From: Sphingomicrobium flavum
GTDB lineage: Bacteria; Pseudomonadota; Alphaproteobacteria; Sphingomonadales; Sphingomonadaceae
Direction of reading: 5' to 3'
DNA length: 64,000 nt
Assembly (NCBI RefSeq): GCF_024721605.1
Contig: NZ_CP102630.1
Span: forward strand, 1,984,001-2,048,000
A model generated the notes under the pieces. The model was not told the origin of the DNA and did not search any database. It saw nothing but the letters and a program-made list of their open reading frames with translations. Shown piece after piece: positions 1 through 64,000 of this stretch. A program made the translations under genes and the position numbers. Within the stretch, counting starts at the first letter, position 1. The number at the start of each line of letters is the position of its first letter.

Positions 1-368
1 TTGGCCTCGCCCACGCCATAATTGGCAAACATCGCGGCCCAGATCAGCACATAGGCGCCGACCCCCCACAGCCCCGCCACGCGGCGCTTGATCAGCCACG
101 CGATCGATCCGAGCAGCAGCGCTACCCCCATCAACGCCGATGTCGCAAAGTAAGCCGGCAGGCTCAGCGTCACCACGCCAGGACTATCCGCCAGGAAGGC
201 GCGCACTTTGTCCACTCCCTCGACCATCTGCGCGCCAATCTCGCCCTCGAGCGTCCACCACCCCGCGACATGCCCGAACAGCGGCACCGCGCCGATCACG
301 CGCAGCAGAGCGTAGATGAAAAGGATGATGGCGATGATTGTCGCCAGGATGCGGAGCAACTTGACCAT
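1..368 (-). CDS. Membrane protein of unknown function (3' end outside window)
   Basis: The minus-strand frame opens with ATG at 368 and stays open to the window edge, so the C-terminus is missing. About 122 residues are visible. A hydrophobic segment at residues 4-25 (starting MVKLLRILATIIAIILFIYA) is followed by a roughly 40-residue soluble stretch with WWTLEGEIG. Two more membrane segments come at about residues 58-80 and 88-105. This is a small polytopic inner-membrane protein. I do not recognise the family. It diverges from the protease gene that starts at 488, and the 119-base gap must hold both promoters. Confidence 0.6.
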   Translation of the reverse strand, partial: MVKLLRILATIIAIILFIYALLRVIGAVPLFGHVAGWWTLEGEIGAQMVEGVDKVRAFLADSPGVVTLSLPAYFATSALMGVALLLGSIAWLIKRRVAGLWGVGAYVLIWAAMFANYGVGEA

Positions 369-487
369 GCGCGCAGGCTATGCGCGCCCGCGCGGCCGCG
401 CAATCGCTTTCGCAGCACACCGATAGGCCGGCCTGCAACCCCCGTTCGCAGAGTCTCGCTTCCCACCCGCCCCGACGATGGCCTAGC

Positions 488-1561
488 ATGTCGCCCATGA
501 TGCCACGCTTTCAACGATCGACCGCGGCCATGATCGCGGGCACCGCCCTCATGTTGATCGCGGCGGCAGCGCATAGCCAGGAACGCCCGTCGGCCCCGCG
601 CCCCGCGCCCGATGATCGCGCCGTCCTGCCCGAACTCCCCCCCGCCCAGATCGACAATGATCTGGCGATCGGGGGCGAGGATGTGGCGGCCAGGAAGGTC
701 GAAACGCGGTTGAGCGTGGAGGTCGGCATCAACGGCACCGGGCCCTACAAGTTCATCGTCGATAGCGGCGCGGACAGCAGCGCAGTGGGGCTCAAGCTCG
801 CCAACCAACTTGGCCTGCCCCTGTCGACCCCGGTCACGCTCTACAGCATCACATCGCGCGATATCGTCGACCGGGTCGAGGTCGAGACGATGGAGCTTGG
901 CCCCAACACCATCTACGACATGAAGCTGCCGGTCCTGCGCGAACAGGATATGGGGGGCGACGGCATGATCGGGATCGACGCGCTGTCGGGCCGGCGGCTG
1001 ATGATGGACTTCGACAAGAAGGTCATCCGCGTCGAGGATGCGCGCCAGAGGGTCCGCAGCGAACCGGGCGAAATCGTCATCGTCGGGCGCCGGCAAAAGG
1101 GCCAGCTCATCCTGACCGAGGTCGATGCCTCGGGCGTCCAGCTCGATGCCATCATCGATACGGGCAGCCAGGTCACCATCGGCAACAGCGCGCTGCGCGC
1201 CGAATTTTCCCGCCGCAAGCTGGCGACCATCGCCAAGACGCAGATCATCGGCGTCACCGGTCAGAAGGAAGAGATCGAGATCGCCATGCTCAAGCAGGTG
1301 ACGATCGGTCCCATCACGCTGCGCAACGTCACCATCGCCTTTGCCGATGTTCGCCCCTTCGCCGCCTTCGGGCTGGCTGATGAACCCGCTTTGCTGCTGG
1401 GCACCGACATCCTCGAAAAATTCAGCCGCGTCAGCCTCGATTTCCGCTCGCGCAAGGTGCGGTTTCAGCTGCGCAAATGCGCCGCCCGCGCGGTGTCGGT
1501 CGGCCCCGCCACCACCGGCGCCTCGCGCATCAAGGCCAACGATCCCGTCGCCTGCCGCTAG
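488..1561 (+). CDS. Secreted retropepsin-like aspartyl protease with two protease-like domains
   Basis: The protein has 357 residues. An ATG at 488 gives a clean signal peptide (MSPMMPRFQRSTAAMIAG, then a hydrophobic core ending in AHSQ), which is why it is preferred over an in-frame start at 380. Two aspartyl-protease modules follow, with catalytic-type motifs DSGA at residue 92 and DTGS at 224, each followed by the family's hydrophobic strand pattern. This matches the Asp_protease_2 type seen in many alphaproteobacteria. A periplasmic location is inferred. Substrate is unknown. The two half-sites could pair within one chain, as in pepsins, but that is inference. The stop shares a CTAG with the convergent LRR gene. 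Confidence 0.82.
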   Translation: MSPMMPRFQRSTAAMIAGTALMLIAAAAHSQERPSAPRPAPDDRAVLPELPPAQIDNDLAIGGEDVAARKVETRLSVEVGINGTGPYKFIVDSGADSSAVGLKLANQLGLPLSTPVTLYSITSRDIVDRVEVETMELGPNTIYDMKLPVLREQDMGGDGMIGIDALSGRRLMMDFDKKVIRVEDARQRVRSEPGEIVIVGRRQKGQLILTEVDASGVQLDAIIDTGSQVTIGNSALRAEFSRRKLATIAKTQIIGVTGQKEEIEIAMLKQVTIGPITLRNVTIAFADVRPFAAFGLADEPALLLGTDILEKFSRVSLDFRSRKVRFQLRKCAARAVSVGPATTGASRIKANDPVACR

Positions 1562-2310
1562 GATCGATCGGCTGCCGCGGCGGCGCGTTCCTCCGCGCTC
1601 GGACCGTCGCGCCAGCCGACATACCAGGCATTGGGGTTGAACCATTGGCACAAGATGTCGGGCCGCTTCTCCTCCAGCGCCCGATACGCTTTCCACGGCG
1701 CCAGGACCGCGCCGTCGAACAATTTCAGGTTGGGGCAGCTTTCCAGCACCGCGATGCTCTTGGACTGGTTGGATAGCGAGGTGCAGAAAAATGCCTCCAT
1801 CGCGAACCCTTCAAGCGGCTCCAGGCTTTCCACGATCTGGTCCTTGTTGATCGTACCCTCATAGCCGAAGACGCGCAGCTGGTCCTTGAGGGGCCGCACC
1901 CAATCCAGGCTGCGTACCTTGGGTGCATTTTCAACCGTCAGCACCTTCAGCTTCGGCAGGCGGGTGAGCGGGGAGAGATCCTCGATCCCGCTGGCAGTTT
2001 CCAGGTGCAGCACTTCAAGATTGGTCAGCGACGTCAAGGGCGACAGATCCGTGACCCGCATCGGCCAGCGCAGGTCCAGATGCGTGAGGCTTGTCAGCTG
2101 CGCAATTTCGCCCAGAAAATCTTCATTGACGCCAACGCCAGCGAATTGGCGCAGCTGCTGATGCGCCGCCAACCCCTGATGGCTGGCCTTTTTTCGATGC
2201 AGTTCGGCATAGTCGCGATCAGGCCGGATATCGCTTGCCGACATGATCGGCGGCCCGACCATCACCTTGGAGCGATAGTGGTGGATCAGCGAACGATGCT
2301 CGACACTCAC
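1558..2310 (-). CDS. Leucine-rich-repeat protein
   Basis: Starting from GTG at 2310 the product has 250 residues. Residues 68-165 contain about four LRR units, visible as LTSLTHLDLRW, LTSLTNLEVLHLE, LTRLPKLKVLTVE and a degenerate fourth. The C-terminal part is rich in Trp and Asp and ends in an Ala-rich tail. No signal peptide is visible, so it is probably cytoplasmic. LRR domains bind proteins, but no partner can be named. The start is uncertain because in-frame ATGs at 2262 and 2244 are alternatives and no strong Shine-Dalgarno is seen. It lies 15 bases after the small lipoprotein gene and may be co-transcribed with it. Confidence 0.65.
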   Translation of the reverse strand: MSVEHRSLIHHYRSKVMVGPPIMSASDIRPDRDYAELHRKKASHQGLAAHQQLRQFAGVGVNEDFLGEIAQLTSLTHLDLRWPMRVTDLSPLTSLTNLEVLHLETASGIEDLSPLTRLPKLKVLTVENAPKVRSLDWVRPLKDQLRVFGYEGTINKDQIVESLEPLEGFAMEAFFCTSLSNQSKSIAVLESCPNLKLFDGAVLAPWKAYRALEEKRPDILCQWFNPNAWYVGWRDGPSAEERAAAAADRS

Positions 2311-2325
2311 CGGAGTAATGCCCGA

Positions 2326-2640
2326 TTAAAAGACATAATGGCTGCGGATGCGGTCGAGATCGTCACAATAGCTGGCATATTCGCGCACCTTTGGGTCGAT
2401 CTTGTGCGCATATTCATTGGAGCGTTCCAGCACCATCATCATCTTACTCTGGGTCCAAACCTTGCTGTCGCGCATGGCCATGAGGTCCTTCATCCACTGC
2501 TGCTGGTATTTGAGCGTGGATTTTGCGCTCTTGCACACCGGATGCCCCCCGCCCTGCGCAATCAACGCATCGGGCGATTCAGCGTCCGAACAGGCTGCAA
2601 GACTCACCGCCCCGATCATCACAACAAGAAATGTACGCAT
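2326..2640 (-). CDS. Small putative lipoprotein of unknown function
   Basis: The product has 104 residues. A short signal sequence begins MRTFLVVMIGAVSLAACSD with a lipobox-like SLAAC, so an outer- or inner-membrane lipoprotein is predicted. The mature part is charged and helical, with two further cysteines (PVCKSAK, SYCDDLD) that could form a disulfide. The start at 2640 places AGGGGA about six bases upstream. ATG at 2646 would put that motif too close. No family is recognised. It precedes the LRR gene in the same direction. Confidence 0.6.
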   Translation of the reverse strand: MRTFLVVMIGAVSLAACSDAESPDALIAQGGGHPVCKSAKSTLKYQQQWMKDLMAMRDSKVWTQSKMMMVLERSNEYAHKIDPKVREYASYCDDLDRIRSHYVF

Positions 2641-2709
2641 CTTCATTCCCCTACCGATCACCCGCATTTACCATGTGGTCGTTAAAGAATTCTGGATGCA
2701 GAGCGGGCG

Positions 2710-2743
2710 AAAAAATCGGCGGCGCCCGTGAGGACGCCGCCGA
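2710..2743 (-). terminator. Rho-independent terminator of the S41 peptidase gene
   Basis: Read on the minus strand, a perfect 9-bp stem (TCGGCGGCG / CGCCGCCGA) encloses a 10-base loop and is followed directly by six T residues. It lies 25 bases after the stop of the S41 peptidase gene, so it ends that transcript and insulates the small lipoprotein gene downstream. Confidence 0.85.
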
Positions 2744-2768
2744 CATTCTTTCGGGCAAATGGGCCGTG

Positions 2769-4172
<1,404 letters not shown>

Positions 4173-4345
4173 AATACTGATTCCTTTGTCCAAACTGGGT
4201 CGGCGGACCATGCGCCAATCCGGTTACGATTGCCAAGCCCGGTGAAGGTTCACATGACTCGATTGGGATGAAGCGTTGCTGAATATCTACACTTGCCAAG
4301 GAGTTAGACATATTTGCAACGGCGCGCGAGCTGGCCCAGTGCCCG

Positions 4346-4765
4346 CTAGGTCTGGGGCTTATATTTCTCCATGACCTCCGCCTCGGTCAGGCGGGGGCGC
4401 TCGCCGGCAAATTCGTAATAGTCGGGCTTGGCGTCGATGAAGATTTCTTCCTGCAGCGCGAAGCCCTTGGCGTCGCTGAACAGGCCGGGGGAGAAACTGG
4501 TCGATCCGGTGGGCAGGTAGGTGAAAAGCAGGTGGGTGCCGCACTGGCTGCAAAAGCTACGCTCGGCCCATTTGGAAGAGCGAAAGCGGGTGACATATTC
4601 CTCGCCCTCGATCTCCATCTCTTCGGCCATGCGGGTGGACAGATAGGCGCCGCCGCCCCAGCGCACGCACATGCCGCAATGGCAGGCATCGACGGTGGCC
4701 TCGGGCACCTTGAGATGCACGCTGACCGCGCCGCACAGGCATTGGCCGTCCATCACTATGCTCAT
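4346..4765 (-). CDS. GFA-family (CENP-V/GFA fold) zinc protein
   Basis: The product has 139 residues. It shows the zinc-ligand pattern of the glutathione-dependent formaldehyde-activating enzyme family: CLCGAV near the N-terminus, then CHCGMC, then CSQCGTHL. Members bind two zinc ions, and some bind glutathione. Few have proven activity, so a formaldehyde role is not claimed. The ATG overlaps the stop of the preceding Mpo1-like gene (ATGA), making this the last gene of a six-gene minus-strand operon that starts at 7630. Confidence 0.82.
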   Translation of the reverse strand: MSIVMDGQCLCGAVSVHLKVPEATVDACHCGMCVRWGGGAYLSTRMAEEMEIEGEEYVTRFRSSKWAERSFCSQCGTHLLFTYLPTGSTSFSPGLFSDAKGFALQEEIFIDAKPDYYEFAGERPRLTEAEVMEKYKPQT

Positions 4766-5091
4766 GACGCCACCCCCGCTTTTTCAAGCTCCGCGCCCAG
4801 CTTGCCGCTGAGCCAGCAGCCATACATTTTGAAGTCGGCCATCAGCGACCAGAGCGGATATTGGAAAGTCGCGGGCCGATTCTTCTCCACCCCGAAATGG
4901 CCCGTCCAGGCGAAGAAATAGCCTGCGACCGGCAATGCCAGCAGCAACAGCCAGTTGGCGGTGGCGATGGCGAACATAGCGATCGCGATCACCAGCGTCG
5001 TGCCGACATAGTGCAGCGCGCGCGTTGCGGGCTTGCGATGCTCGCGCAGATAATGCGGCCAGAATTCGGCAAAGCTCTGGTAGCGGCTCAT
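4762..5091 (-). CDS. Mpo1-like (DUF962) membrane protein
   Basis: The product has 109 residues. The start MSRYQSFAEFWPHYLREH and the following HYVGTT are hallmarks of the DUF962/Mpo1 family. Two adjacent membrane segments span residues 28-65, and a conserved WTGHFGVEKNRPATFQYP block follows. Yeast Mpo1 is a 2-hydroxy fatty acid dioxygenase acting in sphingolipid-derived fatty acid alpha-oxidation. That role is suggestive for sphingolipid-making Sphingomonadales but is not established here. Both ends overlap neighbouring genes by four bases. Confidence 0.82.
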   Translation of the reverse strand: MSRYQSFAEFWPHYLREHRKPATRALHYVGTTLVIAIAMFAIATANWLLLLALPVAGYFFAWTGHFGVEKNRPATFQYPLWSLMADFKMYGCWLSGKLGAELEKAGVAS

Positions 5092-5672
5092 TCATGTCCC
5101 CAAGGCGCAGGCGGCGGATTGACCGGATCGGTCAGATCGATCTCGGCCCGGAAGAAGCGCCCCGAGGGACGGCTGAGCTCATAGGCCATCATCCCGTCGC
5201 GCATTTCCATCGCCCAGACATTGGTGACCGAGGCATCCAGTCCTTCGCGGCGGAACAGGGCGATGGATTCCTGGTCGACCGGGAAATGCTGGCGCGTGGC
5301 GGTGCCATCGCCGATCGTGTCGCCGCCATAGAAGGTGACCGCATCGGGGCTGCCATCTTCGTGGCGATGGTCATGCTTAAGCCTGAGGCCGCGGTCGGTG
5401 CGGGTCACGATCCAGGTGCGCGAGCGGTCATCGCCGACATGCAAGGGCATATGCACGGCATCATCGCTGCATTCGCGAAAGTGCACCGTCAGCGTCTTGC
5501 CGCGCCAGTCCGCATCGGCGGGATCATCGCTCACCACCTTGCCCTCATAAGCCTTGCCGCAATGTTCTTGCAGCGCCGCAAAAAAGCTGTCCTGCGGGTT
5601 GGCCGGCGGGGTCGAGGCGCAGCCGGCGATGGATGTTGCCAAGATGGCAGCAGCAAGGATCCTCAAAATCAT
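5088..5672 (-). CDS. Putative lipoprotein of unknown function
   Basis: The product has 194 residues when started at 5672, where MILRILAAAILATSIAGCAS gives a textbook lipoprotein signal. Earlier in-frame ATGs would bury this signal. The mature protein carries ADWRGKTLTVHFREC, TRTDRGLRLKHDHRHEDG and TFYGGDT, a mostly beta-strand soluble domain with His-rich turns. I do not assign a function. Only four bases separate it from the upstream peroxiredoxin gene, and its stop overlaps the Mpo1-like start. Confidence 0.72.
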   Translation of the reverse strand: MILRILAAAILATSIAGCASTPPANPQDSFFAALQEHCGKAYEGKVVSDDPADADWRGKTLTVHFRECSDDAVHMPLHVGDDRSRTWIVTRTDRGLRLKHDHRHEDGSPDAVTFYGGDTIGDGTATRQHFPVDQESIALFRREGLDASVTNVWAMEMRDGMMAYELSRPSGRFFRAEIDLTDPVNPPPAPWGHE

Positions 5673-5676
5673 TCCC

Positions 5677-6216
5677 CTATTTGGCGGCGAGTTGTTCGAC
5701 CGCGGCCAGCGTCTTGGCGACATGATCTTCATAGCCCATGTCGCTATGGACCATCACCACCTTGCCATCCGTGCCGATGACATAGCTGGTGCGGTTGGTC
5801 ATCGGTGTGACCGCATCGATCACCGGCATCTCGACATCATAGGCATCGATCATTGCCGGGAAGGCACGCGCCATCGGCACGATCGAGCGGCACACCTCGG
5901 TCGAGAATTTCTGCAGCGTGGGCAGATCATCGGCCGACATGCCGATCACGCGTGCCCCCGCAGCGCGAAATTTGGGCATATTATCGGCAAAGGCCTTGCT
6001 TTCCAGCGTGCAGCCCTTGGTGAAGGCCTTGGGGAAGAAGTAGAGAACGACCGGCCCCTGCTTGAGCTGTTCGGACAGATGGAAGCGGAAGGTCTTGCCG
6101 CCCAGTGCCCCCATCGTCTTGAAATCGGGCGCCTTTGCCCCGACGGGCAGCACAGCGGCGGCGGGCATGGCCAGCATGGCGATCATGGCGGCGGCGGCGA
6201 TCTTGAAACGCATCAT
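5677..6216 (-). CDS. Exported peroxiredoxin (AhpC/TSA family)
   Basis: The product has 179 residues. An N-terminal signal peptide ends near PAAAVLPVG. The peroxidatic Cys lies in FFPKAFTKGCTLES, corresponding to the PxxxTxxC signature, and a second Cys in EVCRSIVPMA is a candidate resolving residue. The thioredoxin-fold core VVLYFFPKAF and the C-terminal strand SYVIGTDGKVVMVHSD are intact. It should reduce peroxides in the periplasm using an unidentified thiol donor. It overlaps the upstream lipoprotein gene by four bases. Confidence 0.82.
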   Translation of the reverse strand: MMRFKIAAAAMIAMLAMPAAAVLPVGAKAPDFKTMGALGGKTFRFHLSEQLKQGPVVLYFFPKAFTKGCTLESKAFADNMPKFRAAGARVIGMSADDLPTLQKFSTEVCRSIVPMARAFPAMIDAYDVEMPVIDAVTPMTNRTSYVIGTDGKVVMVHSDMGYEDHVAKTLAAVEQLAAK

Positions 6217-6968
6217 TGCACTCCTTCAATTTGGATGACGGGCGGCGGCGGCGGCTCGAGAGGCGCCAGTGGATCGGTATCGGGCTGCGGCGTCGGCGCG
6301 GGCGGCGGCTCGATCCCCAGGAAAGAATCGAGGATGATGAAGCGTTCCGGGCCATGGCTGACATATTGGCGGCCGTTCTGGCGACGCACGCTGATGTCCC
6401 AACCTGCCGAGCCATCCTCCTCGGACGAATCCGCATCGACCAGCTTGGCGCCGTCGAACATCAGGGTGCGGCGGTTGCCGTTGGGGAAGACGATGTCGAT
6501 CATCGTCACCCCGCCCGGACCCGGTTCGCTGCGGATCCCGGCCTGGCAGCGTGACGAGCCGCCATAGCCGCGGCCTTCGCAATAGATGGAGCCGACATTG
6601 CCATAGGCAACGCCTTCCATCGGGCCAACTTCGCCTTCGTCCTCGACGTCTGCATCTTCTTCGGGTTCGCGGTCGAGCGCGACGATGGTGTAGCCATCGA
6701 CATCGCCGACGATCCGGCCCTGTTCGAGCGCATTGGCATCCTGCACCGTGGGGCAGCCGACCAAGTCGATCAGTTCGCCCGCATAGCGAGAGATAGCGTC
6801 GGTATTTCCGAGCTGGCGGCACGGATCGCCGGCATCGGGAAAACCCTCGCCGATGACAGCCAGGCTGTCGGGCCAGCCGGCCGGGTTGAGGCGGTCGATG
6901 CGATCTTCATCGCTCACGCCGCAACCAGCCAGTGCCAGCAGGCCAAGGATGGGAAATAGTCTCGTCAT
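6213..6968 (-). CDS. Putative lipoprotein of unknown function
   Basis: The product has 251 residues. The signal MTRLFPILGLLALAGCGVS has a clear lipobox (LAGC). The mature region has an acidic segment (EPEEDADVEDEGE), then a small domain with four cysteines and VFPNGNRRTLMFDG. It ends in a proline-rich tail with PPPAPTPQPDTDP and EPPPPPV that could reach through the cell wall. No family is recognised. It overlaps both neighbours by four bases in the envelope operon. Confidence 0.7.
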   Translation of the reverse strand: MTRLFPILGLLALAGCGVSDEDRIDRLNPAGWPDSLAVIGEGFPDAGDPCRQLGNTDAISRYAGELIDLVGCPTVQDANALEQGRIVGDVDGYTIVALDREPEEDADVEDEGEVGPMEGVAYGNVGSIYCEGRGYGGSSRCQAGIRSEPGPGGVTMIDIVFPNGNRRTLMFDGAKLVDADSSEEDGSAGWDISVRRQNGRQYVSHGPERFIILDSFLGIEPPPAPTPQPDTDPLAPLEPPPPPVIQIEGVQ

Positions 6969-7630
6969 CGATTGCGGCCCTTGCAGACGGGATAATCGGT
7001 AATGTCGAGGCGTTGGTCGGAAATGCCCGAGCCGTCGGGAAAAAGCGCCTTTTCGGGGTGCGCGGGTTTGAGCTGTTTGTAAAAGTCGATCGCGACCTGC
7101 ATGTCGGCCTCATAATCGCCCGTCGGCTGGATGACCGGGCCGATAATCCCCAGCTTGCGGTCGTAATCGGGGCCCACGCAGACGATCGGGATGCCCGCGG
7201 CCAGCGCGATACGATAGAAACCGCTTTTCCATTCGGTGGTGGGCGAGCGCGTGCCCTCGACCGCCACGACCAGCGCGAAATCATCCTCGGCATGGATGCG
7301 TTCGACCACTTGCTGGACCATGTTGGCGCGCTTGCTGCGGTCGACCGGAATGCCGCCCATATCCAGCATGAAGCGACGCATCGGCCAGCGAAACAGGCTG
7401 TGCTTGCCCATGTAGCGCGGCTTGACGCCCATTTCGTGGACGACCCCGAGGAAAACGATGAAGTCCCAGTTGGAGGTATGCGACGCGCCCGCCAGCACAT
7501 ATTTGCCGCCTGGCGGCAGCGCACCCACGACGCGCCAGCCGGTGACACCGAACAACCACACGAAGAAGGCGTTGAACGCCCGGCTCATCGGTCCGGGGCG
7601 CGCTTGGGCGGAGGAGTGGTCTTGCGCCAT
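6965..7630 (-). CDS. PlsC-like 1-acyl-sn-glycerol-3-phosphate acyltransferase family protein
   Basis: The product has 221 residues and carries the acyltransferase block I motif as HTSNWD (HX4D), block III as VEGTRS and block IV around AAGIPIVCVG. These match the PlsC superfamily, which acylates lysophosphatidate or related lipids at the inner membrane. The true acceptor is unknown because short PlsC-like proteins have varied substrates. ATG at 7630 is chosen; a GTG lies directly upstream. It is the first gene of the six-gene operon 4346-7630, and it diverges from the fasciclin gene across an 88-base gap. Confidence 0.82.
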   Translation of the reverse strand: MAQDHSSAQARPGPMSRAFNAFFVWLFGVTGWRVVGALPPGGKYVLAGASHTSNWDFIVFLGVVHEMGVKPRYMGKHSLFRWPMRRFMLDMGGIPVDRSKRANMVQQVVERIHAEDDFALVVAVEGTRSPTTEWKSGFYRIALAAGIPIVCVGPDYDRKLGIIGPVIQPTGDYEADMQVAIDFYKQLKPAHPEKALFPDGSGISDQRLDITDYPVCKGRNR

Positions 7631-7718
7631 CACCCCGCTTCATCGGCCAAAGCTTTCGCGCTGGCAAGCGGAACGCGTATGTGAGCATATTGTTGGCATG
7701 GATGGAGGCAGGCAAGCG

Positions 7719-8339
7719 ATGCGCATCACGATCATCATGGCGGTGCTGGCGCTCGCAGCCTGCGAGGAGCCTCCGCGCGGCATGGACAATGCGCTGAGCG
7801 CTCAGCCGGCCGAGCATGCGACGATGGTCGATGGCACGCTGGGCGAGATGATCGCCGCCGACGAACAATTTTCCAGCCTTTCCAGCGCGATTGCCGCCGC
7901 CAGCCTGGGTCCTACACTGGCGGGCGATGGGCCCTATACATTGTTCGCACCGACCAACCGCGCTTTTGCGGTCTATGCGCCCGAACAGTTGCAGGCACTG
8001 CTGCAGCCCGCCAACCAGGCGTCGCTGGCGCGCATGCTGTCGCATCATATCGTGCCTGGCGAACTCCTGTCAGGCGAGCTGATCGGGCGGATCGAGCGGT
8101 CCGAGGACGGCCATGTCGACCTGGTCACTACGCGCGGGACGGTATTGCGGGTGACGATGGTCGATGGCCATCTGGTGCTGGGCGAAGAGGATGGCGCGAC
8201 TGCCACCATCGTCACGATGGATCTGGGCGCCAACAATGGCGTCATCCATGTCATCGATCGCTTACTCCCCGCACCCAGCGCGCCGCCCATCCTGCCCACC
8301 GACGAGGATGCGCCCGTCGACAATCAGGTGGCGGCGTAA
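7719..8339 (+). CDS. Fasciclin-domain lipoprotein
   Basis: The product has 206 residues. The ATG at 7719 has GGAGG ten bases upstream and produces a lipoprotein signal, MRITIIMAVLALAACEE. One fasciclin (FAS1) domain covers about residues 45-190, with the typical FAPTNRAFA motif, the HHIVPGEL motif and a final NGVIHVIDRLLPA. FAS1 proteins act in adhesion or surface binding. The partner is unknown. Its 3' end overlaps the convergent nucleosidase gene by 16 bases. Confidence 0.85.
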   Translation: MRITIIMAVLALAACEEPPRGMDNALSAQPAEHATMVDGTLGEMIAADEQFSSLSSAIAAASLGPTLAGDGPYTLFAPTNRAFAVYAPEQLQALLQPANQASLARMLSHHIVPGELLSGELIGRIERSEDGHVDLVTTRGTVLRVTMVDGHLVLGEEDGATATIVTMDLGANNGVIHVIDRLLPAPSAPPILPTDEDAPVDNQVAA

Positions 8340-8977
8340 AGCGCGATCAGGCGGTCTGCTGCGTGGGCTGCCGCTTCGCGCGCCTGCCTGAATCCGCGCT
8401 CGAAGGCGGCGGGGCTGGCATCGTCGGCGGCATCGGACACCGCGCGAATGCCCGCCCAGCCGAGCCCGTGCCGCGCCGCCACCTGCGCGATGGCGGCAGT
8501 CTCCATATCGACCAGCTGGGCATCGAAGCGCGCGGCCAGTCCAGCCGCGCCAAAGGCGATGAAACGATCCCCGCTGGCGATGCGCGCGCGGGGCAGGTTC
8601 AGGCCGGGATCGCCGATCGCGGCAAGCGCCTCGATCTTCGGCTCGCCGAACGGAAGCGCGCCGGGCGGGAAGGGCGCGAACCCATCTGCGCGCTCGGCAC
8701 CATAATCATGCTGGACGGCATGGGTGATCCAATGCGCCCCCGACGCGTCCTTGCCGTCAATACGGCCGGCAACGCCAAGGCTGACGAGAAGGTCGGCGCC
8801 GTCATCGATCAGCCGCTGCGCGGCCATGGCGGCGTTGACCTTGCCGATACCGCCGCAGGCAACGGCCCAGCCATCGGCGCGGCGCAGATATAGGGGACTG
8901 GCAGGATCGGGGCGTGCGTCGTCAGGCCGCAGGGCTGCAGCCTCTTCTTCCATGCCGGTGATGAAGCCGATGCGCAG
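8324..8977 (-). CDS. MTA/SAH nucleosidase-like protein, probable CTG start
   Basis: The protein resembles 5'-methylthioadenosine/S-adenosylhomocysteine nucleosidase and related purine phosphorylases. It has GGIGKVNAAMAAQRLID, the VSLGVAGRID segment, ASGDRFI, VDMETAAIAQVA (catalytic-type Glu in the family's MEGAA-like motif) and a final SDAADD with the catalytic Asp. An ATG at 8953 would cut off the first strand. A CTG at 8975-8977, six bases after GGGGAG, gives M-R-I-G-F-I-T-G-M-E-E-E, exactly the family N-terminus. I therefore extend to 8977 (217 residues). The role is recycling of SAM by-products. Confidence 0.78.
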   Translation of the reverse strand: MRIGFITGMEEEAAALRPDDARPDPASPLYLRRADGWAVACGGIGKVNAAMAAQRLIDDGADLLVSLGVAGRIDGKDASGAHWITHAVQHDYGAERADGFAPFPPGALPFGEPKIEALAAIGDPGLNLPRARIASGDRFIAFGAAGLAARFDAQLVDMETAAIAQVAARHGLGWAGIRAVSDAADDASPAAFERGFRQAREAAAHAADRLIALYAAT

Positions 8978-8999
8978 CGCGCGCTCCCCGCCGAGAGGT

Positions 9000-9152
9000 C
9001 TAGCCGAAGAGCGAGGGGATGACCCAGACCAGCGTCATGGCAATGACCACCAGCACCAGCGAGATGCCGAGGACATAGCGCCCGATATGCGGCTTGGACG
9101 CACCCGTCGCTTCTTCTTCCGTGACGTGAATTTCGTCGCCTTCTTTGTACAT
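9000..9152 (-). CDS. Small single-span membrane protein
   Basis: A 50-residue protein starts at ATG 9152 with GGAGG five bases upstream. Residues 1-24 are hydrophilic and acidic (MYKEGDEIHVTEEEATGASK). Residues 26-48 form one hydrophobic segment. Similar short acidic-head, single-span proteins are common in sphingomonads, but no function is known. It ends just before the nucleosidase and diverges from the SLC13 transporter gene. Confidence 0.7.
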   Translation of the reverse strand: MYKEGDEIHVTEEEATGASKPHIGRYVLGISLVLVVIAMTLVWVIPSLFG

Positions 9153-9339
9153 ATGGGCCTCCGCTTGTTTCCTTGCCGTTCCAACAGGCGAAACCGGCAA
9201 TTGGTTGCTACCCTCTTTGGACCATGCCTGTCGGCAACGATGCCGCGCCGGCGACGCTACGACAAGCGGTCGTTTGAGAAAAACATTGTTGTTCGCCGCG
9301 TTTGCGCCATAAGTTCGCGGCCGTGACGGGAGCAAGGAC

Positions 9340-11127
9340 ATGATGGACAGCCTGCCCAGCCTGCATGCAGCGCTGGCGATGCTGGTGGCAATTGGCATGT
9401 TCGTGGCCTTCGCTTCCAATCGCTTTCGCGTCGAGATGGTGTCGCTCTTCACCATCTGCGTCATCGCCATCATGCTCTATTTCCTCCCCATCCCGGGGAT
9501 GGCGCCCAAGGAAGGCATCGCGCTGGCCTTCCAGGGCTTTGGCCATACCGCGCTGATCACCATCACCGCACTGATGATCATGGGCCGGGGGCTGGTGGTC
9601 ACCGGCGCGCTGCAGCCTGCGGCGCGGGCGCTGGCCGGGGTTTACCGGATCGGCAATCATCTGGGCCTTCTGGTCACGCTGACGCTGGCCTTTGCGGCAT
9701 CGATGGTGGTCAACGATACGCCGGTACTGGTGCTGCTGATCCCGATCATGGTGCAATTGGCGCAGGGCGGCGCCATGCCCGCATCCAAGACCTTGATCCC
9801 GCTCAACGCCGCGATCCTGATCGGCGGCATGGCGACCACCATCGGCACATCGACCAACCTGCTGGTGGTGTCGATCGCGGCGGATCTGGGGATGCGGCAA
9901 TTGCCCATCTTCCACTTCACCCCGCTGGTGATGATGGCGGCGCTGATCTGCCTACCGTATATCTGGCTGGTCATGCCCCGGCTGCTGCCCGATAACAGCC
10001 CCGAGGCCGGGCATGAGCCGCGCAGCTTTATCGCCTCGCTGCGGATCGGCACGTCGAGCAGCTTTCTGGGTCAGACCAGCGAGGAAATCGGCGATCGCCT
10101 GCCCGCGCGCTTCACGTTCCTCAACGCCAGCGAGCCGCTGCAGCCCGGCATGCGACTGGCCGCCGCAGCGCCGGCCGAGGATTTGCGCGAAGGCGCGCGC
10201 AAGCTGGGCGCGACCGCCGCGCCGCGCTGGCTGATCGAGCGTATCCATGCCGAAAGCGCCAAGCTGGGCGAGGATCTGGTCGAGGCGGAAATGGCGGTCA
10301 GCGCCGACAGCCGCCTGGTCGGCCGCACGCTGCAGACGGCAGGGATCGAGGGCGTCGCCGTATTGGGCGTGGCGCAGGCGCCGAGCCGCAGCTTTGCCGC
10401 GCCGCGCGAAAAGAGCGCCGAGGCGCGGCTGGCCGAGGGCGATATTCTTCTGGTGCTGGGCCGCGAAGGTGCCTTGCAGGAATTTGCGCAGGCCGAAGCA
10501 TTGTTGATGCTCGATGGCGCCAAGCCACTGCCGCGCACATCGAAGGCGCTGACGGCGGGGGCGATCATGGGGGCTGCAGTGCTGCTGGCGTCTTTGGGGC
10601 TAGTACCGATCGCCATTTCCGCGCTGACCGGCGCGATTGCCATGTTCATCACGGGCTGCGTGCATTTCGACAAGGTCGGGCGCGCGCTATCGGCCAAGGT
10701 GATTGTGCTGGTGGCGGCCTCGATTGCCATCGGCAGCCTGATTTTCGAAAGCGGGGCGGCGCAATATCTGGGCGAAGTGCTGGCGGCCGCGATGGCGGGG
10801 CTGGCCGGATCGGTGGTGCTGGCGCTGATCATGCTGTTCGTGACGCTGCTGACCAATTTTGCCTCCAACGCCACGGCTGCTGCGGTAGGCACGCCCATCG
10901 CCTTTTCGCTGGCAGGGCAATTGGGGCTGCCGGTGGAGCCCTTGGTGCTGGCGGTGCTGTTCGGCTGCAACCTGTGCTACGCCACGCCCATCGCCTACCA
11001 GACCAATATGCTGATCATGGCCGAGGGCGATTACAAGTTTAACGATTATCTGAAGACGGGGATTCCGCTGGTGGTGCTGATGGTGATCAGCCTGTCGGTC
11101 ATCCTCTCGCTGGCCTACGGCCTCTAG
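9340..11127 (+). CDS. SLC13-family permease with two TrkA_C domains
   Basis: The product has 595 residues. About five or six N-terminal membrane segments include NDTPVLVLLIPI and the GTSTNLLV signature of the SLC13/ArsB-like superfamily. Residues 225-385 are soluble and contain two TrkA_C (RCK_C) modules, one around EIGDRLPARFTFL and one around VSADSRLVGRTLQ. The second membrane half follows, with FASNATAAAVGTP and FGCNLCYATP. Such proteins are sodium-coupled carboxylate, sulfate or inorganic anion transporters. TrkA_C domains suggest ligand gating. The substrate cannot be told from sequence. A hairpin overlaps the stop codon. Confidence 0.87.
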   Translation: MMDSLPSLHAALAMLVAIGMFVAFASNRFRVEMVSLFTICVIAIMLYFLPIPGMAPKEGIALAFQGFGHTALITITALMIMGRGLVVTGALQPAARALAGVYRIGNHLGLLVTLTLAFAASMVVNDTPVLVLLIPIMVQLAQGGAMPASKTLIPLNAAILIGGMATTIGTSTNLLVVSIAADLGMRQLPIFHFTPLVMMAALICLPYIWLVMPRLLPDNSPEAGHEPRSFIASLRIGTSSSFLGQTSEEIGDRLPARFTFLNASEPLQPGMRLAAAAPAEDLREGARKLGATAAPRWLIERIHAESAKLGEDLVEAEMAVSADSRLVGRTLQTAGIEGVAVLGVAQAPSRSFAAPREKSAEARLAEGDILLVLGREGALQEFAQAEALLMLDGAKPLPRTSKALTAGAIMGAAVLLASLGLVPIAISALTGAIAMFITGCVHFDKVGRALSAKVIVLVAASIAIGSLIFESGAAQYLGEVLAAAMAGLAGSVVLALIMLFVTLLTNFASNATAAAVGTPIAFSLAGQLGLPVEPLVLAVLFGCNLCYATPIAYQTNMLIMAEGDYKFNDYLKTGIPLVVLMVISLSVILSLAYGL

Positions 11128-11146
11128 GGTCTAGAGGCCGGCCGCT
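11118..11146 (+). terminator. Terminator-like hairpin at the SLC13 stop codon
   Basis: A perfect 10-bp inverted repeat, CGGCCTCTAG / CTAGAGGCCG, has a 3-base loop and includes the TAG stop of the transporter gene. A short T-rich tail (CTTTTC) follows a few bases later, so termination is plausible but the U-tract is weak and offset. Confidence 0.55.
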
Positions 11147-11213
11147 TTTCACGCTCACGCACAGTTACACGGGTTGCCGGGACGGGGCAGGAGCAATGCT
11201 CCTGCATCCCGTC

Positions 11214-11402
11214 CTAGCGGTTGTCGGTCGCGAGCCATCCGGTGAGGATGTAGAAGAAGATCGCGATCGGGCCGGTGATCAGGGCGGCGATGACCATGCC
11301 GAGACGGATGATCAGCGGGTCGCTATTGGTATAGTCGGCCAGGCCGGCGGCGACGCCCATGATCTTGCCCTTATTGGGTTTGGCGACAAAACGGTCGTTC
11401 AT
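11214..11402 (-). CDS. Minimal PspC-domain membrane protein
   Basis: The product has 62 residues from ATG 11402 and consists of a single PspC domain. It opens with the family signature NKGKIMGVAAGLADY and DPLIIRLG, followed by two hydrophobic segments at residues 30-55. PspC is the toxin-like membrane sensor of the phage-shock response, and stand-alone PspC proteins are thought to respond to envelope stress. An in-frame ATG further upstream at about 11437, coupled to the stop of the preceding peptide gene (TAATG), is an alternative start. It is the second gene behind the sigma54-like promoter at 11603-11620. Confidence 0.8.
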   Translation of the reverse strand: MNDRFVAKPNKGKIMGVAAGLADYTNSDPLIIRLGMVIAALITGPIAIFFYILTGWLATDNR

Positions 11403-11440
11403 TTCAGTCTTTCTGTTGGTGGTGTGAAGATCGTCCATCA

Positions 11441-11551
11441 TTAGGCGATGGGCATGGGGCTGACGGCGGCGCTCACGAAGATCATGGCCGAGGCCAGCGA
11501 AGCAGCAACCGAGAAAAGCACGGTGCGGATGTTGTTGATCGATACGGTCAT
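11441..11551 (-). CDS. 36-residue hydrophobic peptide upstream of PspC gene
   Basis: ATG at 11551 follows AAGGGA about six bases upstream and opens a 37-codon frame. The peptide starts MTVSINNIRTVLFSVAASLA and ends SAAVSPMPIA. It is a short charged head and one hydrophobic or signal-like segment with a possible cleavage site near the end. It sits 38 bases before the PspC gene in the same direction and directly behind a sigma54-like promoter. Nothing in the sequence gives a function. The good ribosome site and start-stop coupling to the next gene support its being translated. Confidence 0.6.
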   Translation of the reverse strand: MTVSINNIRTVLFSVAASLASAMIFVSAAVSPMPIA

Positions 11552-11602
11552 TGTTTTTCCCTTTTCCTTTTGGTGAGCTCATCAGCGAGCTCCCCCCATA
11601 CA

Positions 11603-11620
11603 TTGCATGAGGCGTGCCAA
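11603..11620 (-). promoter_or_regulatory. Sigma54 (RpoN)-type -24/-12 promoter
   Basis: Read on the minus strand the element is TTGGCACG-CCTC-ATGCAA. The -24 half, TGGCAC, is perfect. The -12 half has the invariant GC, with one mismatch from TTGCA. Exactly ten bases separate the GG and GC doublets, as required for RpoN promoters. Transcription would begin near 11594, about 43 bases before the 36-residue peptide gene. The leader contains a GAGCTC-N6-GAGCTC hairpin at 11576-11593. Phage-shock genes in enterobacteria are sigma54-dependent, which fits the downstream PspC gene. Confidence 0.6.
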
Positions 11621-11703
11621 TTGGAAAAAGTCGTTATTTATCAATGACTGCGCAGTTTGGGATTGCCATTCACATGGCGTTCAGCGCGAAGGGTTGGGAA
11701 ATT

Positions 11704-11952
11704 TTACCGAGCGAGCGACGCGTGCTTTTCGGTTTTCTTCGCCAGCAGGTGGGCATTGTCGCGGCCCAGTGCCTGGCATTCGGCCACGATCATCGGGCCA
11801 TCCACGGCGGCTTCCTCGAGCGCGCGATCAAGATCGGCGACGCATTGTTCGCGGCTGGCATAAGTAACGGGCATGGCCGATTCTGCGACGCAGACTTCCA
11901 TGTCATGGCTGCAGCCCATGAGCGCGATGATGAAACTGGCGGTGGTCAGCAC
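11704..11952 (-). CDS. Small exported or membrane cysteine protein, paralogue of 16097-16312
   Basis: From GTG 11952 the product has 82 residues. A hydrophobic N-terminus (LTTASFIIALMGC) precedes a soluble part with four cysteines: the LMGC, MEVC, REQC and AEC positions. The pattern F-I-x-x-L-x-G-C, P-x-x-Y-x-S and the spacing of the later cysteines match the small protein encoded at 16097-16312, so the two are paralogues. The start is uncertain: a TTG 18 codons upstream would add a Lys-containing N-terminus. Function is unknown. It diverges from the Atm1-type ABC exporter. Confidence 0.55.
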   Translation of the reverse strand: MLTTASFIIALMGCSHDMEVCVAESAMPVTYASREQCVADLDRALEEAAVDGPMIVAECQALGRDNAHLLAKKTEKHASLAR

Positions 11953-12061
11953 GATAATACTCGCTTTCTTGCCCCACCAACTCTTTGCTGCTGCGCCCGT
12001 TCCCAACGATACGCCTGCGTAACTTGCACTTGGGGCTCCAGCGCCCCATTTGCGGGGCTGC

Positions 12062-13879
12062 ATGGTGAAAAGCGGACCCAATAGCGTGAAGAGCGAAGGC
12101 GATGGCGGCAGCATGAAGGTGCTGCTGCGCTTCCTCCCCATGCTGTGGCCCCAGGGCGAGACTGGGCTGAAGGTCCGCGTCATCATCGCCGTGCTGCTGG
12201 TGCTGCTCAGCAAGGCGGCGGTGCTTTCGGTCCCCTTCGCCTATAAGGCGATCATCGATGGCATGGCGGTGGAGGCGCAGGCCTTTGCCGTGGTGGCTGG
12301 ACTGGTGCTGGCCTATGCGACGCTCAACCTTGCCGGCACGCTGATCGACAATCTGCGCAACGCCATTTTCGAACGGGTGGGGCAGGAGGCCGCGCGCAAG
12401 CTGACGCAGAGCCTGTTCCGCCATATCCATAATCTCAGCCTGCGCTTCCACCTCGAGCGCCGCACCGGCAGCCTGACGCGCATCGTCGAGCGCGGCACCA
12501 AGAGCATCGATAGCATGCTCTATTTCATCCTCTTCAACATCGCGCCGACCTTTATCGAGCTGGCAGGTATCTGCGTCATCTTCACGCTGCAGTTCGGCTT
12601 CGGGCTGACCAGCGCGACGCTGGTGATGGTCGTTATCTACATCTGGTTCACCCGCCGCGTCACCGAATGGCGCAACGCCATCCGGCGCGAGATGAACGAT
12701 GTCGACCAGCAGGCGACCCAGCGCGCGGTGGACAGCCTTTTAAACTATGAAACGGTCAAATATTTCGGCGCGGAGGAGCGCGAGGCGCAGCGCTACGACC
12801 GCGCCATCGCCAGCTACACCAATGCCGCGGTCAAGACCGAGACGAGCCTGGCCTGGCTCAATATCGGGCAGGCAGTACTGACCAATGCGATGCTGGCGGG
12901 CGCCATGGCCTATACCGTTTACGGTTGGTCGACGGGGCGCTTCACGCCGGGCGATGTGGTGCTGGTCAATTCGCTGCTGCTGCAGCTCTTCCGGCCGTTG
13001 AACATGCTCGGCTGGGTCTATCGATCGATCAGGCAGGGGCTGATCGACATGGAGCAGATGTTCGCCTTGTTCGATACGCCGGTCGAGATCACCGATGCGC
13101 CGGGCGCCAAGCCGCTGGCGGTGCGCGATGGCGAAGTGCGCTTCGACAATCTGCGCTTCGCCTATGAGCAGGATCGCGAGATCTTGCAGGGCATCGACCT
13201 TGTGGTGCCGGCGGGCTCCAGCCTGGCCGTGGTGGGGCCATCGGGGGCGGGCAAGTCCACTCTGGCGCGCTTGCTCTATCGCTTTTACGATCCGACTGGC
13301 GGGCGCATCCTCATCGACGGACAGGATATCAGCCAGGTGACGCAGGCGAGCCTTCGCCAGGCCATCGGCATCGTCCCGCAGGATACCGTCCTGTTCAACG
13401 ACACGATCGGCTATAATATCGGCTATGGCCGCGAGGGCGCGGAGCAGGAGGCCATCGAGACGGCGGCGCGCGGCGCCAGCATCGATGGCTTCATCGCCAA
13501 ATTGCCAGAAGGCTATGACACAAAGGTAGGCGAGCGCGGGCTGAAACTATCCGGCGGCGAAAAACAGCGCGTCGCCATTGCGCGCACCTTGCTGAAAGAC
13601 CCGCCCATCCTGATCCTTGATGAAGCCACCAGCGCATTGGACAGCCGCACCGAAGAAGCGATCCAGTCCACCCTCGACGGCGTGGCCAAAAGCCGCACCA
13701 CCATCATCATCGCCCACCGCCTGTCGACCATCGTCGGCGCGGACCAGATTGTGGTGCTCGACGACGGCAAGGTCGCCGAAAGCGGGACGCATGAGCAGTT
13801 GCTGTCGAAGGGCGGGCTTTATGCCGAGCTATGGACGCGGCAGGCAGCCGAGCGGGAATTGCAAGAAGCGGCGGAGTAG
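12062..13879 (+). CDS. ABC exporter of the Atm1/HMT1 (ABCB7) type
   Basis: The product has 605 residues. A six-helix ABC transmembrane domain occupies about residues 25-325. It includes LERGVQEAARK-like coupling sequence (FERVGQEAARKL) and RRTGSLTRIVERGTKSID, which are typical of the Atm1 subgroup. The nucleotide-binding domain follows, with GPSGAGKS (Walker A), LSGGEKQRVAIAR (signature) and ILILDEATSALD (Walker B). Atm1-type exporters move glutathione-based sulfur or metal conjugates out of the cytoplasm and serve Fe-S or heavy-metal homeostasis. ATG 12113 is an alternative start. The stop lies in a palindrome shared with the convergent J-domain gene. Confidence 0.85.
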   Translation: MVKSGPNSVKSEGDGGSMKVLLRFLPMLWPQGETGLKVRVIIAVLLVLLSKAAVLSVPFAYKAIIDGMAVEAQAFAVVAGLVLAYATLNLAGTLIDNLRNAIFERVGQEAARKLTQSLFRHIHNLSLRFHLERRTGSLTRIVERGTKSIDSMLYFILFNIAPTFIELAGICVIFTLQFGFGLTSATLVMVVIYIWFTRRVTEWRNAIRREMNDVDQQATQRAVDSLLNYETVKYFGAEEREAQRYDRAIASYTNAAVKTETSLAWLNIGQAVLTNAMLAGAMAYTVYGWSTGRFTPGDVVLVNSLLLQLFRPLNMLGWVYRSIRQGLIDMEQMFALFDTPVEITDAPGAKPLAVRDGEVRFDNLRFAYEQDREILQGIDLVVPAGSSLAVVGPSGAGKSTLARLLYRFYDPTGGRILIDGQDISQVTQASLRQAIGIVPQDTVLFNDTIGYNIGYGREGAEQEAIETAARGASIDGFIAKLPEGYDTKVGERGLKLSGGEKQRVAIARTLLKDPPILILDEATSALDSRTEEAIQSTLDGVAKSRTTIIIAHRLSTIVGADQIVVLDDGKVAESGTHEQLLSKGGLYAELWTRQAAERELQEAAE

Positions 13880-13881
13880 GC

Positions 13882-14463
13882 CTACTCGCCCCGTTCCATC
13901 GCGCGGGCCATCAGCAGTTTCTGCGCTTCTTCGGCCTTGCGGCTCATCTTGATGACGTGATCGACGCCTTCGATGGTGATGATGAGTTCGCTCTCGCCAT
14001 TCATTTCGACAAAGCCCTTTTCCTTCAGATACCAGCTGTGAAATTCGAAATTGGCTTCCGAAATGCCGAGCCGTTCCTGGATGTAGAAGGGGATGATGCC
14101 GGGCTTGTCGGCCTGTTCGCGGCGCTGCTTGTAGAGCTGGAGCAGGATCTTCTCGTTGATCTCGGCATCGTCGATGGCCGACTGCTGGTCGAGGCTGGTG
14201 TTTGGGCCACGCGGGAAGCCCATCGTGTCAGCGGATTCATCGCCAAAATGTTCGCGGTGGAATTCGGCGCGCTTCTTGGCGTCCTTCAGCACCTGGTAGG
14301 CGCGCAAGCATTCCTGGAATTTGTCGACATCGGCAGTGTCGCTATGATCGGGGTGATAGCGCTGGGCGCAGATGCGGAAGGCTTTCTCGATCTCGTCCGC
14401 AGTGCAGCCGGGCTCGAGACCCAGCACCGCATAATGGTCGACCACATGTTCGCCCTGTCCCAT
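13882..14463 (-). CDS. J-domain protein with a unique C-terminal region
   Basis: The product has 193 residues. The J domain covers residues 8-75, with DHYAVLGLEPGCTADEIEKA and an intact HPD at 37-39, so it can stimulate a DnaK-type chaperone. There is no Gly/Phe region or zinc domain, so this is a class C J-protein. The C-terminal 110 residues contain PFYIQERLGISEANFEFHSW and EMNGESELIITIEGVDHVI, a compact alpha/beta segment resembling a winged-helix. Its client is unknown. AT-rich sequence upstream (around 14500-14535) probably contains its promoter. Confidence 0.82.
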   Translation of the reverse strand: MGQGEHVVDHYAVLGLEPGCTADEIEKAFRICAQRYHPDHSDTADVDKFQECLRAYQVLKDAKKRAEFHREHFGDESADTMGFPRGPNTSLDQQSAIDDAEINEKILLQLYKQRREQADKPGIIPFYIQERLGISEANFEFHSWYLKEKGFVEMNGESELIITIEGVDHVIKMSRKAEEAQKLLMARAMERGE

Positions 14464-14541
14464 CGCGCCGCTTTCAAAATCCTGATCTATGTGATCCCCC
14501 TAGCCTCTAGATAATTATTGTTACAGTTAAATTATTCACGC

Positions 14542-16002
14542 CTAGGCCGCTGCGGTCGACCATCCCAATGACGGAATGGCAATCGAGCGTTTGCCGCCAA
14601 GATCGGTGCGGCTGACGATGAGGTCGCGGCTTTCGATATAAGCGAGCAGGCGGCGCGCGCGGCCAAGGCTTGCGGTGCCGTAGCTCGCGGCGATCTCTTC
14701 ATCCGAGGGGCAGGGGGCGCCATCGCGCGCGGCCCGTGCCACCAGCAGGAAGGGGCCGAGCATGTCTTCGGGCAGGTCCTGCGCCGCATGCATCGCCTCG
14801 GCCCATTCACCGTCCAGCGCGCTGTAGATGCCGGCGCGCGCGGCCGACAGGCGGCGGGTGAAACCGGCAAGGTCGAGCGGGGGGGTGAACACGCCCGCCA
14901 TGCGGCAGCGGACCGAGAAATCCTGGTATAGCACGCTGGCGGACATCATATGATCGCCTTCATCGGCAACGATGGCGCGCAGCACATCGGCGATGATCTG
15001 CTCCAGTTCCTCATCGCTCTTGGTCGGCAGGTCGGTCGGGGCAGCATCGCGCTTGGCCTGCACGCTGGCGGCCAGTTTCTCCATCATGGCTTCGGACGGC
15101 AGCGGCTTGGGTTCGGCCTTGGGCGGCGGGACGGGCAGGGGCGCGTCCTCGAGCCCGTCGAACAGCAATGCCTCGGCATTGGCAGGGGTCTCGTCGGGCA
15201 GCGGCATCAGCTTGGGCGTGCCTTCGCGCGGGCCCGTTTCGACCGCGCCGATCATCACCTTCATCGGCCGGCGCGTGATGGCGGGACCAAGGCCAAGGAA
15301 CTGGCCGCAGTTGAGATCGCGAATCTGTTCGGCCTGCCGTCGCTCCATGCCCAAGAGGTCGGCAGCGCGCGCCATGTCGATATCGAGGAAGGTGCGGCCC
15401 ATCAGGAAGTTGGACGCTTCAGCCGCGACATTCTTGGCCAGCTTGGCGAGGCGCTGGGTCGCGATAATCCCGGCCAGCCCGCGCTTTCTGCCCCGGCACA
15501 TCAGATTGGTCATCGCCGACAGGCTGGCGCGGCGCACTTCTTCGGGCACCTCGCCGCCACCCGTGGGCGCGAACATCTGTGCTTCGTCGACCACCACCAG
15601 CGCCGGATACCAATGGTCGCGCTTGGCATCGAACAGTGCGTTGAGGAAAGCCGCGGCGCAGCGCATCTGTCCGTCCGTCTCCAGGCCCTCGAGGCTCAGC
15701 ACCACCGACAGGCGATGTTCGCGGATGCGCCCCGCCAGCTTGGCGATTTCGGTCTCGCTATGCGCGCCCGCCTCGATCGCGACATGACCATATTTGTCGG
15801 CCAGAGTGACGAATTCGCCTTCGGGATCGACGATGATCTGCTGGACCTGCCCCGCCGATTGTTCGAGCAGGCGGCGCAGCAAATGCGATTTGCCGCTGCC
15901 CGAATTGCCCTGAACGAGCAGGCGGGTCGCCAGCAATTCTTCCAGATCGATCGCCGCCGCCTTGCCGAGCGGGTCTTCCCCCATATGCACGCTGACTGTC
16001 AT
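14542..16002 (-). CDS. HerA-like (DUF87) ATP-binding protein
   Basis: The product has 486 residues. A HerA/FtsK-superfamily motor domain has Walker A GNSGSGKS at residues 32-39, a following VDPEGEF typical of HerA, and Walker B ALVVVDEAQMFAP. The arginine-finger region includes MCRGRKRGLAGIIATQR. Residues 330-486 form a separate alpha-helical region including LEQIIADVLRAIVAD and a winged-helix-like end. HerA partners NurA in end resection in archaea and some bacteria, but no nurA-like gene is present in this window. A role in DNA or nucleoprotein transactions is inferred only. Confidence 0.75.
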   Translation of the reverse strand: MTVSVHMGEDPLGKAAAIDLEELLATRLLVQGNSGSGKSHLLRRLLEQSAGQVQQIIVDPEGEFVTLADKYGHVAIEAGAHSETEIAKLAGRIREHRLSVVLSLEGLETDGQMRCAAAFLNALFDAKRDHWYPALVVVDEAQMFAPTGGGEVPEEVRRASLSAMTNLMCRGRKRGLAGIIATQRLAKLAKNVAAEASNFLMGRTFLDIDMARAADLLGMERRQAEQIRDLNCGQFLGLGPAITRRPMKVMIGAVETGPREGTPKLMPLPDETPANAEALLFDGLEDAPLPVPPPKAEPKPLPSEAMMEKLAASVQAKRDAAPTDLPTKSDEELEQIIADVLRAIVADEGDHMMSASVLYQDFSVRCRMAGVFTPPLDLAGFTRRLSAARAGIYSALDGEWAEAMHAAQDLPEDMLGPFLLVARAARDGAPCPSDEEIAASYGTASLGRARRLLAYIESRDLIVSRTDLGGKRSIAIPSLGWSTAAA

Positions 16003-16096
16003 TACCGGCGACTGTGGGGCGCGCGGAATCGCGATGCAAGCAAAGGCTGGCCTTTAGCGAAGGGAAAAGCGCGGGCGTGTCACCCGTGCATCAATG

Positions 16097-16312
16097 TCAG
16101 GCGCTAGCCTTGGCCGCAGTCTTGCCCGAGATCGGCTTGGGGCGGCATTGGGCGATCACGCGCCGGTCGCCCACGACGGCGAGGATCTCGTCCTGCGCGG
16201 CCTTGCAGCTGGCTTCGCTGCTATAGGCAGCCGGGAGCGTCATGATCGGCTCGCATTTGGGCGAACCGTCGACGCATCCCAGCAGCACCATGATGAAGGG
16301 TGTGACTTCCAT
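16097..16312 (-). CDS. Small exported or membrane cysteine protein, paralogue of 11704-11952
   Basis: The product has 71 residues. MEVTPFIMVLLGC is a short hydrophobic leader. Three more cysteines follow (SPKC, EASC, IAQC) and a basic tail ends ISGKTAAKASA. The arrangement of cysteines and the P-x-x-Y-x-S segment match the protein at 11704-11952. Neither resembles a family I can name. It diverges from recQ with about 90 bases between starts. Confidence 0.6.
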   Translation of the reverse strand: MEVTPFIMVLLGCVDGSPKCEPIMTLPAAYSSEASCKAAQDEILAVVGDRRVIAQCRPKPISGKTAAKASA

Positions 16313-16405
16313 GAAGCTGCCTTTGGATCGGCCCTGTTACAGTTTGAAGGCGCGGCGATTTCGGTACTATGTCTTGCCTCGCTCGGCCCGCTTCTCCATG
16401 AGGGA

Positions 16406-18187
16406 ATGCCCGTGCGTGATCTTGATCAACTCCTCCATGATGTCTTCGGCTTCTCCTCCTTTCGCGGGGTGCAGCGCGAGGTGATCGACCGCGTCATGGC
16501 GGGGCAGAATGCGCTTGCGGTGATGCCGACGGGGGCGGGCAAATCGCTTTGCTACCAATTGCCCGCGCTGGCGCTGGAAGGCACGGCCATCGTCATTTCG
16601 CCGCTGATCGCGCTGATGCAGGATCAGGTCCGCAGCGCGACTGCCAACGGCATCAAGGCGGCATCGCTGACCAGCCTTTCCGAAGATTGGCGCCAGGTGC
16701 AGGACGATCTGGTGCGCGGCGATCTCGACATCCTTTACGTCGCGCCCGAACGGGCGACGACCGACGGGTTCGGACGGCTGCTCGAGCAAGCGCGCATCTC
16801 GCTCTTCGCCATCGACGAGGCGCATTGCGTATCCGAATGGGGGCATGATTTCCGCCCCGATTATCGCCTGCTGCGCCCGCTCCTCGACCATTTCGACCGG
16901 CCAAGGCTGGCGCTGACCGCGACCGCCGACCGGCGCACCCGCGAGGACATTTTGCAGCAATTGGGCATAAGCGAGGACGGGCTGATCGTCGCGGGGTTCG
17001 ACCGGCCCAACATTCGCTACCATGTGGTGCCGCGGCAGGGATTGCCGAGCCAATTGAAGCGCCTCGCCGAGGCGCATCCCGGCCCCGGCATCGTCTATTG
17101 CCCCAGCCGCGCCCAGACTGAGCGGGTGGCCGAGAGCCTGCGCGACACCGGACGGCCATCGGCGGCCTATCATGCGGGGCTCGACAAGCCGGTACGCGAG
17201 GGGAACCAGCAGGCGTTCGTCGCTTCCGAAGACATGGTGGTCGCCGCGACCATCGCATTCGGCATGGGGATCGACAAGCCCGACGTGCGCTTCATCGCCC
17301 ATGCCGGCGTGCCCAAATCGATCGAGGCCTATTATCAGGAAACCGGGCGCGCTGGGCGCGATGGCGATCCGGCCGAGGCATGGCTGTTCTGGGGCGCGGA
17401 GGATTTCGCGCGCGCCCGCCGCCGCATCGAGACCGAGGTCGAACCCGACCGCCGCCAGCAGGAGCGCGAACGGCTGAATGTGCTGGCCGCCTTCGTCGAG
17501 GCCGCGACCTGCCGCCGCGCCATCCTGCTGCGCCATTTTGGCGAGGATCCGCCGGAGACCTGCGGCAATTGCGACAATTGCCTCAATCCGCCCGCAACCA
17601 TAGATGTGACGGTGGTGGCGCAGAAGATATTGTCCGCCGCTTTCCGCACCGAAATGCGTTTCGGCGTCGCTTATCTGGCGCAGGTGCTGGGCGGGGATGA
17701 TAATGAAAAGGTGCGGATGAACGGGCATCATACGCTGTCCGTCTTTGGCATCATGGACGGTGAAGAACTGAAGCTGGTGCGGCCCGTGGCGCGCAGCCTG
17801 ATGGCCCGCGATGCGCTGCGCACCGATGATTATGGGGGTTTGAGCTTTGGCCCCGGTGCCAAGCCGATCCTGCAGGGCAAGGAACAGGTCGTCATCGCCG
17901 TGCCCCCGCCGCCTGCGCGGGGATCCAAACGCCGCGCGCGCGAAGATTATCCGCCCGATCCGCTGTTCGACGCGCTACGCGAATGGCGCCGCGCGCAAGC
18001 GGTCGAGCAGGGTGTCCCGCCCTACGTCATCTTCCACGATTCAACGCTGCGCGCGGTCGCTGCGATGAAACCATCGAGCCTGTCCGCGCTTTCCACCATC
18101 GATGGGATCGGCGAGAAGAAGCTGGAACGTTATGGCGAGTCCCTTTTGACAGCAGTGGAGACAGCAGATGATCGGCAAGACGCTTGA
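16406..18187 (+). CDS. recQ: ATP-dependent DNA helicase RecQ
   Basis: The product has 593 residues. Helicase motifs are complete: FGFSSFRGVQREV (motif 0), PTGAGKSLCYQLP (Walker A), AIDEAHCVSEWGHDFRP (DEAH box plus the aromatic-rich loop of RecQ), ALTATAD, and QETGRAGRDG (motif VI). The zinc site is CRRAILLRHFGE followed by CGNCDNC. A RQC-like region and a C-terminal HRDC domain (FDALREWRRAQA to LERYGESLL) follow. RecQ unwinds recombination and stalled-fork intermediates 3'-5'. GTG at 16412 is an alternative start. The 3' end overlaps the next gene by 20 bases, so the two are probably co-transcribed. Confidence 0.93.
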   Translation: MPVRDLDQLLHDVFGFSSFRGVQREVIDRVMAGQNALAVMPTGAGKSLCYQLPALALEGTAIVISPLIALMQDQVRSATANGIKAASLTSLSEDWRQVQDDLVRGDLDILYVAPERATTDGFGRLLEQARISLFAIDEAHCVSEWGHDFRPDYRLLRPLLDHFDRPRLALTATADRRTREDILQQLGISEDGLIVAGFDRPNIRYHVVPRQGLPSQLKRLAEAHPGPGIVYCPSRAQTERVAESLRDTGRPSAAYHAGLDKPVREGNQQAFVASEDMVVAATIAFGMGIDKPDVRFIAHAGVPKSIEAYYQETGRAGRDGDPAEAWLFWGAEDFARARRRIETEVEPDRRQQERERLNVLAAFVEAATCRRAILLRHFGEDPPETCGNCDNCLNPPATIDVTVVAQKILSAAFRTEMRFGVAYLAQVLGGDDNEKVRMNGHHTLSVFGIMDGEELKLVRPVARSLMARDALRTDDYGGLSFGPGAKPILQGKEQVVIAVPPPPARGSKRRAREDYPPDPLFDALREWRRAQAVEQGVPPYVIFHDSTLRAVAAMKPSSLSALSTIDGIGEKKLERYGESLLTAVETADDRQDA

Positions 18188-18578
18188 CGAGAAGATTACC
18201 GTCAGCCCGCAAATCCAGCCGCACGATGTGGCGGCACTGAAGGAAGCGGGCGTCGAACTGATCATCAACAACCGCCCCGACGGGGAAGAGGTCGGACAGC
18301 CGACCAGTGACGAGATCGCTGCCGTCGCGGCCGAACATGGCATCGACTATCTCCACATCCCCGTGGTGCGCGGGCCCAGCCATGCCGATGTCGAAAAGAT
18401 GGGCGATGCGCTGGCCGCGCATGCAGGCAAGCAGATTCATGCCTATTGCCGGTCGGGCACGCGTTCGACGCTGACCTGGGCAATCGCGCAGGCCGAAGCG
18501 GGCTGCGATCGCGAACATATCGAACAATGCGTTCGCGGCGCGGGCTATGACCCGGCGCCGATCCAGCACCTGCTCTAG
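18168..18578 (+). CDS. TIGR01244-family DSP-like phosphatase/sulfurtransferase
   Basis: The product has 136 residues. The family is recognised by QIQPHDVAALKEAG, IINNRPDGEE (with the NRPD segment) and the P-loop catalytic motif AYCRSGTRS, in which Cys and Arg match the CX5R of dual-specificity phosphatases. It is the same fold as the N-terminal domain of Blh-type beta-lactamase-like hydrolases, which act in sulfide metabolism. The physiological substrate is unknown. It overlaps recQ by 20 bases and DUF2007 on the opposite strand by four. Confidence 0.82.
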   Translation: MIGKTLDEKITVSPQIQPHDVAALKEAGVELIINNRPDGEEVGQPTSDEIAAVAAEHGIDYLHIPVVRGPSHADVEKMGDALAAHAGKQIHAYCRSGTRSTLTWAIAQAEAGCDREHIEQCVRGAGYDPAPIQHLL

Positions 18579-18778
18579 CTGGCGGCGATGGCAGCCCTGG
18601 CGCGGTCGAGATCCTCGTCCAGCACCATCAGACGCACGGGGATCAGCCCCGCACCGCCGAACACGCTGTTCATGCCATCGTCGAGGATGACATATTGGAT
18701 ATCCTCATCCTCCAGCCGGTGGCCGGCAAGGTCGGCCTCGACCTTGGTGCCGTAGCGCTTCAGCTCGACCAGGCTCAT
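18575..18778 (-). CDS. DUF2007-domain protein
   Basis: The product has 67 residues covering a complete DUF2007 domain: MSLVELKRYGTKVEADLAGH, then EDIQYVILDDGM and IPVRLMVLDEDLDRARAAI. The domain is annotated as a putative signal-transducing or PII-like fold, without a proven ligand. Its ATG overlaps the tldD stop by four bases, so it is the last gene after zf-CHCC and tldD. Confidence 0.82.
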   Translation of the reverse strand: MSLVELKRYGTKVEADLAGHRLEDEDIQYVILDDGMNSVFGGAGLIPVRLMVLDEDLDRARAAIAAS

Positions 18779-20196
18779 GCCGCTTCGGTGCCGCCCACGG
18801 TAATGCCGTCGATATAAAGGCTGGGCTGGCCCACGCCGGCGGGAACCGACTGGCCGCCTTTGCCGCAGACACCCACGCCTTCATCCAGCGCCATGTCATT
18901 GCCGATGCCCTTGACCCGCGTCAGCACGGTCGGCCCGTCGCCGATCAGCGTGGCGCCCTTTACCGGATCGCCAATCTTGCCATTCTTGACGCGGTACGCC
19001 TCAGTGCAGCTGAAGACGAATTTGCCATTGGTGATGTCGACCTGCCCGCCGCCAAAGCTGGCGGCATAGATGCCGTCTTTCACCCGGCTCATCAGTTCCT
19101 CAGGATCATCCTGCCCGCCCAGCATGAAGGTATTGGTCATGCGCGGCATGGGGGCATGGGCAAAGCTTTCGCGCCGCCCATTGCCGGTCGGCTCCATCCC
19201 CATCAGGCGGGCATTCAGGCGATCCTGCAGATAGCCCTTGAGGATGCCGTCCTCGATCAGGGTCGTGCGCCCGGTCGGCATGCCCTCATCGTCGATGGTT
19301 AGCGATCCGCGCCGTCCTTCGATCGCCCCTTCATCGATCACCGTGACGCCGGGGGCCGCAACGCGCTCGCCCATGCGGCCCGAGAAAGCGCTGGTGCCCT
19401 TGCGGTTGAAATCGCCTTCGAGCCCGTGGCCGACGGCTTCATGCAGCAAGACGCCGCACCAGCCGGGGCCGAGCAATACGTCCATCTCGCCCGCAGGCGC
19501 GGCGACGCTGCGCAAATTCACATCGGCCTGGCGGATCGCCTCGTCGATGGCGCGGTTCCACGTCGTTTCGGCGAACAGGTCGTCATAAAGATAGCGCCCG
19601 CCAAGCCCGTGATAGCCCATTTCGCGCCGGTCGCCGTCCTTCAAGACCACCTGCACGTTCAAGCGCACCAGCGGGCGCACATCGGTGGCGACAAAGCCGT
19701 CGGCGCGGACGATCTCGACCACGCTCCAGCTGCCATTGAGGCTGACCGTCACCTGGTCGATGCGCGGATCGCGCGCACGGGCGGCGGCCTCGATCTTCTC
19801 GCATAGTTCGACCTTGGCCTTGAAGGGAACCGCGGACAGGGGATCGCCTTCGCCATACATGCGCGCATTGGTGCGCGGCGGTGGCGGCGCGGCACTGGCA
19901 TTGGCCGGATCGAGGAGTTGCAGCGTCTGCGCTGCCCGTTCGATCGCAGCTTCGCTGATTTCATTGGCATGGGCGAAAGCGGTGGTCTCGCCGGTCACCC
20001 CCCGCAGACCGAAGCCGCTGTCGGCATGATAGTCGGCGCTTTTCAGCCGGCCATCATCGAACAGGAAGTTCTCCGACGTGCGATATTGGAGGTAAAGCTC
20101 CCCATCGTCATGGGGGGCAAGGTGGCGCTTTGTCAGCGCGCGGGCCGCATCGGGATCGAGCAGGCCGGGCGAATAGAGAAAATTGCGGGGGTCCAT
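18775..20196 (-). CDS. tldD: Metalloprotease TldD
   Basis: The product has 473 residues, close to the usual length for TldD. The zinc-binding HEAVGHGLEGD (HExxxH) lies near residue 255. Flanking hallmarks are GSWSVVEIVRADG, IDDEGMPTGRTTLIEDG and the final VGVCGKGGQSVPAGVGQPSL. TldD works with TldE (PmbA) to degrade unfolded peptides and mature ribosomally made peptides. TldE is not in this window. Four bases separate it from the zf-CHCC gene upstream. Confidence 0.93.
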   Translation of the reverse strand: MDPRNFLYSPGLLDPDAARALTKRHLAPHDDGELYLQYRTSENFLFDDGRLKSADYHADSGFGLRGVTGETTAFAHANEISEAAIERAAQTLQLLDPANASAAPPPPRTNARMYGEGDPLSAVPFKAKVELCEKIEAAARARDPRIDQVTVSLNGSWSVVEIVRADGFVATDVRPLVRLNVQVVLKDGDRREMGYHGLGGRYLYDDLFAETTWNRAIDEAIRQADVNLRSVAAPAGEMDVLLGPGWCGVLLHEAVGHGLEGDFNRKGTSAFSGRMGERVAAPGVTVIDEGAIEGRRGSLTIDDEGMPTGRTTLIEDGILKGYLQDRLNARLMGMEPTGNGRRESFAHAPMPRMTNTFMLGGQDDPEELMSRVKDGIYAASFGGGQVDITNGKFVFSCTEAYRVKNGKIGDPVKGATLIGDGPTVLTRVKGIGNDMALDEGVGVCGKGGQSVPAGVGQPSLYIDGITVGGTEAA

Positions 20197-20199
20197 CCC

Positions 20200-20394
20200 C
20201 TAACTATCGGTATCGGCAGGCCCGCCTTCAAGGACGAAGCGACGATCACAATAGCCGCATTCGACATAGCCATCATCGTCAATCTGCAAAAATACGCGCG
20301 GATGGCCGAGCGCGGGCTCGATCTCCCCGCCGCCATCGCAGGCAACACGCAAATCTTTGACCTTGATCGTTTCGGGCGGGGGAATCTGGCTCAT
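20200..20394 (-). CDS. zf-CHCC zinc-finger protein (NDUFS6-like)
   Basis: The product has 64 residues. It begins MSQIPPPETIKVKDLRVACD and carries Cys19, then His31 in ALGHPRVFLQI, then CGYC, the C-H-C-C ligand set of zf-CHCC proteins. The family includes the mitochondrial complex I accessory subunit NDUFS6 and its alphaproteobacterial relatives. A structural or assembly role in complex I is inferred from that kinship. It lies immediately upstream of tldD in the same direction. Confidence 0.82.
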   Translation of the reverse strand: MSQIPPPETIKVKDLRVACDGGGEIEPALGHPRVFLQIDDDGYVECGYCDRRFVLEGGPADTDS

Positions 20395-20435
20395 GCCAGC
20401 CGCGTTAGCAGCGTCGGCAGGTCGCTTCAATCGCC

Positions 20436-20951
20436 TTAAAGATAGTCGATGATGACTTCGAAATTGGCTTCGTAATTGCCTTCGGCCTGGTTGGGCGCGA
20501 TTAGCAGCGTGCCGCCAAAATTGATGAACAGGCTGCGCGTGATCGGATCGATGGTCTTCAAGGGCGATCCTTCCATCGACATGCCGAGCACGGTGATGCT
20601 GTTGCCAAAGCCGTCGTTGAGAGCCGCTGGCGGGGCGTAGGCGACCAGCACCTGCTGGCCCGGGGCCCCGGCGGTGGCCACCACGGCGCGTGCGCCCGGA
20701 TCGCTCGCCACACCCTGCACGCCGCCCGAAAAACTGCGCGGCGATCCGTCGGCCGGGATATGAACGGTGCCCGCCAGCAGCGGATCTGCCACCACGGTGC
20801 CGAATTCGAGATCGTCGATATTGGTGATTTGCAGCGGGATCAGGATGATCACCTCCGCATGCCCCGTATTGTCCTGTACGGGCTGGGCCATGGCAGGGCT
20901 CGCCCATAGCGAACCGAGCGCAGCCGCGCCGATGAAAAGCTTCTTGTCCAC
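20436..20951 (-). CDS. Secreted DUF4402 protein (copy 2)
   Basis: The product has 171 residues from a GTG start at 20951. A signal peptide reads MDKKLFIGAAALGSLWASPA and ends at AMAQP. The mature domain has the DUF4402 signatures PLQITNIDDLEFGTVVADP near the N-terminus, INFGGTLLIAPNQAEGNYEA and a C-terminal EVIIDYL. The fold is an immunoglobulin-like beta-sandwich resembling pilus or surface subunits. Function is unproven. It is a tandem paralogue of the gene at 21066-21584. Confidence 0.82.
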   Translation of the reverse strand: MDKKLFIGAAALGSLWASPAMAQPVQDNTGHAEVIILIPLQITNIDDLEFGTVVADPLLAGTVHIPADGSPRSFSGGVQGVASDPGARAVVATAGAPGQQVLVAYAPPAALNDGFGNSITVLGMSMEGSPLKTIDPITRSLFINFGGTLLIAPNQAEGNYEANFEVIIDYL

Positions 20952-21065
20952 GTGCCCACTGATCCCACGGTTTAAGGGACGGTAAGCATCGCCGAAAATT
21001 TATGCATAATGGTGAGCAGCGATGGTGATCGCGCCCTTAACCTTGTTCGTTCGGCTTTGGCGGCC

Positions 21066-21584
21066 TCAGGGATATTGGACGAATACCTCGAAATTGCCCT
21101 CATATTCGCCTTCGACCGTGCCAGCCGGCACATCGAGCGTACCGCCAATCTTGAAGGTGAAATATTCCAGCGCGGCCAGGCGGCGCTTGCTGTTTCCCTC
21201 GATCGTGAAATCGCGCACCGTCAATGTCTCGGTGCCGCCCACCCGGGTGATGGTGAGATCACGGCGCGGATAGCGGATATTGACGACGATATTGCGGATT
21301 GCCGCGCCGCCAAATTCAGCCGCATGGCTGTCTCCGTAGGAGACGAGACCGCCGGTCACGATGGTCTCGCTGCCGGCGGGCGCATTAGGATCGATGGTGA
21401 TCGACCCGCCATTGACGCCGTCAAAGGCGACCGTGCCGAATTCGAGATCCTTGATCTTGGTGATGCTCAGCGGCTTGATCAGCGTCATGCGCGCGGTGCC
21501 GGTATCGTCGCTGACCTGCGCAAGCGCGGGCGTGGCGGCGAAGACAGCCAGCAGCAAGGTGATCAGATGGGCGATCCTCTCCAT
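21066..21584 (-). CDS. Secreted DUF4402 protein (copy 1)
   Basis: The product has 172 residues. A signal peptide (MERIAHLITLLLAVFAATPA, cleavage after ALA) precedes a DUF4402 domain with PLSITKIKDLEFGTVAFDG, FKIGGTLDVPAGTVEGEYEG and terminal FEVFVQYP. It shares the opening and closing motifs with the downstream copy but differs in the middle, suggesting distinct partners or a two-subunit assembly. Its promoter lies in the region of the large inverted repeat at 21604-21652. Confidence 0.82.
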   Translation of the reverse strand: MERIAHLITLLLAVFAATPALAQVSDDTGTARMTLIKPLSITKIKDLEFGTVAFDGVNGGSITIDPNAPAGSETIVTGGLVSYGDSHAAEFGGAAIRNIVVNIRYPRRDLTITRVGGTETLTVRDFTIEGNSKRRLAALEYFTFKIGGTLDVPAGTVEGEYEGNFEVFVQYP

Positions 21585-21603
21585 AGCCCTGCAGCCTTGC
21601 CAT

Positions 21604-21652
21604 GGTTAATGACAATTTTACCCTAAAAACTAAGGTAAATTGGTCGTTAACC
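21604..21652. repeat. Large imperfect inverted repeat, candidate operator
   Basis: Two 19-base arms (GGTTAATGACAATTTTACC at 21604-21622 and its partner at 21634-21652) are complementary at 16 of 19 positions around an 11-base A/T-rich spacer. The element sits between the divergent DUF4402 and ABC-ATPase genes, 19 bases from the first start and 46 from the second. It has no T-tract in either direction, so a protein-binding site is more likely than a terminator. Confidence 0.55.
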
Positions 21653-21698
21653 GTCCGGCCTTTCCGCCTGCGGCCTTGGGCGCTATGGCCTTTTGCGC

Positions 21699-22622
21699 AT
21701 GAACATGAACGCCGCCATCGCCATCGAATCGCTGTCCAAGACCTATAAGGGAGGCAAGCAGGCGCTCGACAATGTCAGCTTCGATGTGCCGCAGGGGCAG
21801 ATTTTCGGGCTGCTCGGTCCCAATGGCGCGGGCAAATCGACGCTGATCAACATCCTTGCAGGGATGGTGAACAAGTCGGGCGGCGCAGCGCGTGTCTGGG
21901 GCTTCGATATCGACGCGCAGCCGCGCAACGCCAAGCGCGCCATCGGCATCGTCCCGCAGGAGATCCTGTTCGATCCCTTCTTCACGCCGCGCGAAGCATT
22001 GGAAAACCAGGCCGGGCTCTACGGTGTGCCCAAGGGCCAGCGGCAGACCGATGCCCTGCTGGCGGCGGTGCACCTGACCGACAAGGCCGATGCCTATGCG
22101 CGCACCCTGTCGGGCGGGATGAAGCGGCGCCTGCTGGTCGCCAAGGCGATGGTCCATTCGCCGCCCATCCTGGTGCTCGATGAACCGACCGCAGGCGTCG
22201 ATATCGATCTTCGCCAGCAGCTATGGGACTATGTGCGCAGCCTCAATGAGCAAGGCGTAACGGTGGTGCTGACCACCCATTATCTCGAAGAGGCCGAGCA
22301 ATTGTGCGACCGGATCGCCATCATCAATCATGGCAAGCTGATCGCCAATGAACCGACCCGTGACCTCATCGCCAAGGCGCAGGACAAGGAAGTGGTGATC
22401 ACGGTCAACCGCGAACTGGCGGCGCTGCCCGAGCATCGGCGGTTCAAAAAAGTGTCGCAGGTCGGCCCCAGCGACATCGCCATTACCTACGCCAAGGACG
22501 AGATGAATGCGGGCGATGTGGTGCGCGTGCTCGCCGATGCGGGCTATGAACTGATCGACATCCGCACCCGCGAACCCGATTTGGAAGATGTCTTCCTCCA
22601 GCTGACGCGAGGAGCGGCATGA
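21699..22622 (+). CDS. ABC transporter ATP-binding protein without an adjacent permease
   Basis: The product has 307 residues from ATG 21699. It has the ABC-2 type ATPase layout: Walker A GPNGAGKSTL, signature LSGGMKRRLL, Walker B ILVLDEPTAGVD and a switch His in LTTHYLEEAEQL. A C-terminal extension ends DLEDVFLQLTRG, typical of drug or polysaccharide exporters. Such ATPases normally precede an ABC-2 permease gene, but here the stop overlaps the nadB ATG by four bases. The permease must lie elsewhere, or the ATPase serves another role. Confidence 0.85.
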   Translation: MNMNAAIAIESLSKTYKGGKQALDNVSFDVPQGQIFGLLGPNGAGKSTLINILAGMVNKSGGAARVWGFDIDAQPRNAKRAIGIVPQEILFDPFFTPREALENQAGLYGVPKGQRQTDALLAAVHLTDKADAYARTLSGGMKRRLLVAKAMVHSPPILVLDEPTAGVDIDLRQQLWDYVRSLNEQGVTVVLTTHYLEEAEQLCDRIAIINHGKLIANEPTRDLIAKAQDKEVVITVNRELAALPEHRRFKKVSQVGPSDIAITYAKDEMNAGDVVRVLADAGYELIDIRTREPDLEDVFLQLTRGAA

Positions 22623-24202
22623 GCGACTATGACGTCCTCATCATCGGCACCGGTGCCGCTGGCCTCACTGCCGCACTTGCGTTGGCCGATGCCGGCAAGA
22701 AGGTCGCGGTGCTGGCCAAGGGCAAGCTGGGCGGCGGGGCGACCGAATGGGCGCAGGGCGGCATCGCTGCTGTGCTGGAAGATGAGGATAGTTTCGACAA
22801 TCATATCGGCGACACCATCGTGGCGGGCGCGGGGCTCAACGATCCCGACATTGTCGAATTCGTCGTCGAGCGCGCCCCCGCCGCGATCCAGCGGCTGGCC
22901 GATCTGGGCGTGCCCTTCAACCTTGGCAGCGATGGCGACTGGCATCTGACGCGCGAGGGCGGGCACAGCCATCGCCGCATCGTCCATGTTCATGACGCCA
23001 CCGGCTGGGCAGTGGCGCAGGCACTGGAAAAAGCCGCGGTGCTGCATGACAACGTCACCCTGCTGCCCAACATGGTCGCGATCGACCTGGTGCAGGGCAA
23101 GCATGGTGTGGAATTTTCCACCAGCGGCAGCGTCTACGGCGTCTATGGCTACAACCGTGAAAGCGGCGAGGTCGAAACGCTGACCGCGCGCGCCACCGTC
23201 ATGGCCGCGGGTGGGGCGGGACGCACTTACCAGTTTTCCACCGCGCCGCGCGGGGCGACCGGCGACGGCATCGCCATGGCGTGGCGCGCGGGCTGCCGCG
23301 TGGCGAACATGGAATTCATGCAATTCCACCCGACCTGCCTATACAATCTCGAGGTCAAGAACTTCCTCATCACCGAGGCAGTGCGCGGCGAGGGCGGCAT
23401 CCTGCGACATCCCGAAACGGGCGAGCGCTTCATGGCCAAATATGACGAGCGACTGGAGCTTGCCCCGCGCGATATCGTGGCGCGCGCCAACGATGCCGAA
23501 ATCAAGCGCGATGGCTTGGACTATGTCCATCTCGACATTTCGCATCGCGGCCCCGATTTCGTGAAACAGCATTTCCCGAACATCTACGAGAAACTGATCG
23601 GCCTGGGCATCGACATCACGTCCGAGCCCATCCCCGTCGTCCCCGCCCAGCATTATACGTGCGGCGGGGTGGTGGTGGACAAGCATGGCCGTACCGATGC
23701 GCCCGGTCTTTATGCTGCGGGCGAGGTGACCATGTCCGGCCTGCACGGCGCCAATCGGCTGGCCTCCAACAGCCTTCTCGAATGCTTCGTATTCGGCGAG
23801 GCGGCAGCCGATCATATCATCCAGTGCTGGGACAAATTGCCCGAACCCATCGCCATTCGCGACTGGGATGAAAGCCGCGTCACCGATTCCGACGAGGAAG
23901 TCGTCATCCAGCAGGTGTGGGGTGAAATCCGCCGCTTCATGTGGAATTTTGTCGGCATCGTGCGCACTACCAAAAGGCTCGAGCGCGCCAGGAACCGCAT
24001 CGACCTGCTGCGCAAGGAAGTGAATGATTATTATGGCAGCTTCCGCGTCACGCCCGACCTCATCGAGCTGCGCAACCTCGTTGAAGTCGCCGACCTCATC
24101 ATCCGCTCCGCGCTCAGCCGCAAGGAAAGCCGCGGCCTGCATTATACGCTCGATTATCCCGAGACGGCGGAAGAAGCGGTGGATACGGTGCTGGTGCCGT
24201 GA
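22619..24202 (+). CDS. nadB: L-aspartate oxidase
   Basis: The product has 527 residues. The FAD-binding start is DVLIIGTGAAGLTAALALAD, followed by the NadB/SdhA-family GGATEWAQGGIAAVL, the histidine-rich EGGHSHRRIVHVHD, the flavin-binding MAAGGAGRTYQFST and the late GLHGANRLASNSLLE. It oxidises L-aspartate to iminoaspartate in de novo NAD synthesis. NadA and NadC are not in the window. Stop and start overlap with both neighbours (ATGA upstream, GTGA downstream) and point to one transcript. Confidence 0.92.
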   Translation: MSDYDVLIIGTGAAGLTAALALADAGKKVAVLAKGKLGGGATEWAQGGIAAVLEDEDSFDNHIGDTIVAGAGLNDPDIVEFVVERAPAAIQRLADLGVPFNLGSDGDWHLTREGGHSHRRIVHVHDATGWAVAQALEKAAVLHDNVTLLPNMVAIDLVQGKHGVEFSTSGSVYGVYGYNRESGEVETLTARATVMAAGGAGRTYQFSTAPRGATGDGIAMAWRAGCRVANMEFMQFHPTCLYNLEVKNFLITEAVRGEGGILRHPETGERFMAKYDERLELAPRDIVARANDAEIKRDGLDYVHLDISHRGPDFVKQHFPNIYEKLIGLGIDITSEPIPVVPAQHYTCGGVVVDKHGRTDAPGLYAAGEVTMSGLHGANRLASNSLLECFVFGEAAADHIIQCWDKLPEPIAIRDWDESRVTDSDEEVVIQQVWGEIRRFMWNFVGIVRTTKRLERARNRIDLLRKEVNDYYGSFRVTPDLIELRNLVEVADLIIRSALSRKESRGLHYTLDYPETAEEAVDTVLVP

Positions 24203-24888
24203 AACTCGAATGCGAAACCTGTCCTGTGCGCGAGCGGGCGGCCTGTGCGGCGCTTAGTGCAGAAGAGCGGGCAGAGCTGGCGCGGCTGGGCAATCATCGC
24301 AGCTTCAAGCGTGGGGAGACCGTCTTTGCTGCCGGCGAGGTGCTCGATGCCTGTGCGACGCTGACCGAGGGGCTCTTGAAGATCAGCCATCTCGATGCCG
24401 AGGGGAATGAGCGTATCCTTTCGCTTGTCCACCCGGCCGGCTTTGTCGGCGAGATGTTTGCGCCGGTGGCGCATCATGATGTCGTGGCGCTGGCCGATAG
24501 CCGGCTGTGTGTCTTTTCCCGCAGCGAATATGAGGCAGCGATCGATCGCTTCCCAGCGCTGGCGCGCGCCTTGCTGCGCCGATCGGCCGAGGATCTGTTC
24601 GATGCCCGCGCCCGCATCGCGATCGACAGTGCGGGCAGCGCCAAGCAACAGGTTGCGCATTTCCTGCTGGCCATGGCCAAGGCGGCAAGCCATTCGCCTT
24701 GCCATGCCGCGGAGGAGTTCGATCTGCCACTGACCCGCGGCGAGATGGCAGGCGTGCTGGGCCTCACCATCGAGACGGTCAGTCGCCAGCTGACGGCGCT
24801 TGAAAAGGAAAATGTGATCGAGCGCACGAGCGCGCGCGGGATCCGGATCGTGGATCCCGCGCGGCTCGAGGAACTGGCGAGCGGGTGA
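24199..24888 (+). CDS. FNR-type (Fe-S, oxygen-sensing) Crp/Fnr-family regulator
   Basis: The product has 229 residues from GTG 24199. N-terminal cysteines C5, C8 and C16 (CETCPVRERAAC) and C104 in DSRLCVFSR align with the four [4Fe-4S] ligands of E. coli FNR. The cyclic-nucleotide-binding-like beta roll spans residues 25-120, then a dimer helix. The recognition helix has TIETVSRQL, where E-x-x-S-R matches the FNR residues that read TTGAT. It should activate genes when oxygen is low. A perfect FNR box occurs 489 bases downstream at 25377-25390. It overlaps the nadB stop by four bases. Confidence 0.88.
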   Translation: MKLECETCPVRERAACAALSAEERAELARLGNHRSFKRGETVFAAGEVLDACATLTEGLLKISHLDAEGNERILSLVHPAGFVGEMFAPVAHHDVVALADSRLCVFSRSEYEAAIDRFPALARALLRRSAEDLFDARARIAIDSAGSAKQQVAHFLLAMAKAASHSPCHAAEEFDLPLTRGEMAGVLGLTIETVSRQLTALEKENVIERTSARGIRIVDPARLEELASG

Positions 24889-24891
24889 GGC

Positions 24892-25314
24892 CTAGACCAG
24901 CGCCGCGATGCTCACCACGGCGATGCCCCAGCCGAGGATGAGGATGGGGAGGATCAGCACCTGGGCCACCGCGTCGCCACCTTTCGTTCGGCCTGTCAGC
25001 GTCTCGATCCCGCGGCCCAGCAGTTCAGCCATCGGCATCGCGCTGGCTTGCTTGGCGGGGTTCATCACGGCCCAGGTCAAGGGCACGACGTAGAAACCCA
25101 TCGTGAAGATCACGAAGATCGCCATCGGCAGGATCATGTCGGGGCTCTGGAAGCCCAGACCCATGATGGCCAGATAAGCCAGGAACAGGCCGAAATAGGC
25201 GCTGTGCAGGAACACCGGGAGGCCGAAGGTGCGATCGACATCCTGGCGGATATTGGGAGCGAGCGCGACTTCATCGCGCAGTTCAAGTTCATGGGCTTCG
25301 ATATAGCGGGACAT
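24892..25314 (-). CDS. Membrane protein of unknown function, probable FNR-regulon member
   Basis: The product has 140 residues. The start at 25314 has a strong GGGGAGGA seven bases upstream. A 30-residue acidic head (MSRYIEAHELELRDEVALAP) precedes three hydrophobic segments at about 36-55, 60-84 and 115-138. No family is recognised. A 14-bp perfect FNR box is centred about 69 bases upstream of the start codon, and a CATTCT sequence at 25349-25354 would place the transcription start about 41 bases from that centre, the class II activation geometry. A low-oxygen function is inferred from this. Confidence 0.7.
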   Translation of the reverse strand: MSRYIEAHELELRDEVALAPNIRQDVDRTFGLPVFLHSAYFGLFLAYLAIMGLGFQSPDMILPMAIFVIFTMGFYVVPLTWAVMNPAKQASAMPMAELLGRGIETLTGRTKGGDAVAQVLILPILILGWGIAVVSIAALV

Positions 25315-25376
25315 CGGGCATCCTCCCCTTGGCGTTGCTGTTGCCGGGAGAATGGCAAAGGCGAGGCAAGCCCGCT

Positions 25377-25390
25377 TTGATCAAGATCAA
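25377..25390. promoter_or_regulatory. Perfect FNR box (TTGAT-N4-ATCAA)
   Basis: TTGATCAAGATCAA matches the FNR/Anr consensus at all ten specified positions. It lies upstream of the membrane-protein gene that starts at 25314 and just after the stop of the antiporter gene at 25402, so it serves the former. A regulator with FNR-type recognition residues is encoded at 24199-24888. Confidence 0.85.
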
Positions 25391-25401
25391 AGGCCTGAAA
25401 T

Positions 25402-26670
25402 TTAATGCGGCGCGTCGGCGCAGTCGGCCCCGTCGCCGCGGATGAGGTCAAGGCGATTGAGGAGCCAGGGCATGGTGATGCCCTGCACGAAAATGCTGAA
25501 GGCGACGACCAGGAAGGCCGCCGAAATGATGGCATCGCGTTCAACCACCGTGGCGGGAATGGAAAGCGCCAGCGCCAGGCTGAGCGCCCCGCGCAGCCCG
25601 CCCCAGAAGAGGATATGCTTATATTTCCACGGGATGGCGAGCTTGGACTTGGACCAGCCGAGAGTGAGCGGATAGATGGCCACCGCGCGGCTGGCGAGAT
25701 GGAGCACGACCGCGATGGCGGCGATGGGCAAGGCGGCGAGCAGCGTCGGGCTGGCCTCGCCATCGCCGATCAGGATGAAGACGAAACTGTTGGCGAGGAA
25801 GGCCGCATAATCCCAGAAGGAGAGCACGGCCTGGCGCCCCTCATCGCTGATCGATCCCAGCCAGCCGACATTGCCCACCATGATGCCCGCCGCGACCGTC
25901 GCCAGCACGCCCGACATATGGAAATGTTCGGCCGCCAGAAAGCTGCCATAGGCCGCCAGCATGGTGAGCGAGATTTCGACCAATTTGTCCTCGGTCCGCC
26001 CCGCGATCAGCAGCAGGCCGCCCGATACGGCGAGACCGATCAGAATGCCGCCGCCTGCAATGCGGATGAGGTCCCACAAGGCGCCGCCCACGCTCAAACT
26101 TTCGAAGCTGCCGACCGCCGCCACGCCCAGCAATAGCGCGAACAGGACGGCTGCTACGCCGTCATTCAACAGGCTTTCCGATTCCACCAGCAGATGCAGG
26201 CGGTGATCGACCCTGTTTTCCTTGAAGGTCGCAATCACGCTGACCGGATCGGTCGCTGCAATCAGCACACCGAAAAAGGCCGCGCCCAGCCAGCCCCAGC
26301 CGACGAGGTAATGCATGCCCGCGGCGACGACAGATGCCGCTGCGAGCACGCCGATGGTGACGAGGCTCGAGAGCAGCGGAAGCTCGCGTCGCAAATTCTT
26401 CCAGGGAATCTGGATCGCCGCTTCGAACAGCAAGGGCGGCAGCAACAGCTCGAAAATGAGACTGGGGGTGATTTCCAGGTTCACGCCGATGGGCGTCAGC
26501 GCGATGGCGAACCCTGCAATGACCAGCCCGACACTATAGGGCAGCCCGATCCGCCGCGTCGCGATCGCGACCAGGGTAGCGATGAAGACGACCAGCCCCA
26601 GCGTGGTGAAATCGACCGGCGCATGGTCTTCGGCGGCGCCGGCGGCGAGCAGCAGGGTTTCAAGCATCAT
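25402..26670 (-). CDS. Na+/H+ antiporter, CPA1 family
   Basis: The product has 422 residues with about 12 membrane segments. CPA1 signatures are visible: RRIGLPYSVGLVIAG, LIFELLLPPLLFEAA, the ion-binding-region ATDPVSVIATF and VESESLLNDGVAAVLF, and GGLRGALSLALALSIP. It exchanges sodium or potassium for protons at the inner membrane. There is no long cytoplasmic tail of the NhaP2 type. The gene diverges from polA with 68 bases between starts. Confidence 0.9.
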   Translation of the reverse strand: MMLETLLLAAGAAEDHAPVDFTTLGLVVFIATLVAIATRRIGLPYSVGLVIAGFAIALTPIGVNLEITPSLIFELLLPPLLFEAAIQIPWKNLRRELPLLSSLVTIGVLAAASVVAAGMHYLVGWGWLGAAFFGVLIAATDPVSVIATFKENRVDHRLHLLVESESLLNDGVAAVLFALLLGVAAVGSFESLSVGGALWDLIRIAGGGILIGLAVSGGLLLIAGRTEDKLVEISLTMLAAYGSFLAAEHFHMSGVLATVAAGIMVGNVGWLGSISDEGRQAVLSFWDYAAFLANSFVFILIGDGEASPTLLAALPIAAIAVVLHLASRAVAIYPLTLGWSKSKLAIPWKYKHILFWGGLRGALSLALALSIPATVVERDAIISAAFLVVAFSIFVQGITMPWLLNRLDLIRGDGADCADAPH

Positions 26671-26738
26671 GGAGCGAGGCTATCGCCCGTCACAAGAGGC
26701 ATGGCAAGGCGGCGCTTTGCTGCTAAAGCCACTGCCCG

Positions 26739-29555
26739 ATGGCCGACAAGCAACCCCACCTCTATCTCGTCGATGGCTCCAGCTATATTTTCCGGGCCTA
26801 TCACCAGCTCCCTCCGCTCACCACCAAGGCAGGCGTGCCGGCGGGCGCGGTCTATGGCTATACCGCCATGCTGTGGAAGCTGGCCAAGGATCTTAACGAA
26901 GCTGATGGCCCGACCCATTTGGCGGTGATCCTGGATAAAAGCTCCAAGAGCCACCGCAACGAGATGTATCCGGAATATAAGGCCAACCGCCCCCCGCCGC
27001 CCGAAGACCTTGTCCCGCAATTTCCGCTGGTGCGCGATGCGACCCGCGCCTTCTCGCTGCCCTGTATCGAGGAAGAGGGGCTGGAGGCCGATGACATCAT
27101 CGCCTGCTATGCCCGCGCCGCCGCCGACGAAGGCTGGAAGGTCACCATCGTTTCCTCCGACAAGGATCTGATGCAGCTGATCGAGACGCGCGACAATGGC
27201 GCCGATGTCGAGATGTTCGACACGATGAAGGACAAGCGCATCCGCGCCGCCGAAGTCGAAGAGAAATTCGGTGTCGGCCCCGAACTGGTCGGCGACATGC
27301 TGGCGCTGATGGGCGACAAGGTCGACAATATTCCGGGCGTACCGGGGGTGGGCCCCAAGACTGCGGCGGACCTGCTTAAGCAATATGGCAATCTCGACAA
27401 TGTCCTCGCCAATATCGAGGAGATCACCAAGCCCGCGCTGAAGCGCAACCTTACCGAGCATGAGGCCAACGCCCGCCTGTCGCGCCAGCTGGTGGAGCTC
27501 GTATGCGATGCGCCGCTGCCCGAGCCGCTCAATGATCTAAAGCTGGACGGCATCCCCGCCGAACCACTGCGCGAATTTCTCGAGGAAATGGGGTTCAAGA
27601 CGCTGCTGCGCCGGATGGGTGGCGGGTCGAAGACCGAGGCCGAGCGCGCCAACGACCCCTCCGAGCCAGCCGCGACGATGTCCGAAGCACCCGCCCAGCC
27701 GCCCGAACCCGACGAGATTGAGGTCGACCGCTCAGCCTATGAAACCGTGGTCAGCGAAGCGGCGCTCGACCGCTGGATCGCCGACGCGCATGAGGCAGGG
27801 CTGGTCGCGGTCGATACCGAAACGACCGATCTCGACCCGATGCGCGCCGAACTGGTCGGCATCAGCCTGGCAACCGCGCCGGGCAAGGCCTGCTATATTC
27901 CCTTCGGCCATGGCGGTGCGGATTTGCTGTCCGAGCGGCCTGAACAGCTCGACAAATCGACCGTGTTGGCCAAGCTGAAGCCTTTACTGTCCGATCCCAA
28001 CCTATTGAAGATCGGTCATAATCTGAAATATGACATGGTGATGCTCGGCAAGGATGACGTCATGATGTCACCCTATGACGACACGCTGGTGATGAGCTTT
28101 GATCTGGATGCGGGCCGCGGCATGGGCGGGCATGGGCTGGACGAGCTGGCCAAGACCCAGCTGGGTCATCAGTGCATTGCCTTCAAGGATCTGTGCGGCA
28201 CCGGCAAGAAGCAGATCCCCTTCAGCGAAGTGCCGCTCGACAAGGCGACCGAATATGCTGCCGAGGATGCCGATATCGCGCTGCGGCTATGGCTGCGGAT
28301 GAAGCCGCGACTGGCCGCCGAGCGCGTGACCCGCGTCTATGAGATGGTCGACCGGACGATGGCTGCGGTGCTGGCCCGAATGGAAGCGCGCGGCGTCAAG
28401 GTGAACCGCGACTATCTGGCCCGCCTTTCAGGCGAATTTGCCGAGGATATCGCGGCGCTGGAGAAGAAGATCTTCGCGGCGGCAGGCGAAGAATTCACCA
28501 TCGGATCGCCCCAGCAACTGGGCAATATCCTGTTTGACAAGTTGGGCGCCACAGGTGGCCGCAAGGGCAAGAGCGGCAATTATTCGACTGACGTCAATGA
28601 GCTGGAACGCCTTGCCGGCGAGGGGATGGAGGTTGCGCGGCTCGTGCTCGATTGGCGCCAGCTTTCCAAGCTGAAAAGCACCTATACCGACGCGCTGCAG
28701 GAACAGATCGAACCCAGAACGGGCCGCGTCCACACCAGCTATAGCCTGGCGGGTGCTCAGACGGGCCGCCTGTCATCGACCGACCCCAATTTGCAGAACA
28801 TCCCGATCCGCACCCCCATCGGCGCCAAGATTCGCGATGCCTTTGTTGCGGAGGAAGGCAATGTGCTGCTGAGCGCCGACTACAGCCAGATCGAGCTCAG
28901 GCTCGCCGCGCACATGGCGGATGTCGGGCCGCTGAAAGAGGCCTTCATTGCGGGCGAGGATATCCATGACCGCACCGCCAGGGAATTGTTCGGCACCGTA
29001 GACAAGGATACGCGCGGCAAGGCCAAGACGGTCAATTTCTCGATCCTCTACGGTATTTCCGCCTTCGGGCTCGCCAACCGGCTCGAGATCGACCGGTCCG
29101 AGGCGCAGGCGATGATCGATCGCTATTTCGAGCGTTTCCCCGGGATCAAGAATTATATCGCCCGCACGCTGACCGAAGTGCGCGATACCGGCTTCACCAC
29201 CACCTTGTTCGGGCGCAAGACGCATTTCCCTAATATCACCTCCAAGATGCAGAATGTGCGGATGGGGGCCGAGCGCGCTGCGATCAACGCACCGATTCAG
29301 GGCACCAGCGCCGACCTCATCAAGCGGGCGATGGCGCGGATGGACGCGGCGCTGCAAGCCGCTGGGCTGGATGACGTCATGATGCTACTGCAGGTGCATG
29401 ACGAACTGGTCTTCGAGGTACCCACGGGCAAGGAAGAAGAGGCTGCAAAGGTCATCCGCGACGTGATGGAAGGCGCGGCAGGGCCATCGCTGACGCTTGA
29501 CGTGCCACTGACCGTCGACGTCGGCTGGGGCGCCAATTGGGGCGCCGCGCACTGA
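26739..29555 (+). CDS. polA: DNA polymerase I
   Basis: The product has 938 residues. The 5' nuclease domain (1-290) has YLVDGSSYIFRAYHQLPP, the acidic cluster EEEGLEADDIIACYA and GDKVDNIPGVPGVGPKTA. The 3'-5' exonuclease domain retains VDTETTDLDP, GHNLKYDMVML and YAAEDADIA, so proofreading is expected. Polymerase motifs follow: TGRLSSTDPNLQNIPIR, motif A LLSADYSQIELRLAAHM, motif B DTRGKAKTVNFSILYGIS and motif C LQVHDELVFEVP. It serves Okazaki-fragment processing and repair. The stop overlaps the flippase ATG (TGATG). Confidence 0.96.
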   Translation: MADKQPHLYLVDGSSYIFRAYHQLPPLTTKAGVPAGAVYGYTAMLWKLAKDLNEADGPTHLAVILDKSSKSHRNEMYPEYKANRPPPPEDLVPQFPLVRDATRAFSLPCIEEEGLEADDIIACYARAAADEGWKVTIVSSDKDLMQLIETRDNGADVEMFDTMKDKRIRAAEVEEKFGVGPELVGDMLALMGDKVDNIPGVPGVGPKTAADLLKQYGNLDNVLANIEEITKPALKRNLTEHEANARLSRQLVELVCDAPLPEPLNDLKLDGIPAEPLREFLEEMGFKTLLRRMGGGSKTEAERANDPSEPAATMSEAPAQPPEPDEIEVDRSAYETVVSEAALDRWIADAHEAGLVAVDTETTDLDPMRAELVGISLATAPGKACYIPFGHGGADLLSERPEQLDKSTVLAKLKPLLSDPNLLKIGHNLKYDMVMLGKDDVMMSPYDDTLVMSFDLDAGRGMGGHGLDELAKTQLGHQCIAFKDLCGTGKKQIPFSEVPLDKATEYAAEDADIALRLWLRMKPRLAAERVTRVYEMVDRTMAAVLARMEARGVKVNRDYLARLSGEFAEDIAALEKKIFAAAGEEFTIGSPQQLGNILFDKLGATGGRKGKSGNYSTDVNELERLAGEGMEVARLVLDWRQLSKLKSTYTDALQEQIEPRTGRVHTSYSLAGAQTGRLSSTDPNLQNIPIRTPIGAKIRDAFVAEEGNVLLSADYSQIELRLAAHMADVGPLKEAFIAGEDIHDRTARELFGTVDKDTRGKAKTVNFSILYGISAFGLANRLEIDRSEAQAMIDRYFERFPGIKNYIARTLTEVRDTGFTTTLFGRKTHFPNITSKMQNVRMGAERAAINAPIQGTSADLIKRAMARMDAALQAAGLDDVMMLLQVHDELVFEVPTGKEEEAAKVIRDVMEGAAGPSLTLDVPLTVDVGWGANWGAAH

Positions 29556-31108
29556 TGAGCGCGCAGGGGGCTAGCGACCATCAGGCGGCCGACGGGGGCA
29601 AGCGGGACCTTGCCGCCCTGGCGCGCGGGGGGCGCATCAACTTTTTCGGCTTCGTCCTTCGCCTCATCGCGCGCATCCCCTTCCTGCTGATCGCCGGCCA
29701 GTTTTACGGCGCCGAAGCGCTGGGACGCTTCGCCTATGCGCTGATCGCGGTGGAATTTGCCGCGCAGCTTGGCACCTTCGGTCTGAAACGCGGGCTGGCC
29801 CAGCAATTGAGCCAGTCGGACGGACGCGATCATACGCATATCTGCTGGGATGCGCTGGTGGTGGGTGCCCTGGGCTCGCTCCTCACCATGAGCCTCCTCT
29901 TCCTCTTCCCCCAGGCCATGTTCCCCAATTCGGAGGTGCGCGGGCTGGAGCGGTTGCTGCCGATCACCGTCCTGGCCTTGGCGTGGACCGAAATTGCGCT
30001 GGCGGCGCTGGCGTATCGACACAATATCGGTGCTACGGTGCGCAGCCGCGCCATCGTCGAGCCGTGGGCCATTTCCATCGGGGCGGGCGTCTTCGCCTAT
30101 TATGCGGTCGATGGCGGCCTGATCATCGCTTATGTGATTTCGATGGTGGCGGCGCTGATCACGGCGGCCATCCCATTCCTGAAGGAATATGGGCTACCGC
30201 GCGGCTGGAGCCCGCATCCCGGCAAATTGTGGGCAATGGCGCGGGAGAATTATCCGCTCGCAATCGCCGACACGGTGGAATGGGGATCGCGGCGTATCGA
30301 CATCGCCGTCCTCGGCCTGTTCTTCTCGCCCGCCATCGTCGGCATCTATTATGTCGCCCAACAGGTCGCCTCCCTGCCGAGCAAGCTGAAAACCAGCTTC
30401 GACCCGATCCTTGGCCCCGTCGTGTCGCGCAATGTGGCAGCAGGCAACAAGGCCGCGGTCGCGCAGCAGGTGCGCCAGGTCGGCTTCTGGATCATCGCCG
30501 CGCAGGCCGCCGTCGCCCTCGCGCTCGGCATTCCGGCGATGGCCGTGATGAACCTGGTCGGCCCAGAATTTGGCGTGGGCTATCTGATCCTCGGCGTCCT
30601 CCTCGCCGCTGAAGTCGTGGCGGCGATGGCCGCCGTCAGCGAGGCCGCGCTGATCTATCTGGCGCGCCATCGCAACATGCTGCTCAGCTTGACGATGATC
30701 GGGGTCGAAGTCGCGCTCGCCATTGGCGCCATTTTGCTGTTGCGCAAGATGGACCTGCCCGAGCCCGTGCAGGCTATCGGCCCGGCGATCGGCCTGATCC
30801 TGGCGCTCGCCTTCGCTGCGGTCGCCAAGGCCTGGCTGCTATCGCGCATCGTCGGCGCCCCCGTGTCGGGCTGGCGCTGGCCGATCGTCTGGGCGACCGG
30901 CGCAGCGCTGGTGGTGGGCTATTTCATCGTCATGATGCCCGATTGGGGGCAGCTTGCCATCGGCGCGCCGCTCATCATGATCGCCTTTGGCATCGTCATC
31001 TGGAAGAAGGGCTTTGGCCCCGAGGACCGCGAGCTCTTCAAGATGAAAAAGAAAGACATCGAGGTGGAGCTGCCGCCGCCCGGATCGAGTGGCAGCAGCC
31101 CCTTGTGA
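29555..31108 (+). CDS. Polysaccharide/lipopolysaccharide flippase (MOP/Wzx-like)
   Basis: The product has 517 residues, about 12-14 membrane helices and the MOP-superfamily N-terminal helix with GRINFFGFVLRLIARIPF. Conserved glycines and NYPLAIADTVEWGSRRIDI mark the middle helix pair. The C-terminus is cytoplasmic and charged (KMKKKDIEVELPPPG). It probably flips a lipid-linked oligosaccharide across the inner membrane. The substrate is unknown, since no glycosyltransferases are nearby. The start overlaps the polA stop, so expression is probably coupled. Confidence 0.78.
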   Translation: MSAQGASDHQAADGGKRDLAALARGGRINFFGFVLRLIARIPFLLIAGQFYGAEALGRFAYALIAVEFAAQLGTFGLKRGLAQQLSQSDGRDHTHICWDALVVGALGSLLTMSLLFLFPQAMFPNSEVRGLERLLPITVLALAWTEIALAALAYRHNIGATVRSRAIVEPWAISIGAGVFAYYAVDGGLIIAYVISMVAALITAAIPFLKEYGLPRGWSPHPGKLWAMARENYPLAIADTVEWGSRRIDIAVLGLFFSPAIVGIYYVAQQVASLPSKLKTSFDPILGPVVSRNVAAGNKAAVAQQVRQVGFWIIAAQAAVALALGIPAMAVMNLVGPEFGVGYLILGVLLAAEVVAAMAAVSEAALIYLARHRNMLLSLTMIGVEVALAIGAILLLRKMDLPEPVQAIGPAIGLILALAFAAVAKAWLLSRIVGAPVSGWRWPIVWATGAALVVGYFIVMMPDWGQLAIGAPLIMIAFGIVIWKKGFGPEDRELFKMKKKDIEVELPPPGSSGSSPL

Positions 31109-31117
31109 TATCGCGGC

Positions 31118-32704
31118 CTAGTGTCGGAAGTGGCGCATGCCTGTGAAGACCATCGCCAGCCCTGCCTCGTCGGCCGCCGCAATCACCTCATCATCGCGGA
31201 TCGATCCGCCCGGCTGGATGACCGCGCTCGCGCCCGCTTCGACCGCGGCCAGCAGGCCATCGGAAAAGGGGAAAAAGGCGTCCGAGGCGACCGAGCTGCC
31301 GACGGTGCGCGGCTGGTCCCAGCCATAGGTTTCAGCCGCTTCCTTCGCCTTGATCGCGGCGATGCGCGCGGAATCGCGGCGGTTCATCTGGCCCGCGCCG
31401 ATGCCCGCCGTCGCGCCATCCTTGGCATAGACGATGGCGTTGGATTTGACATGTTTGGCCACGGTCCAGGCGAACAGGCAGTCCTTCACCTCCTGATCGG
31501 TCGGCGCGCGCTTGGTCACGACCTTCAGATCATTCGCGCTCACCATCGCATTGTCGCGGTCCTGCAGCAGCAGGCCGCCGGCTATCGGCTTCATCGTCTG
31601 GCCGGGACGCCGTGGATCGGGGATCGCGCCGGTCAGCAGCAGGCGCAGATTCTTCTTCGCCGCGAACGCCGCCTTGGCGTCATCATCGGCATCGGGCGCG
31701 ACCACGACCTCGGTAAAAATCTCGGTGATGGCGCGCGCCGTCGCACCATCGAGCGTGCGATTGACCGCCACGATCCCGCCAAAGGCCGACACGCTGTCGC
31801 AGGCCAGCGCCTGCGCCCAGGCCTCTTCAAGGCTGTCCGCGCTGGCGACGCCGCAGGGATTGGCATGCTTGACGATGACCACCGTGGGCGGCCCGTCCTT
31901 GAACTCGGACAAGAGGTCGAAGGCCGCATCGGCATCGTTGAGATTATTGTAGGAGAGTTCCTTGCCCTGCACCTGCGTCGCGCCGGCAATGCCGGGGGCT
32001 ACGGCCTGCGGGATGTAGAGCGCGGCCTTCTGGTGCGGGTTTTCGCCATAGCGCAGCTCCATCGCCTTGGTCGCGGCGATCGCACGGCGATGGGGATAGG
32101 CCTCTCCCTGGTCGCCAAAGGCAAACCAGCTGGAAATGGCGGCGTCATAGGCGGCAGTCAGCGCGAAGGCCTTGGCCGCCAGCATCTTCCTGAATTCAAG
32201 CGTCAGCCCGCCATGCCCGTCCAGTTCGCCGATCACGGCGTCATAATCGGCGGGATCGGTGACAATGGCGACATCGCCATGATTCTTGGCCGCCGAGCGC
32301 ACCATGGAGGGCCCGCCAATATCGATATTCTCGATGATGGTGTCGCGGTCGGCGCCGCTCATCACCGTGGCTTCGAAGGGGTAGAGGTTGACCACCACCA
32401 TGTCGATCGGGCCGATGTCATGCGCGTCCATCGCCGCGGCATGTTCTTCATTGGCGCGCACTGCCAGGATCCCCCCATGCACCTTGGGGTGGAGCGTTTT
32501 CACGCGCCCGTCCATCATTTCCGGAAATCCCGTCAGTTCGGACACGTCGCGCACCTCATGGCCGAGTTCGCGCAGCTTTTTCGCAGTGCCCCCGGTCGAG
32601 ACCAGTTCGGCACCGTGGCGCACCAGCGCAGCGGCCAAATCCTCCAGCCCCTCCTTGTCCGAGAGCGAGATGAGAACGCGGGTGATCGGCTTATGGTCTT
32701 GCAT
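31118..32704 (-). CDS. purH: Bifunctional AICAR formyltransferase / IMP cyclohydrolase
   Basis: The product has 528 residues. The N-terminal MGS-like IMP cyclohydrolase domain has [19 protein letters not shown]-type sequence, [19 protein letters not shown] and a [11 protein letters not shown] strand. The formyltransferase domain follows with [24 protein letters not shown] and [11 protein letters not shown]. It performs the last two steps of IMP synthesis. It ends the minus-strand group rsmB-rpe-heparinase-purH and converges with the flippase gene. Confidence 0.95.
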
Positions 32705-32712
32705 GATGGTCC

Positions 32713-34353
32713 TTAGCTTGAACGTCGAAACTGCCAGCCAATGTCACAGCCGAGGCGGTCGACCTCGCCGATGATGACCAGCTGTTGGGAGGGAGTGGGT
32801 TCGCCGCGCGCATTGACGTGGAGGCTCTCCTCGATCGCCAGGCGCGCGCCGCGGCAGCGAAAATGCCAGGGCGGTGCCCCGTCGGAGCGCAAGATCGCGC
32901 CCATGCCGTCGGCGGTCGGCGTGGCTTCCACGCCGGGCGCGAGGTGAAAACGGATGGCGTAGGGCACCTCGCCCTTGATCTTGCGGCGGCCTTTGGGCGC
33001 AAGCTGGTCCTCGCCGACCAGTTCCTTGCCGTCATTGCCCAGCTTGAAGCGCCGTTCGTGCACCATCCCGAAGCGGCGGACATAGCCGTCATGGCTGGCG
33101 ATCAGGCGGCTGGCATCGCTATCCTCGCTGCGTTCGACCAGAAGGTCGGATACACCGCGGCCCAGCGGGCCGTCGGGCTGGATGGCGGTGGAATTGGCGT
33201 CATCGATGATCAGCGTGGAATGGGCGGCGGTCGAACGCAGCGCTTCCACAAGTTCATGTGGCATGGCGGATTTGCACAGCCCCGGCCCCCCGCAATTGAC
33301 CACCAGCCGCTGCGCCCCGTCCGACAGTTCGAAAGCCAGTGTGGAGGCGCTGCCCTTGGGCGCCATGGTCGCAAGCGGCGGCGGCGCGGCATCGACCACC
33401 GCCACCGTGCCCAGCGCGGCCAGCCGGTGATAGCCCCAGCCGCGTGCTTCACGCAGCGGGCGTGCGCGCATCCCGCACCCGTCGATCAGCGCCGACATCA
33501 ACAGCGGGCTGCCCGGATGACCGCCCTGCCAGCTCGACAGCGCGCCATCGCCCATGGTGACGCCATGCAAGGCGGCGAGGGCGGCGGCCGACGCATTTTC
33601 CAGCCCTTCGGGAATCTGCTGCTTGGCCGCGAAATAGGCCGCGCGCACCAGCCCCAGCCGGTCGACCAGCAACGCCTGCTGCTGCGGGATGCGGCTCATC
33701 AGCCCGCCATCTTCGAATTGTCCCTGCGCCAGCGCGCGCATCAGCCCGCTTTCGGCGCGGGCCACGCGCGGCAGCCCGCCTTCCAGCGTCAGCGCGGCAG
33801 TGACCAGCCCCGCCCAGGCGGTGACACGGTCGAGCCCTGGCGCGGCGCGATCGGCCTGCGCATCAAGATGCCGCGCGCCGCGCGCCAGCGTGTTGAGCAG
33901 CGCCGAGCGGTAGCCGCTATCGCGCGATGAGAGGATATAGGGCGCATAGGCAGTCCAGAAGATCAGCCGTTCGCCCCACAGTTCGGGCGCCCAGGCGGCA
34001 TCGGGCCGCGTGCCATGCGCGATCAGCCAGCGCCCGGCCAGCGCCTCGCCGATGCGTGCGCCCTGTTCGCGGCTTGCGACCGACGACAGGGTACGCAACC
34101 AGGCAAAGGTGGAAAGATGGCGCGACGCGGGCGTTGCAACCCCGACATCGCCAAAATCCACATCGTGCAGGTCGATCTGCTCCCCGCCCCAGACGAGGGT
34201 GCCAGAAAGAAGCGCCTTGCCGAGGCGCTTGTCGCCTTCGACATGATCGCGCGGCACGGCGATAAGGCGCAGCGGCTTGCGCTTGGGGCCGAGAAGCCGC
34301 TGGAACAGGCTCCCACGGGCCAGGCGGCCGACAATGTCCGCCTTATCGGCCAA
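32713..34353 (-). CDS. Heparinase II/III-family protein
   Basis: The product has 546 residues. The alpha-helical N-terminal half has [20 protein letters not shown] and [27 protein letters not shown]. The C-terminal beta-rich half has [43 protein letters not shown] and [13 protein letters not shown], all typical of the alphaproteobacterial heparinase_II_III group usually found next to purH. It may be a cytoplasmic or periplasmic polysaccharide lyase, but no activity is established. The start is TTG at 34353, directly after the rpe stop, with GGGGGC upstream. Confidence 0.8.
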
Positions 34354-35013
34354 TCAAGCCCCCTTCAGCGCCTTGATGTTGGCGGCATAGGCATCGGGCC
34401 CGCCACGGAAGACCGCCGTCCCCGCCACCAGCGCCGTCGCACCCGCATCCACGCAGCGCGGCGCGGTATCGGGATCGACGCCGCCATCGACCTCGATCTC
34501 GAAATCGAGCCCGCGCTTGGCTTTCATTTCAGCAATCGCCTCGATCTTGCGCAGCTGCGAGGGGATGAATTTCTGCCCGCCAAATCCCGGATTGACGCTC
34601 ATCACCAGGACGAGGTCGGCAAGGTCGAGCAGATAGTCGAGCTCGCTTTCATGCGTGCCGGGGTTGAGCACTACGCCGGCTTTCTTGCCCAAGGCGCGGA
34701 TCGCCTGCAGCGTGCGGTGGGTATGCGCGCCGGCTTCAGGGTGGACGGTGATGATGTCCGCTCCCGCTTGGGCAAAGGCTTCGAGATAAGTGTCCACCGG
34801 GCTGATCATCAGATGAACGTCGAAGGGCTTGTCCGTATGCGCGCGCAGCGCCTTCACGACAGCCGGGCCGATGGTGATGTTGGGCACATAATGACCGTCC
34901 ATCACGTCGACATGGATCCAGTCGGCGCCAGCCTCGTCGATGGCGCGCACTTCATCGCCCAGCTTGGCGAAATCGGCGGACAGGATGGAGGGGGAGATTT
35001 TCGGGATAGCCAT
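34354..35013 (-). CDS. rpe: Ribulose-phosphate 3-epimerase
   Basis: The product has 219 residues. Family motifs are [17 protein letters not shown], the metal-binding [48 protein letters not shown] and AGTAVF. It interconverts ribulose-5-phosphate and xylulose-5-phosphate in the pentose phosphate pathway. It is followed without a gap by the heparinase-like gene and preceded by rsmB at 18 bases. Confidence 0.95.
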
Positions 35014-35031
35014 GGGTTCGGTTAGCCTTCT

Positions 35032-36276
35032 TTAGCCTTCATGGACAAGGCGGCATGTGAAGAATCCGTCGAGCCCGCCCTGTTTTTCCAGCATGCCGGG
35101 AAGGATTCTCAGCCAGCCTTCCTTGCTCGGCTCGATTCCGGGTGCCGGGCTCGGCGCGGGCGCGATGGAAAAGCGCGGGAACCGATCGAGGAAAGCGCGA
35201 ATCGCGTCTTCGCCTTCCTGCGGCTCCAATGAGCAGACGGCGTAGACCAGGCTGCCGCCCGGTTTCACCATCAGGGCCGCGCTGTCGAGCAGGTCGGCCT
35301 GCACCGCCGCCATTTCGGCGATGATGCGCGGACGGGCGCGGTAGAGCACTTCGGGATGGCGGCGGAAGGTGCCGCTGGCCGAACAGGGCGCATCGAGCAG
35401 CACTGCATCGTACAGCGCGTCGGGGCGCCATTCATTGAGGTTGGCGGTGATCAGTTCGGCCTCAAGCCTGGTGCGGTTCAAATTGGCGCGAAGTCGTTTG
35501 AGACGACTTTCCGCCCGGTCGAGGGCAGTGACCTGATGGCCGGCTGCGGCCAATTGCATGGTCTTGCCACCAGGTGCGGCGCAGGCATCGAGCACCCGCT
35601 CCGCATCGGCGGGGATGAGGCGCGCGGGCAGTGAGGCTGCCAGATCCTGCACCCACCATTCGCCATCGACGAAGCCGGGTAGATGATCGACCCTCCCCGC
35701 ATCCTCAAGCCTGCGATGGCGCGGCGCGAGGGTGGCGCCCTTATAATCCTCGGGCTGCGCCTTGAAGCTGAGGTCGAGCGGGGGGCGATGGCCGATCGCG
35801 CGGCGCGCAGCTAGAGTGACGTCATGGCCCCAGGCTTCATCCCAGCGCGCCTCGACCGCCGCAGGCAGGCGCGGGGGCTCATCGCTCGACAAATCGCTCT
35901 TGAGCAGGTTGGAGAGCACTCCATGCACCAGCCGGCGCGGCCCGCTTTCCACCAAAGGCAAGGCCGTGGCGACCACGGCATGGTCGGGCGTGCCCAGCCC
36001 GATCTTCTGCGCCAGCGCCAGGCGCAGCACCATTCGCGCCTTGGCATCGCCGGGCAAGGGCTGGCGCATCTTGCGGTCGATCAGGGCGTCCAGATCGGTC
36101 AGGCGGCGCAGCGTTTCCCCGGCAATGGCGAGCGCCAGCCCCGCATCGGCGGGCGGCAGCTGCCTGGTGGCGAAGCCGGCGGCATGGTCGAGCGTCTCGT
36201 CGCGCCGCAAAACGGCATCGAGCATACGCAGGGCTGCTGCGCGCGCGGCGCTACCGTCTGAATCCTGTCTTGGCAT
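35032..36276 (-). CDS. rsmB: RsmB-like 16S rRNA cytosine-5 methyltransferase
   Basis: The product has 414 residues from ATG 36276. Residues 1-130 form a NusB-like RNA-binding domain. The Rossmann methyltransferase domain has VLDACAAPGGKTMQLA (SAM site), then DAPCSASGTFRRHPEV and YAVCSLEPQEGED with the two cysteines needed for m5C chemistry and enzyme release. RsmB methylates C967 of 16S rRNA. RsmF- or NOP2-type relatives are possible, but the NusB domain favours RsmB. It diverges from the SDHAF4-like gene with 28 bases between starts. Confidence 0.88.
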   Translation of the reverse strand: MPRQDSDGSAARAAALRMLDAVLRRDETLDHAAGFATRQLPPADAGLALAIAGETLRRLTDLDALIDRKMRQPLPGDAKARMVLRLALAQKIGLGTPDHAVVATALPLVESGPRRLVHGVLSNLLKSDLSSDEPPRLPAAVEARWDEAWGHDVTLAARRAIGHRPPLDLSFKAQPEDYKGATLAPRHRRLEDAGRVDHLPGFVDGEWWVQDLAASLPARLIPADAERVLDACAAPGGKTMQLAAAGHQVTALDRAESRLKRLRANLNRTRLEAELITANLNEWRPDALYDAVLLDAPCSASGTFRRHPEVLYRARPRIIAEMAAVQADLLDSAALMVKPGGSLVYAVCSLEPQEGEDAIRAFLDRFPRFSIAPAPSPAPGIEPSKEGWLRILPGMLEKQGGLDGFFTCRLVHEG

Positions 36277-36304
36277 GCGGCCCCCTAACGCCCATTTGGG
36301 GGGA

Positions 36305-36472
36305 ATGAAACGCCCAAAACATCTCGAACCCCCTGAATATCTTTCCGAATCGCCGCCCGTGCCCGATCCCGAGCCGGTCGAGGACAATGACGGTCCGGCG
36401 GGCGAGAAGGACAAGAAGGACCCCACCCGCTATGGCGATTGGGAGAAAAAGGGGATTGCCTGGGACTTTTAA
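36305..36472 (+). CDS. DUF1674 protein, succinate dehydrogenase assembly factor 4-like
   Basis: The product has 55 residues. The conserved C-terminus, KDPTRYGDWEKKGIAWDF, is diagnostic of DUF1674/SDHAF4. The N-terminal half is proline and acid rich. In mitochondria SDHAF4 binds flavinylated SdhA and promotes assembly of complex II while limiting oxidative damage. A matching role here is inferred. No sdh genes are in the window. It is squeezed between divergent rsmB and convergent gpsA. Confidence 0.85.
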   Translation: MKRPKHLEPPEYLSESPPVPDPEPVEDNDGPAGEKDKKDPTRYGDWEKKGIAWDF

Positions 36473-36479
36473 AGTCGTC

Positions 36480-37469
36480 TCAGGCGATTTCGGGTCGCGG
36501 TGGACGACTCAATAAGGCTTCCAGCGCATCGTCGATCGTCACCTTGCCCGACAGCAAGGCAGCTACTGCCGCCGTGATCGGCATATCGATGCCCTTTTCA
36601 CCCGCAATCCGGTCCAGCACCGGCGCGGTATGCGCGCCTTCGGCCACGGTTGTACGATCCTTCATCAGGTCGGCGGCATTCTGTCCTTCACCGATCGCCT
36701 TGCCGAGCGAGAAATTGCGACTGGCGGTCGAGGTGCAGGTCAGCACCAAATCGCCCAGCCCCGACAGGCCCGCCAGCGTTTCGCGCCGCGCGCCCATCGC
36801 TTCACCAAAGCGCATCATTTCGGCAAAACCGCGCGCGATCAGCGCCGAGCGGGCATTCTGGCCCAGCCCCTTGCCCTCGACAATGCCGCAACCAATGGCG
36901 AGCACATTCTTGATGGCACCGCCCACTTCGGCGCCCGCGACATCGTCGGTCAGATAGGTGCGGAAAGTTGGCATGGCGATCCGATCGCGCAGCTCTTCAC
37001 CCAGCGCTTCATCCTCGCAAGCCAACGTCACCGCGGTGGGCAGCCCGGCGGCCACTTCATGCGCGAAGGTCGGCCCCGACAGCACCGCGATGGGCGAGGT
37101 GGCACACACTTCCTTGGCGACATCATGCAGCAGCTTGCCCGATCTCTCCTCGATCCCCTTGGAGCAGAGCACCAGCGGCATATTGGGGCAGGGCGAGCGT
37201 GACAGGACCGCGCGCATATGCTGCGCCGGGGTCACCACCAGCCAGGCGTCGACATCATTGAGCTCGCTAAATTTCTGCGTTGCGCGGATCGAGGGGCTGA
37301 GCGGGATGCCCTTCAGATAGATGGGGTTCTCGTGGATGGCGTTGATGGCCTGGCAGACATCGTCTTCCATTGCCCAGAGCAATACGTCCCTGCCGTCTGC
37401 TGCCGCGACCTGTGCCAGCGCAGTGCCCCAGGCGCCCCCGCCGATGACGGCAATCTTCTCGATGCTCAT
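36480..37469 (-). CDS. gpsA: NAD(P)-dependent glycerol-3-phosphate dehydrogenase
   Basis: The product has 329 residues. The dinucleotide-binding start is IAVIGGGAWGTALAQVAA, followed by LVVTPAQHMRAVL, LCSKGIEE, LSGPTFAHEVAAGLPTAV, the catalytic GGAIKNVLAIGCGI and GLSGLGDLVLTCTS. It makes sn-glycerol-3-phosphate for phospholipids. The ATG overlaps the tsaD stop by four bases. Confidence 0.95.
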   Translation of the reverse strand: MSIEKIAVIGGGAWGTALAQVAAADGRDVLLWAMEDDVCQAINAIHENPIYLKGIPLSPSIRATQKFSELNDVDAWLVVTPAQHMRAVLSRSPCPNMPLVLCSKGIEERSGKLLHDVAKEVCATSPIAVLSGPTFAHEVAAGLPTAVTLACEDEALGEELRDRIAMPTFRTYLTDDVAGAEVGGAIKNVLAIGCGIVEGKGLGQNARSALIARGFAEMMRFGEAMGARRETLAGLSGLGDLVLTCTSTASRNFSLGKAIGEGQNAADLMKDRTTVAEGAHTAPVLDRIAGEKGIDMPITAAVAALLSGKVTIDDALEALLSRPPRPEIA

Positions 37470-38497
37470 GCCTTGACCCCTGCTCCCCTGACTTTTTCCG
37501 CGCCACCATCGAGCGGCCAGCGCGCCCGCGCGGGCGCATCCAGACCATCGACGAGCCCGGCGGCAAATCGTTCCGCCCCGGCCCAGCCGATCATTGCGGC
37601 ATTATCGGTGCACAGCCAGCCCGGCGGCACCGAAAAGCGCCGCCCATGATCACTTGCAAGCTGCTCGAGCGCCGCGCGCACCGAACGGTTGGCCGCGACG
37701 CCGCCCGCGACGACCAGCGAGGGCGCATCGGAGGCTTCGAGCGCGATGCGGGTGCGATCGATGAAACAATCTACCACCGCCTGCTGGAAACTGGCGGCAA
37801 TGTCCTCCGGCCTATGCTCATTGCTGGCGACCGCGCGCTGCACCGCGCTCTTGAGGCCAGCAAAGCTGAAATGGGGTTCGCCTGACCCGACCAGCGGGCG
37901 CGGTAGCGGCACGGCGCTTGAATCTCCCTCTTCCGCCAATTTCTCAACCGCAGGCCCGCCGGGATAGCCGAGGCCCAACTGCTTGGCGGCCTTGTCGAAC
38001 GCCTCGCCAGCCGCATCGTCGATGGTGGTCGCCAGCCGCCGATAGTCATCGACCCCGCGCACCTCGAGCAATTGGCAATGCCCACCGCTCGCCAGCAGCA
38101 GCAGATAGGGAAATTCCAGGCTGGAATCGGTCAGCCGCGGGCTCAGCGCATGGCCTTCCAGATGATTGACCGCGATCAGCGGCTTTCCCGTCGACAGTGC
38201 CAGCCCCTTGCCCGCCAGCAGCCCGACCATAACCCCGCCAACCAGCCCCGGACCTGCGGTCGCGGCAATCGCGTCCACTTCGCCCGCTTCGATATCGGCA
38301 TCGGCCAGCACCTGGCGGATGAGGTCGGGCAGGATCTCGACATGGGCGCGCGCGGCGATTTCGGGCACCACCCCGCCAAAAGGCGAATGGCGATCCGCCT
38401 GCCCGACCACGGCCTGCGCCAGGATCTGCCGATCCGACGTCACCAGCGCGGCCGCGCTGTCATCGCAGGAAGATTCAAGGCCGAGGATCAATGCCAT
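37466..38497 (-). CDS. tsaD: tRNA N6-threonylcarbamoyladenosine transferase TsaD
   Basis: The product has 343 residues from ATG 38497. It starts MALILGLESSCDDSAAALV and has GGVVPEIAARAHVE, the metal-binding VNHLEGHALSPRL, LLASGGHCQL and VVAGGVAANRSVRA. It transfers threonylcarbamoyl to A37 of ANN-decoding tRNAs together with TsaB, TsaC and TsaE. Those partners are not in the window. It diverges from hemC across 86 bases. Confidence 0.95.
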   Translation of the reverse strand: MALILGLESSCDDSAAALVTSDRQILAQAVVGQADRHSPFGGVVPEIAARAHVEILPDLIRQVLADADIEAGEVDAIAATAGPGLVGGVMVGLLAGKGLALSTGKPLIAVNHLEGHALSPRLTDSSLEFPYLLLLASGGHCQLLEVRGVDDYRRLATTIDDAAGEAFDKAAKQLGLGYPGGPAVEKLAEEGDSSAVPLPRPLVGSGEPHFSFAGLKSAVQRAVASNEHRPEDIAASFQQAVVDCFIDRTRIALEASDAPSLVVAGGVAANRSVRAALEQLASDHGRRFSVPPGWLCTDNAAMIGWAGAERFAAGLVDGLDAPARARWPLDGGAEKVRGAGVKA

Positions 38498-38583
38498 GGC
38501 GCCCCTTTGCCGGATGCCGCGCAAAAGTGCCAGTGTTCGCAAAAGGCTTGCGGGCCGCGCCAAGGCTGGGCAGTGCGGGGGCC

Positions 38584-39486
38584 ATGGAATTGAAGTTAGG
38601 CACGCGCGGCTCGCCGCTGGCGGTCGCACAGGGCGAAATGGTCGCCGATGCGCTAAAGCGCGCCCATCCGGGACTTGGGGTGACCATCGTCACGCTGAAG
38701 ACCGGCGGCGACCGGGTGCAGGATCGCCCGCTCGCCGAAATTGGAGGCAAGGCGCTGTGGACCAAGGAGCTGGACCGCGCACTGCTGGCCGGCGAGACCG
38801 ATATTTCGGTCCATTCGATGAAAGATGTGGAGAGCGAGCGCCCCGAGGGGCTTGGCGTCGCCGCTATGCTGGAACGCGCCGATGTGCGCGACAAGCTGAT
38901 CGGCGCGGCCAGCGTCGATGCGCTGCCCAAGGGCGCGCGCGTCGGCACCTCCAGTCCGCGCCGCGCGGCGCAGTTGCGCGCGATCCGCCCCGATCTGGAG
39001 ACACTCACCTTTCGCGGCAATGTCGCCACCCGCCTTGCCAAGCTGGATGCGGGCGAGGCCGATGCCACCCTGCTCGCCGCTGCGGGCCTCGACCGGCTCG
39101 GCATGGGCGAGATCGGCCACGCCATCCCGATTGACGTCATGCTCCCCGCTGCGGCGCAGGGCGCGGTGGGTATTGATGCCCGGGCCGATGACGAGATCAC
39201 GCGCCAGCTGCTCGCCGCCATCGACCATGCCGATACGCACGCAGCCGTGCTGGTCGAGCGCGCCTTCATCCATGCCCTGCACGGCGATTGCCATTCGCCC
39301 GTCGCCGCACTGGCCCGGATCGATGCCGACCAGATCGAAGTGCGCGCCGAGCTGTACAGCGCGCGCGGCAGCCATGTCGTGCGCGGCAACACGCGCATGG
39401 CGCGCGGCGATCTGGGTCCGGCGCGCAGTCTGGCGCGCCAATTGCTCGACGATGCGCCGCTCGCCATCTCCGAGCTGTTTGCATGA
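38584..39486 (+). CDS. hemC: Porphobilinogen deaminase (hydroxymethylbilane synthase)
   Basis: The product has 300 residues. It begins MELKLGTRGSPLAVAQ and includes FTKELDRALL-like sequence (LWTKELDRALLAGETDISVH), VGTSSPRRAAQL, LTFRGNVATRLAKLD, and the dipyrromethane cofactor attachment site HGDCHSPVAAL. It polymerises four porphobilinogens in tetrapyrrole synthesis. The next gene, hemD, overlaps by four bases. Confidence 0.95.
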   Translation: MELKLGTRGSPLAVAQGEMVADALKRAHPGLGVTIVTLKTGGDRVQDRPLAEIGGKALWTKELDRALLAGETDISVHSMKDVESERPEGLGVAAMLERADVRDKLIGAASVDALPKGARVGTSSPRRAAQLRAIRPDLETLTFRGNVATRLAKLDAGEADATLLAAAGLDRLGMGEIGHAIPIDVMLPAAAQGAVGIDARADDEITRQLLAAIDHADTHAAVLVERAFIHALHGDCHSPVAALARIDADQIEVRAELYSARGSHVVRGNTRMARGDLGPARSLARQLLDDAPLAISELFA

Positions 39487-40163
39487 AGCCGCTCATCCTT
39501 CTGCGGCCCGAACCGGGCACCAGCCTCACCGCCGAGCGGGCGGAAAGCATGGGCTTTGCCGAGGTCATCAAGGCGCCCTTGTTCAAGGTGCGCCCCGTCG
39601 ACTGGACCGTGCCCGAGGCCGACCGCTTCGATGCCATGCTGCTGACCAGCGCCAATGCGCCGCGCCATGCCGGTGCAGGCCTCGAAGCGCTGCGCCGCCT
39701 GCCCGTTCATGCGGTGGGCGAGGCGACCGCCAAGGCCGCGCGCGCCGCCGGGCTGATGGTCGACACGATCGGCGATGGCGGCATAACCGAACTGCTCGAC
39801 CAATTGGGCAAGCCGCAGCGCCTGCTCCATCTGTGCGGCCAGCATCGCCGCGCCGCCGATGCGGGCCACCACACCATCATCGCCATCCCCGTTTATTCCG
39901 CAATCGCCCGCGAAGAGCCGAGCGGGCTCGACCGGCTGGAGGGCAGCGTCGCCTGCATTCACAGCCCGCGTGCCGGCGCCCGTATTGCCGAACTGGTCGA
40001 GCGCGAGCAGCTCGATCGATCCGCCATCACGCTTGCCGCCATCAGTGCTGCCGCCGCCGAAGCCTGCGGCGAGGACTGGGAAAATCTCTCCATCGCCAAA
40101 TCTCCCGATGATGCGAGCCTGCTGGCGCTCGCCAAACGTCTGTGCGAGGATGCTGCGTCATGA
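39483..40163 (+). CDS. hemD: Uroporphyrinogen-III synthase
   Basis: The product has 226 residues with the weakly conserved HemD pattern: LILLRPEPGTSLTAERAE, MLLTSANAPRHA, VHAVGEATAKAARAAG and the second-half IHSPRAGARIAEL. HemD sequences diverge widely, but position directly after hemC and these motifs make the call firm. It closes hydroxymethylbilane to uroporphyrinogen III. The stop overlaps the next ATG by four bases. Confidence 0.88.
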   Translation: MKPLILLRPEPGTSLTAERAESMGFAEVIKAPLFKVRPVDWTVPEADRFDAMLLTSANAPRHAGAGLEALRRLPVHAVGEATAKAARAAGLMVDTIGDGGITELLDQLGKPQRLLHLCGQHRRAADAGHHTIIAIPVYSAIAREEPSGLDRLEGSVACIHSPRAGARIAELVEREQLDRSAITLAAISAAAAEACGEDWENLSIAKSPDDASLLALAKRLCEDAAS

Positions 40164-40990
40164 ACGAAGGCATGGGTTGGAAGGCGAAAAGCGCCATCAT
40201 CCTGGCGATCATGCTGGTCGGCGCCGCCCTGGCCGTCTGGGGCCTGGCACGCTGGCAGGGCGCGGCGCAATTCTTCGGCGTGGCCCCCTCCAGCGCGCAG
40301 GCCGAAGCGGTCGCCGCGCCGGCGCCGCCGAGCGACGACGATCCGCCGCTGCCTGTGCAACAAGCCATCGCGGATGGCGCGCCCGCCCAAAGCGAAGGAC
40401 TTGCGCTGGTCAACGGCGAGGTCGGATCGCTTGAAGAGCGGATTGCCCGCCTCGAAATGAATCTCAACCGCGCCGAGGGATCGGCCGGGCGCGCCGATGC
40501 GCTGCTGGTTGCCTTCGCCGCGCGCCGCGCGGTCGAACGGGGTGTAGCGCTCGGCTATCTGGAACCCTTGCTGGTCGCCCGGTTCGGGGGCGCGCATGAA
40601 GCCGAAGTCGCCACCATCATCACCGCCTCGCGCAATCCGGTGCAGCTCGACGCGCTGATCGAGGAATATCAGCAGTTGGGACAGGATCTGCGCCGCGGCG
40701 ATCCGGCCGAATCGACCTGGTCTGCGTTCAAGCGCGAACTTGGCAATATCGTCTCGGTCTATCCCGCCGACCAGCCGAGCCCGCGCCCGCAGGCCCGCTA
40801 CGAGCGCGCGCTGGTGCAATTGCGGCTGGGCGATGTCGATGCCGCACTGACCGAAACGCTGCGCCTCCCGGGCATTGCTGCTGCGCAGGACTGGATCGAC
40901 AAGGCCAACCGCTATGTCGCCGCGCAGCGCGCGCTCGACCGGATCGAAAGCGCCGCGCTGTTATCCCGAGGCGAAAATGAGACGAATTGA
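40160..40990 (+). CDS. Mitofilin/Mic60-like membrane protein in the heme operon
   Basis: The product has 276 residues. A 13-residue cytoplasmic head precedes one membrane helix at residues 13-30 (SAIILAIMLVGAALAVWG). A proline/alanine-rich linker follows, then a short coiled-coil (GSLEERIARLEMNLNRAEGS). The C-terminal helical domain has RRAVERGVALGYLEPLLVARFG, the hallmark of alphaproteobacterial mitofilin-domain proteins coded near hem genes. Mitochondrial Mic60 shapes crista junctions, and alphaproteobacterial homologues form envelope contact sites. The coiled-coil is much shorter than usual. A hemY gene, often next, is absent here. Confidence 0.72.
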   Translation: MNEGMGWKAKSAIILAIMLVGAALAVWGLARWQGAAQFFGVAPSSAQAEAVAAPAPPSDDDPPLPVQQAIADGAPAQSEGLALVNGEVGSLEERIARLEMNLNRAEGSAGRADALLVAFAARRAVERGVALGYLEPLLVARFGGAHEAEVATIITASRNPVQLDALIEEYQQLGQDLRRGDPAESTWSAFKRELGNIVSVYPADQPSPRPQARYERALVQLRLGDVDAALTETLRLPGIAAAQDWIDKANRYVAAQRALDRIESAALLSRGENETN

Positions 40991-41084
40991 GTCCATCGCA
41001 CGCTGAACACACATCGTCTGTTCATATACTTTTTGTTAATCATTTAGTTGTTGGATTTCGGGGGTTTAGGACGAGCGTGGTGGC

Positions 41085-42173
41085 ATGACGTCAATTTTAA
41101 AAATTATGGCCTTTGCAGCGAGCCTTGTCGTGGCGCCGGTGGCGACCGCGAGCACGACCTTGCAACCGGTCACCCCTGCTGCCGCCAATCTCGATGCCTT
41201 TGCGCCGATGCAGCCGGCTGCCGATGCTGACGTTGCGCAGCTCAATGCCCAGATCCATGAACGCGTCCGCACTTTCCAGGGCCTGTCGGGCATCGCGGTC
41301 AAGGCGATCGACCGTGGCTGGGAAGCCGGTTGGCGCGCCGATCGCCTTTTCCCGCAGCAATCGGTCAGCAAATTGTGGGTTTCGCTCGCCGCGCTCGACC
41401 TGTCCGACCAGGGCAAGCTCGATCTCAACCGCCGCGTCACGCTCGACCGCAACGACATCACCATCTGGAGCCGCGGCACCACCGCCAAGATCCTGGCGGG
41501 CGGCTATACCAAGAGCTTGGACGAGCTGCTCTATGACGCGCTGGTCAAATCGGACAATCATGCCAATGACCGCCTGCTGCGCGAAGTGGGCGGGCCCGAA
41601 GCAATTCGCGGCATGATCACCTCCAAGGGGCTCGGCCCCATCCGCTTTAGCGAGGGCGAACGGATCATGCAGTCCAAGATTGCCGGCTTTGCCTGGGACC
41701 AGTCGCTCGCCACGGGCAATCGCTGGAACGAGGCACGCGCCCGCGTCCCCGCGGCCCAGCGCAGCGCCGCCTTCAACCATTATGTCGCCGATCCCTATGA
41801 CGGCGCCGCGCCCATCGCCATTGCGCGCGCCTTGGCGCGGCTCGAGCAGGGCGAACTGCTCTCGCCCGCCGCCACTGCCAAATTCCTCACCACCATGGGG
41901 ATGGCGACGACAGGTCGCCTGCGTATCAAGTCGGGGCTCAAGCCCGGATGGAGCTGGGCGCACAAGACCGGCACCGGACAGGTCTATGCCGGCCGCGTTG
42001 CCGGGGTGAACGATGTCGGCATCCTCACCGCGCCGGACGGCACCGGCTATGCCATCGCCATCCTGACCGTCTCCGACGGTGGCCAGCCCGGCGCACAGGC
42101 GCTGATGCGCGATGTCGCCCGCATGGTGATCGACCATCACGAACGCCACGAAGGCCGCGCATATACGCTATAG
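41085..42173 (+). CDS. Secreted class A beta-lactamase-like serine hydrolase
   Basis: The product has 362 residues. A signal peptide (MTSILKIMAFAASLVVAPVA) is followed by the active-site set of class A beta-lactamases: SVSK at residues 93-96, SDN at 156-158 and KTG at 294-296. The omega-loop motif ExxLN is degenerate, appearing as ERIMQ at 192-196, and a roughly 60-residue stretch between it and the KTG region is longer than usual. It could be a true beta-lactamase of unusual type or a DD-peptidase-related housekeeping hydrolase. AT-rich DNA upstream (41000-41060) likely holds its promoter. Its stop shares CTATAG with the convergent GMC gene. Confidence 0.8.
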   Translation: MTSILKIMAFAASLVVAPVATASTTLQPVTPAAANLDAFAPMQPAADADVAQLNAQIHERVRTFQGLSGIAVKAIDRGWEAGWRADRLFPQQSVSKLWVSLAALDLSDQGKLDLNRRVTLDRNDITIWSRGTTAKILAGGYTKSLDELLYDALVKSDNHANDRLLREVGGPEAIRGMITSKGLGPIRFSEGERIMQSKIAGFAWDQSLATGNRWNEARARVPAAQRSAAFNHYVADPYDGAAPIAIARALARLEQGELLSPAATAKFLTTMGMATTGRLRIKSGLKPGWSWAHKTGTGQVYAGRVAGVNDVGILTAPDGTGYAIAILTVSDGGQPGAQALMRDVARMVIDHHERHEGRAYTL

Positions 42174-43766
42174 CTCGTCGGCGATCCGGTCAGCGGTGCG
42201 CAGCGCCAGTGCGATGATCGTCAGCGTGGGATTGGCCCATCCGCCAGTGGGAAAGAGCGAGCTTCCTGCAATATAGAGGTTTGGCAGTCCGTGCACGCGG
42301 CCCCAGCCGTCGGTTACGCCCTGCGAAGGGCTGTCGGCCATGCGCGTGGTGCCCATATGATGAAAGCCGCCGATCGGGTGCGCGCTCACCAGATCGTCAA
42401 ATTCCCAATCCTCCCCGGCAAGCCAGGGCGTTGCTTCGACCGCGCCGTGCCCGATGGCAGCGACCGCCTCGCCAAGCCCGGCCACCAGCCCTTTCGCACT
42501 CTCGATATCGAGCCGGTTGAGTCGCCAATCGAGGCGCACGCGCGGAACGCCTGCAGCATCGCGATCGCCGGTCAGGGTGATGCGGCTGTCGGGATTGGGG
42601 GACTGTTCGGCCCGCAGGATCAGGCTGATATCGAGCTGGCCCAGCCGATGCTGCAGATAGGGATGGAGCGGGCCGGTCATCCGTGTGTAGGTGCGCACGC
42701 TGCGCTTGGTCGCCTGCCACAGCGTGCGTCCGAATTTGGTCGGGGCGGTGTTGTGCTTGGTTTTCAGATAGAGGCGCTTGGCGACCGGAAGCGTGGCCCC
42801 CTTGGGCCGACGGGCTGCGATGGTCAGCGCGCTGTTGAGGATGCCGCGGCGGCGCTGCTGTTCTTCGCTCAGCCGCAGCGCCGGTGCCCACAGCAAACCA
42901 TCCTGCAGGCGCTTGGAAAAGGCGGTCAGCCACGCCCATGCCTTGTTGCCCGTAATCCGCCCGCCGCGCCCGTGCGGATGTTCCATGAAAAAGCGACCGA
43001 CAAGATCATGGCCGTTGCCGATCCCCGCACTGGCCACGCTGTTGGATGCCAGGAGAAGGCGCGGATTTTCGATACCGCCCGCCGCCAGCACGTAATGTGT
43101 TGCGTGGATCGCGACATTGGCGCCTCCCTGTGAGACGACCTCCAGCGCCTCCACGCGTGCGGCGTCCGCTGACAGGCGGATCTCGCGCACCGTGGCGTGG
43201 AGCAGGATCGTGCAGGCAGGATGGTCGAACAGGTCGAGGGCGGCCTCGTGGCCGAAACGGTCGAAGCGCCCGTCAAAACGCCACCAAAGCGGATCGACGC
43301 CATGGTCCGAAAGCGCAACGAGCAGCCGATCGGGGGGCGGCCGCTTGCCGGGCGGGACGGCAATGCCCAATTGTCGCTCGGCTTGAGCGAGATAAGGTTC
43401 GAGCATGTGCTCATCGATTGGCCAGCCGCTGTGCGGCACATGATCACGGCTGCGATAATCGACCGGATCGAGGCGGGCGCAGCGGCCACCCCAGATCGCC
43501 GTCGTCCCGCCGAAGAATCGCAAACGCGCATGATCGAGCGGATAATATTTCTCCCCGACCGATTCGCCCGCATTCATATCGGCGACGCTCTTCTCGTGAT
43601 CGATCCCACCACTTTCGATGAGGATCACACTCTTTCCCTGTTCGATCAGGCGCCGCGCGATCGCCTGTCCGGCAGCGCCCGATCCAATGATCGCGACGTC
43701 GCCGTGCAGGGGGGATTCGGGCGTGGTGGTTGCTAGGTCGATCCGCATCGGAATGATTGCTGCCAT
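42168..43766 (-). CDS. GMC-family FAD-dependent oxidoreductase
   Basis: The product has 532 residues. The ADP-binding fold is DVAIIGSGAAGQAIARRLIE followed by VILIESGG. YVLAAGGIENPRLLLAS marks the GMC second signature. The C-terminal catalytic segment GGFHHMGTTRMADSP and PTGGWANPTLTIIALALRTAD are intact. Substrates of the family are alcohols, sugars and sterols. None is indicated here. An alternative ATG lies six codons in. It diverges from hisN with 100 bases between starts. Confidence 0.85.
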   Translation of the reverse strand: MAAIIPMRIDLATTTPESPLHGDVAIIGSGAAGQAIARRLIEQGKSVILIESGGIDHEKSVADMNAGESVGEKYYPLDHARLRFFGGTTAIWGGRCARLDPVDYRSRDHVPHSGWPIDEHMLEPYLAQAERQLGIAVPPGKRPPPDRLLVALSDHGVDPLWWRFDGRFDRFGHEAALDLFDHPACTILLHATVREIRLSADAARVEALEVVSQGGANVAIHATHYVLAAGGIENPRLLLASNSVASAGIGNGHDLVGRFFMEHPHGRGGRITGNKAWAWLTAFSKRLQDGLLWAPALRLSEEQQRRRGILNSALTIAARRPKGATLPVAKRLYLKTKHNTAPTKFGRTLWQATKRSVRTYTRMTGPLHPYLQHRLGQLDISLILRAEQSPNPDSRITLTGDRDAAGVPRVRLDWRLNRLDIESAKGLVAGLGEAVAAIGHGAVEATPWLAGEDWEFDDLVSAHPIGGFHHMGTTRMADSPSQGVTDGWGRVHGLPNLYIAGSSLFPTGGWANPTLTIIALALRTADRIADEL

Positions 43767-43866
43767 GCGCGCAACGAAAAGTTAAGACGGCGCGCGCCAT
43801 AGCCGGGGCATGAGCTTTCACACACCCTCTGGCTTCCTCCCCGCCGATCAGGCACAGGCTGTCCCC

Positions 43867-44619
43867 ATGAATCATGATTTTTTCCACCGGCTGAGCGATG
43901 CTGCGCGCGCCGCCATCGACCTCGCCGAAGAACTCGAGATCGACGACAAGGGCGAGGGCGACCATTACGATCCCGTGACCCAGGCCGATCGCGGCGCCGA
44001 ACGGGCGATGCGCGCGATCATCGAACGCGCCTTTCCCGATGATGGCATCTGGGGCGAAGAATTCGGCTGGAGCCGCGAGGGCGCTGCCCGCCATTGGAGC
44101 ATCGATCCGATCGACGGCACCCGCGCCTTCGTCTGCGGCCTGCCCAGCTGGGCAGTGCTGGTGGGCGTGATCGAGAAGGGCCAGCATGTGGCTGGCATGA
44201 TCGACTTGCCCGATTTGGATGAACGGCTGGTGGCGCTCGATGGCGAGACCCTGCTCAACGGCGAACAAGTGCGGGTGTCCGACTGCGCCAGCCTTGCCGA
44301 AGCGCGCATTTCCACCACCGATCCGGCGCTGTTCAATGACGCCCAGCATGAAGGCTGGCAGCGTCTCTATGCCGCAGCGCGGCTGAAGCGTTATGGCCTC
44401 GATGCCATGGCTTTTGCGCGGGTCGCGACGGGCGGACTGGATCTGGCCTGCGATACCGGGCTCAAACCCCATGATTATGACGCCATCGTCGCGGTCGTGC
44501 GCGGCGCGGGCGGGCATGTCGGCAATTGGTCTGGCGGGGATGATCTGTCAGGCGGCGATGTGATCGCTACGTCCAGCTATGCGCTTTACGAGCAGGCGAT
44601 CGAGGCCATTCGCGGCTAG
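43867..44619 (+). CDS. hisN: Histidinol-phosphatase of the inositol-monophosphatase family
   Basis: The product has 250 residues. It has IMPase-family metal-binding motifs: PVTQADRGAERAMR, IWGEEFGW and the core IDPIDGTRAFVCG, then DTGLKPHDYDAI near the C-terminus. Within the family the WGEEFG and GTRAF variants fit the HisN group that dephosphorylates histidinol phosphate. The location near a complete his operon that lacks any other phosphatase supports this. ATG 43810 is an alternative start adding 19 residues. It ends in a CTAG overlap with the convergent flavoprotein gene. Confidence 0.8.
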   Translation: MNHDFFHRLSDAARAAIDLAEELEIDDKGEGDHYDPVTQADRGAERAMRAIIERAFPDDGIWGEEFGWSREGAARHWSIDPIDGTRAFVCGLPSWAVLVGVIEKGQHVAGMIDLPDLDERLVALDGETLLNGEQVRVSDCASLAEARISTTDPALFNDAQHEGWQRLYAAARLKRYGLDAMAFARVATGGLDLACDTGLKPHDYDAIVAVVRGAGGHVGNWSGGDDLSGGDVIATSSYALYEQAIEAIRG

Positions 44620-45791
44620 GCTGCTTCGCCCGCCGCCACGCCGCTGGCCCAGGCCCATTGGAAATTATAGCCGCCGAGCCAGCCGGTGACGTCCACCGCT
44701 TCCCCGATGCAGTAAAGCCCCGGCACCTTCTTCGCCTCCATGGTGCGCGAAGAAAGCTCGTCGGTCGAAATCCCGCCGACGGTCACTTCGGCCTTGGCAA
44801 AGCCTTCGCTGCCATTGGGGATGAAGCGCCATTTGGCGAGGCGCTGTTCGATGTCGTCGAGCTGGACATCGGCAAAACCCTGCATCGGCCCCCAGGCCTT
44901 GAGCGTATCCGCCAGCTGCGTCGCCAGCCTGTCGGGCAGATGGTCGGCCAGCACGGTGCCGAAATGGCGCTGCGGCATGGCCCGCTTGGCCGCCTTGAGC
45001 CAGCCAGCCTTCGCATCGGGCAGGAAGTTGACCGCGACCGCTTCGCCATTGCCGCGCCAATAGCTTGAGACCTGGAGGATGGACGGCCCCGACAGGCCGC
45101 GATGGGTGAAAAGCGCCGCTTCACGAAAGGCAGGGCCGCGTTCAGCGATGGCGGTGACTTCGGTGGCGACGCCCGACAGGGATTTGAACAGCGCCTGCTC
45201 GCCCGACAGGGTCAGCGGCACCAGGGCCGGTCGCGGCTCGACGATTTTCAGCCCCCAATGGCGCGCCAATTCGTAGGCGAAACTGCTCGCCCCCAGCTTG
45301 GGAATGGACGGGCCACCAGTGGCCAGGACCAGCGATGCCGCGCGCGCCTGCATCGCACCCAGCTTGACGATGAATTCCTCACCCTCGCGCTTAACGGCGG
45401 GGCTGTCACCGAAATGGAAGCGCACGCTGCCGCGGCGGCATTCTTCCATCAGCATGCCGACAATCTGCTTGGCCGATCCGTCGCAGAAGAGCTGGCCCAG
45501 CGTCTTTTCATGCCAGGCGATGCCGTAGCGCTCGACCAGGTCGATGAATTCGCGCGCGGTGTAGCGGGCCAGCGCCGATTTGGCGAAATGGGGATTGGCC
45601 GACAGGTAGCGGTCGGGCGCGACATTGATATTGGTGAAATTGCACCGCCCTCCGCCCGAAATCAGGATCTTGCGCCCCGGCGCGTCATTATGATCGACCA
45701 GCAGCACGCGCCGCCCGCGCTGGCCCGCCGTAAAGGCGGCCATCAGCCCGGCGGCACCTGCGCCCAGTACAATGACATCAAATTCGCTCAC
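44616..45791 (-). CDS. BaiN/RdsA-family (HI0933-like) flavoprotein
   Basis: The product has 391 residues from GTG 45791. It begins EFDVIVLGAGAAGLMAAFTA, then DHNDAPGRKILISGGGRCNFTN, which is the HI0933/TIGR00275 signature, and FTHRGLSGPSILQVSSYW. The C-terminus has GEAVDVTGWLGGYNFQWAWASG. Members are FAD-dependent; some reduce unsaturated bile acids or act in rRNA modification context, so function is unassigned. A stem-loop lies directly before the start codon. Confidence 0.85.
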   Translation of the reverse strand: MSEFDVIVLGAGAAGLMAAFTAGQRGRRVLLVDHNDAPGRKILISGGGRCNFTNINVAPDRYLSANPHFAKSALARYTAREFIDLVERYGIAWHEKTLGQLFCDGSAKQIVGMLMEECRRGSVRFHFGDSPAVKREGEEFIVKLGAMQARAASLVLATGGPSIPKLGASSFAYELARHWGLKIVEPRPALVPLTLSGEQALFKSLSGVATEVTAIAERGPAFREAALFTHRGLSGPSILQVSSYWRGNGEAVAVNFLPDAKAGWLKAAKRAMPQRHFGTVLADHLPDRLATQLADTLKAWGPMQGFADVQLDDIEQRLAKWRFIPNGSEGFAKAEVTVGGISTDELSSRTMEAKKVPGLYCIGEAVDVTGWLGGYNFQWAWASGVAAGEAA

Positions 45792-45818
45792 GCCCCCGCC
45801 AAAGAGATGCGCGGGGGC
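45792..45818 (-). other. Stem-loop between hisIE and the BaiN-type gene
   Basis: Read on the minus strand an 8-bp perfect stem, GCCCCCGC / GCGGGGGC, encloses an 11-base loop and abuts the GTG start at 45791. It lacks a T-tract, so intrinsic termination of the his transcript is doubtful. The G-rich arm would be the only ribosome-binding candidate for the next gene, so the hairpin could also mask initiation. Confidence 0.4.
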
Positions 45819-45822
45819 AAGG

Positions 45823-46419
45823 TCAAGCCTTGTGACGTTCGCGCAGCACCTTGGTCACATCCTCCAGCGTCAGGTCGCTGGCCTTCAACAGCACCAGCAG
45901 GTGATAGAGGAGGTCCGCGCTTTCATTGGCGAGCTCGTCCTTGTCCCCTGCGGTGGCGGCAAGCGCTACTTCGACACCCTCTTCGCCCACCTTCTGCGCG
46001 ATCCGCTTGACCCCCCTGGCCAGTAGCCTGGCGGTATAGCTTTGCTCGTCGGCTGCCTCGGCGCGTGCATCGATGATGAGGGAAAGCTCGGCGATGAAAC
46101 CGGCGGGCGGGACCACATCGTCGCCGAAACAGCTGGCACTGCCCAGATGGCAGGTCGGCCCCTTGGGCAGGGCGCGCACCAGTAGCGCGTCGCCATCGCA
46201 ATCCAGCTGGATGTCGACCAGTTCGAGCCAGTCACCGTTGGTCGCGCCTTTCTCCCACAGCGCCTGTTTCGACCGGCTCCAGAAGGTCACGCGGCCGCTG
46301 CTCCGCGTCGCCTCCAGCGCTTCGCGGTTCATATAGCCGAGCATCCGCACTTCGCCTGTCGCGGCATGCTGGACGATGGCCGGGACCAGCCCGTCCATCT
46401 TGTCCCAGTCGATCTTCAT
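45823..46419 (-). CDS. hisIE: Bifunctional phosphoribosyl-AMP cyclohydrolase / phosphoribosyl-ATP pyrophosphatase
   Basis: The product has 198 residues. The HisI domain (1-110) has [28 protein letters not shown]-type sequence, DCDGDALLV and CHLGSASCF with zinc-ligand cysteines. The HisE domain (115-198) has [24 protein letters not shown] and [13 protein letters not shown]. It catalyses the second and third steps of histidine synthesis. The I-E fusion is the enterobacterial arrangement, whereas alphaproteobacteria usually carry separate hisI and hisE. It is the last his gene and overlaps hisF by four bases. Confidence 0.95.
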
Positions 46420-47183
46420 CGGCGCACCTCCAGTCCTGCTGCGTCGAGATATTGCTTGAGATCGGCAATTGCGATCCGATTGTCGTGAAAGACGCTGGCG
46501 GCCAGGGCGCCCGAACAGCCAATGCGGAAAGCGTCGCGGAAATGGTCGACCGCGCCTGCCCCGCCCGAAGCGATGACGGGCACGTCGACCGCTTCGACCA
46601 GCGCCTGCAACTGGTGAAGGTCATAGCCCTGCCGCACACCGTCGCGGTTCATGCAGTTGAGCACAATCTCGCCCGCGCCCAAGGCCACGCCCTCGCGCGC
46701 CCAATCGAGCATGGTGCGGCCCGTATCCTTGGTGGCATCGGGGCGGCCGGTGAACTGCTTGATACGGTATTGGCCCTGCTCATCCTCGAAACTGTCGATG
46801 CCGAGGACGACGCATTGGCGCCCGAAGGCTTCGGCCAGTTCGGCGATGAGCTGGGGCCGCGACAAGGCCGGGCTGTTGACCGAAATCTTGTCCGCGCCCG
46901 CCGACAGGCAGGCTTCGCCCGTGGCCACATCCTTGATGCCCCCGGCGACCGAAAAGGGAATGTCGATGACCGCAGCGACCTTGTGGATCCAGCCGGTATC
47001 GACGCTGCGATTATCGGCGCTGGCGGTGATGTCGTAGAAGACGAGTTCGTCGGCGCCTTCATCGCGGTAACGAAGGGCGTGGTCGACGATGTCGCCGATG
47101 ACGCGGTGGTCGCGGAACTGGACGCCCTTGACCACCTTGCCATCGGCAACATCGAGGCAGGGGATGATCCTAGCGGCCGGCAA
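46416..47183 (-). CDS. hisF: Imidazole glycerol phosphate synthase, cyclase subunit
   Basis: The product has 255 residues from a TTG start that keeps the conserved [17 protein letters not shown]. Catalytic Asp residues lie in CLDV and GIDS. The segment [26 protein letters not shown] and [12 protein letters not shown] match the enterobacterial HisF type. Typical alphaproteobacterial HisF instead has a GVNFVDL...AGDPV-type segment. It combines with HisH to form imidazole glycerol phosphate and AICAR. It overlaps hisA by 14 bases. Confidence 0.94.
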
Positions 47184-47892
47184 CGGACAGACCGTCGGTT
47201 AGCTGGATGCGGTCTTCCCACAGCGCTTTTCCTACAATCGCCCCGGCAAGGCCGGCATCGCGCAGCGCCGCCAAATCATCCAAGGAGCTGACGCCCCCCG
47301 AGGCCTGAATCTCAAGGCCCTGATAGGTGACCGCGAGCGAGCGGTAGAGGGCGAGGTTGGGGCCCGCGAGCATGCCGTCCTTGTCGATATCGGTGACCAG
47401 CACATGCCTGATGCGGGGGAAGTTGGAGACGACATCGTCGAGCGTCTGGCCCGAGGTTTCGGCCCAGCCATGGGTGGCGACCATCGCGCCATCATTGGTG
47501 AGCCGCACGTCGAGCGCCAGCGTGATGGCATCGGCGCCGAAGCTGTTGAGCATTTCGGCAAAGAGGGTGGGATCCTTGAGCGCGAGGCTGCCGATGACGA
47601 CGCGCCGGGCGCCTGCCACCAGCATGCGGCCGACCTGGTCGAGCGTGCGGAAGCCGCCCGCGACCTGGAGCGGCATGATATCGGTGAGGCTGGCGATGAA
47701 ATCATGCTGGCGCGGTTCGCCCGCGCGCGCGCCATCCAGATCGACGACATGGGCGATGTCGGCGCCCGCGCCGCGGAAGCTTTCGAGCGCAGCGCGCGCG
47801 CCCGTTTCATAGTCGGTGCGAGCCGTAAAATCGCCCTTGCTGAGCCGCACGGGCGCGCGGTCCATCAGGTCCATGGCGGGGATCAGTTTCAT
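47170..47892 (-). CDS. hisA: ProFAR isomerase
   Basis: The product has 240 residues. The TIM-barrel start is [20 protein letters not shown] with the catalytic Asp in [38 protein letters not shown], and [14 protein letters not shown] follow. The [14 protein letters not shown] stretch is like the enterobacterial enzyme. It isomerises the aminoaldose to the aminoketose intermediate. Start and stop overlap hisH and hisF. Confidence 0.94.
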
Positions 47893-48467
47893 GACGCGAG
47901 GAAGGCCTTCAGATAGTTGGCGCCGGGCGCCGAGGAACGTTCGGGATGGAATTGCGCGCCCCAGAAATTGCCCTGCCGGACCGCCGCAGGGATAGGGCGG
48001 CCATAGGTGGTGCGCGCCGCAGTGGCAGGCCCATCGGGGCAGGCAAAGCTGTGCGCGAAATAGAGATGGTCGCCGTCCTGAAGGCCGATGTCGCCATGGG
48101 TCTCGACCCGCGACCAGCCCATGTGCGGGACCGGGCGCGAGGGCGCGGCTTCGAGCGCGGTGACGGTGCCCGGAAGGATGGCGAGGAGGGGCGCATCGGC
48201 CTCCTCGCTCGCTTCGAACAGCAATTGCATGCCGACGCAGATGCCGAGCGTGGGGCGGGTGCGCTCCCTGATGGCATCGACCAGCCCATGATCGGCGAGG
48301 CGCTGCATCGCATAGCCCGCATGGCCGACGCCGGGGACGACCAGCCGGTCGGCGGCCTCGACCGCCGCGACATCGCGCACCAGTTGGGGATCGGCGCCAA
48401 GGCGGGCAAAGCCCAGGCGGACCGATTCCACATTGCCATAGCCAAGATCGAGGATGGCGAGGGTCAC
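47889..48467 (-). CDS. hisH: Imidazole glycerol phosphate synthase, glutaminase subunit
   Basis: The product has 192 residues from GTG 48467. It is a class I glutamine amidotransferase: [28 protein letters not shown], nucleophile region [28 protein letters not shown] and the His-Glu pair in [18 protein letters not shown] has Val where most members have Leu, which should be harmless. It supplies ammonia to HisF. GTGA overlap with hisCB upstream. Confidence 0.94.
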
Positions 48468-50095
48468 AGCATCCCCTTGGTCGAGGGGACGGAAGTGCCG
48501 CCGCTGGTGGCCAGCCCCTGGCGAAGCGCGCGCCCGAAGGCCTTGAAGCAGGCTTCGACCTTGTGATGGTCATTATCGCCGACGACCTTCACATGGATGG
48601 CGGCGCGCATGCTATCGGCCAGGCTGCGGAAGACGTGGGGGGTCATCTGGGTGGGAAAATCGCCGACCTTTTCATCGCTGAAATCGCCTTCGAACTTGGC
48701 AAAAGGCCGCCCCGACAGGTCAATCAGCACTTCGGCCGAGGTCTCGTCCATCGGCAGCGCAAAGCCGAAACGGCCAATGCCCTTGCGATCGCCCAGCGCC
48801 AGATCGAGCGCTTCGCCGAGCGCGAGCGCGACATCTTCGATGCTGTGGTGGCCATCGATATGATGATCGCCGGTGCAGGCGAGCGTGAGGCCAAAGCCGC
48901 CATGGCCGGCAATCTGATCGAGCATATGATCGTAAAAGCCGACGCCCGTATCGATGCGGCGCGGCGCATCGGGAGTATCCAAATCGACTTCGACGACGAT
49001 GGCGGTTTCGCCCGTATCGCGGGTGACCGCGGCGCGTCGGCCGGGGCGGCGCTCGCTCGTCACGCCGAAGACCGCGAGCAGGGCTTCATTTTCCTGCGGC
49101 GTACCGATCGAAACGCGCACCCCGCCAACCGCAGCCTTGGGGCGGAAGCGCAATTTGACCCCCGCAGCGGCAAGGCGGCGGGCAAGATCGGCGGGATCGG
49201 CAACGACCAGGAAGAGATAATTGCCGCCTTCATGGACCGCCTGCACCTCATCGACCTCGCCTAGCTGGCGCGCCAGCATGGCACGATCATCGAGCAGGCG
49301 GCGGACGCGATCGGCATGGACGGGCATGCGTTCGGGCGCGAGCGCTTTCATCGCCGCTTCGATCGAGGGCGTGGGCAGCGGATAAGGCGGGGCGACGCGC
49401 ATCAGCCAGCCGATGATATCGGGGGCGGCGATGGCACAACCGATCCGCGCACCGGCAAGGCCATAAGCCTTGGACAGGGTGCGCAGGACGAGCAGGTTGT
49501 CCGCCACTTCGGGCGCGAGCGAGGGGGCGGCTGAAAATTCGCCATAGGCTTCATCGGCCACCACCAGCGTATCGGGCAGCGCCTTGGCGATGCGGCGCAC
49601 GGCGGCGGGATCGACCGGGGTGCCGGTGGGATTGTTGGGGGTGCAGAGGAACAGCAATTTGGGCGCGGACCCATCACGGCAGACCTTGAGCACGGCCCCT
49701 TCATCGAAGGCGAAATCATCGGTCAGCCGCGCGGCATCCACCTTCGCGCCCTGGATGCGCGCGAACTGGCCATAGGCCGAGAAAGTGGGTTCGACGGTGA
49801 CGATGCGATCCTGCCCCGGCACGAGGAAGGCGCGGCACAAGAGGTCGATCGCATCATCGCTGCCGCGCGTGACCAGCAATTGTTCGGCGCGCACGCCATA
49901 GAGATCGGCCATGCGCGCACGCAGCGCCGGGGGCTGGGGATCGGGATAGCGGTTGATGGTTTTGCCGCCCGCGAGCGGTTCATAGGGATTTTCATTGGCG
50001 TCGAGCCGGATGGTGCCGGGCACGGGCGCGCCCGCCAGGTCGACCGGCGGCAGATCCTTGAGATCGGGGCGGATGAGGCGATCGGCGATGCTCAT
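48464..50095 (-). CDS. hisCB: HisC-HisB fusion: histidinol-phosphate aminotransferase + imidazoleglycerol-phosphate dehydratase
   Basis: One uninterrupted 543-residue frame covers two enzymes. Residues 1-344 are His[53 protein letters not shown]-lysine K209 in [13 protein letters not shown] and [13 protein letters not shown]. Residues 352-543 are His[68 protein letters not shown] and a PSTKGML end. The link is only about ten residues. The N-terminal phosphatase of enterobacterial HisB is absent. A GTG at the joint (FGVTSE) has no Shine-Dalgarno, so read-through to one polypeptide is expected. Confidence 0.93.
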
Positions 50096-51381
50096 TCTGC
50101 AGCCTCCGCCTTCTGCGGCAGCCGGGCTTCGGCAGCGCGGGCGTGCGCTTCCAGCCCTTCGAGGCGGGCGAGGCGCGCGGCGGGCGCGGCGAGGCGGCGC
50201 GCGGCATCGCTGCTGACCTTTTGCAGGCTGATCGCCTTCATGAAGCTGTGCGTCGTCACCCCGCCGGTGAAGCGCGCGGCGCCATCGGTGGGGAGCACAT
50301 GGCTGGAGCCGGCAAGATAATCGCCCAGCGTTTCGGCGGCATTGGGGCCGACGAAAATGGCGCCGGCATTACGGATCCGCGCGGCCAGCACATCGGCATT
50401 GGCGGTCGCGAGGCTGAGATGTTCAGGCGCATAGGCATTGGCGATCTCGCACGCCTGATCCAGATCATTGCAGCGGATGGCGCGACAGGGCGCGAAGTCG
50501 CCGCCCATCGCCGCCATCTGGGCGTCCAGTTCGCCGCCCACTGCATCGATCAAGGCGGCATCGGGGGTGACGAGGATCGACTGGGCATCGGGGCCGTGTT
50601 CGGCCTGGCTGAGCAAATCGGCGGCAATGATGCGCGGATCGGCGGCGGCATCGGAGATGACCATCAGTTCGGACGGGCCTGCGGGCAGGTCGATGCCGGG
50701 GCCGCCGGGCATGGCGCTGACCATCGACTTGGCGGCCGCCACCCAGGCATTGCCGGGGCCGCAGATGCGATTGACGGGGCGGATTTCGCCCGCACCGAAG
50801 GCCAAGGCGGCGATGGCCTGCGCGCCGCCGACGGTCCAGATCGTTTCCACCCCGCACAATTCGGCGGCCAATGCGACGGCAGGATCGAGCCCGCCCTTGG
50901 GACGCGGCGGGGTGACGACGGTGAGCCGCTGGACGCCCGCCACGCGCGCGGGCACGGCGAGCATCAGCAGGGTTGAGAAAAGCGGTGCCTTGCCGCCCGG
51001 AATATAGAGGCCCGCGCTGTCGAGCGGGACCCAGCGCTTGGCGACGCTGAGACCGGGCAAGGTTTCGACCTCGACATCCTGGGGCAGGCTGGCGCGGTGG
51101 AAGCGGGCGATATTTTCGCGCGCCATTTCGATCGCGGCAATGTCGGCGGCGCTCAGCGTTTCGCGGGCATGATCGGCATAGGGGCCAACGGCGACGCGAT
51201 CGGGCTCGACCCCGTCGATATTTTCGGCGAGGCGGCACAGCGCATCCCATCCGCCATCGCGCACCTGTTCGATGATGGCGGCGACGCGGCCGCGCAGTTC
51301 GGGGCCGCCGCGCAGGTCGGGGCGCGCCAGCGCGGCGCGGCGGGCGGCCTCATCGGCCCTGGTCCAGTCGATCCGTTGCAT
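50092..51381 (-). CDS. hisD: Histidinol dehydrogenase
   Basis: The product has 429 residues. It contains [75 protein letters not shown] with zinc-ligand His, and [10 protein letters not shown] with the catalytic Glu-His. It oxidises histidinol to histidine in two NAD-dependent steps. It overlaps hisCB by four bases and follows hisG by two. Confidence 0.95.
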
Positions 51382-51383
51382 GG

Positions 51384-52265
51384 CTAGAGCATCATCTTTT
51401 CAATGGGCATGACGAGGATGTCGCGCGCGCCCGCATCCTTCAATTCTTCCAGCGTTTCCCAAAAGACCGATTCCTGGCACACCGCCTGGACCGCGACATG
51501 GCCCTGATGGCCCATCAGCGGCATGATGGTGGGGGCATCGGCGCCGGGCAGGATGCGGGTGATGTCGGCAAGCGCCGATTCGGGCGCGTTGAGGACAATA
51601 TATTTGCTTTCCGCCGTCGCGATCACTCCGTCGATGCGGGTGACGAGCGCGTCGGCCTTCAGCCGTTTGACGGGGTCGATGGTCTTGAGCGTGCGCACCA
51701 GCACCGATTCGGATTCAAGCACGGTGTGGACGGGCTTGAGGCCGTTGGCCTCCAGCGTCTGGCCGGTCGAAACGAGATCGCAGACATAGGCGGCGATGCC
51801 GAGCCGCGGGGCGAGTTCGACCGCGCCCTGCATGGTCACGACGTCACAGGCGATCTGCGCTTCATCGAGGAACTTGCGGGTGAGGCGCGGGTAACTGGTG
51901 GCGATGCGCGCGCCCTGCAGGCTGTCCAGCGTGAACTCCTCATCGGCGGGGGCGGCGATCTTGAGCGCGCAGCGGCCAAAGCCCAGCCGGGCGATGATTT
52001 CGCAGCGATCCTGGTCGTCGCCGAGGCGATATTCCTCGAGCACATTCAATCCCACGATGCCCAGATCGCAGACGCCATCGGCGACGAAGGTGGGGATATC
52101 GTCATCGCGGACCAGCATCAGGTCCAGGGGGAAATTGGTGGCGCGCGCGGTCAGCTGGTTCTTGGTCGCCTGGACCTTCAAACCGGCGGATTTCAACAGG
52201 TCGCGGCTCTGGTCGGCAAGGCGACCCGATTTCTGGATCGCCATGTGGAGGCGGTCGGTTTGCAT
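51384..52265 (-). CDS. hisG: ATP phosphoribosyltransferase, long form
   Basis: The product has 293 residues. The catalytic half has RLHMAIQKSGRLADQSRDLL, VRDDDIPTFVADGVCDLGIVG, and RIATSYPRLTRKFLDE. The C-terminal ACT-like allosteric domain runs from about residue 220 to PIEKMML, with GADAPTIMPLMGHQGHVAVQ and FWETLEELKDAGA. It is the long, histidine-inhibited HisG that needs no HisZ. Its sequence is of the enterobacterial kind, while many alphaproteobacteria use short HisG with HisZ. It is the first committed enzyme of the operon. Confidence 0.95.
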   Translation of the reverse strand: MQTDRLHMAIQKSGRLADQSRDLLKSAGLKVQATKNQLTARATNFPLDLMLVRDDDIPTFVADGVCDLGIVGLNVLEEYRLGDDQDRCEIIARLGFGRCALKIAAPADEEFTLDSLQGARIATSYPRLTRKFLDEAQIACDVVTMQGAVELAPRLGIAAYVCDLVSTGQTLEANGLKPVHTVLESESVLVRTLKTIDPVKRLKADALVTRIDGVIATAESKYIVLNAPESALADITRILPGADAPTIMPLMGHQGHVAVQAVCQESVFWETLEELKDAGARDILVMPIEKMML

Positions 52266-52269
52266 GATA

Positions 52270-52560
52270 TCAGGCTTTCTGGGGCGAGAGCTTTTCGATC
52301 ATCGCGCGATAGCCCTTATTTTCGGGGCTGTTCAAAAAGCGCGCGACGCGGGTGATGGTGGTGGTGGACACGCCGGTGGCATCATGGATCTGGCGATAGG
52401 TGAGCGCGCCTTCTGCCAACAGATTGGCGACGTGCCAGCGCTCCGCCAGCGCCCTCAACTCGCTGGGCGTGGTGAGGTCGCGCAGGAAGGCCTCGGCCTC
52501 TCGTCTGTCGTCGATGGCGGCCATGGCGGCGGCCAGCTGCTTGATGCTCGAATCGGTCAT
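52270..52560 (-). CDS. yerC: YerC/YecD-family TrpR-like regulator (HisR), first gene of the his operon
   Basis: The product has 96 residues. The TrpR-superfamily fold is evident from AFLRDLTTPSELRALAERWH and the helix-turn-helix LTYRQIHDATGVSTTTITRV. TrpR-like YerC/YecD proteins have been predicted to regulate histidine genes in Gram-positive bacteria. Here the gene starts the his operon, four bases before hisG, and directly faces the trp operon across a 113-base region. Histidine-responsive autorepression is the natural inference. A role in trp control is also possible. Confidence 0.88.
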   Translation of the reverse strand: MTDSSIKQLAAAMAAIDDRREAEAFLRDLTTPSELRALAERWHVANLLAEGALTYRQIHDATGVSTTTITRVARFLNSPENKGYRAMIEKLSPQKA

Positions 52561-52564
52561 GGTT

Positions 52565-52582
52565 GTTACAACGTGTTAAAAC
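52565..52582. promoter_or_regulatory. Tandem GTTAnAAC octamers, candidate YerC operator
   Basis: Two near-palindromic octamers, GTTACAAC at 52565-52572 and GTTAAAAC at 52575-52582, are separated by two bases, so they repeat with a 10-bp period on one face of the helix. They lie 5-22 bases upstream of the yerC start, where a repressor would block transcription. Binding by YerC is inferred from position only. Confidence 0.45.
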
Positions 52583-52624
52583 AGTGAAACGTGCAGCTAG
52601 GGATTTTGTGGCGGGCCTGCAACC

Positions 52625-52638
52625 TTTTTCATGAAAAA
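52625..52638. promoter_or_regulatory. Perfect 14-bp palindrome in the his/trp control region
   Basis: TTTTTCATGAAAAA is self-complementary over all 14 bases. It lies midway in the 113 bases between the yerC and trp-leader start codons. The symmetry and A/T richness suit a protein-binding site. It has no adjacent stem-loop context to be a terminator. A weak -10-like TACGAAT follows at 52639-52645, which would place the trp transcription start near 52651. Confidence 0.45.
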
Positions 52639-52673
52639 TACGAATGCTCGTTGACATGTTGGAGAAAAAGCCA

Positions 52674-52775
52674 ATGTTACGCGCCATGCAGATCGATGCC
52701 CTCACCATCCGTAATGACGCCGCGTTTGCCGGTTGGTGGTGGCGCTCGCCCATATTCGGCGTGCGCAACGGCTAA
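52674..52775 (+). CDS. trpL: Tryptophan operon leader peptide
   Basis: A 33-residue frame starts at ATG 52674 with GGAG at 52661-52664. It encodes GWWWRSP: three consecutive UGG codons at 52734-52742, preceded by Gly and followed by Arg-Ser-Pro. The frame ends with TAA at 52773. A rho-independent terminator follows 28 bases later, then the aroF gene. Such a cluster of Trp codons before a terminator is the defining feature of transcription attenuation. Three successive Trp codons in a random short frame would be very unlikely. Confidence 0.9.
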   Translation: MLRAMQIDALTIRNDAAFAGWWWRSPIFGVRNG

Positions 52776-52826
52776 ACCTGCCTCACAACCAGGTCACCCG
52801 ACGCCCGCCTTCGAGCGGGCTTTTTT
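52731..52826 (+). promoter_or_regulatory. trp attenuator region
   Basis: Region 1 contains the Trp codons (52731-52742) and can pair through GCCGGTT (52727-52733) with AACGGC (52767-52772). Region 2 includes GGCGTGCG (52758-52765), which can pair at 7 of 8 positions with CGCCCGCC (52802-52809), the left arm of the terminator. Ribosome stalling on the Trp codons would free region 2 to form this antiterminator. With ample charged Trp-tRNA the ribosome covers region 2 and the terminator forms. Pairings were found by eye. Confidence 0.75.
52803..52826 (+). terminator. Rho-independent attenuator terminator of the trp operon
   Basis: GCCCGC (52803-52808) pairs with GCGGGC (52815-52820) around a CTTCGA loop, followed directly by six T residues. 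It lies 46 bases before the aroF start codon. Its left arm is also part of the proposed antiterminator. Confidence 0.88.
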
Positions 52827-52872
52827 ATGTCCGCTCTCCCGATCCCAGAAGAGACGAAAAGAGCAAAAAGAC

Positions 52873-53886
52873 ATGATTATCGTGATGAAACCCGAAGCCA
52901 GCGAAGAGACCGTCCAGCGATTGCTGCACAAGATTGAGGCGAAGGGACTGAAACCCCTCCACATGCCGGGCGCCGAGCGCGTGGTGCTGGGGGCGCTGGG
53001 CGACGAGCGGGTGCTGGCCGAGCTGGGGTTCGATGCCGAGCCCTCGGTCGAGAGCGTGAAGCCCATCCTGTCGCCCTACAAATTGGTGAGCCGCGAGCTG
53101 CACCCGCATGACAGCCGCATTTCGATCGGCGATGCGGTGATCGGTGGCGGGCGCTTCGCGATGATTGCGGGGCCCTGCGCAGTGGAGAATGAAGAGCAGG
53201 TGATGGCCTCGGCCAGGGCCGCCAAGGCAGCGGGTGCACGCGTGCTGCGCGGCGGGGCCTATAAGCCGAGGACCAGCCCCTACAGCTTCCAGGGGCATGG
53301 GCCCGAGGGGCTGAAATTGCTGAAAGCAGCGGGCGAGGAAGTGGGTCTGCCCATCGTCACCGAGGTGGTCGATGCGCGCGATCTCGACATCATCACCGAT
53401 GCCGCCGACGCGATCCAGGTCGGCACGCGCAACATGCAGAATTTCGAGCTTCTGAAGGCGGTCGGCGGGGCCGGGGTGCCGGTGATTTTGAAGCGCGGCA
53501 CGGCGGCCAAGGTCGATGACCTGTTGATGGCGGCCGAATATATCATGGCCAGCGGCAATGATGAGGTGATCCTGTGCGAGCGGGGGATCCGGACCTTCGA
53601 GACGGCGACGCGCAATACGCTCGATCTCGCGGCAGTGCCGCTGCTCAAGCAGAAGTCGCATCTGCCCGTGGTGGTCGATCCGAGCCATGGGACGGGCAAG
53701 CGCGAGCTGGTGGCGCCGATGGCGCTGGCGGCGGCGGCGGCGGGCGCGGACGGGGTGATGGTGGAGACGCATTACGATCCGCCGAGCGCGCTCAGCGACG
53801 GGCCGCAATCGCTCTACCCCGAGCAGATCGAGGCGCTGGGGCACCAGCTGTCGCGCCTGCTCCATGCGCTGGGCCGCGAACTGTGA
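52873..53886 (+). CDS. aroF: 3-deoxy-7-phosphoheptulonate synthase (type I-beta, with ferredoxin-like N-domain)
   Basis: The product has 337 residues. Residues 1-70 form a ferredoxin-like regulatory domain (MIIVMKPEASEETVQRLLHK). The barrel has FAMIAGPCAVENEEQVM, GGAYKPRTSPYSFQG, IQVGTRNMQNFELL, VILKRGTAAKVDDLL, CERGIRTFE and DPSHGTGKREL with metal and PEP ligands. It makes the first shikimate intermediate. As the first structural gene behind a trp attenuator, it ties entry into the aromatic pathway to tryptophan demand. The stop overlaps trpE (GTGA). Confidence 0.93.
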   Translation: MIIVMKPEASEETVQRLLHKIEAKGLKPLHMPGAERVVLGALGDERVLAELGFDAEPSVESVKPILSPYKLVSRELHPHDSRISIGDAVIGGGRFAMIAGPCAVENEEQVMASARAAKAAGARVLRGGAYKPRTSPYSFQGHGPEGLKLLKAAGEEVGLPIVTEVVDARDLDIITDAADAIQVGTRNMQNFELLKAVGGAGVPVILKRGTAAKVDDLLMAAEYIMASGNDEVILCERGIRTFETATRNTLDLAAVPLLKQKSHLPVVVDPSHGTGKRELVAPMALAAAAAGADGVMVETHYDPPSALSDGPQSLYPEQIEALGHQLSRLLHALGREL

Positions 53887-55391
53887 AACGGGTTGGCGCT
53901 GGAGAGGCGGACCTGCTGACCCGGCGCCTGGCCGGGGTCCATGACCCGGTCGCCTTGTTTGCCGCGCTGGAGGCCGAGGGGCGCGCGCAGATGCTGTTTC
54001 GCCGCACCGGCGGGCGGGCGCTGATCCTGTGCGATAGCGCGGTGACGCTGGAAGCGACGGGGGCAGAGGCCTGTTTCGCTGCCACCAGCGAGGCGGGGCG
54101 ACTGCTGCTGCCGGTGCTGGCGGAGAGGTTGGCGGAGTATGTCGTCGAGCAGGGCGATGCGCGGCTGGCCTTGCGGTTCGAGCGGTCGGACGATCCCGAC
54201 GAGGCGCGGCGCGGACAGGCGACGAGCGCTCTCGATGCGCTGCGGGCGCTGGCGCGGGGAGCGCAGAGCCGCGATCCCGAAGAGCCTTTTGCGCTGGCGG
54301 CGCTGGGGATCATCGGGTTCGACCATGTCGACATGATGGAGGCACTGCCGGCGCGGCCGCAGGGCGATTTTCCCGATCTCTATTTCCAGCTGGCCGAAAC
54401 GCTGATCCTGATCGAGGAAAATGGCGCGGCGCGGGTGCTGGCACTGGCGGTCGGCAGCGATGACGAAGCGGCGGCGCATCGCCAGCAATCGCTGGCCGCC
54501 GAGCGGCTGGCGCGGACCGTGGCGCGGATCGAGCAGGCGCGGGTGCCGTCGCTGGGCGAAGCTCCGAGCCAAGAGGCGCGCAGCGATATGGACGATGCGG
54601 AATTTGGCGCGTCGGTGCTGAAGCTGAAGGAGCATATTGCTGCGGGCGACATCTTCCAGGCGGTGCCAAGCCGCAGTTTCACGACGGGCTGCGACGATGC
54701 GCTTTCGGCCTTTCGCCGCCTGGTGAAGGCCGATCCCAGCGCCTATCATTTTTACCTGCGCACGCCTTATGGCACGCTGCTGGGCGCATCGCCCGAAACG
54801 GCGGTCGAGGTCAGCGGGCGCAGGGTGGCGGTGAGCCCGATTGCGGGCACGCGCCCGCGCGGGGACAGTGCGGACGCCGACGACCGGCAGGAAGCCGACC
54901 TGCGGCTCGACCAGAAAGAGGTGGCCGAACATCTGATGCTGGTCGACCTGGCGCGCAACGATGTGGCGCGGGTCGCGGCGCCCGGCACGCGGCGGGTAAC
55001 AAGCCTGCTGCGCGTCGAACGCTTCGCCAAGGTGATGCATCTTGTTTCCACCGTCGAGGGCGAATTGCCCGAGGGTCGCGATGCGGTCGACGCCATCCGC
55101 ACCTGCATGAATGTCGGCACGCTATCGGGCGCGCCCAAGCTGAAGGCGATCGAACTGATCCGCAGCGTCGAGACCAAGGCGCGCGGGCCCTATGGCGGCG
55201 CGGTCGGTTATCTCACCGGACGGGGCGAGATGGACAGCGCGGTGGTCATCCGTTCGGCGCTGGTGCGGGACGGCATGGCCGAGGTGCGCTCGGGCGCGGG
55301 CGTGGTCGCCGATAGCTGCCCCAAGGCCGAGGCTGCGGAAACCCGCGCCAAGGCGAGCGCGGTGCTGGCGGCGCTGGGGGCGGCGGCATGA
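53883..55391 (+). CDS. trpE: Anthranilate synthase component I
   Basis: The product has 502 residues from GTG 53883. Chorismate-binding domain motifs include IFQAVPSRSF, LLGASPETAVEV, PIAGTRPRGDSAD, EHLMLVDLARNDVARV, CMNVGTLSGAPKLKA and GPYGGAVGYLTGRGEMD. The proteobacterial (enterobacterial) TrpE subtype is indicated by DLYFQLAETLILIEENG and the overall colinearity. The usual LLES tryptophan-inhibition motif is replaced by LILCDS, so feedback sensitivity is uncertain. It works with TrpG. ATGA overlap with trpG. Confidence 0.93.
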   Translation: MKRVGAGEADLLTRRLAGVHDPVALFAALEAEGRAQMLFRRTGGRALILCDSAVTLEATGAEACFAATSEAGRLLLPVLAERLAEYVVEQGDARLALRFERSDDPDEARRGQATSALDALRALARGAQSRDPEEPFALAALGIIGFDHVDMMEALPARPQGDFPDLYFQLAETLILIEENGAARVLALAVGSDDEAAAHRQQSLAAERLARTVARIEQARVPSLGEAPSQEARSDMDDAEFGASVLKLKEHIAAGDIFQAVPSRSFTTGCDDALSAFRRLVKADPSAYHFYLRTPYGTLLGASPETAVEVSGRRVAVSPIAGTRPRGDSADADDRQEADLRLDQKEVAEHLMLVDLARNDVARVAAPGTRRVTSLLRVERFAKVMHLVSTVEGELPEGRDAVDAIRTCMNVGTLSGAPKLKAIELIRSVETKARGPYGGAVGYLTGRGEMDSAVVIRSALVRDGMAEVRSGAGVVADSCPKAEAAETRAKASAVLAALGAAA

Positions 55392-55981
55392 AACTGACCC
55401 TGATCGACAATCGCGACAGCTTCACCTTCAACCTGGTCGATGCCTTCCGTTTGGCGGGCGCCGAGGTGGAGGTGCTGCGCAACAGCGTCGATCCCGAGAT
55501 TGCGTTGGCGCGCGCGGCGGGCGGCGCGATCATCCTGTCGCCCGGCCCCGGCACGCCGGCAGAGGCGGGTTGCTGCCTTGAGCTGATCGCCTTGGCCAAG
55601 GGCGAGCTGCCGCTGATCGGCATCTGCCTTGGCCACCAGGCCATCGTCGCGCAGGCGGGCGGCGAGGTGCGCCGCGCGTCCAGCCCGGTCCATGGCAAGG
55701 TCAGCGCGCTGAACCATCACCACGCCGGTCCCTTTGCCGGCTTGCCCAGCCCGCTTTCCATCGGGCGCTATCATTCGCTGTGCACACCTACCGCCAAAGT
55801 GCCGGATCGCTTCACCGTGGATGCCGACTATGAAGGCATGGCGATGGCGGTGCGCGACGATGCGGCGCTGCAGCTGGGCTTGCAATTCCACCCCGAATCG
55901 ATCCTGACCCCGCGCGGGCAGGAGCTGATCACCAACCTGTTGCGCTGGGCGGCACAGCCATCTGCCCGCGCTGCTTCCTGA
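55388..55981 (+). CDS. trpG: Anthranilate synthase component II (glutamine amidotransferase)
   Basis: The product has 197 residues. The class I amidotransferase motifs are LIDNRDSFTFNLVDAFR, IILSPGPGTPAEAG, nucleophile IGICLGHQAIV, IGRYHSLC and QFHPESILT. It provides ammonia to TrpE. A folate-pathway PabA function from the same protein is possible, as in some bacteria with one copy. It is not fused to trpD, unlike in E. coli. A 22-base gap with GGAG precedes trpD. Confidence 0.93.
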   Translation: MKLTLIDNRDSFTFNLVDAFRLAGAEVEVLRNSVDPEIALARAAGGAIILSPGPGTPAEAGCCLELIALAKGELPLIGICLGHQAIVAQAGGEVRRASSPVHGKVSALNHHHAGPFAGLPSPLSIGRYHSLCTPTAKVPDRFTVDADYEGMAMAVRDDAALQLGLQFHPESILTPRGQELITNLLRWAAQPSARAAS

Positions 55982-56003
55982 AATTTTTTGCGGAGAAACG
56001 ACG

Positions 56004-57056
56004 ATGAGCCCCACTGCCAGCCAGATCCTGCCGAACGATGCCGGCCCCGTTCCCAACCCCATGCCCAAATTGCTGTCGGGCGAAGATCTCCCCTCGTCCG
56101 ACAGCGAACATCTGTTCGAGCGACTGGTGCTCGGCCGATTGGAGCCTGCCGAAGTGGCGGGGATGCTGGTGGCGCTGCGCATGAAGGGCGAAACCGCCGA
56201 AGAGATGATCGGCGCGGCGCGCGCGCTGTCGGCGGCGGCGCAGCCCTTCGATACGCCCGATTACCTGTTCGGCGATTGCTGCGGCACCGGGGGTGACGGA
56301 TCGGGCCTCATCAACGTGTCCACCGCCGCGGCCTTTGTTGCCGCGGCCTGCGGATTGCCCGTGGCCAAGCATGGCAATCGTTCGGTCAGTTCCAAATGCG
56401 GATCGGCCGACGTGCTGGAAGCGCTGGGCTGCAACCTCGAGGTCGATGCCGATACGGCGCGCCAATTGCTCGACGAGACGGGATTCTGCTTCCTCTTTGC
56501 GCCGGCCTATCACCCCGGGATGAAGCATGCCGGGCCGGTCAGGAAACAACTGGCGGTGCCGACGGTGATGAACTTGCTTGGCCCCTGCATCAATCCGGCG
56601 CGCCCCAAGGTACAGCTGATGGGCGTCGCCGATCCCACCATGATGCGCCATATCGCCAAGGTGCTGGACGCGCAGGGCGTGGAACAGGCGCTGGTGGTGC
56701 ACGGATCGGGGCTGGACGAAATCGCGCTGCATGGCGACACGCGCGCCATCCGGCTGGACCATGGCGAGCTGAGCGAGCTGACCATTGCGCCCGAGGATTT
56801 CGGGGTCGAGCCCGCGCCGCTGAAAGTGCTGACCGGCGGCGAGGCGCAGGAAAATGGCGAGCGGCTGGGCCGGTTGCTGAAGGGTGAGGGCGCGCAGGCG
56901 GAAAATGACATCGTCATCATCAATGCCGCCGCGCTGCTGCATGTCGCGGGCAAGGCGGACAGCCTGAAGGACGCTGCCGACATGGCGCGCCATGCCCTCC
57001 TGTCGGGCGATGCGGGCGCGGTGCTCAAGCGCTATGCCGAGGCCAGCCATGGCTGA
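56004..57056 (+). CDS. trpD: Anthranilate phosphoribosyltransferase
   Basis: The product has 350 residues with an extra roughly 20-residue N-terminal extension. Motifs are DYLFGDCCGTGGDGSGLINVST, AKHGNRSVSSKCGSADVLEA, CFLFAPAYHPGMKHAGPVR, NLLGPCINPA and HGSGLDEIAL. GDCCGTGGDG has Cys where many have Ile-Val. The PDYLF and FVAAACGL stretches are close to the phosphoribosyltransferase part of enterobacterial TrpGD. The end overlaps trpCF by eight bases. Confidence 0.94.
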   Translation: MSPTASQILPNDAGPVPNPMPKLLSGEDLPSSDSEHLFERLVLGRLEPAEVAGMLVALRMKGETAEEMIGAARALSAAAQPFDTPDYLFGDCCGTGGDGSGLINVSTAAAFVAAACGLPVAKHGNRSVSSKCGSADVLEALGCNLEVDADTARQLLDETGFCFLFAPAYHPGMKHAGPVRKQLAVPTVMNLLGPCINPARPKVQLMGVADPTMMRHIAKVLDAQGVEQALVVHGSGLDEIALHGDTRAIRLDHGELSELTIAPEDFGVEPAPLKVLTGGEAQENGERLGRLLKGEGAQAENDIVIINAAALLHVAGKADSLKDAADMARHALLSGDAGAVLKRYAEASHG

Positions 57057-58404
57057 TGTGCTGGCGCGCATCGTGGCGCGCAAGAAGGTGGAAGTGAAGG
57101 AGCGGATCGGCGGCAAGGCCATTGCCGCAGAGCCGACCAGCCGCAGCCTGATCGCCGCGCTACGCGCGCCCGGTGCGCGCTTCATCATGGAGGTGAAGCC
57201 CAAAAGCCCGTCGGGTCATGTCGCACGGCATGAGCCGCAGGCCGCGCTGGCCGCCTATCGTCCGATTGCCGATGCCATCAGCGTGCTGACCGATGGCGAG
57301 GATTTTGGCGGGTCGCTGGCGCTGCTGGAGGCCATACGAAAGGGCTTTGACGGGCCGATCCTGGCCAAGGACTTCATCGTCGATGCCGCGCAGGTTCGCG
57401 AGGCGCGCGCCCATGGCGCCGATGCGGTTCTGTGCATGCTGTCCGTGCTGGACGATGGCGGGGCCCGGCGGGTGATGGAAGAAGCGCAGGCGTTGTCGAT
57501 GGACGTGCTGGTCGAAGTGCATGACGAAGAAGAGATGGAGCGCGCGCTGGCACTGGAGGCGCGGCTGATCGGGATCAACAATCGCGACCTCAAGACGCTG
57601 ACGACTGACCTTGCCGTGACCGAGCGGCTGGTCGCTATGGCACCCGCTGAGGTCACGCTGATCAGCGAAAGCGGCATCGCCGGGCGCGCCGATGTGATGC
57701 GGCTGGCCGACAAGGTCGACGGTTTCCTGGTCGGCAGCCATCTGATGGCGGCGGACGATATTGCGCTGGCGGCGCGCGAGCTGGTGCATGGCGCAGTCAA
57801 GATTTGCGGGCTGACCAATGGCGTCGACGTGCTGATGGCGGCGGCGTTGGGAGCGAGCCATGCGGGCTTCATCATGGTGCCCGATACGCCGCGTCATGTC
57901 GCGCAAGAGGAAGCCGCGCGCCTAGCCTCCCTGGCGGCGCGGATGGGGATGAAGACGGTCGGCGTGTTTCGCGGGCAAGCAATCGAGGAGATGGCCGCCA
58001 TCGCCAACAGCCTGAAATTCGACGTGGTGCAGGTACATGACCGCGAGGCGGCGATGGACCTTGCGGCGCTGCGGGCGCTGCTGAAGGGTGCGCCGGACAT
58101 CTGGGACGCGGGGTCGGTGCGCGCCGAGGAAATTGTACGGGCCGACCGGCGCCTGTTCGACAATCAGGATGGCGGGACGGGGCAGGTGTTCGACTGGTCT
58201 CGGCTGCCTGAAGGCGAGATTCGCGACCGGGCCTTTTTGGCGGGCGGGATTGCGCCCGGCAATGCGCGCGCGGCGCAGGCGATCGGTACCTATGGGCTGG
58301 ACATCGGGTCGGGCGTGGAGGAACGGCCGGGGCGCAAGTCGCGCGAAAAAATGGAACAGCTTTTTGCAGCGCTGCGGGCGCCTGCACGTGGAGACAATCG
58401 ATGA
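57049..58404 (+). CDS. trpCF: TrpCF fusion: indole-3-glycerol phosphate synthase / phosphoribosylanthranilate isomerase
   Basis: The product has 451 residues, nearly identical in length to the E. coli fusion. The TrpC half (1-247) has [12 protein letters not shown] with catalytic Lys50, [32 protein letters not shown] and [12 protein letters not shown]. The TrpF half begins at about 249 with VKICGLTNG (catalytic Cys) and has [24 protein letters not shown] and DIGSGVEE. Most alphaproteobacteria keep trpC and trpF as separate genes, so the fusion supports a gamma-type origin. It overlaps trpB by four bases. Confidence 0.94.
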
Positions 58405-59585
58405 AGATGGACGGACGTTTCGGGGAATTTGGCGGGGCCTATGTGCCCGAAATCCTCGTCCCCGCGCTGGAGCAACTGGAAGCGGCCTATCTGGCGGCGA
58501 TGGCGGACGAGGACTTCCAGTCCGAGCTCGACCATCTTCTCCAGACCTATGCCGGGCGGCCGACCGCGCTGACGCGCTGCCGCAATATCGGGTCGGACAA
58601 GGTGCGGCTCTATCTGAAACGCGAGGATCTGCTGCATGGCGGGGCGCACAAGACCAACCAGGTGATTGCGCAGGCATTGCTAGCGCGGCGGATGGGCAAG
58701 CAGCGGCTGATCGCCGAGACGGGGGCGGGGCAGCATGGCGTCGCCACCGCGATTGCCGGGGCGCTGTTCGGCATGGAGGTGCGCATCTATATGGGCGCGG
58801 TCGATGTCGAGCGGCAGCAACTCAATGTCTTTCGCATGCGGCTGATGGGGGCCGAGGTGATCCCGGTCACCTCGGGCGATCGCACGCTCAAGGATGCGGT
58901 CAACGAGGCGCTGCGCGAATGGTCGGCGCGGTTCGAGGATACGCACTATCTGCTCGGCACGGTGGCGGGGCCGCATCCCTTTCCCCGGCTGGTGCGCGAT
59001 TTCCAGGCCGTGATTGGCAAGGAAGCGCGCGCCGAAATGCTGGAACGCGAAGGACGGCTGCCCGACGAGGTCGTCGCTTGTGTTGGCGGCGGGTCCAATG
59101 CGATCGGCATCTTCCATGCCTTTGTCGAGGATGAAGGAGTCGCGCTGACTGGCTGCGAGGCGGCGGGCAAGGGGCTCGACACCGACCAGCATGGCGCGAC
59201 GCTGGGCAAGGGCCGACGCGGTATCTTGCATGGGGCGGAAACCTTCCTCCTGCAGGATGAAGACGGGCAGGTCAGCGATAGCTGGTCGGTTTCGGCGGGG
59301 CTCGATTATCCCGCGGTGGGGCCTGAACATGCGCATCTGATGGCCGCTGGGCGCGCCAATTATGTCGGCGTGACTGATGAGGAGGCGCTGGCGGCGTTCC
59401 AGGCGCTGGCGCAGAAGGAAGGGATCATCCCCGCATTCGAAAGCGCGCATGCCTTGGCTTATGCGATGAAGCGCGTGGAAGAGGCCGAGGCCGCGGGTGA
59501 GGAATTGGTGCTGCTGGTCAATCTCTCCGGACGGGGGGATAAGGATATGGCCCAGGCGCAGACCCTGCTGGAGGGCGCGCTGTGA
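58401..59585 (+). CDS. trpB: Tryptophan synthase beta chain
   Basis: The product has 394 residues. [30 protein letters not shown], the PLP-lysine motif [31 protein letters not shown] and [11 protein letters not shown] are all conserved. It joins indole and serine to make tryptophan in complex with TrpA. GTGA overlap with trpA. Confidence 0.96.
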
Positions 59586-60376
59586 ACAATCGATATGATG
59601 CGATGTTTGCGGCGGCGGCCGACAGAAGCGAGGGCGTTTTCGGCGGCTTCGTGATGCTGGGCGATCCCGACCTTGAGACCAGCGCGGCGATGCTCGATGC
59701 GCTGGTTGCAGGCGGGGCGGACATGATCGAGGTCGGCATTCCCTTTTCCGATCCGGTTGCCGACGGGCCGGTGATCCAGGCCGCTGCGGTGCGGGCGCTG
59801 GAAGCGGGGGTGCGGACCGATGACTGCCTGCAATTGCTGCGCGAATTTCGCGCGCGCCATGCCCATGTACCGGTCGGCGTGCTAACCTATGCGAACATCG
59901 TCGCCGCCAAGGGACGCGAAGCCTTTTGCGAGGCGCTGGCGGTAGCGGGCGTGGACAGTTTGCTGATCGCCGATGTGCCGAGCCTGGAAGCCGCGCCCTA
60001 TGTCGAGGCGTGCCGGACGGCGGGGATTGCGCCGGTCATGATCGCTGCGCCCAATAGCAGCGACGAGCAGCTCGACCGCATCGCCGCGATGGGGGCGGGC
60101 TATACCTATTGCGTCGCGCGCGCTGGGGTGACCGGGCAGCGCCAGGATATGGCGCTCGACCATGGCGAACTGTTCGCCAAGCTCGAACAGCGCGGCGCCG
60201 CGCCGCCGGTCCTCGGCTTTGGCATTTCGACGCCGGCGCAGGTCCGCCAGGGGCTCGGTGCGGGTGCGGCGGGCGTGATCTCGGGCAGCGCGATCGTCGC
60301 TGCGGCGGCGGACGGGGACGATCCGGCCAGCGCCGTGCGTGCACTGGTCAGCGACTTGAAGGCGGGAACGCGCTAG
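59582..60376 (+). CDS. trpA: Tryptophan synthase alpha chain
   Basis: The product has 264 residues from GTG 59582. [37 protein letters not shown] with the catalytic Asp, [15 protein letters not shown] and [12 protein letters not shown] are present. It releases indole from indole-3-glycerol phosphate. Last gene of the trp operon; its stop forms a CTAG shared with convergent msrA. No intrinsic terminator is visible after it. Confidence 0.95.
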
Positions 60377-61023
60377 CGGGCCAGCGAAGCGAACTGGGCG
60401 CGGAAATCGCGCAGCTTGGGCGCGTCGTGCGCGAGGATGTAGGGATTGCGCGGGTTCTTCTTCATGAAGTCCTGGTGATAGTCTTCGGCCATGTAGAATT
60501 TGGGGGCGCTTTCGATGGTGGTGACCAACTTCTTGCGCCAGATGTTCGCGCCATCGAGCTGGCGGATATAAGCGCGGGCCTGGCGGGCCTGGCGGTCATC
60601 GAGCGGGAAGAGCGCGTTGCGATAATGCTTCCCGACATCGGGGCCCTGGCGATTGAGCTGGGTCGGATCAGTGATGACCGAAAAGAAGATCTGCATCAGT
60701 TCGCCATAGGAAACCACGCTGGGATCGAAGGTGACGCGTACGGCTTCGGCATGTCCGGTGCTGCCTGAGGTGACCTGCTTGTAGCTGGCCGGCCCCTTGC
60801 CGCCAGCGAAGCCGGAGACCGCGCTTTTGACGCCCTTTACCTGTTCGAACACGCCTTCCACGCCCCAGAAACAGCCGCCCGCGAAGATGGCGGTTTCGGT
60901 GGTGGCAGGGTTGGCGATCACCAGCTTGGGCGCGGGGGCCAAGGGCGGTGCGGCCGCAGCTTCGACGCTGCACGCGGAGATCAGCAGGGCCATCGGGGCG
61001 AGGCGGAGAAAAAGAGTACGCAT
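60373..61023 (-). CDS. msrA: Exported peptide-methionine (S)-S-oxide reductase
   Basis: The product has 216 residues. A signal peptide or lipobox-like start, MRTLFLRLAPMALLISACS, suggests export. The MsrA domain has the catalytic FAGGCFWGVEGVFEQVKGV, YKQVTSGSTGHAEAV and HYRNALFPLDDRQ, and the C-terminal YMAEDYHQDFMKKNP. It repairs oxidised methionines, here probably in the periplasm. No MsrB lies nearby. Confidence 0.92.
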   Translation of the reverse strand: MRTLFLRLAPMALLISACSVEAAAAPPLAPAPKLVIANPATTETAIFAGGCFWGVEGVFEQVKGVKSAVSGFAGGKGPASYKQVTSGSTGHAEAVRVTFDPSVVSYGELMQIFFSVITDPTQLNRQGPDVGKHYRNALFPLDDRQARQARAYIRQLDGANIWRKKLVTTIESAPKFYMAEDYHQDFMKKNPRNPYILAHDAPKLRDFRAQFASLAR

Positions 61024-61136
61024 GCCGTCTTATACGCACAGGAAAGGCCGCTGGTTACACCTGAACTCTGTTTGGGGATAGCCGGGTTGAACTAGATTGG
61101 GCCTTGCCATATGCATCGGGCCATTGGGGGGTATGC

Positions 61137-62867
61137 ATGTTTATTCGTTCCATTTTCATGGCTCTCGCCTGCGGCTTTTTATTGACGATCTTGACCACCC
61201 CTGCAGCGGCGCAATGGGTGGGCGTGAGCGGACCCGTTCCGGCTCAGCAATATGATGCGGACTGGCAGAATTACCTCAACCTGGGCCAAGCCATCGCCAG
61301 AAACGACGATCGCATCATTTACCCCATCAATATCACCAACGACAATCCGCGTTTCACCCGTGGCGGCTGTGTCGGGGTTCGCCCGCCATCCTCCAGCCGT
61401 GCCGCGCTGGCGATCCGTGTACCGCTGGCCTCCATCGATCCCCGCCGCGGGGCCGACCAGTTCGCCATCACCAAAGAACTGGTCGCCATCGCCAACCAGT
61501 ATTGCACCAGCCAGTTCGGCGAAACGATCAATCCCGACAATGTGGATGTGGTGGTCTTCACCGGCGACGTGCGCAGCCCGGCGGCCAGGCCGGTTGGGCG
61601 GCCTAAGGGCATCCACACGCGCAAGATCATCGCCAAATTCCCCAACAGCTGGGACCGGAACCTGCAACTTGAGCAGGTCTATGTGTCGTTCGCACATGAC
61701 CCCTCGGTGCTGGTGGAACTGTCACGCCGGCACCGCGAGGATTTGCACAATGCGGCGCGCAATTACTGGACCGCGTTCCACAATAACCAGGTGCAGGGCA
61801 GGATCGACATCTGCAGCACCCATTTCGATCAGCCGCCCCAGACCATTGCCTTTGACGGCCAGCGCATTCCGTTCCGCCAGCCCGCCGTGATCTGCGAGAT
61901 CGCCAAGAGGTTGAAGGTCGTTAACGAACGGCTGGACGATTGCGGGATGCGCTCCCAGTGCGCGCTCAATGCGCCTGCCAATCAAAATTATGTCGATCAG
62001 GCCTATCGCCCTGCGATGGTGCTCGTCACTGCCAATCTCGGCAAATATCTTGAGCTGCTGCTTGAACGCGAGCCCGACAAGGAGCGCGTTTTCCAGTCAT
62101 TCCTGAGCTTCTTATCGCAAGGCAGTCCTTATTATATCTTTGCCAATGGCGGCGGCGTGGCTCCCGAAAGCTCGTTCTTCAATGGTCAGTCGGAGAGCGC
62201 CGTCCATCAACGCTTCCGCTATTACAATTCCGCCGCGCACCTGATGCTGAGCCAGCAATATCTGGATGCCCGCGTTCGCCATTATATCGCTGCCGGTGTC
62301 CTTCCTCCGTCCAATCGCTGGAAATGGCCGGTCAGTCGCCGATACTTGGAGGCGAAGGCGGCTTATGATTCGCGCATGCGCCTCAAATCTCAAGCACGCC
62401 CAGTTTCGGTTCAAAGCTGCGACCGAGGATTTGCCGGGCGGCGTTCGCTGGAGTGCGACGCCATTGAAGGATTGCAGGGCTGGACCGACGATCGTGTATT
62501 TGCCGATTTCGTCGAGGGCACACACACATTCAATGCGCCGCGCGAGGCACGGGTTACCTATAACGCGACGGTGCCAACTGCCGCTAACGGCCGAATGCTC
62601 TACAGTTCGTTCAGCGGGCTGGAATCGGTAGAACGACTCAATTACGTACATGTCGTCAACGGCATGGTTTCTGCCAAGCAGGCGCGCCTGCGCAGGGAAC
62701 AGGACGGCATCGCGCCCATCGCCGGGGCGTTACTAGCGGGGATGGCGGCCTATGTTTTCCTTGGCGCACCGGAACAAGGCGTCATGCCCAAATGGACGCC
62801 AGACAGTAAAATGCATCCCTTCGGCTATTCCGCGAACGACCTTCTGGTCGGCAATAACCCCTTTTAA
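61137..62867 (+). CDS. Large secreted protein of unknown function
   Basis: The product has 576 residues from ATG 61137, which has a G-run six to twelve bases upstream. A signal peptide (MFIRSIFMALACGFLLTILT, cleavage near PAAAQ) leads a soluble region with nine or more cysteines, visible as GGCVGV, QYCTSQ, DICSTH, VICEI, DDCGMRSQCAL, QSCDRG and LECDA, so disulfides are likely. Segments include VVVFTGDVRSPAARPVG and SPYYIFANGGGVAPESS. A weak hydrophobic segment (IAPIAGALLAGMAAYVFLG) lies near the C-terminus. The 3' half looks less GC-biased than the neighbours. I recognise no family. Confidence 0.6.
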   Translation: MFIRSIFMALACGFLLTILTTPAAAQWVGVSGPVPAQQYDADWQNYLNLGQAIARNDDRIIYPINITNDNPRFTRGGCVGVRPPSSSRAALAIRVPLASIDPRRGADQFAITKELVAIANQYCTSQFGETINPDNVDVVVFTGDVRSPAARPVGRPKGIHTRKIIAKFPNSWDRNLQLEQVYVSFAHDPSVLVELSRRHREDLHNAARNYWTAFHNNQVQGRIDICSTHFDQPPQTIAFDGQRIPFRQPAVICEIAKRLKVVNERLDDCGMRSQCALNAPANQNYVDQAYRPAMVLVTANLGKYLELLLEREPDKERVFQSFLSFLSQGSPYYIFANGGGVAPESSFFNGQSESAVHQRFRYYNSAAHLMLSQQYLDARVRHYIAAGVLPPSNRWKWPVSRRYLEAKAAYDSRMRLKSQARPVSVQSCDRGFAGRRSLECDAIEGLQGWTDDRVFADFVEGTHTFNAPREARVTYNATVPTAANGRMLYSSFSGLESVERLNYVHVVNGMVSAKQARLRREQDGIAPIAGALLAGMAAYVFLGAPEQGVMPKWTPDSKMHPFGYSANDLLVGNNPF

Positions 62868-62960
62868 CCCGACATCATGATTGGCAGGACGGTAGGGAGA
62901 TGACCGCCGCTTGCGCGGAAAGAGCGCGCTGCGCGGCCGCTCGTTCGAATGACTGGAAAA

Positions 62961-63035
62961 TGGAGCGGGCGAGGCGATTCGAACGCCCGACCCTCACCTT
63001 GGCAAGGTGATGCTCTACCCCTGAGCTACGCCCGC
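62961..63035 (-). tRNA. tRNA-Gly (anticodon GCC), CCA encoded
   Basis: The 75-base minus-strand sequence folds as a complete cloverleaf: acceptor stem GCGGGCG / CGCCCGC, D arm GCTC-AGGGGTA-GAGC, anticodon arm TCACC-TTGCCAA-GGTGA, T arm GGGCG-TTCGAAT-CGCCT, discriminator T and encoded CCA. The anticodon GCC reads GGC and GGT. A promoter is visible upstream. Confidence 0.96.
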
Positions 63036-63076
63036 TCGGCACTACCGGATTCGAGTGAATCTCGGTGGGTGGCGCG

Positions 63077-63105
63077 CAGCTAGCACCGCTTTTTACCCCA
63101 TGCAA
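63077..63105 (-). promoter_or_regulatory. Promoter of the tRNA-Gly gene
   Basis: On the minus strand TTGCAT (63100-63105) and TAGCTG (63077-63082) are separated by exactly 17 bases, a pattern fitting housekeeping promoters of stable RNA genes in alphaproteobacteria. Transcription would start near 63070, giving a leader of about 35 bases before the tRNA. Confidence 0.55.
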
Positions 63106-63169
63106 CCCCCTCCTTGTGAAAGATGCGTTCACCGCCCATATCCGTGGCCAATAACAATGGGAGAATGGC

Positions 63170-64000
63170 GTGGTTGAGCAGCTGGGAATGAGCGAAGCCG
63201 AGAAGGAAGCCGTCCAGCGCTTCGAGCAGGAGATCGTCCAGCCATCGATGGACAAGTTGGTGGTGCTGCAATTCACCGCCGAATGGTGCGGGCCGTGCAA
63301 GCAGCTGTCCCCCATCCTGGAGCAGGTGGCGGCGGACTATGCCGACAAGGGCGTGATCCTGAAGAAGATCGACGTCGATAGCGAGAAGACCATCGCGGCG
63401 GCGTTTCGCATCCAGTCGGTGCCGACCATCTATGCCATGTATCAGGGCCAGCCGGTCGCCGACCTCACCCAATATCGCACCCCGGGCGCATTGTCCCAGG
63501 CCCTCGACCAGATCCTGAAGCAGGCCAATATCAGCGGCGAAGCGCAAAGCCGTGAGGAGCAGATCGCACCGCTGATCGAACAGGGCCTTGCCCTGCTGGA
63601 CGCCGGCGATCACGACCAGGCGCTGGCGCTGTTCGGCCAGTTGCACGAGGTCGATCCCGACAATCCCAAGATCTTGGGCGCACTGGCCCGCGCGATGATC
63701 CTTGGCGGGCACAGTCAAGAAGCGCGCCAGCTGATCGAGGGTCTGGACGAGAAGATCGCCAGCGATCCTGCCGTCGCGCAGGCGCGTGCCATGCTGGACG
63801 TGGCGGCTGTGGGCGAGGAGGCGGTGGATACCAGCGCCTATGAAGCGCGGATCGCTGCCAATGCCGACGACCATGAAGCCCGCTTCGAGCTGGCCAAGGC
63901 GCTGATGGCCAATGGCAATCGCGACGGCGCGGCCGATCATCTGCTGGAGATCGTGCAGCGCGATGCGGCCTGGAATGACGGCGCGGCCAAGACTAAATTC
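63170..64000 (+). CDS. CnoX-like thioredoxin with TPR region (3' end outside window)
   Basis: The frame is open from GTG 63170 to the edge, 277 codons. GTG is favoured because GGGAG lies six bases upstream; ATG 63188 is the alternative. The thioredoxin domain has VVLQFTAEWCGPCKQLSPIL with the WCGPC active site at residues 39-43 and QSVPTIYAMYQGQ with the cis-Pro. From about residue 130, helical TPR-like units follow (LIEQGLALLDAGDHDQALALF and similar). The layout matches CnoX (YbbN), a holdase that works with GroEL and DnaK, but the active site here keeps both cysteines. Confidence 0.85.
   Translation, partial: MVEQLGMSEAEKEAVQRFEQEIVQPSMDKLVVLQFTAEWCGPCKQLSPILEQVAADYADKGVILKKIDVDSEKTIAAAFRIQSVPTIYAMYQGQPVADLTQYRTPGALSQALDQILKQANISGEAQSREEQIAPLIEQGLALLDAGDHDQALALFGQLHEVDPDNPKILGALARAMILGGHSQEARQLIEGLDEKIASDPAVAQARAMLDVAAVGEEAVDTSAYEARIAANADDHEARFELAKALMANGNRDGAADHLLEIVQRDAAWNDGAAKTKF

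Follow-up and report, generated by a model that had tools for sequence, protein, structure and literature searches.

What does the tryptophan-rich leader in front of the aroF-trp genes of this sphingomonad control, and does it have the makings of a working attenuator? The window—the whole 64,000-nt stretch of DNA analysed here—spans positions 1984001-2048000 of a single-contig 2.34 Mb genome and carries on its plus strand, in this order, the leader, aroF, trpE, trpG, trpD, a trpC-trpF fusion, trpB and trpA. We read the leader as a ribosome-mediated tryptophan attenuator with a leaderless leader mRNA that would control aroF-trpEGD(C-F)BA, and put the probability of this reading at roughly 0.88.

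Sequence elements and start of the leader

The plus-strand leader frame runs for 33 codons from an ATG at 52674 to the TAA at 52773-52775 and contains the three consecutive Trp codons named in the original prediction, TGG TGG TGG, at 52734-52742. Directly 3' of these codons lies a predicted 1:2 hairpin (52743-52765; ViennaRNA, -10.5 kcal/mol for 52743-52768). The 2:3 antiterminator (52758-52809; ViennaRNA, -19.7 kcal/mol for 52757-52812) combines inner stems with the pairing of GGCGTGCG (52758-52765) and CGCCCGCC (52802-52809), for which seven of eight positions pair by eye, the figure given previously. In the 3:4 hairpin (-11.4 kcal/mol, ViennaRNA), GCCCGC (52803-52808) faces GCGGGC (52815-52820) ahead of TTTTTT (52821-52826), which places the anticipated rho-independent terminator with six T at 52803-52826. 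A stricter terminator scan of the window's plus strand returned one such site, the attenuator's own; likewise, of the nine TGGTGGTGG sites that the window has on its two strands, the attenuator's was alone in having a terminator-like site within 130 nt downstream. By sequence, the locus has the short ORF with tandem Trp codons and the intrinsic terminator ahead of the first structural gene that characterise the trpL class; it also precedes Trp biosynthesis genes, as judged by adjacency and gene identity alone.

The first structural gene is, as had been proposed, a DAHP synthase gene rather than trpE: aroF (52873-53886, plus strand) encodes a type I-beta enzyme with a ferredoxin-like domain (PF00793, PF18152; TIGR01361 and PRK08673 over their cut-offs), whose nearest PDB chains are 4grs, 1rzm and 1vr6. 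It is followed on the same strand by trpE (53883-55391; PF00425, PF04715; PRK13564 over cut-off), trpG (55388-55981; TIGR00566), trpD (56004-57056; TIGR01245), the trpC-trpF fusion (57049-58404, start codon uncertain; PRK09427), trpB (58401-59585; TIGR00263) and trpA (59582-60376; TIGR00262), the last five models likewise scoring over their cut-offs. The GTG start of trpE at 53883 lies inside the aroF stop, and this four-base overlap (GTGA) suggests that the two genes are probably translationally coupled. Diverging from the operon on the minus strand are genes for a YerC/YecD-type protein and HisG, and an ORF resembling hisD (by eye); a single minus-strand ORF at 48464-50095 resembles a HisC-HisB fusion (by eye). 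At the other end, a methionine sulfoxide reductase-like ORF (by eye; 60373-61023, minus strand) runs towards trpA and shares four bases with its end.

To locate the leader start, we searched 19 leaders—specified below, all containing TGGTGG—for in-frame start codons preceded by TTGAC at 33-42 nt. Seventeen of the 19 have such a codon at a distance of 35, 36 or 37 nt from the motif (16 ATG and, in L184, one GTG), the chance of TTGAC at three given offsets from one given start codon being ~0.0016 in this DNA. L093 has TTGAC at 41 nt, and L094 lacks it and carries TTGTG at 35 (by eye). Further in-frame ATGs stand at other distances from TTGAC: 23 nt in the window, 24 in L017, 40 in L005 and L088, 45 in L091 and 58 in L010. 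In the window, TTGAC lies 35 nt 5' of ATG 52686 as part of a putative -35 box, TTGACA (52651-52656, plus strand). The expected -10 box (52673-52680) matches TATAAT in at most three of six bases and is weak and poorly conserved across leaders; a consensus scan of the leader region found no promoter, so the promoter assignment draws on comparison among the leaders.

Translation might instead begin at ATG 52674, from a promoter further upstream and with the attenuator otherwise unchanged. This codon is in frame, and a GGAG ~9 nt 5' of it is a possible Shine-Dalgarno sequence; however, it reads AAG in the two nearest relatives, L005 and L088, and sits in the expected -10 position, and the spacing shared by 17 leaders favours 52686. 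We therefore consider the upstream start quite unlikely. Of the 33-residue leader originally proposed, the reading frame stands and the start is probably wrong: the leader is more likely the 29-residue product of trpL (52686-52775, plus strand; 29 codons plus stop, MQIDALTIRNDAAFAGWWWRSPIFGVRNG), in which the Trp run forms codons 17-19. Given the TTGAC spacing, a spacer of 17 nt and a further 6-8 nt beyond the -10 box would have transcription begin on the start codon or right beside it, which would make the leader mRNA probably leaderless. Leader RNA rnTrpL of Sinorhizobium meliloti is described as beginning at the trpL ATG (available text of PMC7298713), and 375 leaderless mRNAs are reported for Caulobacter (available text of PMC4117421). 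If our assignment holds, the promoter-to-leader spacing could be used for finding such leaders in sphingomonads.

Simulated ribosome stalling and proposed control of the operon

We modelled stalling by removing the 5' part of the RNA, from the start of the leader up to 12 nt beyond the first nucleotide of the A-site codon, folding what remained as far as the end of the T-run and averaging the pair probability over the terminator stem; the folds are at equilibrium and leave kinetics out. In the window, this probability was 0.99 for the free RNA and 0.87-1.00 for stalls before the Trp run. Placing the first Trp codon in the A site lowered it to 0.06, the second Trp codon gave 0.87, and from the third through the stop the values were 0.98-1.00. 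In equilibrium folding, the first Trp codon was thus the sole stall position abolishing the window's terminator.

The comparison was extended to 14 leaders (the window, L005-L010, L017, L088 and L090-L094; L089 was excluded as it comes from the same genome as L006), in which mean terminator loss was 0.54-0.67 at the Trp run versus 0.24-0.26 at random runs of equal length (p ≤ 6e-4 throughout the footprint range of 9-15 nt). With L181-L185 added, the mean loss across 19 leaders was 0.61, compared with 0.125 when the stretch from the Trp codons to the terminator was shuffled (p 5e-5), and with a ribosome on the stop codon the loss was at most 0.04 in all 19; counts across leaders are not independent trials, because the leaders are related to one another. 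Switching was weak, with a loss below 0.5 at the Trp run, in eight of the 19 (L005, L007, L009, L088, L090, L092, L184 and L185), and in L006 and L093 earlier stalls at non-Trp codons removed the terminator, too. For the window itself, a 15-nt footprint lowered the loss to 0.13. An antiterminator that excludes the terminator and is favoured by stalling at Trp codons is hence found in silico, weakly in those eight leaders and in a footprint-dependent manner in the window.

Could the arrangement be a functionless product of chance? The fold energy of 52660-52830 was no lower than that of shuffles (z -0.68), overall fold energy being uninformative here, and one terminator-like site is close to the chance expectation of a looser scan (0.7 such sites per 801 bases, both strands). 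The conservation and stall tests across the 14 and 19 leaders contradict this explanation, which we find scarcely credible. As far as sequence and folding go, the attenuation device is intact, in line with the original prediction, and the attenuator in front of aroF-trp is real and classical by mechanism.

A second explanation would make the leader a relic and assign control to the TrpR-related product of the adjacent gene (52270-52560, minus strand). This neighbour does match Pfam Trp_repressor as well as NCBIfam yecD_yerC, the latter over cut-off; yet against the TrpR equivalog it scores 34.4 bits, below the cut-off of 67.25. The operator motif of TrpR is of the ACTAGT type, and a motif scan of 52561-52700 revealed no such site. 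Nor does the gene always lie upstream of the operon: L007, L008, L010 and L017 have no yerC match within 3 kb upstream of aroF, and in L009 and L183 yerC lies downstream, beside hisG, as at every locus where it was seen. Leader, Trp codons and terminator, on the other hand, are retained in 19 of 19 leaders. Judged by its family matches, the neighbour is a YerC/YecD family protein, related to TrpR but not TrpR, and we regard control by it behind a relic leader as highly improbable.

Compatible with attenuation would be an additional role in trans of the terminated leader RNA or of its peptide, by analogy to rnTrpL/peTrpL. A leaderless attenuator RNA would offer the same starting point as in Sinorhizobium, whose leader RNA beginning at the trpL ATG acts in trans according to the available text of PMC7298713. 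Apart from close relatives, however, the 19 leader peptides share little outside the Trp run (by eye), and such a role appears doubtful.

For the attenuator itself, we propose the following course. RNA polymerase would start at or beside ATG 52686, as the promoter spacing suggests, and ribosomes would load directly on that 5' end. When Trp-tRNA is short, a ribosome would stall at the first Trp codon (52734) and free 52758-52765 to pair with 52802-52809; the terminator would fail to form and aroF-trpEGD(C-F)BA would be read. When Trp is ample, the ribosome would reach the stop codon, the terminator stem (52803-52820) would form and transcription would end near 52826.

With respect to the carbon flow under this control, the window's AroF is the genome's only PF00793 match, and a second DAHP synthase gene, of type II (393 residues; ~G000:C1:2229653-2230834), lies outside the operon. 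The product of the latter matches PF01474 over the Pfam cut-off and TIGR01358 with 464 bits, below the cut-off of 614.7, and its gene adjoins an aroA-like ORF (by eye). AroF is therefore one of two DAHP synthase isozymes predicted from this genome. The notion that attenuation sets carbon flow into all aromatics is not supported, since with two such enzymes encoded, attenuation by Trp would determine how much of one of them is made and not all aromatic carbon. Under Trp shortage, pathway entry through AroF as the second isozyme would rise together with the Trp branch, and the type II enzyme would serve basal needs. If true, the locus shows how entry into the aromatic pathway can be coupled to Trp shortage, namely by setting one more DAHP synthase isozyme behind a trp attenuator of the ordinary kind.

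Distribution and descent

AroF matches at 1e-139 or better were obtained in eight of 347 family genomes, the window's included, the remaining 99 matches having E values of 2e-32 or weaker; at 1e-90, the window's TrpE type was found in the same eight genomes only. A Trp leader precedes aroF in 14 of 14 sphingomonad loci. In a phylum sample of 398 genomes, six (again counting the window) encode an AroF of at least 58% identity, and all six have a Trp leader and an adjacent trpE. Beyond the sphingomonads, all five Pseudomonadota loci whose AroF is 58-62% identical carry the leader before aroF; at 49-53% identity, the short Trp leader and the adjacent trpE are both absent in three of three. The leader-aroF-trpE unit recurs in three other sampled Pseudomonadota families, which we infer to be Gammaproteobacteria.

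In a midpoint-rooted TrpE tree (43 rows, two long ones flagged; eight of nine native loci, with L131 left out), the 14 sphingomonad cassette TrpEs grouped (100/99) beside 20 other Pseudomonadota sequences; the joint group of 34 (98/97) lay at a great distance from native sphingomonad TrpE. In the AroF tree (46 of 91 rows used), these 14 organisms again formed a group (96/93), next to which stood four other cassette AroFs (100/99); support for the two groups combined was 100/100. Both trees agree in their main groups, the order within groups being partly unsupported. The simplest reading of these patterns would be that the leader-aroF-trp unit was kept together and either transferred or retained patchily. 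Insertion of a foreign aroF behind a native trpE leader is disfavoured, because the two trees agree and native trpE lacks a TGGTGG ORF: of the family's many native-type sphingomonad trpE loci, nine were looked at, and in all nine the ~1.3 kb upstream is free of short ORFs with TGGTGG, in a search blind to leaders without two adjacent Trp codons.

We inspected six genomes that lack the aroF-trpE cassette: G266 and five from the window's genus. Five of the six (L181-L185, from G332, G197, G145, G274 and G266, respectively) have a Trp leader with terminator before trpD-(C-F)-B-A and no aroF, trpE or trpG in the cluster (13 kb taken); the sixth, G238, yielded no TrpB at 1e-20. Each of the six encodes a single chorismate-binding enzyme, nearest PabB, whereas five cassette carriers searched alongside have two. 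That these relatives keep a native trpE was rejected, as their sole chorismate-binding enzyme is closest to PabB. A search with PF04715 was too insensitive to show TrpE absence, because it missed G077 and G304, which have TrpE. Given that trpE and trpG are unmatched in the cluster and the single enzyme is PabB-like, a need for anthranilate or Trp is predicted, and strains with the leader-trpD arrangement should require one or the other. We infer that this arrangement arose by loss rather than being ancestral. If true, the attenuator was kept with different genes behind it, here as leader-trpD with no anthranilate synthase component I found, which predicts anthranilate-dependent strains.

Elsewhere, in family f40, a second Trp-rich peptide ending in KVK[ST]WF[IM]WWL[QL]P[IL]YAG-stop occurs in 27 of 147 genomes (L187-L213); L139, L146, L148, L158 and L167, partly from the same genomes, carry it as well, and the pattern read backwards gave no match in genomes of that family. 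The peptide lies 29-39 nt before aroF in 17 cases and 46-263 nt before an extrapolated trpE match in 10, with a TGGTGG leader upstream of it in 24 of the 27; inspection by eye of the 90 nt that follow the peptide showed no terminator, a possible hairpin in L204 aside. At a pN/pS of 0.11 (24 distinct DNA copies, seven codons outside the search pattern, kinship uncorrected), the peptide itself looks constrained. Pfam had no match for the window leader, the L006 leader or the second peptide, and NCBIfam none for the window leader and the second peptide; a padded L139 leader returned one meaningless family match (E 0.17). Another locus, L143 (1-484), has two tandem Trp attenuators before aroF, with WWW and WWWW leaders and a terminator after each (by eye).

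Taken together with this second peptide, a broader reading can be put forward tentatively, as a possibility that falls short of likely. Leader-aroF-trp would be an ancient control cassette whose parts have been inherited together and now and then transferred, and through which Trp attenuation would govern both a private DAHP synthase and the Trp branch; within family f40, one part of its range, the second constrained Trp-rich peptide would add control, perhaps as a Trp-sensing nascent-chain arrest peptide.

Comparison with known attenuators

Against Rfam, 52728-52828 gave a full-length match to Trp_leader (RF00513) at 29.9 bits (E 2.5e-4, 341 bases), short of the gathering score of 41 and hence unreported at that threshold. 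Because the curated score is missed, the window leader is not filed under RF00513, even though it is predicted to work like members of that family. Among 12 relatives, L143 exceeded the gathering score—both of its leaders match, the second one above gathering—and L088, L089, L094, L139, L140, L146 and L167 stayed below it, L167 also matching further leader and sRNA families below threshold; L090-L093 had no match at E 0.5. Among the matches listed in the open-licence literature, titles and the beginnings of abstracts describe neither a sphingomonad trp attenuator nor a Trp-codon attenuator before a DAHP synthase gene, which is weak evidence that none has been described.

The trp attenuator of Escherichia coli and its relatives share with the window the tandem Trp codons, the alternative antiterminator and terminator, and a trp operon with a trpC-trpF fusion and an enteric-type trpE. 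In contrast to that type, the window's operon starts with a DAHP synthase gene, its leader is probably leaderless and scores below the Rfam gathering threshold, and no TrpR-type operator was found. Closer by taxonomy, the trpL/rnTrpL attenuator of S. meliloti, also an alphaproteobacterium, gives an RNA beginning with the leader ATG, but its leader has 14 residues and precedes trpE(G) only (available text of PMC7298713), compared with the predicted 29 residues and a whole-pathway operon opening with aroF in the window.

Linkage of early aromatic genes to attenuation or to trp genes is described in other settings. In Corynebacterium glutamicum, aroR precedes the aroF operon and mediates ribosome-dependent attenuation of a DAHP synthase gene; it differs in its Phe-Tyr-Phe codons and its response to Phe, and the trp operon of that organism has its own trpL (available text of PMC11802643, on Neshat et al. 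2014). The Desulfovibrio vulgaris supraoperon aroA'-aroB'-...-trp likewise joins early aromatic genes to a complete trp operon, with attenuation predicted, yet alternative early enzymes replace DAHP synthase there and the cluster includes pheA and tyrA (available text of PMC1173090). In three cases among Sargasso Sea contigs, a DAHP synthase gene, aroG/aroH, belongs to the trp cluster; unlike in the window, it adjoins trpA at the far end of the cluster, and the word 'leader' is absent from the available text of that source (PMC2395257). Against this background, the mechanism at the window's locus is classical, and it is the operon context and the probable leaderless start that make the variant.
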